A stretch of DNA of 22,674 nucleotides from a virus. The position numbers were made by a program, and so were the translations under genes. The notes under the pieces were generated by a model. The model had not been told where the DNA came from, did not search any database, and saw nothing but the letters and a program-made list of their open reading frames with translations. Shown here one piece after another: positions 1 through 22,674 of this stretch. The stretch covers positions 1-22,674 of IMG/VR virus record IMGVR_UViG_3300032562_000188, one strand, 5' to 3'. Each line of letters begins with the position of its first letter. Position 1 is the first letter of the stretch.

Positions 1-3000
1 AATCGAACTTCAGTAGAAATTTCGGGTGGGTGAATGCCAAACTGGTCGAACATTTCGTTGACAAGTTGGCGTTTTGCTCGTTCCAAATCTTTGACGGATT
101 GTTCACGAAGTCGCTTGAGCATGGCTTTTGCTTCTTCACGGTTCCTAAAGAATTTTGTTTCTCGGACTGGTGCGGGTGTTTCAGGCCCTTTTCTAAACGC
201 CTTGCGGTAAAGGTCTGACGGGGCAAGTTCTTTTTCAAGTTGATCTGCGGTAGGACCAGCGGCAAACGAGCGAGCCGTCAAACTTCCGTCCAATTTGTCG
301 TGAAGCACCATTTTTTCAATCATTTGGTACTCAAGGTCCATCTTGGCGTTTTCATCAAACGTCCGACGAATTTCCTCTTGCAAAGTTTCAATTTCGTTCT
401 TGAGCTTGTTCATTTGGAATTTGACTTCCGGTTGAACAGCTTGCTCCCAAATGTCCGCAGGAGTTCCTTCACGCATCAACTGGTCTGCGGTGGGGGGCGG
501 AATTGACACAAACTTCTTGCCCAAGAAACTGTCACGTTCTGCCTGCTTTTTAGCAATGCTCATTTCAAGACCTTGCTGCAATTTGTAGTGGTCTGGATTC
601 AGTTCACTTTCAGCAGCGGTTGTTTCAGATTCAATTCGGGTCAAGTCGGTTTCAAGTTGCGTACCCTTGTTGACAAGGTTTTCGTACATCTTGGCGTAAC
701 TTGGGTTGGCGCTCAGACGTTTGGATTCAATAGAAGCAATCAACAATTTGTTTGATTTGATTTCCTTTTCGGCAGCAGTTTTCTGTGCTTTCAAAGTTTC
801 TATTTTTGCTTTGTTTTCGGCTTGCTTTTCGTTTTCTTCTTTGAGCGTCGTTTCCAGGTCGTTGATATCTTTACCAAGATTGGTGACATGACGATCCACA
901 ATCTTTCTGTAAGTGGTAATCATGTTTGCCCTAGAACGGATGTAGGTGTCGCCCAACCAACCAGCCAGCATGTTCCGTGGGCCAATGCGGGCGGTGTTTA
1001 GTCCAAGCTCTGAAATAGAAACACGAAGCGCCCAACCAGGGGTAAGCAAAGCAAGAGGTTTGAAAAAACGCTCGTTGATCCATTCGTTGAGTTTGTTAGT
1101 GCCCATAATAAAATCATGCGCTAACAAATCACGAGCACCTACGTCTGCAACACGACCACCAACAATGCTCAAACCTTCATTTTTGAACATGTTGGACATG
1201 AGCTTCCAAGTTTCTTCCTTGATCTCTCTAAAGTCAGGGAGAATAAATGGTTCAATGTGAAGGCCGTGAACACCTGCGGCAAATTCTTTGCCATCACGCT
1301 CAACCATTGAACGCGACGCACCAGAAACTTGCACTGCAAATTCACCACGGGAATCAACGCCCATGCCGCCAAGCCATTCAGAAATGGCGCTGTGCCACGA
1401 CGAGCGGTATTCCTGGTACAGGTTTTCAAGACGCCGCAATTGCGGTTCACGAATGTCATCCAGGTTTTTCAAGGCGGTTTGAAGGTCCATACCCAAATAG
1501 CCCGTGGATCGCTTGAGTGTGCCTTTGTTGGCACGGGTAATTTCTCCCGACCTAAGCAACAATTTGGTAAAGCTTTGGTCAAAATCCTTTTCTACAAGAC
1601 CAAATGTTGCGTTGATGTAGACGTTGGACCAAGCAACCGGATCGGACGTTTCGCTCAAGTATGACAGTACGGCGTTGATCTTGGAAGAACTTTCGCCAGC
1701 CAACTGCATCATTTGTCCAACGGCGTAAATGGATTTGCGGCTTCCAGGTTCAATTATGTCTTTGACAATCTTGCCCGTGTTTTCGTCGTAGCGCATTGCC
1801 TCTTGGCCGAAAAATTCTGACAGCTTGTTGATGGCTGCGTTATCGCCAACTTTTGCTTTGCGAAGAAGCGACACAATGCCAGCGGTGGGCATTCGCACCT
1901 CAGTCAACATCGTCGTGGCGTCGGCTAGATTTGCCAATGTATCAACAAGGGTTTCCCTGGTAGCGCCGTTTTCTTCCATTGCTTTGACAAGTTCAGGAAT
2001 GACCGGAGCCAACGAAGGAAACATTCGATAGATTTTTCCAGCCGTGTCTTTGACTTCTGTTTTGACTACATTGCCGGCGGCGTTTTGCGTTTCAATTTCT
2101 ACAAGTTTGCCCTTTTGTCCGAACCCAGCAATAATGTCCAATGCCCTAGCAACTTGAGTGTTTCGTCCAACTTCGGCTCGAATTTGATCGCCGGACAGCG
2201 CCGCTAGTGAACGACTTGCGGTTAGTTGCGTAGCTTCCCGTTCAAGGCCCAATGCACGGCCACCCATCATTGGCGCTTCAATAAAAGACGTAATGGCGTC
2301 CACGGTGCCAGACAAAAGCGAAACATTCCGGTGAAACAGGAATTGAGAAATGCCTTGACCAATGGTGCCAAGTTGCGCCGTTGGTTTGCGACTGGCATCC
2401 CAAAGTGCTTTATCGTGCCAAATCTGTGGAACTACGTTGGCTCCAAACAGTTCAGGTGCTTGTGTCGCTTCGGCACCAATTTTAAAGGCTTGCCCAATTC
2501 CTCGAACAATTGGGTTACTACCAAATGTTTTTACAGCGGCTTCGCCTTTAGTTGCATTAGCACCAGCCTGCTCTGCCTCGTTCAAGGTTTGTGCCGTTTG
2601 ACCTTCGGCGGTAGCGGTAGCGGTTTGTGATGCGGTGTCGCTTGCGGCAGTTCCAAGATTGGCACCCATTTGACCGGCAATGTCACCTTCGGTTGCCGTA
2701 ACTGCGGCATCGGTTCCAATAGTTGTCGAAAGGTCTGCGCCCATTGCAACACCGGCTGCGGCGGCGTCAGGACCAAGAACGGTCGAACCAACAAGACCAA
2801 GAACAGCACCCGCCAGCATTGGCGTAAGGGCGTTCATCATGCCGTTGAAACCGCCCTTTTCATAGGACATGACTACATAACGGTAAAAATGATTCCAGTT
2901 GTCAAACTGTTGGCCCACCATCTGCAAAAAGCTTTGTTTAGCGTTAGCAACTTGTTGCGGAGTAAGCAAACCCAAAGTAGTCGCTAATAGGTCAGGATTT

Positions 3001-3821
3001 CCCGCACGACCCAATGTTCCACCAACAACACCACGAACGCCTGGTGTTTTTTGGTTTTGGTATTGAGCTTCGTGAACGGCGGTTTCAGCACGTTGCTTTT
3101 CCCACCAATGAAGATTGAAATACTTGTCTTTGAATTGATTTGAAATGTTTGTCAACGTGTCGTGAAATAAAGTTGGCAATCCATAACCGCTGGAACTGCC
3201 GTGATGCAGCATTGAACCGAATGGGTCTTGTGGGTTGATACCACCAATCCAATCTGGCAATTGACGCGTAAACGTATCAAGGCTACCCATTGCGTAGCCT
3301 TCCATGTTTTTCAATCCGGCTGCACTAAGGTTTCTTTCAGCCCAACCGCCAATGCTTTGTCCGACATGACCCGCATCAGTCCACAAACGACTAATTTGGT
3401 TTCCGGCAGATACGTTGCCACCGCCTTCAATACCACCCAAACTTGTTCCGGTTTGTGTTTCACCTAGCCTGTCAATGCCGTAAAAATTTGTGCCCGGCAC
3501 AGATACACCACGTTCGCCGCCCATTGCTTGCGATGTGGTTCCCAATCGGTCAAGCGTTTTCTGTGTAACAACATGTGCAAATGCTTGGTGCACTTGTGGG
3601 TTAGCACGCAAGTGGTCGGTGGCGGTATCAAACAGCGTGTTCGCTAAATGAAAACCAGAAAGCGATTGAGCATTTTCAACAATGTTGCCACCAGCACGAA
3701 CAGCGGCTAATCCCAGGTCGGGGTGATATTTGATTGTCGGTGCAGCCTTGATCGCCTTGTCAAGATTTATTGCGTTCAAGTCGTGAACATTAGGCGGCCT
3801 GTAAATTTCTCCCCCAGGCAT
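1..3821 (-). CDS. Very large virion-associated protein (internal or minor structural), partial, C-terminus off the window
   Basis: The frame stays open from an ATG at 3821 to the window edge: 1273 codons with no stop, so the full protein is longer. The ATG shares one base with the stop of the gene before it (TGATG), so translation is coupled. From the N-terminus I see a Gly/Ser/Asn-rich region; a hydrophobic Gly/Ala-rich stretch at about residues 320-360 that could insert in or cross a membrane; an Ala/Thr-rich stretch at about 365-430; a long mixed region; a segment LTPGWALRVSISELGLN near 925-940; then a long Lys/Glu coiled coil at about 970-1085. Its place right after terminase, portal and a Pro-rich protein is where head-associated, MuF-like or ejected internal proteins usually sit. 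I see no protease or ADP-ribosyltransferase motif that would name it. Structural role is inferred from position, size and composition. Confidence 0.8.
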   Translation of the reverse strand, partial: MPGGEIYRPPNVHDLNAINLDKAIKAAPTIKYHPDLGLAAVRAGGNIVENAQSLSGFHLANTLFDTATDHLRANPQVHQAFAHVVTQKTLDRLGTTSQAMGGERGVSVPGTNFYGIDRLGETQTGTSLGGIEGGGNVSAGNQISRLWTDAGHVGQSIGGWAERNLSAAGLKNMEGYAMGSLDTFTRQLPDWIGGINPQDPFGSMLHHGSSSGYGLPTLFHDTLTNISNQFKDKYFNLHWWEKQRAETAVHEAQYQNQKTPGVRGVVGGTLGRAGNPDLLATTLGLLTPQQVANAKQSFLQMVGQQFDNWNHFYRYVVMSYEKGGFNGMMNALTPMLAGAVLGLVGSTVLGPDAAAAGVAMGADLSTTIGTDAAVTATEGDIAGQMGANLGTAASDTASQTATATAEGQTAQTLNEAEQAGANATKGEAAVKTFGSNPIVRGIGQAFKIGAEATQAPELFGANVVPQIWHDKALWDASRKPTAQLGTIGQGISQFLFHRNVSLLSGTVDAITSFIEAPMMGGRALGLEREATQLTASRSLAALSGDQIRAEVGRNTQVARALDIIAGFGQKGKLVEIETQNAAGNVVKTEVKDTAGKIYRMFPSLAPVIPELVKAMEENGATRETLVDTLANLADATTMLTEVRMPTAGIVSLLRKAKVGDNAAINKLSEFFGQEAMRYDENTGKIVKDIIEPGSRKSIYAVGQMMQLAGESSSKINAVLSYLSETSDPVAWSNVYINATFGLVEKDFDQSFTKLLLRSGEITRANKGTLKRSTGYLGMDLQTALKNLDDIREPQLRRLENLYQEYRSSWHSAISEWLGGMGVDSRGEFAVQVSGASRSMVERDGKEFAAGVHGLHIEPFILPDFREIKEETWKLMSNMFKNEGLSIVGGRVADVGARDLLAHDFIMGTNKLNEWINERFFKPLALLTPGWALRVSISELGLNTARIGPRNMLAGWLGDTYIRSRANMITTYRKIVDRHVTNLGKDINDLETTLKEENEKQAENKAKIETLKAQKTAAEKEIKSNKLLIASIESKRLSANPSYAKMYENLVNKGTQLETDLTRIESETTAAESELNPDHYKLQQGLEMSIAKKQAERDSFLGKKFVSIPPPTADQLMREGTPADIWEQAVQPEVKFQMNKLKNEIETLQEEIRRTFDENAKMDLEYQMIEKMVLHDKLDGSLTARSFAAGPTADQLEKELAPSDLYRKAFRKGPETPAPVRETKFFRNREEAKAMLKRLREQSVKDLERAKRQLVNEMFDQFGIHPPEISTEVR

Positions 3822-4276
3822 CAAACACCAATCACACGGGCAATGGCAGCCATTTCTTGTACGGCTGGCGTTGCATACGGCGAGTTAGAAGCGTTGTCCA
3901 ACAAATCAGAAATCCGTTTTGCGTTTTGAGCAGGGTTAGATGCAATTTGGTTTTGAGCCACCATGCCTGGCGGGTGCGGAGCGGGGTCCCAAAATCCCAA
4001 TGTTCCGGGCGCAGTAAAAGGCTGGCGTTGGTCCGCAGCGCCAGGCGTAGCGGGCGGAGCTTGCGGCGGAGTTGGGTTCGCAACGTGAGTTACCGGTTCT
4101 GGCGTACTGCCCATTGGAACGGCTCGTTGAGCATCTTCAAGCATCCGGCGTTGTCCGTAAGGTTCACCGGGCGCAACGGTAATGGGTTGTGGCCCACGGT
4201 TGTTGAGGTCGGTCCTGTTTGAATAAGCGGTTTGCGCCGCTCCTTCAACCTTACTTCCCTTACCTTTTCTTGGCAT
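3821..4276 (-). CDS. Pro/Ala/Gln-rich small protein next to the portal, function unknown
   Basis: 151 residues. The first ten are strongly basic (PRKGKGSK). Residues about 30-105 are low in complexity and rich in Pro, Ala, Thr and Gln, so probably disordered. The C-terminal 40 residues (from about NAKRISDLLDNA) look able to form helices. The ATG is 12 bp after the portal stop, with a weak purine-rich AGAGAG upstream. The stop overlaps the start of the giant virion protein by one base. I do not recognise a family. Its place between portal and the large structural protein suggests a head-assembly role such as scaffold-like or head-completion, but no domain supports that. Confidence 0.8.
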   Translation of the reverse strand: MPRKGKGSKVEGAAQTAYSNRTDLNNRGPQPITVAPGEPYGQRRMLEDAQRAVPMGSTPEPVTHVANPTPPQAPPATPGAADQRQPFTAPGTLGFWDPAPHPPGMVAQNQIASNPAQNAKRISDLLDNASNSPYATPAVQEMAAIARVIGV

Positions 4277-4288
4277 AGTTCTCTCTTA

Positions 4289-6202
4289 TTACGACAATGC
4301 CGCAGTTGTCGGCGGTTGATGAAGTGTTGCAAGAAGGTCTTGCAAATTACTTAGTCCTTGGGGTGGCGCTCCGATAGGAGAACTTGTTTGCGCCATTGCT
4401 TGCTGATCTGGCGAAGGGGGCGCCATGCCCGGCTGGTCCTCGGGCTGTGCTTCCATCCCTCCGGGAAGTCCTGCGGCACCTGGCTGCCCAGGTACTCCTG
4501 CCATGCCCGGTACACTTCCTCCTTGCTCAGGTTGGGCATTTTGTTTATCCGCCTGTTCTTTCTGCATTTCTTCGTGAACTTTGGTAACTGCAACTTCCAA
4601 CGTAGTGCGTCCATCGGCCATAGCCAATGCAATGCGAGAAATGGTGTTGGGGTCAAGTTGCCCCTGAACCGCCTGTTGCTCAAGTCCCGTGAGTAGGGCT
4701 TTGCGAATTCCCTCGATGTGGATGCGTGACGTTTCAAGCTCAGGATCACGGATCAACGGGTCCATTTCCATTGCCGATTGAATTGACATTTCCCCAATGC
4801 CAACTTTTTGCCCGATCATCACGGCCATTTGGTTAGCGTCCGAACCAGGCAACGGATACGTCACACGGCACAAGTCAGTCTCAAACGCTTCGTTTGGCGT
4901 GTAATCCGGTGGGCCTTCGACTTTACCGTTCATGCCAAGCAAAAACAAAGTTGGCTTGGAACCGTAGTACGCCTTTTGGATGGCGATGGCACGGCGAATC
5001 TCGGCCTCCATTGAAGCGGCAAAGATTTCCTGCGATTCCTGAATGTCGGGATCGACGGCTTCGGACATGACGGCATCGCCACGACGAGCAGTACGGATGT
5101 TTGATCCTGACTCGCCACCCCATTCGGCAGGGATACCTGCGCTCAAACGTGCGCTGCGCTCTAAACGGTCAAGGGTAAGTCCGGCTTGCTGGTTGATCTG
5201 CGGGTAGATGACTTCGATCTGTCCGTTTTGGATCACGCCTCGAACGCCAGTTTTACCGTCAGCGTTCTGAATGATCTTTGGTGCCATGCCCTGAGCCGAT
5301 GGGTGGGCAACAACCCATTCGTCGGGGAACACGCCACGCATCACGGCAATGGTGTTGAGTGCGTCCAACTTGGCCTGACGTTGGTACATGCCCATCATAG
5401 CTTCAAACTTGGACATAACCTTGTCCAACGCAATGCGGGTAGGAACAACCACAGGCGTAATGCCTGCTCGGTTGGGAATGCGGTCAAGGACGACCTGGCT
5501 CATGCCCGGTACGTCTTGGCCTGCCATGTAGTTCTTGGATTCTTTGCGAGCGCCAACGGCCACCAAAACGGTTTCTTCGGGATCGACATACTCAAGGATG
5601 TTGAACAGAACGTCCTCGTTGGCTTTGCCGGTGTAAAGCACGGCGGCGGCGGCTGGGTAGTTCTGCTTGATCCAACGAAGGGTGCGGGCGTCCTCAAAGA
5701 TGCAGTCCTCGGGTTCCATGTTGTTAGGGTCAATGGTGTCCGATGGAAAGGTGGACAATGGGTTACGAACCCGCCAATGGGGAATCTCACGCTTGTCGTG
5801 GCTGTTTAGCGAAACGGGGTGGATGGAAACAGGGGCCGAAGCATAAGCAACTTGATAACGCGCACGACGCCGCATCAGGATGTTCATTTGGTTCATGTCA
5901 AACCAGCCAAGGGTGGCAAGACGACGCTTACGGGCGTTTTCCTCGCTGGCCTTGAATCCTGCACGAAGGGCTGGAAATTGCAAGTCGGGCATGACCGACG
6001 AAACCCGCATGGCAAATTGGTCAATTCCTTGGGCAAGAAGGTTGGCTACGGCAGGGCGCTCGTTGGCGTCAAGCTCAGGAAGTGGAACGGTGACTTCGTT
6101 GTTGTAGTGGCGGGATACGTCCTTCATGCGGGACAAGTAATCCCCACGGCTGTTCACACGCTGACGGTGAAGGGCGACAATTTCTTCGGCGGTCTTACCC
6201 AT
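4289..6202 (-). CDS. Portal protein
   Basis: 637 residues from the ATG at 6202, within the size range of phage portals. Portals form the dodecameric ring at one head vertex through which DNA is packed and ejected and to which the terminase docks. The N-terminal half has portal-like character (helical start with ELDANERPAVANLLAQGIDQFAMRVSS, then a mixed alpha/beta wing region), a crown-like helical region lies at about 420-560, and the last 90 residues are rich in Pro, Gly, Gln and Met, as portal tails often are. The frame could open 21 bp earlier at a TTG, but I chose the ATG: it overlaps the terminase stop as TGATG, the same coupling as at the next junction, and has GGAG 10 nt upstream. Identification rests on sequence character and on position right after the large terminase. 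Confidence 0.85.
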   Translation of the reverse strand: MGKTAEEIVALHRQRVNSRGDYLSRMKDVSRHYNNEVTVPLPELDANERPAVANLLAQGIDQFAMRVSSVMPDLQFPALRAGFKASEENARKRRLATLGWFDMNQMNILMRRRARYQVAYASAPVSIHPVSLNSHDKREIPHWRVRNPLSTFPSDTIDPNNMEPEDCIFEDARTLRWIKQNYPAAAAVLYTGKANEDVLFNILEYVDPEETVLVAVGARKESKNYMAGQDVPGMSQVVLDRIPNRAGITPVVVPTRIALDKVMSKFEAMMGMYQRQAKLDALNTIAVMRGVFPDEWVVAHPSAQGMAPKIIQNADGKTGVRGVIQNGQIEVIYPQINQQAGLTLDRLERSARLSAGIPAEWGGESGSNIRTARRGDAVMSEAVDPDIQESQEIFAASMEAEIRRAIAIQKAYYGSKPTLFLLGMNGKVEGPPDYTPNEAFETDLCRVTYPLPGSDANQMAVMIGQKVGIGEMSIQSAMEMDPLIRDPELETSRIHIEGIRKALLTGLEQQAVQGQLDPNTISRIALAMADGRTTLEVAVTKVHEEMQKEQADKQNAQPEQGGSVPGMAGVPGQPGAAGLPGGMEAQPEDQPGMAPPSPDQQAMAQTSSPIGAPPQGLSNLQDLLATLHQPPTTAALS

Positions 6203-8097
6203 CAGACGGCTTCTCCGGCCCAACTAGGACGCCACGAGCTTGACATTGCTGCCGTTGGCAACGAAATGTTGGGCAGGTTCCACTCAAAAAACCATTCGGC
6301 CATTACACAGTCGTCCGTTCGTCCATGCGGGTATTTAGTTACCTCGTCAACAAGCCGCATGGACACAACTTTGCCATCGCCCCTACCTGGAAGTCGTACT
6401 CTGCCAAAACGCCAATGCGGGGCAATCGTTTCTACTCCGAAGTTCGGGTCCGATTTATTACGGCTGGTTGTATGCGGAATTATGTCAACGTCATGCAAAG
6501 ATCGCCATCTTCGCACATGGTCATATTGTAGCAGGAAGCGTTGTGCGGCATTTGCTTCGACAATCCAAGTTGTGATAGGAAAACCCAAAATCTGCGACGC
6601 TTGTTGCCAATCGTTCATTACACCAACGAACTGTCCGTCTTGTGCAGACCAGTCAAGAAAGTCTGGTGCGTCCATCTTCTTGCGAAGCAGGTCAATCAAG
6701 TAGCGTTTCTCTGATGACGGGTCATAGATCCACCATTGGATCGACCAGAAGTTTGTTGGGCTGGGGTCGGCGGTGGCAATTGAGTAGCAGGAACCAGCGT
6801 TCAATCCTGCGGGAATTTCAAGTCGATCCCGTTCCTTGTCGATGCACCCGATGAACTCGCCGTGCCCGTACACCCATGCGTTTGGCACCAGGACTTCGGT
6901 GGGGTCAACGTCCTGTTGCTGATACAGAACCGTAAACCGTTCCCCACGGTTTGACATAAGGGTGTTGACCTTGGACCAAGGAATTCGCCTTGGCACAAGA
7001 AGGCATCCTTTGGGATAAGGGTCAGATGATTTCTTGTGTTGTAACGGATCGCATTTTTCTTCGTAATGAGCTTTGAAGATAATGTGATGGTATTTTTTGC
7101 CATCCCGCTTTTCGCCAATCTTTTGAGTTAGTTCGTCGGGGTCGATGTGGTCATCGTCGTCGTCGTCCTCAAGGCCAGGAGCGGTCATGTCCAAAGCAAA
7201 TCGGTATAGATCGTCCGACGCAATCCTCTGGCCTTGAAGAACTAGCAAACCCCCAGGTTCCAAACGGGTTTCGCAAACATCTTGATAAACGTCTTGTAAA
7301 GCCTCACGTTGTTCGACGGTACGCATCTTGCGAGGGTCCACAAGGTCGTCCCACATCACAAAGTCGTAACGTCCACCAATAAACGAAGTGTCAATTCCGT
7401 AAGCGGACCAAGTTGGTTCCTTTTCTGTGATGAGTCCGGTGTCGTCAGATTGCATAACAATAAACGCTTCGTTGGTCCAAATCTCTTTGTCCATTGGGCG
7501 AAATCGTCCGTAGTCTCGAGCAAGCACCCCCACGGCATCAAGGGCTTCGCCACGACGAATAGCGCCAGGATCATTCTTGACGGGTTCAGGAAACTCAAGG
7601 GTCCGGCGCAAACGTTTGAGGTTTCGCTTGGCAAGGCTCATGGTGGCCGAGCCGATCATGCCTCGAATGGCACGGTTGCGACAAGTCAGCCAAGCGGGAA
7701 TGTCGTGAACGAACGTGACGGTCTTACCCGAACCAGGCGGAGCGTTGATGACAACGTATTCTTCGTTGGGGGTTTCCAGCAGCTTGACGATGGATTCGGC
7801 TGCTTCTCGTTGCCACGGCGCAGCAATACGACCAAAGTATCGTTCTTGAAAATACGAAAAATCTTCAAGAGCCCGAGCGGCTTCGGAACTAAGCTCAGAA
7901 AACTTCTTGGGAGCGGGAAACGAATCTTGTTGTTTGGCTAAAAGAAGTTCTTTGCCCCTTGCATGTTGCAAACTTGCTTTTTCAAGCCGGACGGCAGTAG
8001 CAACAGAAAACCCAGCCTTGCGAGCGGCATCAGATTGAGAATAGCCGGATTCTCGAAGGTTCCAAAACTTTTCTTTTTGTTGAACGGTAATCGCCAT
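6202..8097 (-). CDS. terL: Large terminase subunit (ATPase and nuclease) with N-terminal helix-turn-helix
   Basis: 631 residues. TerL drives DNA into the procapsid with ATP and cuts the concatemer. The Walker A motif is APPGSGKT (about 119-126) and the Walker B region is YDFVMWDD (about 244-251). In the C-terminal RNase H-like nuclease, candidate metal ligands are D444 (ATADPSP), E514 (WIVEAN) and D595/D596 (GRTDDC). Residues about 8-40 (NLRESGYSQSDAARKAGFS) look like a helix-turn-helix of the kind that binds DNA in small terminases. An acidic run of six or more Asp at about 311-316 sits between the two domains. An in-frame TAG lies directly before the ATG, so no longer start is possible. There is no Shine-Dalgarno next to the ATG. 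No separate small terminase is seen nearby. Confidence 0.95.
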   Translation of the reverse strand: MAITVQQKEKFWNLRESGYSQSDAARKAGFSVATAVRLEKASLQHARGKELLLAKQQDSFPAPKKFSELSSEAARALEDFSYFQERYFGRIAAPWQREAAESIVKLLETPNEEYVVINAPPGSGKTVTFVHDIPAWLTCRNRAIRGMIGSATMSLAKRNLKRLRRTLEFPEPVKNDPGAIRRGEALDAVGVLARDYGRFRPMDKEIWTNEAFIVMQSDDTGLITEKEPTWSAYGIDTSFIGGRYDFVMWDDLVDPRKMRTVEQREALQDVYQDVCETRLEPGGLLVLQGQRIASDDLYRFALDMTAPGLEDDDDDDHIDPDELTQKIGEKRDGKKYHHIIFKAHYEEKCDPLQHKKSSDPYPKGCLLVPRRIPWSKVNTLMSNRGERFTVLYQQQDVDPTEVLVPNAWVYGHGEFIGCIDKERDRLEIPAGLNAGSCYSIATADPSPTNFWSIQWWIYDPSSEKRYLIDLLRKKMDAPDFLDWSAQDGQFVGVMNDWQQASQILGFPITTWIVEANAAQRFLLQYDHVRRWRSLHDVDIIPHTTSRNKSDPNFGVETIAPHWRFGRVRLPGRGDGKVVSMRLVDEVTKYPHGRTDDCVMAEWFFEWNLPNISLPTAAMSSSWRPSWAGEAV

Positions 8098-8119
8098 CTA
8101 ATTTTTTGCTACCATGATT

Positions 8120-8135
8120 GGAGCGATAATCCTCC
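8120..8135 (-). promoter_or_regulatory. Possible hairpin masking a GGAGG upstream of the terminase
   Basis: The minus strand reads GGAGGATTATCGCTCC, in which the 5' GGAG can pair with the 3' CTCC. The GGAGG is about 33 nt before the terminase ATG, too far to serve it directly. A five-codon frame (ATG, four sense codons, TAG) starts between them and ends flush against the terminase ATG, so a leader-peptide arrangement is conceivable. The stem is only four base pairs, so this is weak. Confidence 0.25.
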
Positions 8136-8209
8136 ATCGCTGTGACTGATCCCCGGCTTGAGAGCGTCTGCGTGGATCGTCACGCCCTTGCGGAGGTGTA
8201 AAAAAAATT

Positions 8210-8473
8210 TTACTTCGCAGGAGGGGTTGCAGGGGCGGCGGGAACGGCAGGAGCCGGGTAAGTGGGGGCACCCAGGGCACCGAGCAGACGCCCGACCTTG
8301 GGGTGCTTGACTTCAAGGTTGCGGACAACCGTGTAATAGACGGCGGCGGACGCCGAACCGATAGCTGACACAGCGGCGGGGTTTTTTACACCAGCGTGGG
8401 CCAGGAGGGACACGACAAATCCCACGGCGATTGGGGTGACAGTACGGACTACTGAACGGGTTACGTTGGTCAT
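8210..8473 (-). CDS. Small membrane protein, possible holin or virion-linked membrane protein
   Basis: 87 residues from the ATG at 8473, which overlaps the preceding gene's stop as TAATG; another ATG lies two codons upstream. A hydrophobic segment covers about residues 11-26 (TPIAVGFVVSLLAHAG) and a second, weaker one about 34-48 (AVSAIGSASAAVYYT). A basic amphipathic stretch follows, then a Pro/Ala tail ending TPPAK. Small two-segment membrane proteins of this kind are common next to phage packaging or lysis genes and are often called holins, but nothing in the sequence separates that from other membrane roles. It is the last of five tiny genes before the terminase. Confidence 0.75.
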   Translation of the reverse strand: MTNVTRSVVRTVTPIAVGFVVSLLAHAGVKNPAAVSAIGSASAAVYYTVVRNLEVKHPKVGRLLGALGAPTYPAPAVPAAPATPPAK

Positions 8474-8607
8474 TACCATTCCGTTTCTACTTCGGGGGAA
8501 TCATCTTCCCGTTGACGACAATCACAATCTTCGCACACGCCGTTGCAATACTCACCGTTTTTGCGAATACCAGGCACAGCGGTTTCGGTGGGAAACGTAA
8601 CGCTCAT
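8473..8607 (-). CDS. Cys-rich 44-residue protein, possible metal binder
   Basis: 44 residues. The middle holds four cysteines in ten residues (CNGVCEDCDC), a spacing that could hold zinc or another metal. The rest is polar and the C-terminus is acidic. The ATG is preceded by GGGGTGAG and overlaps the upstream gene's stop (ATGA); its own TAA overlaps the next ATG (TAATG). Overlaps on both sides in a minus-strand series are the main support that it is real. Family unknown. Confidence 0.6.
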   Translation of the reverse strand: MSVTFPTETAVPGIRKNGEYCNGVCEDCDCRQREDDSPEVETEW

Positions 8608-8750
8608 GACTCACCCCGGAACCAAGCGTCAATCTTGTCTTTGCGCTTCTGAAGGCTCAAGGTGCAAGCGACGGTCAAGGCCACAGTCATTGGAACTACC
8701 CCACCCACCACGATCAAAATGGCGGCGATGGAAGTAAGGTCACGGCTCAC
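8604..8750 (-). CDS. 48-residue single-span membrane protein (GTG start)
   Basis: 48 residues. One hydrophobic span covers about residues 6-32 (TSIAAILIVVGGVVPMTVAL), followed by a positively charged stretch (QKRKDKIDAWFRGES), which suggests the C-terminus stays in the cytoplasm. The GTG start overlaps the upstream stop (GTGA), and its TGA overlaps the next start (ATGA). It fits the class of tiny phage membrane proteins. Function unknown. Confidence 0.6.
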   Translation of the reverse strand: MSRDLTSIAAILIVVGGVVPMTVALTVACTLSLQKRKDKIDAWFRGES

Positions 8751-8899
8751 AGGTCATCCAAGTTTTCAATGGCAAAATCAAGGTCACGCCAAGGCATGTT
8801 GGGGCCAGCGGCGGCGACTCGATGCCAGCCAATGTAGTTATCGCGAACAATGGATGCAACCACTTGGAGAGCGTGGTATTCGTCGGGATCAACGTTCAT
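8747..8899 (-). CDS. 50-residue acidic protein, function unknown
   Basis: 50 residues, soluble and slightly acidic, ending DFAIENLDDL. The start is well supported: a strong AGGAGG sits five bases before the ATG, and the ATG overlaps the preceding stop (ATGA). The overlap with the GTG of the next gene (GTGA) shows the series is read as one unit. No family recognised. Confidence 0.65.
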   Translation of the reverse strand: MNVDPDEYHALQVVASIVRDNYIGWHRVAAAGPNMPWRDLDFAIENLDDL

Positions 8900-9105
8900 T
8901 CTTCCTCCTGACAGCGTTTTGCTAGATCGTGGATTCTCATGCCCTCAACAATACCTTCGATGCTGGTGGCTTCAACAATAGTACCGCACTCGGGACATTC
9001 CCAGTATTCCAAGTCCGGTTCTTCGGCTTCGTAATAGCTGTAAAAATGCCCAGTAACTTGGATCGCCAACAACGCAGACACGATAATCAAGATCGCCAGG
9101 ATCAT
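8896..9105 (-). CDS. Membrane-anchored protein with one CxxC motif
   Basis: 69 residues from the ATG at 9105. TTG and GTG codons up to 9129 are in frame and could be the true start; none has a clear ribosome-binding site. An N-terminal hydrophobic span (MILAILIIVSALLAIQVTG, about 1-19) is followed by an acidic, aromatic linker and a CPECG knuckle at about 36-40. A further Cys near the C-terminus (RCQEEE) may complete a metal site. It is the first gene of the small-gene series leading into the terminase, directly downstream of the 9.1-9.8 kb control region. Function unknown. Confidence 0.65.
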   Translation of the reverse strand: MILAILIIVSALLAIQVTGHFYSYYEAEEPDLEYWECPECGTIVEATSIEGIVEGMRIHDLAKRCQEEE

Positions 9106-9142
9106 GCTTGCACAATACACCAAAACCAATTCTGAAAGTTTG

Positions 9143-9168
9143 CTGAGAGTATCCTGAGAATTTCTCAG
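9143..9168. promoter_or_regulatory. Palindromic operator-like site upstream of the small-gene/packaging operon
   Basis: CTGAGAA-T-TTCTCAG (9154-9168) is a perfect 7-bp inverted repeat around one base. A third half-site, CTGAGA, lies at 9143-9148, 11 bp (one helical turn) from the first arm. The group is about 40-60 bp upstream of the first gene of the leftward operon, where a repressor or activator would bind. No certain -35/-10 pair can be assigned. Confidence 0.45.
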
Positions 9169-9269
9169 TATTGTGGAACACCCAGCTTGACAACGCTGAT
9201 ACGCTGACGACTTGGAACGCAGACACGGCGGAAGCGCCGAAGCGCCCCCTTGGTCTGCTCCTGGCTACC

Positions 9270-9312
9270 GCCTCGCTACGCTCGTTGCTCTGCGCCTCCC
9301 TTCGGTCGTTGC
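9270..9312. repeat. Iteron-like pair of 19-bp direct repeats, 24-bp period
   Basis: GCCTCGCTACGCTCGTTGC (9270-9288) and GCCTCCCTTCGGTCGTTGC (9294-9312) match at 16 of 19 positions and start 24 bp apart. Directly repeated sites spaced by about two helical turns are typical of initiator-binding iterons. With only two copies, chance or a different role is possible. Confidence 0.4.
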
Positions 9313-9322
9313 GGCAGGCAAG

Positions 9323-9338
9323 GTAAGTAGATACTTAC
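9323..9338. repeat. Perfect inverted repeat GTAAGTA-GA-TACTTAC
   Basis: A 7-bp perfect inverted repeat with a 2-bp centre, flanked further out by GGCAA (9318-9322 region) and TTGCC (9346-9350), and followed on the plus strand by a run of T from about 9359. On the plus strand it resembles an AT-rich terminator hairpin, but no plus-strand gene leads into it. As a DNA site it looks like a dimeric-protein operator beside the possible unwinding tract. Confidence 0.4.
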
Positions 9339-9439
9339 TGTGTCTTTGCCGTTGTTGATTTTTTTTGATAAGAAAATGACAATTGTTCGTGAAGGTGATA
9401 AACGGGCTTGTTCGAGGCACCCGCCTCGGCACACACCCG

Positions 9440-9484
9440 GTTTCCACAGAACATGTGTTCGTCTGTGGACGATGTTGTGGACAA
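9440..9484. other. Cluster of three DnaA-box-like sites
   Basis: The reverse complement of 9476-9484 is TTGTCCACA, an exact match to the DnaA box preferred in high-GC Actinobacteria. The reverse complement of 9464-9472 is TCGTCCACA (one mismatch), and plus-strand 9440-9448 is GTTTCCACA (two mismatches, opposite orientation). The first and third face each other as a TCCACAG/CTGTGGA inverted repeat around the 9449-9460 LexA-like site. Three such sites in 45 bp in a non-coding region suggest a host DnaA-dependent origin or a DnaA-titrating or regulated promoter. Confidence 0.5.
9449..9460. promoter_or_regulatory. LexA (SOS) box-like site GAACATGTGTTC
   Basis: Matches the GAAC-N4-GTTC core of actinobacterial and Bacillus LexA boxes (CGAACrnryGTTCG), including the A-x-G-T centre; the left flank is A instead of C. 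It sits inside the DnaA-box inverted repeat, so LexA and DnaA binding would compete if both occur. It lies about 345 bp upstream of the first gene of the leftward operon. Confidence 0.5.
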
Positions 9485-9497
9485 ATAAGACGAAAGC

Positions 9498-9509
9498 GAA
9501 CAAGTGTTC
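9498..9509. promoter_or_regulatory. LexA (SOS) box-like site GAACAAGTGTTC
   Basis: With flanking bases it reads CGAACAAGTGTTCG, a full match to CGAACrnryGTTCG. The 17-bp sequence GCGAACAAGTGTTCGGT (9496-9512) occurs again, identical and in the same orientation, at 11932-11948. The 8-bp arm CAAGTGTT (9501-9508) is also inverted at 9521-9528 (AACACTTG). Confidence 0.55.
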
Positions 9510-9767
9510 GGTGAATGAGTAACACTTGGCATTACGCGCACAATGCATCCCATTCATGCCTAGAACGCCGCAAGATCGACGCTAGCCCTAGTCTGCACCG
9601 ATTACCCTAGACACCTTAGGAACGTGGCACAGAACGCACTACAGCGCCAAAGAATCGAGAGAATAGGCGAATCGACCGTCGAGATGTTGGATCAGATCGA
9701 CGCCCAAACGCGACAAAGCCGCCCCACCCAGCCCCGAAGGACCAAGCAGGGCGGCCCGCCGCGCAAG

Positions 9768-9938
9768 TTACCGCCACCACCGCCAGACGCACACAGCGAC
9801 GCCAAACAGCGCACCCAGCCCAGCCACGGCCAGAGCATCGAGCCAGAAACCGAACCCGTCTCGCGAGGTCGTCACAGCGCCGCAGGCTAGGCCGATCAGC
9901 GCCCACGCGGAGACAATCTCAAAATGCCGCGCCATCAT
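9768..9938 (-). CDS. 56-residue two-span membrane protein of the amidoligase cassette
   Basis: 56 residues. Two hydrophobic stretches, about 8-24 (IVSAWALIGLACGAVTT) and 31-52 (FWLDALAVAGLGALFGVAVC), with a basic end VWRWWR, predict a hairpin in the membrane. Two ATG codons in a row (9938, 9935) follow GGGAGG, a good ribosome-binding site placed inside the end of the amidotransferase gene; the frames overlap by 20 bp. That overlap and the shared GC-rich composition tie it to the amidoligase/amidotransferase pair. It could anchor the enzymes at the membrane or act as a holin-like or immunity protein; the sequence does not decide. Confidence 0.65.
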   Translation of the reverse strand: MMARHFEIVSAWALIGLACGAVTTSRDGFGFWLDALAVAGLGALFGVAVCVWRWWR

Positions 9939-10704
9939 CCCACCCTCCCGAATCGACGGTCTCTAAAGGTTCGGTCTCGCAGTGGCACGAATAGTTGCCG
10001 CACCAGACGCAGACGCCGCACCACTCGCACTCGTCAAAATCTGGATCGACGAGGCCGTAGCACCACGGGCACTCGAGAGCCCCGCCGTTCAGCTCGAGAG
10101 GTTCAGCCTTGCCGCCGTAGTAGCCCCAGCTCGCGCGAGGCTCGCATGACGAGTTCGAGAACCAGAAGCCACCGTCCCAGTAACCCGCCGACTCATTGAC
10201 GATCGCCAAAGGTGGCAAAGCCGGATCGGACGAGACGAAGACCAACTTGGAGCCCGTGGCCCAGTCGCTCATCATGTCGCGCACGTGAGGCTCCAAGAGC
10301 GCCCGAGTTCCACCCATCGCAGGGAGAACGTCCCTAGCGAACGTGCCCGTATCGCTCAGGTGGTCCGCAGGAGTCACCGGTAGCATCCCGTTATGAAGAA
10401 GCACCGTCTTAGGCTCCCCGGCGATGGCGTGAGGATGACAACCCGACAGATCAACCGCGCCGCTAGTGGCGATGCGAGCGTGCCATGCCCACGCGACCAC
10501 TCGACGACCGAGTTCGTCCACCTTGCGCTCAAGCATTTCTACGGCCTCAACCGGCGACATAGTGCGCCTGGTATGAAGCCGTAGATCCTTCCGAGTCTCG
10601 AACACCAACGCGAAACCGAACCCGTCAGGGTTGGCGATAGCGCCCCGCTCGAGTACGTCCCGATCCGGGATCGTTGGACCCTCGCCGCAGATAATCACGC
10701 ACAT
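9919..10704 (-). CDS. Class II glutamine amidotransferase (Ntn hydrolase) with C-terminal zinc ribbons
   Basis: 261 residues from the ATG at 10704; the frame is open further upstream, but only this start places Cys at position 2, as GAT-II enzymes need for their N-terminal nucleophile after Met removal. Typical motifs follow in order: MCVIICGEG (1-9), NPDGFGF (25-31), WHARIAT (74-80), a His-Pro-His at 90-92 and LLHNGM (102-107). Such domains release ammonia from glutamine or act as related amide hydrolases. Residues about 211-243 hold eight or more cysteines in CxxC pairs, predicting one or two zinc ribbons, an unusual addition. The ATG overlaps the amidoligase stop by 10 bp. I infer that it supplies ammonia to, or trims the product of, the amidoligase. 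Confidence 0.85.
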   Translation of the reverse strand: MCVIICGEGPTIPDRDVLERGAIANPDGFGFALVFETRKDLRLHTRRTMSPVEAVEMLERKVDELGRRVVAWAWHARIATSGAVDLSGCHPHAIAGEPKTVLLHNGMLPVTPADHLSDTGTFARDVLPAMGGTRALLEPHVRDMMSDWATGSKLVFVSSDPALPPLAIVNESAGYWDGGFWFSNSSCEPRASWGYYGGKAEPLELNGGALECPWCYGLVDPDFDECEWCGVCVWCGNYSCHCETEPLETVDSGGWDDGAAF

Positions 10705-11804
10705 GGCGAAACCCCCGCAGGTGAAACGAACGACGCCGCGAGGGTATCGGCGGCCTGAAAACGCCCGCCCCCGAGAACGTGGACCGCATGAGGCCACCGA
10801 TCCGAAGCCCGCACGAAATCGACAAACCGCCCCCACTCGAGCGCGCCCAGAGTGATGTCATGGGCGCTAATGGTGCCCGAGTAGGCGACGAGCGCGTCCG
10901 TCAACTCGACAGCCGCGAGCACTCGACCAGCGGCAAGCGATGGTCGAAAGATGCGAAGTTCTACCGTCGAATAGTTGGACAGGTTCACCGCGTCATAGTG
11001 GCCGCCCCCGAGCTGGCGAGCCTTCTCAACCACAGACCGCGAACTCAGTTCCTCGAAGGATGCGCAGGTGGATTCCCGGCCGGCGAAATCGACCAGCCCG
11101 CCCTTATTCCTTGAGACGAGCAGAGCGAATGCCGCGACGCTGGTCACCGATCGAAACCCGTCCCGTGAGACGTGGACGTGAAGCCCACACGAGGAACGAT
11201 CCCAAGCCCGCGCCTGCATCCCTCGCAACTCCCAAAGCATGGATGCGAGTTCGTCGCCGTATTCCTGCCACGATTCAAGAGAACGAGGATGAAACACTAT
11301 TTCCGGCCCTACGGCTAGAGATGAGTCCGATTTCTGATAGTGGACCCGTTCTCCGATGCCGTGCCCGTTCAGGTACTCAAGTACCTCGACAATCCTTTCG
11401 GGGTGGCTCTCGATCTCAAGCTCGACGCCGAAGTACCGCGGCCCCTCCCCGTAGAAAATGGGCGAAGGCTTAAAACCGTATGAATGGAGAAGTCCGCCGT
11501 ATGTCTCATCCTCCTCATCGAATCCATAAGGGCAATCGTGACCATCGTGGACATTCTCATCGCACTGGTGGCAATGGTAATAAGAACTATCGAAACAGTC
11601 TTCGCACACAAGGAAAGCGTCCCCAATCGAGTGCCCCGCTGATATCGCGTGAAACTCGGCGCAATCGTCGCAATAGAAAGCGAAACCGTCGCAACAGTCT
11701 TCGCACCAAGTTTGGTGGCCCTGCGAAGTGTTTACCCCGTAGTGCTCGCATTCTTGATCATGGTGCGCGTAGTTGCACCGCTCACAGATTATTTCTTCAC
11801 TCAT
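10695..11804 (-). CDS. Phage amidoligase (glutamine-synthetase-like COOH-NH2 ligase) with N-terminal multi-zinc-ribbon domain
   Basis: 369 residues. Residues 1-95 hold about fourteen Cys and several His in CxxC/CxxH pairs (CERC, CEDCC, CDDC, CEDC, CHQC), predicting a chain of treble-clef or ribbon zinc modules. Residues about 120-345 carry the signature of the putative amidoligase family: FGVELEIE (125-132), Asp160 and Glu168 in a KSDSSL...GPEIV segment, GLHVHVS (207-213), HYDAVNL (269-275) and TVELRIFRPSL (280-290). Members are predicted to join a carboxylate to an amine using ATP. The ATG at 11804 follows AGGGG. The gene is the first of a three-gene overlapping unit. The substrate cannot be read from the sequence; cell-wall peptide or a protein is the usual proposal for the family. 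Its GC content is visibly higher than that of the structural genes. Confidence 0.85.
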   Translation of the reverse strand: MSEEIICERCNYAHHDQECEHYGVNTSQGHQTWCEDCCDGFAFYCDDCAEFHAISAGHSIGDAFLVCEDCFDSSYYHCHQCDENVHDGHDCPYGFDEEDETYGGLLHSYGFKPSPIFYGEGPRYFGVELEIESHPERIVEVLEYLNGHGIGERVHYQKSDSSLAVGPEIVFHPRSLESWQEYGDELASMLWELRGMQARAWDRSSCGLHVHVSRDGFRSVTSVAAFALLVSRNKGGLVDFAGRESTCASFEELSSRSVVEKARQLGGGHYDAVNLSNYSTVELRIFRPSLAAGRVLAAVELTDALVAYSGTISAHDITLGALEWGRFVDFVRASDRWPHAVHVLGGGRFQAADTLAASFVSPAGVSPCA

Positions 11805-11933
11805 TAGTTACCCCTGACGGCCGAAGGACACACGCCCCCGAAGCCGACTAGATCACACCACACCCAGCGCCCGAATGCAAGCACCAAACCCCAAGCCCCG
11901 CTAGGCAAACGCACCACCGACGAGCCGCAAGGC

Positions 11934-11945
11934 GAACAAGTGTTC
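11934..11945. promoter_or_regulatory. LexA (SOS) box-like site GAACAAGTGTTC upstream of the amidoligase
   Basis: Reads CGAACAAGTGTTCG with flanks, a full match to CGAACrnryGTTCG, and is part of a 17-bp sequence identical to 9496-9512. It lies about 130 bp before the amidoligase ATG and touches a 16-bp perfect hairpin (11946-11961). Its position at the head of the cassette suggests operator function. Which repressor binds it (host LexA or a phage protein) is unknown. Confidence 0.55.
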
Positions 11946-12023
11946 GGTCGCAATCGCGACCATCGACAAGCCCGCCGAAGTCGAGCGGGCGCTCGCCCAC
12001 ACCCCAGGAGCAGGAGTTGAGCA

Positions 12024-12063
12024 AACTTGGCTTGGCGTCCGGTCTAACTTGGCTTGGCGTCCG
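12024..12063. repeat. Tandem 18-bp repeat, 22-bp period
   Basis: AACTTGGCTTGGCGTCCG occurs at 12024-12041 and again, identical, at 12046-12063. Each copy contains an internal TTGGC direct repeat. It lies between the terminator and the LexA-like site. Two exact copies one period apart suggest a binding site for a dimeric protein or recent slippage. Confidence 0.6.
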
Positions 12064-12069
12064 CGTTAG

Positions 12070-12108
12070 AAAAAAGAAAACGGCTCGATCCTGTCGGAGA
12101 ACGAGCCG
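12070..12108 (-). terminator. Rho-independent terminator for the operon to the right
   Basis: On the minus strand, CGGCTCG and CGAGCCG (12102-12108 and 12081-12087) form a perfect 7-bp GC-rich stem with a 14-nt loop, followed directly by TTTTCTTTTTT (12080-12070). It lies about 60 bp after the last gene of the nucleic-acid block. It separates that operon from the amidoligase cassette, which must therefore have its own promoter. Confidence 0.85.
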
Positions 12109-12166
12109 CCTTCTAATGTCAGGGGTAACTGACCAACAAAAACCTAGCAGGTTTGTCTTGGCCGTG

Positions 12167-12328
12167 TCAATGAATGTTGTCGCTAATAAGTTTCGCCAAC
12201 TGTCGCAACTGGTTTTGGAGCTTTGGTTCGATGGGCTTATGCCAACTTGCTGGTTCGCAGCCGGTGTCAGCCAAATACTTCACATCGGCGGGCCACATCT
12301 CGGCCTCGTAATCGTGTCCTTCTATCAT
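12167..12328 (-). CDS. 53-residue protein, function unknown
   Basis: 53 residues, starting MIEGHDYEAEMWPAD and ending in a helix-like LRQLAKLISDNIH. The ATG overlaps the preceding stop (ATGA). It is the last gene before the terminator. One Cys, no known motif. Coupling and conserved strand are the main support. Confidence 0.6.
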   Translation of the reverse strand: MIEGHDYEAEMWPADVKYLADTGCEPASWHKPIEPKLQNQLRQLAKLISDNIH

Positions 12329-12477
12329 GCCAAACGATCCAATTCATCCAAAGCCATTTCCAACCACCGAATATCCACAGGTTCTCCACTATTGGAATCG
12401 TAGACGTAGGCTCTCGCCGCCTCGATCACACGTTGTTCGGCCTCTCGCCGCCTCATGTAGTCCTGCATCTCGTCCAT
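12325..12477 (-). CDS. 50-residue helical protein, function unknown
   Basis: 50 residues, mostly charged and helical (MDEMQDYMRRREAEQRVIEA). AGGAGG lies six bases before the ATG, overlapping the end of the upstream gene, whose stop is two bases away. The stop overlaps the next ATG. No family recognised. Confidence 0.65.
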   Translation of the reverse strand: MDEMQDYMRRREAEQRVIEAARAYVYDSNSGEPVDIRWLEMALDELDRLA

Positions 12478-12479
12478 TA

Positions 12480-12833
12480 TCAGCCTCCTGCCTGCCGATA
12501 TCCCGCCGCTAACGTCCTGAGTCCATCCAGACGGGCCTGAGACGCCCTCAGAGCCTCTCTAATCGCCGTCATGGACCCTGATGCCACCAAGTATGCCCGA
12601 AGGCTCTCAGAGGCTTGTAGCGTGGCATGGTCATCTATTTCAGCGACGGTCACTTTCAGCCCCTTGGCCGCCGCGTCGTCACGGTAGGTCATCCTGGCCT
12701 TGGCGAAGGCGACTTTGTAGTCGGCCTCCATCTCGGCTGCTGTCGTGGCAATATCGGCACATTCCTCAGCCAACTGCCCGATCCGACGCCCTTCCTTTTC
12801 AATGGCGTCAGCGATTTGATTCGCACTAAGCAT
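12480..12833 (-). CDS. Coiled-coil protein of the recombination block, function unknown
   Basis: 117 residues, nearly all predicted helix with heptad-like Ala/Leu/Ile spacing (for example IADAIEKEGRRIGQLAEECADIATTAAEMEADYKVAFAKA shows the pattern over residues 5-45). A TTG eight codons upstream is in frame, but the ATG at 12833 has AAGGAAG close by and overlaps the resolvase stop by 8 bp, so I prefer it. Small coiled-coil proteins often accompany phage exonuclease/annealase sets (Gam-like or Gp157-like), but no motif supports a particular one. Confidence 0.75.
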   Translation of the reverse strand: MLSANQIADAIEKEGRRIGQLAEECADIATTAAEMEADYKVAFAKARMTYRDDAAAKGLKVTVAEIDDHATLQASESLRAYLVASGSMTAIREALRASQARLDGLRTLAAGYRQAGG

Positions 12834-13167
12834 CTGCTTCCTTCCATAGTCTTGCAAAGTCGGCCAAGGTCATTACAACGTAGGACTCGGCCGCGTTCTT
12901 GCCCCGGCGCTTCGCCACCACCACGCCGTATTCGGCCTTGGCGTTCTCACGTTCCGTTTCGGCCTCAGCCAGCCAGCCTGATAGGTCTAGGGTCTTGTGA
13001 TTCTTGCACTCGATAACCAAGCGTGGGCCTAAGCCCGTAATGTCGCCTTTGTCCTGAGTGTTGCCAGCACCGTAGCGACGGTCAGCGTATGGGTGGCCGT
13101 TCTCTCGCAAGAACTTGGCAACGTCCCGCTCGTATTGCGAACCCTTAGCCTTCTGCGGGGTTGTCAT
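12826..13167 (-). CDS. Holliday-junction-resolvase-like PD-(D/E)XK nuclease
   Basis: 113 residues. The layout is that of archaeal Hjc and related phage resolvases: KGSQYERDVAKFLRENG with E13, a RYGAG turn (about 31-35), KGDITG with D42, and VIECKN with E53 and K55. These form the PD-(D/E)XK metal site. Hjc-type enzymes cut four-way junctions, and phages use them to clear branches before packaging. The ATG follows AGGAGGATGA, located inside the small basic gene upstream. Specificity for junctions rather than other DNA is inferred from similarity of layout and from the recombination genes nearby. Confidence 0.8.
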   Translation of the reverse strand: MTTPQKAKGSQYERDVAKFLRENGHPYADRRYGAGNTQDKGDITGLGPRLVIECKNHKTLDLSGWLAEAETERENAKAEYGVVVAKRRGKNAAESYVVMTLADFARLWKEADA

Positions 13168-13270
13168 TCATCCTCCTAGCCAACCGTTCACGATGGCGCT
13201 CGCGCTCCTTGCGGTAGCGTTCCTTACCAATCTTCATAGCCATCTTGCTCCCCGGAGTCTTTTTTGGCAT
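13145..13270 (-). CDS. 41-residue strongly basic protein
   Basis: 41 residues: MPKKTPGSK, then an Arg/Lys/Glu-rich helix. The ATG follows GGAGAA at four bases' spacing. It overlaps the HNH gene by 47 bp on its 5' side and the resolvase gene by 23 bp on its 3' side, in other frames. The double overlap makes it less certain, but it bridges an otherwise empty gap and carries the resolvase ribosome-binding site. It might bind nucleic acid. No family recognised. Confidence 0.5.
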   Translation of the reverse strand: MPKKTPGSKMAMKIGKERYRKERERHRERLARRMNDNPAEG

Positions 13271-13577
13271 CGGGTTCTCCTTCCCATGAATGTCTTGATA
13301 AGTGTAGTTGTTCAGCGATAGATGGGTAAAGCTCGACCCATCCGTTGTGGTAGTCGCAAGCGAGCATGATGTTGTCGGGGTTCGTAATCGACCCGCCCCT
13401 GGATCGCTTCAATAGTTCGTGACCGTGAATCGGGCCGTGACATGCGTTGCCAATGATCGGGCCAAGTTCGCAGCGCCAGGTATCGGGCAGGCCGTACTTC
13501 TCAATCAAAACCTTGCGACGTTGGGCGTTCTCACGTTGGCGCTTCTTGGACACTTTGTTGATCGGAGTGCGTTTCAT
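13224..13577 (-). CDS. HNH endonuclease
   Basis: 117 residues with a basic N-terminus (MKRTPINKVSKKRQR). The HNH core spans about 36-77: C36, C46, then GHELLKRSRGG (52-62), N66/N69 in SITNPDNIM, C74 and H77 in ACDYHNGW. The cysteines suggest a structural zinc. Phage HNH proteins nick or cut DNA; beside terminases they help packaging, elsewhere they can be homing or accessory enzymes. This one is far from the terminase and follows a DNA methyltransferase. The ATG overlaps the methyltransferase stop (ATGA). The first eight residues recur in the beta-helix gene. Confidence 0.85.
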   Translation of the reverse strand: MKRTPINKVSKKRQRENAQRRKVLIEKYGLPDTWRCELGPIIGNACHGPIHGHELLKRSRGGSITNPDNIMLACDYHNGWVELYPSIAEQLHLSRHSWEGEPDAKKDSGEQDGYEDW

Positions 13578-14155
13578 TCTGGCCCCACCTTCCTAAGCAA
13601 AGTCCAAGCTCTGATGGCATATCCAGCCCCCGTAGTGATGCCGTACACATTCACAATCTTCATTGGCTTGCGTGGCATTGGCACTTGAAAATGTAGAAAC
13701 CCATAAAGTCCTCCTGGCTTCAGAAGTCGAGCAGCTTCCTTGAGTATCTGCCCAGGCTTGGGATAGTCCTTCTCGGTGCCATAAAGATTTTTTGCGTATT
13801 CCTCCGAGTAGGGGGGGTCGGCAAGAATCCAATCAAACGATTCATCTGGAAGCGGTACGTTGCGACAATCGGCAACAATGTCGGGTTTGCGTTCTTCACG
13901 AATATCAACCCTCACGCCAGTCACCATGCTTCCTGAACACAAATGCAGCACTTTTTTTTCGTCCACTGGTTTGCCACCAATTGATTCCATTTCTCGGTAG
14001 GCCCATTCCACAAAGCGGAGAGGATACCCCCCCCCGTCCGAAAAAGGTTCAAAATGTAAGGATGACTTGGGGTAGCCAAACATTACGGGGTGTCCCGCAC
14101 CTTTGGCTTTCTTCCCAGCATTGGGGCCAAAACTATGTTTCGTTGCGGCGGTCAT
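13574..14155 (-). CDS. SAM-dependent methyltransferase with DPPY motif (putative DNA methyltransferase)
   Basis: 193 residues. VLHLCSGSMVTG (69-80) is the glycine-poor SAM loop, VDIREE (83-88) the acidic end of strand 2, and ILADPPY (110-116) the catalytic motif IV found in N6-adenine and N4-cytosine DNA methyltransferases. AARLLKPGG (141-149) begins the next strand. It is small, with no obvious target-recognition domain. It could protect phage DNA from restriction or act on another substrate. The ATG at 14155 overlaps the upstream stop (ATGA), and the stop overlaps the HNH start. There is no restriction enzyme partner unless the HNH gene serves as one, which is speculation. Confidence 0.75.
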   Translation of the reverse strand: MTAATKHSFGPNAGKKAKGAGHPVMFGYPKSSLHFEPFSDGGGYPLRFVEWAYREMESIGGKPVDEKKVLHLCSGSMVTGVRVDIREERKPDIVADCRNVPLPDESFDWILADPPYSEEYAKNLYGTEKDYPKPGQILKEAARLLKPGGLYGFLHFQVPMPRKPMKIVNVYGITTGAGYAIRAWTLLRKVGPE

Positions 14156-14736
14156 AAAAACTCGCTCGTGTCGTTGTCAAATGGGTCAAACTCGGCATTG
14201 GCGTAGAGAGTGGTGGTGCCGTCACCATTTGAGACCTCGGTTATCTGCCAGTCGTCGTGCTGGGTAGCGAAGGCGTTGCCCCTAGTGAGTCGTGTGTCAC
14301 CGGAGACCCGAGCGGTGCCGCAGACCCAAGCGTCACCGTAGACCCGAGCGTTGTCGTAGACCTGAGCGGTGCCGCAGACCCAAGCGTCACCGTAGACCCG
14401 AGCGTTGTCGTAGACCCAAGCGTCACCGTAGACCCAAGCGTCACCGTAGACCCGAGCGGTGCCGTAGACCCGAGCGTCACCGTAGACCCAAGCGTCACCG
14501 TAGACCCAAGCGTCACCGTAGACCCGAGCGGTGCCGGAGACCCGAGCGTCACCGTAGACCCGAGCGGTGCCGGAGACCCGAGCGTTGTGTCCGACGTAGG
14601 CGCTCTCATTGACGGTGGCGGTGCCGGCTACCCATCCACCTCCGTTTCGGTGTTTGTGGGCTGGAACTGGTCCGTTGCCATCGTTGAAATCGTAGGTGGT
14701 CACTCTGTCTCCTTTGTTGATCGGGGTGCGCTTCAC
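14152..14736 (-). CDS. Left-handed beta-helix (hexapeptide repeat) protein
   Basis: 194 residues from a GTG at 14736 that overlaps the upstream stop (GTGA). A second GTG at 14703, giving 183 residues, has a stronger AAAGGAG site and may be the real start. About 19 consecutive hexapeptides fill the middle, mostly V-[YSC]-[GD]-[DTN]-A-[RWQ], for example VYGDAWVYGDAR. A Val every six residues with Ala at +4 is the pattern of a left-handed parallel beta-helix. The C-terminal about 45 residues form a separate domain ending in an acidic tail. Hexapeptide enzymes are usually trimeric acyltransferases, but no transferase active site is visible. Similar repeat proteins occur in phages and prophages without a known function. 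Confidence 0.8.
   Translation of the reverse strand: MKRTPINKGDRVTTYDFNDGNGPVPAHKHRNGGGWVAGTATVNESAYVGHNARVSGTARVYGDARVSGTARVYGDAWVYGDAWVYGDARVYGTARVYGDAWVYGDAWVYDNARVYGDAWVCGTAQVYDNARVYGDAWVCGTARVSGDTRLTRGNAFATQHDDWQITEVSNGDGTTTLYANAEFDPFDNDTSEFL
14290..14631. repeat. Coding tandem repeat, 18-bp unit
   Basis: About 19 units of 18 bp, most differing at only a few positions (plus-strand unit like CCGTAGACCCAAGCGTCA), matching the hexapeptide repeat of the protein on the other strand. Near-identity at DNA level, including silent positions, points to recent expansion or ongoing slippage and recombination rather than old divergence. Confidence 0.9.
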
Positions 14737-14987
14737 CAGAGATGATCCACTTCTTCTACATAATCCCCGTCCCAATCGTCAGGCGGATCGAAATCGTCGG
14801 CGTGGCAACTGCACTCGCACTCCTGACAGTCGCAATCGTCCTTGTGGTCGCACTTGTCGCCGTTCTCGTCAATCAATACGGGCTTCTCGGCATCAGGGCA
14901 AGGACAGTCCTCGCAATAGTCCGGGCTAATCTCGCCAACGTAGATCAAGTCTGATCGGGTCATTCCATCGGGGTAGTTACTTGGCAT
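14733..14987 (-). CDS. Cys- and Asp-rich acidic protein, likely metal-binding
   Basis: 84 residues, strongly acidic. Cysteines cluster in two groups: CEDCPCP at about 25-31 and CDHKDDCDCQECECSCH at about 46-62, with several Cys in alternating positions. Many Asp/Glu surround them, ending DDWDGDYVEEVDHLW. The spacing resembles metallothionein-like or multi-metal sites more than a single zinc finger. The ATG overlaps the upstream stop by 11 bp, and the TGA overlaps a GTG start of the beta-helix gene. Function unknown; metal storage or protein mimicry of DNA are possibilities without direct support. Confidence 0.7.
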   Translation of the reverse strand: MPSNYPDGMTRSDLIYVGEISPDYCEDCPCPDAEKPVLIDENGDKCDHKDDCDCQECECSCHADDFDPPDDWDGDYVEEVDHLW

Positions 14988-15168
14988 TTTCCACCTGCCT
15001 ACAAACGGTGCAAGAACGGACGCCCGTAGCGTCAGCGTCGTATTCGTGCAAGTGCATCAATCGAAACGTGGTGTATCGGTTGTTGTTCTTTGGACAGCGA
15101 TGGCTGAGAACTGCGTTCTTCATCGCCTTCTGTGTCATAAAGCACTTCGTACATTCGTATGTCACCAT
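14977..15168 (-). CDS. Small zinc-finger protein
   Basis: 63 residues from the ATG at 15168, which has AGGAGG at nine bases' spacing; the frame is open upstream, but that part only mirrors the Rpf-like gene. It contains CTKC (about 6-9), HRC (about 24-26) and a C-terminal CTVC (about 54-57), enough for one or two zinc sites. The start overlaps the Rpf-like gene's stop by 7 bp. Function unknown; nucleic-acid or protein binding is plausible. Confidence 0.7.
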   Translation of the reverse strand: MVTYECTKCFMTQKAMKNAVLSHRCPKNNNRYTTFRLMHLHEYDADATGVRSCTVCRQVENAK

Positions 15169-15572
15169 GCGGCGCATCCTCCTTGGTCGGGGATTCCTAT
15201 TCCCAAGCTTGCGATCATTCTGTCTGCTACTGCGATCTGTGCGGCTGGCGAAGTGTCGCCGGTTCCGCCGTAGTTGGCCCAGTTTTGAGCCGTGATTCCT
15301 AGTGAATCGGGGTAAGCACTTCCTAGTACCACCCATCCTCCTGATTCACACGATGCCACCCTCGACCATTCTGCGTAATCTGCTGGAAGTGTTGTCGTTG
15401 TGGTTGGTGGGGTGGTGGTCGTAGTTGGAGGGATCGTCGTGACCACCGTTGGCGACGACCCCAGGGTACTTGGAGGGTGAGTGGTTGGGGCCGAGACTAC
15501 AATCTCAGCGCCGTACCACCACACTCCGACCATTAGCCCGATGGCTACGAGCGGGGTAAAGATGCGTTTCAT
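15162..15572 (-). CDS. Secreted or anchored Rpf-like muralytic protein (transglycosylase fold)
   Basis: 136 residues. Residues 1-28 form a signal peptide or membrane anchor (MKRIFTPLVAIGLMVGVWWYG), and 29-64 a Ser/Thr/Pro linker with runs of Thr. The C-terminal domain (about 66-136) has the layout of resuscitation-promoting-factor domains: WSRVASCESGGW with catalytic Glu76, NWANYGG (97-103), SPAAQIAVADRMI (108-120) and a final Cys (C133) that can bridge to C75. Rpf domains cut peptidoglycan glycan strands in Actinobacteria. It lies outside the lysis block, directly after WhiB (ATGA overlap). It could aid lysis, wall remodelling or waking of slow-growing hosts; these roles are inferred. Confidence 0.8.
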   Translation of the reverse strand: MKRIFTPLVAIGLMVGVWWYGAEIVVSAPTTHPPSTLGSSPTVVTTIPPTTTTTPPTTTTTLPADYAEWSRVASCESGGWVVLGSAYPDSLGITAQNWANYGGTGDTSPAAQIAVADRMIASLGIGIPDQGGCAAW

Positions 15573-15946
15573 GCTTGCTCCAATCGTCTAGCGAGCTTGG
15601 ATTCTTCTCGCTTTCGTTCGTTATGGGCGATGCGGCAGGCTTCGCAGATCGGTTCCTTCTTCCGAATGTGCGTGGCGTAGCCCGCATTGGTCCCGCAGGG
15701 TTTCCTTCCACCGTAGGGGACGCCTCGACGCCGAGCAACTTCGTTTAGTTCCTTGATGTTTCGGCCACCCCAAATGCCCTCCCGCTCGCCGTAATAGATG
15801 GCGGCTTCGGCGCAATGCCCTGCTACGGGACAGGTACGGCAAATGGACTTAGCATGTCCTTCGGACCAACCGGGTTCGCCCGTGTCAAAGAAGATGTTTT
15901 GATCTACCCCCCAACAGGCCGCACGGTCTTGCCAGTCATTCTGCAT
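15569..15946 (-). CDS. WhiB-family Fe-S transcription regulator with C-terminal zinc module
   Basis: 125 residues from the ATG at 15946; a TTG seven codons upstream is less likely. The four Fe-S cysteines are C11, C36, C39 and C45 (the latter three in CRTCPVAGHC), followed by the family turn GIWGG (57-61) and a basic region. After the normal WhiB length there is an added segment with C84, H93, C101, C104 and H108, predicting a zinc knuckle. WhiB proteins are confined to Actinobacteria and their phages; they bind sigma factor region 4 and alter promoter choice, and phage versions can block host WhiB2 or exclude other phages. Its start overlaps the upstream gene by 11 bp and its stop the Rpf-like gene (ATGA). 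Confidence 0.92.
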   Translation of the reverse strand: MQNDWQDRAACWGVDQNIFFDTGEPGWSEGHAKSICRTCPVAGHCAEAAIYYGEREGIWGGRNIKELNEVARRRGVPYGGRKPCGTNAGYATHIRKKEPICEACRIAHNERKREESKLARRLEQA

Positions 15947-16112
15947 TGTGCTTCTCAAGAAGTTCAAGGATCGTCAATGACGCTTCACGGATCGCCGTGA
16001 CCAAATCTCGAATCACCTTGTCGGCTTCCTGGTCCCAGCCACCGTTGTCCAACTTGTGCTGAATCTCACCCAAGGTCAGATGAACACCGTCCGCATACTT
16101 GTCAGCCCGCAT
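15936..16112 (-). CDS. 58-residue helical protein, function unknown
   Basis: 58 residues, mostly helical and charged (ADKVIRDLVTAIREASLTILELLEK over about 30-54). The ATG overlaps the winged-helix gene's stop by 11 bp, and its own stop overlaps WhiB's start by 11 bp. There is no Cys and no known motif. Its place between two likely DNA-linked regulators hints at a regulatory partner, without direct support. Confidence 0.65.
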   Translation of the reverse strand: MRADKYADGVHLTLGEIQHKLDNGGWDQEADKVIRDLVTAIREASLTILELLEKHNAE

Positions 16113-16650
16113 GGTTCACCATCCGGTATTCCCACAAGCCGTGCGACAGATAGCGGCGCTCAATGACGTACGAACCAAACTTCGCCTTTCGCAAGTCACG
16201 CAAGCGGGCACCCACGGATGCTTCGGGAGCATTGGTGTCGTCGGCAATCTGCTTCAACGTGCGCCACTTGCCATCCGCCATCAGGTCACGGACCGCTTCA
16301 AGTTGCTTGGTCAGGCGCTCGCCATCCCGCTTGTGGTCGTAGGTCAGGCCGTCAAACACTGCGTCGGTTCGCATCTGCAAGTTCCGCCACCAGGCGTTCT
16401 GTGCCTCGTCGTACTCAGCCAGCCAATCCTTGAAGTCCTTGATCGACTCGCTCATCACCCCAAACACTGACTCCCACGCCGCCGAACCCTTGTCTAGGGT
16501 CGCAAGCTGTTCGGCCAATGCGTAGATTACGGTAAGGAACTTGTATTCCTCGGCGGGTACTTGCAGGCGCTTGTAGTCGTTGAACTTTTGGATCAGTTCT
16601 TCAATCCGCTCAGTCTCATCAACCAATGTCATTTCTTTCATCTTGCCCAT
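16102..16650 (-). CDS. Winged helix-turn-helix protein
   Basis: 182 residues. The N-terminal about 110 residues are helical and acidic, with a Trp-rich part (WLAEYDEAQNAWW). The C-terminal part (about 118-178) reads as a winged helix: AVRDLMADGKWRTLKQIADDTN as helices 1-2, ASVGARLRDLRKAK as the recognition helix and VIERRYLSHGLWEYRM as the wing. The KxRTLxQIA pattern is common in phage replication or regulation proteins. The ATG is preceded by AAGGAGG and by a promoter/leader cassette nearly identical to that of the exonuclease gene. It starts a unit including WhiB. DNA binding is inferred. Confidence 0.75.
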   Translation of the reverse strand: MGKMKEMTLVDETERIEELIQKFNDYKRLQVPAEEYKFLTVIYALAEQLATLDKGSAAWESVFGVMSESIKDFKDWLAEYDEAQNAWWRNLQMRTDAVFDGLTYDHKRDGERLTKQLEAVRDLMADGKWRTLKQIADDTNAPEASVGARLRDLRKAKFGSYVIERRYLSHGLWEYRMVNHAG

Positions 16651-16711
16651 CTCGATCCTCCTTGTTCGATGGTGCTATCAGTTTTGCTCGTTATGTCTAA
16701 CGTGTCAAGGA
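16648..16711 (-). promoter_or_regulatory. Promoter/leader cassette of the winged-helix gene
   Basis: The minus strand carries a perfect -35 TTGACA (16708-16703) 53 bp before the ATG, then a leader ending in AAGGAGG next to the start. The last 27 bp (16648-16674) match 18485-18511 at 25 positions. TCCTTGACA is shared with the exonuclease cassette, and TGA inside TTGACA is the stop codon of the gene upstream. I cannot fix the -10. Confidence 0.6.
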
Positions 16712-16980
16712 ATAAAACCGCCGTAGTATTTTATGTCTTTCTTGGCGGCCATCTCAGCTTCGTCAAGGGTGTTTGCAAAGCCCCAGGTCAAACACGAAAA
16801 GAATCCGTGCCTTTCTTCGGGACCGTACAAACACCATCCGACAAAACCGCTTTCCTTATCAACGTAGATTTCAATGGCGTGTTCTCCGTACTCAGTCCAT
16901 TTGCACCACTCCTGATTGAACTCATCAAAGTAGTACCCACGTTTCTGAGCAAGAAGCATCAACCTATTCCTCGGCGGCAT
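16705..16980 (-). CDS. 91-residue protein, function unknown
   Basis: 91 residues from the ATG at 16980, which is six bases after the stop of the annealing-protein gene; a TTG directly after that stop is in frame too. The protein is rich in aromatic residues (YYFDEFNQEWCKWTEYG; GFVGWCLYG; CLTWGF), compatible with a small beta-sheet domain plus a C-terminal helix (DEAEMAAKKD). Its stop codon TGA forms part of the -35 of the next transcription unit. No family recognised. Confidence 0.7.
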   Translation of the reverse strand: MPPRNRLMLLAQKRGYYFDEFNQEWCKWTEYGEHAIEIYVDKESGFVGWCLYGPEERHGFFSCLTWGFANTLDEAEMAAKKDIKYYGGFIP

Positions 16981-16986
16981 CGGCAA

Positions 16987-17658
16987 TTAGAACGGTTCCT
17001 CTCCGGTAGCCCAGCCTTCTTGCACGGCACCAAAGGCTTCTTCAACCTTGGCGACGACAGGTGCTTCGGCGGCGATGGGGTTGTCTTGCAATGCCTTGCG
17101 AGCGGCGTTGAAGCCTGCGCCCAACTGCTTCTCGGACAGCGAGCCGTACTTCTTGCCCTTCTCGGCCAGGTCGTTCAAGAACTTGTTGTCCGGGTCGGCT
17201 TGTGCTCCCTGCAAAATCGTGTCCCAACGTGGGTCGCCCTCAACTTCGGTCTTAGGTGAGCCGGAACGAGCTTGCTCGGCCACTTCCTTTGCCTTGTGTG
17301 GGGCTGGCGACGACGAATGGTTGTTCACCTTCGCCATTTCCTCACGGGACGGACGGAACTCGCTGGTGGTTGCGTAGCCAGCGTTTGCCAACGCTCGACC
17401 AATGGCTGACGTTTCGCAGTTCTCCAACGGTGACGTTTCGTTTGGTCCACGGTCAGCAAAGTGTTCCTCGGCGTAGCCGGTAGCCCACGGGTGAGCGTCC
17501 TCGGCGTCCTTGTAGACAGCCGCCCACACCACAAACTGCTTGCCGGTGTCGCTGATGTGTTCCATTTTGGTTGCGATGCGACCAGTCGGGTAGTCCTGCC
17601 AGAACTTCGTGATCCGGTCCGCAACGGTTTCGTAGTTGTCCAAGTCAAACTTAGGCAT
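16987..17658 (-). CDS. Putative ssDNA-annealing recombinase (ERF/Sak-like)
   Basis: 223 residues from the ATG at 17658; the longer open frame upstream only mirrors the exonuclease gene. The N-terminal domain (1-110) reads NYETVADRITKFWQDYP, then FVVWAAVYKD and LENCETSAIGRALANAGYA (79-96). The segment with paired Ala and SAIGRALA resembles the conserved core of phage annealing proteins found beside RecB-like exonucleases. Residues about 110-150 are a Ser/Pro/Lys linker, and the C-terminus is acidic (VEEAFGAVQEGWATGEEPF), a common feature of DNA-annealing and ssDNA-binding proteins. The 8-bp overlap with the exonuclease supports a two-component recombination pair. Family assignment is tentative. 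Confidence 0.6.
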   Translation of the reverse strand: MPKFDLDNYETVADRITKFWQDYPTGRIATKMEHISDTGKQFVVWAAVYKDAEDAHPWATGYAEEHFADRGPNETSPLENCETSAIGRALANAGYATTSEFRPSREEMAKVNNHSSSPAPHKAKEVAEQARSGSPKTEVEGDPRWDTILQGAQADPDNKFLNDLAEKGKKYGSLSEKQLGAGFNAARKALQDNPIAAEAPVVAKVEEAFGAVQEGWATGEEPF

Positions 17659-18487
17659 CTTGTGTTTCCTTCTTTCTAATCGTGACCATTCCTGGTCCAT
17701 CGGTCTTGCATGTTTCGTTGTACGAGCAATATTGGCATTGCCAGTAGCGAGGGTTCTCAGGGTCCAAGCTGATCGGTGACAGGTCATCGTCGATGGCGAT
17801 GCGCTCAGGCAAGTCTCCATCGTTGATGGTGTCCATGATGTTCGTGAGCCGCATGATTTCGTTGTCGGCAATGACCGTGAACACTTCCTGTGGAATCTCA
17901 AACTCAGCGATGACACGACCAATCTCGTCGATGCCCGAACGCTCAGCAAGTCCCTTGGAGATGGCTTCGGTGCCAACGTGGACGATGCGGATGACGTAGC
18001 AATCGTTCGCCACGGCGTTTAGCGCCGACTGAATGATGGCCGATGCCCGTGGTCCTGACGGACTACTGACGCCCTTGTTGCTGACACCCACAGACTTCTT
18101 GTAAGCGGTGCCGTTCATGGTCTTGATTTCAAGAAGAACCTTGAACTCGCCATCGTCGATCACACCGTCCGCCGAACCCGAGATGAGTCCGCCAATCTGC
18201 GACGGCACTTCGAACTCAGCCGTGTAGTAGTTGCTGATGGCTTCCTGAATCTTCTCATGCAGGTCGGTGCCGAGAGTCGTGACGAGTGTGCCCGCCAAGT
18301 CCATCGGTTCCGATTCGTAGCCAAGCGCCGAGTACGCCAGCGCCCGTGAACACTTGCCCGCATCCGAATAACGGAACGGAGTGTCGAACGCTTTGGGCTT
18401 TGGCCCTCGCTCAATGTTCTGAACTTGAAGTTCCTCAAGCCATAAGTGGCCGTACCGTGGTGGTACTGGCATCTGATATTGCTCCAT
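17651..18487 (-). CDS. RecB/Cas4-like PD-(D/E)XK exonuclease with probable Fe-S cluster
   Basis: 278 residues. Nuclease motifs appear in order: LGTDLHEKI with H77, GSADGVID with D107, LLEIKT with E120 and K122, and QSALNA with Q153. Four cysteines, C46 near the N-terminus and C251, C254, C260 (WQCQYCSYNETC) near the C-terminus, match the Fe-S staple of Cas4/AddB-type nucleases. Such phage enzymes resect DNA ends to expose single strands for the annealing protein encoded next. The ATG at 18487 follows AAGGAGG and a strong -35 further upstream. Length and motif order fit the family well. Confidence 0.88.
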   Translation of the reverse strand: MEQYQMPVPPRYGHLWLEELQVQNIERGPKPKAFDTPFRYSDAGKCSRALAYSALGYESEPMDLAGTLVTTLGTDLHEKIQEAISNYYTAEFEVPSQIGGLISGSADGVIDDGEFKVLLEIKTMNGTAYKKSVGVSNKGVSSPSGPRASAIIQSALNAVANDCYVIRIVHVGTEAISKGLAERSGIDEIGRVIAEFEIPQEVFTVIADNEIMRLTNIMDTINDGDLPERIAIDDDLSPISLDPENPRYWQCQYCSYNETCKTDGPGMVTIRKKETQDA

Positions 18488-18550
18488 CTCAATCCTCCTT
18501 GTTTGATGGTGATTAGAACACTAACGGAGGGTTGTAACGGATGTCAAGGA
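18485..18550 (-). promoter_or_regulatory. Promoter/leader cassette of the exonuclease gene
   Basis: The minus strand has TTGACA (18547-18542) 55 bp before the ATG. With an 18-bp spacer, TAGTGT (18523-18518) fits the loose actinobacterial TAnnnT -10. The leader ends in AAGGAGG. The last 27 bp match the winged-helix leader at 25 positions. As there, TGA within TTGACA is the stop of the preceding small gene. Confidence 0.65.
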
Positions 18551-18681
18551 TTTTTTTGGTGCTTGTGGTTGTGTCGGTATTCAGCCAGGATTAGAGCCAG
18601 TTTGGACGGTGGGATGTGTTCGACATTTCTTTCTTGTCCCAAGTCCTGCCCGCACTTCTCGCAACGGACAAAGATAAGCAT
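18544..18681 (-). CDS. 45-residue protein with a zinc knuckle
   Basis: 45 residues from the ATG at 18681, which has AGGAA four bases before it; the open frame extends upstream, but this start fits the spacing after the phosphoesterase stop. CEKCG (about 7-11) and several His near the C-terminus (EYRHNHKHQ) could bind a metal. The stop codon lies inside the -35 of the exonuclease promoter. Function unknown. Confidence 0.65.
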   Translation of the reverse strand: MLIFVRCEKCGQDLGQERNVEHIPPSKLALILAEYRHNHKHQKNP

Positions 18682-18688
18682 TGAGTTC

Positions 18689-19534
18689 CTATTCGGTAGT
18701 AGGTGCAAATATTTTGGGAGTGTAGTCACTCAACCTTTTGCCCGCATACTTCCGACACAAGAAATCCAGGCTAACAAACATCGGGTCGTAGGAACCGTCC
18801 TCCACTTGATGTTTTACCACGATCCCACGCCAGTGTGCGTTGCCCTGTGGCCCCTTGTAATCCTCGTCGTGAAGGTAACAAGCTCCCGCAACCAATCCGT
18901 GCTGTGACTTGCCGCCGACGAATCGAAGCCCGTACATGAGCGTTTGCTGATGGCCCATCGTGAACGAGTGACCGATGTTCTTCAACCGAGTGTCAATGCT
19001 GTTGCCGCCGTAGGGCTTGCCGGTCATTGGTTGGTAGAAGTAATGGCTGTACCCAACCCCATCCAACCACAGGACTGTTCGGAACGGATGAACTTCCCAA
19101 CGGAACTTTGCGTAGTCAAGGTCGTCTGTCGAGATTGTTCCATCGAGCTTGGCGTCAAGTGAGATTGCTCGGTCGATCCGATCTTCGTGATTACCCAAAC
19201 AGATGTGCCTCTGTGGGTTCCATCGGCGTTCTTTATACTGTTTACGAATACGGTTGTAATCGGTAATCCCTGAGTTGAGTAATTCCCATCCATAGTTCGC
19301 CGCCTTTACGTCTGCTCGGTAGCGACGACCCTCCATCTCTTTTTTCCCCTGGTCATAGAGTGACAGACTTGGCAGGTCGGCGTGGTCGCCCAAGTGAATG
19401 ATCTTCACGTTCTCCTTGCCGGCGAACTGATCGACGATGTATTGCCCAATCCATTTGAGGTGGTCAAGCGGAACGCCCTGCTTTACCTGCGTGTCGGGAA
19501 TGACAACGTGGGTAGGCAGGTCAATAAGTTTCAT
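18689..19534 (-). CDS. Calcineurin-like metallophosphoesterase
   Basis: 281 residues from the ATG at 19534, which shares a base with the preceding stop (TGATG); the longer frame only mirrors the papain-fold gene. Metal-site motifs are in order: IPDTQ with D14, HLGDHAD (47-53), CLGNHED (112-118), YSHYF with H164 and MGHQQ (193-197), matching the D-x-x / GDx / GNHE / H / GHxx pattern, with the last motif changed from GHxH. Such enzymes cleave phosphomono- or diesters of nucleic acids, nucleotides or proteins; the substrate here is unknown. Phage homologues often lie among DNA-metabolism genes. Confidence 0.85.
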   Translation of the reverse strand: MKLIDLPTHVVIPDTQVKQGVPLDHLKWIGQYIVDQFAGKENVKIIHLGDHADLPSLSLYDQGKKEMEGRRYRADVKAANYGWELLNSGITDYNRIRKQYKERRWNPQRHICLGNHEDRIDRAISLDAKLDGTISTDDLDYAKFRWEVHPFRTVLWLDGVGYSHYFYQPMTGKPYGGNSIDTRLKNIGHSFTMGHQQTLMYGLRFVGGKSQHGLVAGACYLHDEDYKGPQGNAHWRGIVVKHQVEDGSYDPMFVSLDFLCRKYAGKRLSDYTPKIFAPTTE

Positions 19535-20055
19535 CAAGCGTCCTTGTACGGGGCCTTGGGTTGCGTCAGCCAAGCAAGTTCGGCTGGCGTGATTTGAAAT
19601 GGATCGGTGGGGCAGTTCCACCCCCCGTGTTCCCAACTGCGAGCGACCAGGGCCGAGCAGATCAAGGCGTCACCATGACGCCGGAAGTCGAAAGCGATCC
19701 ACTTCGGGGTCAGCAAGTTGATGACGATGGAGAAAATCGTGGCTACCGAATACTTGATGCCGTTCTGTGCAAGTGCGTAGTCGATGGCTTTGATTCTGTC
19801 CACGCCGTTTGGGATGGGGCGGATGGTCGTGTAGCCGCCAGGTGCTACGTCCTGTCGAAGGACAAGTTCGCCACGCCGACCCATCTGCATACACCACACA
19901 TCACCGTTTGAGTCAACGCCGGTGACAATGGCTGCGTGGTTCCATCGCTTGTAAGGTCGCCACGATGGTCGGAGCCATTGGCCGAAACGGATCAGGGTAG
20001 CAAACGCACCCTTGCTATGGGCGAGAACTAAATCGCCCGGCTGAACGTCACTCAT
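19534..20055 (-). CDS. YiiX/NlpC-P60-like papain-fold hydrolase
   Basis: 173 residues. QPGDLVLAHSKGAFATLIRFGQW (5-27) begins the fold. WNHAAIVTGVD carries the likely catalytic His40, and DALICSALVARSW (129-141) carries the likely catalytic Cys133. His before Cys is the circularly permuted order seen in the YiiX group of NlpC/P60 relatives. Members cut peptide or amide bonds in cell-wall peptides, or act on lipids. The central IFSIVINLL stretch is hydrophobic. It overlaps the glycosyltransferase stop (ATGA). In this block it may help wall degradation or modification; that is inferred from position. Confidence 0.75.
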   Translation of the reverse strand: MSDVQPGDLVLAHSKGAFATLIRFGQWLRPSWRPYKRWNHAAIVTGVDSNGDVWCMQMGRRGELVLRQDVAPGGYTTIRPIPNGVDRIKAIDYALAQNGIKYSVATIFSIVINLLTPKWIAFDFRRHGDALICSALVARSWEHGGWNCPTDPFQITPAELAWLTQPKAPYKDA

Positions 20056-21287
20056 GCAAAGTTCCTCCCTGCAACTGGCGGTCCATCCTTGACTGCGACC
20101 AGGTTAGCGCAAACGTAGGAGATGTTGTGGGATTCATGCCAGTCGGAGGGGTAAAAGGTGTGGAGTCGTGAAATCTTGAAGTCAGTCTCAATCCGTGGGA
20201 CGTACTTCCGCATGTTCTCATCGGTGTAGTACCAAAAAGAATTCTCGTTCCAGTACGAAACATGAGTCGGGTCTTGAAACGCACCCCTGCCATCCGTCGA
20301 TGGGGTCAGGCTCAGGATCATCCCTCCGTGGGCAAGTACCCGGTATAGCTCGTTCATCAAGCCGATCTTGTCGGGGATATGTTCAAAAAAATCCACGGCC
20401 CGGATGACGCCTACGGAGTTGTCGGGGTACGGCAGACCTTCGCTGATATCACATTTCATATCAACGTCGCCCTGGATGTCCACGGAAATGTAGCCAGGAG
20501 GCGAGTTGTGCGCCCCGCCGAGGTCAAGCGCCAGCAGGTTCTCACACTTGGCCCAGGCTAAAGCGTTGGCTTGGACGTTCTGATCGTAGAGTTCCACGGT
20601 CTTGCGTTGGATTCTCAGGTTTTTCTCAGGATCGGTCTGCGTGTTGTGTTCGTGAATCCGTTGCTTGTAAAGCAATCGGTTGAGTTGCAGGAACGGACCG
20701 TGCTGGTAAAGCCGGTTCATCAGGTCTTGATCGTCGCATATGTCTAACGTCCCGTCATAGCCCCCTACAGCGTCGTATGCGGCCCGCAAAAAGGCTCTGG
20801 GGTGGTTGGGTGCATACCATATATACGACACGTTAGAAGGCAAAGGAGCGAATGAACGGGCTTCGAGGTAGCCATCGTCGGTTTTGTTGTAGGTCCAGCC
20901 GTGGGTGGAATCGAACAGGTCCAGGTTCGGAGAGCCATCCCCATCCATCTGAGCCGTGTTCCCATATACGAAGATAACTTCGGGTTTCTCGTCAAAGGCC
21001 CTGACGATTTCTTCTAAGGCGTTGGGTTCAAGGGTATCGTCGTGGTCCAATTCAACCAGGATGCGCCCTTCAGATGCGGCGACAGCTTCACGCTTCAAGG
21101 CCCCGATGTTCAGTTCCTTGGATTCGTGGACCCACACCCGCTCATCGTTGGGCTTAGCCCACTTCGCCCCTTGGTTCAGCAAGACGACCCATTCCCAGTT
21201 CTCGTAGGTCTGAGCTTTCAGGGACGCGTAACAGTCGTCGAGCCATTCAGGATTGTGTGAGGGGGTAAAGACCGATACAAACGGCAT
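20052..21287 (-). CDS. Glycosyltransferase family 2 - SAM methyltransferase fusion
   Basis: 411 residues from the ATG at 21287 (GGGG upstream). Residues 1 to about 235 form a GT-A fold: VSVFTPSHN start, a Rossmann-like strand WVVLLNQ, the metal- and nucleotide-binding ELDHDD (79-84), and ICDDQDLMNRLY (183-194) as the catalytic-base region. Residues about 250-400 form a class I methyltransferase: LLALDLGGA (251-259), YISVDIQG (266-273), FFEHIPD (300-306), ELYRVLAHGGMILSLTP (313-329). Such fusions suggest that a transferred sugar is then methylated, or that two steps on one glycan are linked. Targets could be virion or host surface glycans. It lies between lysis-type membrane proteins and the papain-fold enzyme. 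Confidence 0.85.
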   Translation of the reverse strand: MPFVSVFTPSHNPEWLDDCYASLKAQTYENWEWVVLLNQGAKWAKPNDERVWVHESKELNIGALKREAVAASEGRILVELDHDDTLEPNALEEIVRAFDEKPEVIFVYGNTAQMDGDGSPNLDLFDSTHGWTYNKTDDGYLEARSFAPLPSNVSYIWYAPNHPRAFLRAAYDAVGGYDGTLDICDDQDLMNRLYQHGPFLQLNRLLYKQRIHEHNTQTDPEKNLRIQRKTVELYDQNVQANALAWAKCENLLALDLGGAHNSPPGYISVDIQGDVDMKCDISEGLPYPDNSVGVIRAVDFFEHIPDKIGLMNELYRVLAHGGMILSLTPSTDGRGAFQDPTHVSYWNENSFWYYTDENMRKYVPRIETDFKISRLHTFYPSDWHESHNISYVCANLVAVKDGPPVAGRNFA

Positions 21288-21298
21288 AGCCCCACAGT

Positions 21299-21715
21299 TT
21301 ACCTCGTTCTGCCGATTCTCCTGATTTCGTTCTGGCGTTGTGCTTCTTTCCATACCCGGAGCATAGCCACCTCTAACTCCATTGCACGGATGCGAGCGTC
21401 ACGTTCGGCGTCCTCGGCTTCTTCTTCTTCGTTGTCAATTCTTTGGCTGAGGATAGTGGCGTGGCGGGTTACGAAAAACCCTGTAACCAAAATCGGGATG
21501 ATACCCAGCCACCCCCAAGCGCCGTAGTTCGTAGTCAATCGAGTAGCCGCCACCGACAGGATAGTGATTTTTGCTAGATCGCCCACGGCATCCATGAGTC
21601 CAGCCAGGTTGCCACGGCCTGAGTTGATCGCCCGCACCAGGACGGTACCAACCCCGTCCATTACGGCCATTCCGATAGAGCCAACTACGGCGTAGAGGAT
21701 GATTGCCCATGTCAC
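21299..21715 (-). CDS. Membrane protein with cytoplasmic-type coiled-coil tail (lysis block)
   Basis: 138 residues from a GTG at 21715 that overlaps the preceding stop (GTGA). Hydrophobic segments at about 3-26 (WAIILYAVVGSIGMAVMDGVG) and 68-84 (WGWLGIIPILVTGFFVT) flank an amphipathic middle. The last 50 residues are charged and helical, with an acidic run (NEEEEAEDAERDAR). Two spans plus a charged tail is holin-like in layout, but so are other phage membrane proteins. Three such proteins in a row follow the endolysin. Confidence 0.7.
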   Translation of the reverse strand: MTWAIILYAVVGSIGMAVMDGVGTVLVRAINSGRGNLAGLMDAVGDLAKITILSVAATRLTTNYGAWGWLGIIPILVTGFFVTRHATILSQRIDNEEEEAEDAERDARIRAMELEVAMLRVWKEAQRQNEIRRIGRTR

Positions 21716-22077
21716 TTTCCGTGTACGTCCTTCAAAATGTGGCGAACGTCCTCAAGGATTTCACCATCTTCTTCGAGTTCCTGCTTTTGCGCCTCAGCGA
21801 TCTTCTTGATTTCCAAAGCGAGCTTCCGAATCTCTGCGGCGGTAGCGGCACCGCTCTGAGCAAGTGCAGGCTGAGTCACCGCCGAGTAGACCGTAAGGAA
21901 AACGAGCAACCAGAACCAGTGGGGGTCAAGATTCGGCCATACAATTTCGACAGCCACAATCACAATACAAGCGACGAGGGTTTGCCATACGCCTGCGCCA
22001 GAACTGAACCACTTGTCAAAACGGTAGAGAAGTCTGTCGCTCCATTTTTGCTTCTGCCTTTTCTTGTGGCGGGACAT
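21712..22077 (-). CDS. Two-span membrane protein with coiled-coil tail (lysis block)
   Basis: 121 residues. A very basic N-terminus (MSRHKKRQKQK) precedes two hydrophobic spans, about 30-48 (VWQTLVACIVIVAVEIVWP) and 52-72 (HWFWLLVFLTVYSAVTQ). A helical charged tail starts about residue 80 (EIRKLALEIKKIAEAQKQELEEDG). The basic start predicts the N-terminus inside. The start overlaps the previous stop as TAATG. It is the second of three small membrane proteins after the endolysin and a holin or holin-partner candidate. Confidence 0.75.
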   Translation of the reverse strand: MSRHKKRQKQKWSDRLLYRFDKWFSSGAGVWQTLVACIVIVAVEIVWPNLDPHWFWLLVFLTVYSAVTQPALAQSGAATAAEIRKLALEIKKIAEAQKQELEEDGEILEDVRHILKDVHGK

Positions 22078-22400
22078 TAGACCAAGCCTTCGTGCGCACC
22101 GAGATGGCGTTCGAGTTTCAAGCCAATCTCGTCCATGTCCTCCCTGATGGTGTCTAGTTCAGCCTTGATGTCTTTCTGCCTTTCACCGATATTTTGTAAC
22201 TTGGTTTCGATTCGGTTGACCGCATCTGCCATGCTTGATCCACCGTTGGGCGTGACTGCGCTTCTGACGGTAGTGATCCTTTCTTCAACGCTTCTAACAA
22301 TCTGATTGTGTCCCCACCGAAGAACGGCAACGATGAACCCCGCGACAAATCCTGCACTAGCAAGCAGGCCAAGCCAGAAGTTCCACGAAGAAGCAGGCAT
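22077..22400 (-). CDS. Small membrane coiled-coil protein, holin-like (DUF2746-like layout)
   Basis: 107 residues from the ATG at 22400, which overlaps the endolysin stop (TAATG). One hydrophobic span covers about 7-28 (NFWLGLLASAGFVAGFIVAV). A basic, Val-rich stretch and a flexible TPNGGSSMADAVNRIE segment (50-65) come next, then a coiled coil to the C-terminus. A single N-terminal span, a Gly/Ser-rich turn followed by DAVNRIE and a helical tail resemble the small actinophage membrane proteins encoded after lysin genes. Holin function is inferred from layout and position. Confidence 0.75.
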   Translation of the reverse strand: MPASSWNFWLGLLASAGFVAGFIVAVLRWGHNQIVRSVEERITTVRSAVTPNGGSSMADAVNRIETKLQNIGERQKDIKAELDTIREDMDEIGLKLERHLGAHEGLV

Positions 22401-22674
22401 TACACGCCAAGCAGCAGGCTCCAAGTGTTCGGACCGACAACGCCATCGACGCCACCAGCAACCTTGAAGAAGGCTTGAGCGTTCTTGACAGCAAGCGTCG
22501 TCGCAGGACCGAATACACCGTCAACGGTGAGGGCCTGACCGAACTTGTCCTTGAGCAATGATTGAACCGACTTGACATGACCGTGATCGGTGCTACCGGC
22601 TGAAATGGTTGGGAGTTGCACATCGCCTCCTGTGGCTTGTGGGGTTGCTGGGGTTGGGACTGAACCGGCTGCGG
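22400..22674 (-). CDS. Endolysin, C-terminal peptidoglycan-binding domain (partial; N-terminus off the window)
   Basis: The frame is open to the right edge: 91 codons to the stop. A GTG at 22621 could serve as a start, but the frame continues upstream as an Ala/Pro/Thr/Gly linker (AAGSVPTPATPQATGG), typical between catalytic and binding domains, so I read it as one cut protein. The rest is a PGBD-1-type domain with two half-repeats: VKSVQSLLKDKFGQALTVDG, VFGPATTLAVKNAQ, then VDGVVGPNTWSLLLGV; the D-G-x-x-G-P-x-T pattern is characteristic. It anchors the enzyme on cell-wall peptidoglycan. The catalytic domain cannot be seen. The stop overlaps the start of the holin-like gene. Confidence 0.85.
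   Translation of the reverse strand, partial: AAGSVPTPATPQATGGDVQLPTISAGSTDHGHVKSVQSLLKDKFGQALTVDGVFGPATTLAVKNAQAFFKVAGGVDGVVGPNTWSLLLGV

Follow-up and report, generated by a model that had tools for sequence, protein, structure and literature searches.

The window, that is, the whole stretch of DNA analysed, is an entire virus record of 22,674 bases. Two further contigs (L002 and L003) are 99.9% identical to parts of it, and an open reading frame (ORF) of 1274 amino acid residues at positions 3–3824 continues beyond the contig end, which places that end of the record within a large gene. A WhiB protein is encoded in the window (2.6e-16), and WhiB-type genes were found in 60 of the 77 related loci. 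Since WhiB genes are a marker of actinophages (PMC10202952; PMC6802176), they point to actinobacterial hosts for the virus and its relatives. The cassette analysed here and the elements around it are as follows:

10695–11804, minus strand: glutamine synthetase (GS)-like amidoligase (PF12224) of 369 residues with an ATG start (Pfam, AF2, and fold comparison)
11526–11786, minus strand: ligase residues 7–93, predicted zinc modules of LIM-like (treble-clef) type, in tandem at the N-terminus (CxxC motifs and their conservation)
10761–11450, minus strand: catalytic domain of the ligase, residues 119–348 (invariant residues)
9919–10704, minus strand: class II glutamine amidotransferase (Ntn fold) of 261 residues with catalytic Cys2 (AF2, Foldseek, and profiles)
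9979–10071, minus strand: C-terminal eight-cysteine module of the amidotransferase, residues 212–242 (cysteine conservation)
9768–9938, minus strand: two-span membrane protein of 56 residues (two hydrophobic segments, equivalents in relatives)
11933–11946, no strand assigned: palindrome CGAACAAGTGTTCG, which resembles an SOS box and lies 129 nt before the start of the ligase gene
9497–9510, no strand assigned: second copy of the palindrome, separating the cassette from the genes that lead to TerL
9448–9461, no strand assigned: third copy with one mismatch, 49 nt from the second

The ligase and amidotransferase genes overlap by 10 nt and the amidotransferase gene and the 56-residue ORF by 20 nt, all on the minus strand; these three overlapping frames had been described in an earlier note on the window, and their coordinates were correct when checked. 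The amidotransferase begins with MCVI.. at position 10704, and the alignment of 78 homologues disfavoured an upstream GTG at 10836 as the start.

The ligase matched PF12224 with an E-value of 1.4e-5 and 25.6 bits, above the gathering score of 22, and all 39 aligned ligase homologues matched the same family. The AF2 model of the ligase, made with an alignment of viral homologues, had a pLDDT of 86.4. Its residues 119–352 were superimposable on YbdK (VIA Z 12.2) and on glutamine synthetases (Z 11–12), and Dop, PafA, and GmaS were among the Foldseek matches of the model, the structural search being dominated by the catalytic domain. E128, E130, D160, S162, E168, H209, H211, R243, N274, E282, and R284 were invariant. 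The profile search that had been proposed earlier thus gave a match above the gathering score, and together with the GS-like fold and the active-site residues it confirmed the identity of the amidoligase.

In the amidotransferase, the GAT-II residues C2, R77, T80, G82, H104-N105-G106, and D118 were 99–100% conserved in 78 viral sequences. The protein scored E 0.012 and 15 bits against Pfam GATase_4, under the 23-bit cut-off of the model, and its profile matched PurF and GlmS with the RxAT.G and HNG motifs aligned. The AF2 model, again made with an alignment of viral homologues, had a pLDDT of 83.5, and its Foldseek matches (E 1.9e-7 to 8e-4) included GlmS (1.9e-7, to the glutaminase domain), EgtC (1.6e-4), and PurF, with TM-scores of about 0.4–0.5. 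The protein also matched phrog_25883, an unnamed phage family (7e-18). The full GAT-II motif set with Cys2 and the Ntn fold bear out the assignment to the class II amidotransferases, and structure prediction of the two enzymes returned the GS-like and Ntn folds that the earlier note had expected.

Cysteine-rich modules are present in both enzymes. The CxxC motifs of the ligase start at residues 7, 34, 45, 67, and 78, and C7, C10, C34, C37, C45, C48, C67, C70, C78, and C81 were 95–100% conserved in the 78 viral sequences. The ligase profile matched LIM structures (2cup, E 4e-4), and PF00412 (LIM) was matched by 3 of 39 ligase homologues (best 7.8e-6), the window ligase itself giving no match; the finger-to-finger spacing of 7 residues differs from that of classical LIM domains. 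A 52-nt internal repeat in the ligase gene, with a spacing of 99 nt, fits tandem fingers. The amidotransferase cysteines C212, C215, C226, C229, C232, C235, C240, and C242 were invariant in 36 aligned homologues, and conservation of the eight was at least 95% in the 78 viral sequences; the module is conserved in actinobacterial-type members only. This C-terminal module is common to the window and Marvin gp106, but it is absent in L005, L006, L007, L010, and L011 and in Clostridial amidotransferases, although the Clostridial ligases keep LIM-like modules. The amidotransferase module is therefore dispensable for pairing in general, since it is missing in the Clostridial partners and several phage pairs. 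The phage PF12224 ligases L008 and L010 are without N-terminal zinc modules.

The conservation of these cysteines across relatives indicates that the modules are conserved features of one subfamily, and the sequences suggest that both bind zinc. The Cys-rich modules reported earlier are thus real, but they are not unusual additions, and the term zinc ribbon is imprecise for the ligase, whose module is LIM-like by profile (2cup and PF00412). Modules of this LIM-like kind point to a macromolecule, perhaps a polypeptide, as the partner. A full-text literature search combining LIM domain and amidoligase, outside which the Iyer 2009 and Marvin papers fell, returned no paper.

The distribution of the pair was analysed with ligase relatives that had been selected on the ligase alone. 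A profile scan of IMG/VR gave more than 540 relatives, of which 80 were kept; in 79 of 79 viral loci with continuing DNA, a GAT-II ORF starts between −37 and +36 nt from the ligase stop. The same ligase–amidotransferase order occurs in Marvin, MEP402, ctgrD200, and an Acinetobacter phage. L008, a C. difficile phage ligase homologue with an unrelated next gene and no CxxC, was excluded from the pair counts. The set from bacterial genomes comprised 80 ligase loci, most of them from Clostridia and a few from Nocardia, Allokutzneria, and Micromonosporaceae; 68 plus a further 4 of these 80 have a GAT-like gene, which usually adjoins the ligase. No fused ligase–amidotransferase protein was found among 171 loci. 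The distance matrices of the two enzymes were correlated (r 0.91), also after removal of the TerL component (partial r 0.86; permutation p 5e-4). The claim that pairing with GAT-II genes recurs in genomes therefore holds (79 of 79 viral and about 72 of 80 bacterial loci), and the enzyme pair is a fixed unit across phages and bacterial mobile elements.

The genes near the Clostridial pairs, whose names come partly from sequence reading, include those for a serine recombinase (49 of 80 loci), a tyrosine integrase-like protein (19), and DUF3846 (13), and in L132, an actinobacterial locus, a TraG/TrwB-type coupling protein is encoded near the pair together with an ArdC-like anti-restriction protein (ArdcN domain). 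Since recombinases, integrases, or conjugation genes are often nearby, mobile elements appear to carry the pair. In Nocardia sp. SYP-A9097, tandem copies of the pair (L153 and L165) lie beside actinobacterial CRISPR-repeat-like stretches, with a NACHT protein near one copy. L092, a 3.3-kb contig binned as Rhodobacteraceae, is probably a wrongly binned phage contig, because its ligase scores 520 bits against the actinophage-type profile.

The third gene behaves differently from the pair. In a start-codon-aware screen with a random-position control, two-span proteins overlapping or abutting the amidotransferase stop were found in the window/L002, L012, L013, L015, and L016, the closest relatives, that is, in 5 of 82 loci; these are all five loci of the window lineage in which the DNA is intact (the near-identical L002 and four more), and none was found at this position in the other 77 tested loci. 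With 2% expected at random positions, occurrence in all five lineage loci is above chance, and the mutual sequence similarity of these proteins is weak. The gene trio described earlier is thus real but specific to the lineage of the window. Likewise, the two-span membrane protein is present, whereas membrane recruitment is not a general property of the pair, which the membrane protein accompanies in this lineage only. Elsewhere, other small genes follow the pair, such as one for a conserved 87-residue protein without a Pfam match, located after the amidotransferase in 43 of 77 phage loci (among L017–L090).

The palindrome CGAAC-N4-GTTCG occurs twice in the window, against 0.08 expected. It forms the core of the Mycobacterium tuberculosis recA and dnaE2 SOS boxes (PMC8607333) and is compatible with the Streptomyces LexA motif (PMC9380542). 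In 659 kb of related viral loci, some of which are near-duplicates, it was found 25 times, compared with 0–2 times for each of ten palindromes of the same composition. Of the 25 copies, 22 lie upstream of the ligase at a distance of 1.4–1.9 kb, the majority in the gap next to TerL and often in tandem about 50 nt apart, and SOS-box-like palindromes (CGAACAnnTGTTCG) are present in L018, L029, L032, L033, L051, L056, L080, and L083. The copy at 9497–9510 is kept in both L012 and L013; that at 11933–11946, before the ligase, is conserved in neither. Because of the near-duplicate loci and the lack of conservation of the ligase-proximal copy, control of the pair by LexA is a lead rather than a result. 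The non-coding DNA upstream of the ligase also contains two perfect copies of AACTTGGCTTGGCGTCCG, 22 nt apart (12024–12063).

We consider it fairly probable that the two enzymes constitute a glutamine-dependent amide-bond-forming unit and that this unit is an accessory means of host takeover for phages and other mobile elements. The complete GAT-II glutamine site, the GlmS/EgtC fold, and the GS-like fold lead to such a joint reaction, which is also favoured by strict pairing and co-inheritance, and we infer a glutamine-fed amide-ligase reaction with good support. The amidotransferase would hydrolyse glutamine at Cys2 and pass the ammonia to the GS-like ligase, which would use ATP to convert a carboxylate into an acyl phosphate and then into an amide. 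Points against this reading are that many GS-like ligases use amines rather than ammonia, that some GAT-II-fold proteins such as EgtC are hydrolases, that the 171 loci gave no fusion of the two enzymes, and that pairing does not in general require the amidotransferase zinc module. The two proteins would form a physical complex, in which the zinc modules, LIM-like in the ligase and C-terminal in the amidotransferase, may join the enzymes, bind a macromolecular, probably polypeptide, substrate, or do both. In this actinophage lineage, the operon has gained the small membrane protein, which possibly brings the enzymes to the membrane, and the operon may be under the control of an SOS-type operator.

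The main alternative concerns the target. Acting at the membrane, the pair could amide-modify the host cell envelope, either the stem peptide of peptidoglycan or a surface polymer, and thereby block superinfection or alter lysis. The pair is found in actinobacterial phages and Clostridial elements, whose hosts amidate peptidoglycan, and the lineage of the window has the membrane protein. Peptidoglycan amidation in such hosts is carried out by MurT/GatD and AsnB/LtsA. However, the membrane protein is missing from the other 77 of 82 tested loci, the pair is not adjacent to the endolysin-like gene at 22400–22621, neither enzyme shows a peptidoglycan-binding domain, and carriage by integrative and conjugative elements is not obviously explained. 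Earlier literature proposed this target for the amidoligases of phages (Iyer et al. 2009, as cited in PMC10580990; PMC11318856); none of the present results favours cell-wall modification, and the target is rather unlikely on balance.

Somewhat less likely still is a counter-defence role, common to phages and conjugative elements, in which the pair modifies either a defence protein or nucleic acid. The presence of the pair on both kinds of element, the ArdC-like protein near it in L132, and zinc modules that could bind nucleic acid fit such a role, but no base-modification genes were recognised beside the pair, ArdC occurs in one locus only, and neither enzyme matched a PADLOC family. Similarly low is the probability that the amidotransferase-like protein acts not as an ammonia donor but as a hydrolase, removing or trimming what the ligase has added or processing gamma-glutamyl groups. 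EgtC, one of its closest solved folds, is a GAT-II-fold hydrolase and not an ammonia donor, and Dop, a GS-like deamidase, is among the best Foldseek matches of the ligase; against this, the GlmS/PurF glutamine-binding motif set is fully conserved, and strict pairing and co-inheritance favour a joint reaction. As no other biosynthetic gene is consistently linked to the pair and the LIM-like modules suggest a macromolecular partner, we give equally little weight to the synthesis of a small metabolite or signal, a proposal made for Marvin (Mageeney et al. 2012, as cited in PMC10580990).

Returning to the glutamine-dependent unit, a more specific version of it is speculative and on the whole doubtful: the pair would be an amide synthase of two enzymes scaffolded by zinc, which tailed phages exchange with integrative or conjugative elements of Gram-positive bacteria. 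As a takeover or counter-defence tool common to both, it would give a host protein or a component of the envelope a yet-undescribed amide modification; in actinophages its operons would have SOS-type operators, and in one lineage a small protein of its own would anchor it to the membrane.

Phage amidoligase/amidotransferase pairs have reportedly been noted since 2009. As such pairs have already been described in Marvin and MEP401/402, the window pair is a variant of them. Marvin gp105/gp106 (Marvinvirus) have the same order as the window genes, with 33% identity for the ligase and 30% for the amidotransferase, and both proteins carry CxxC modules, the amidotransferase spacing being that of the window. 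They differ in a 79-nt gap in place of the gene overlap, a longer ligase C-terminus, and no adjacent two-span gene by the start-codon-aware screen. The Methylophilales phages MEP401 and MEP402 also carry an amidoligase and GATase pair (PMC10580990). Its order and gene overlap are as in the window, but a long N-terminal extension precedes the only two CxxC motifs of its ligase, and its amidotransferase has none. The Stenotrophomonas phage StenR_269 has a GS-like ligase, a GAT-II protein, and an amidoligase in one region as in the window. This cluster, which we take to be of the phiEco32 type, differs in order and in containing an ATP-grasp ligase and a gamma-glutamyl cyclotransferase, and its amidoligase scores only 28 bits against the profile. 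Neither of these two additional enzymes was seen among the scanned window proteins, which represent part of the ORFs of a contig that may be a fragment.

YbdK, glutamine synthetase, and GmaS share the GS-like catalytic fold of the ligase (Z about 11–12), as do Dop and PafA by Foldseek, but their identity to it is 8–15%, and the aligned part contains no LIM-like modules. We know of no GAT-II partner for any of these enzymes. MurT/GatD combines a class I glutaminase with a Mur ligase, whereas the window pair is of class II with a GS-like ligase and does not belong to that system. PADLOC profiles gave no match to the ligase or the amidotransferase.

The Clostridial and actinobacterial mobile-element pairs (L093–L171) consist, as in the window, of a LIM-like amidoligase with a GAT-II gene directly after it; in the Clostridial ones, the amidotransferase differs by lacking the C-terminal cysteine module. 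A DUF4314 gene is interposed between the two enzymes in about ten Ruminococcus-type loci (L095, L104, L109, L112, L123, L128, L130, L131, L139, and L152); it shows no homology to the 87-residue phage gene, and a single family for the two was ruled out. In the literature searched, which excluded Iyer 2009 and the Marvin paper, we found no description of the zinc modules, the mobile-element spread, the lineage-specific membrane partner, or the SOS operators. The zinc-bearing version is an obligate pair with hundreds of members in phages and bacterial mobile elements, which makes the question of its target testable. With M. smegmatis as a host, Marvin-type phages, whose pair has zinc modules in both proteins, make this question experimentally tractable.

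Other genes of the window were also noted. At 20052–21353, a family 2 glycosyltransferase and a methyltransferase domain are joined in a single ORF. The gene at 14152–14775 encodes a 207-residue protein with about 16 imperfect six-residue repeats, corresponding to an 18-nt/54-nt tandem array at 14296–14585, and the protein is possibly a left-handed beta-helix.
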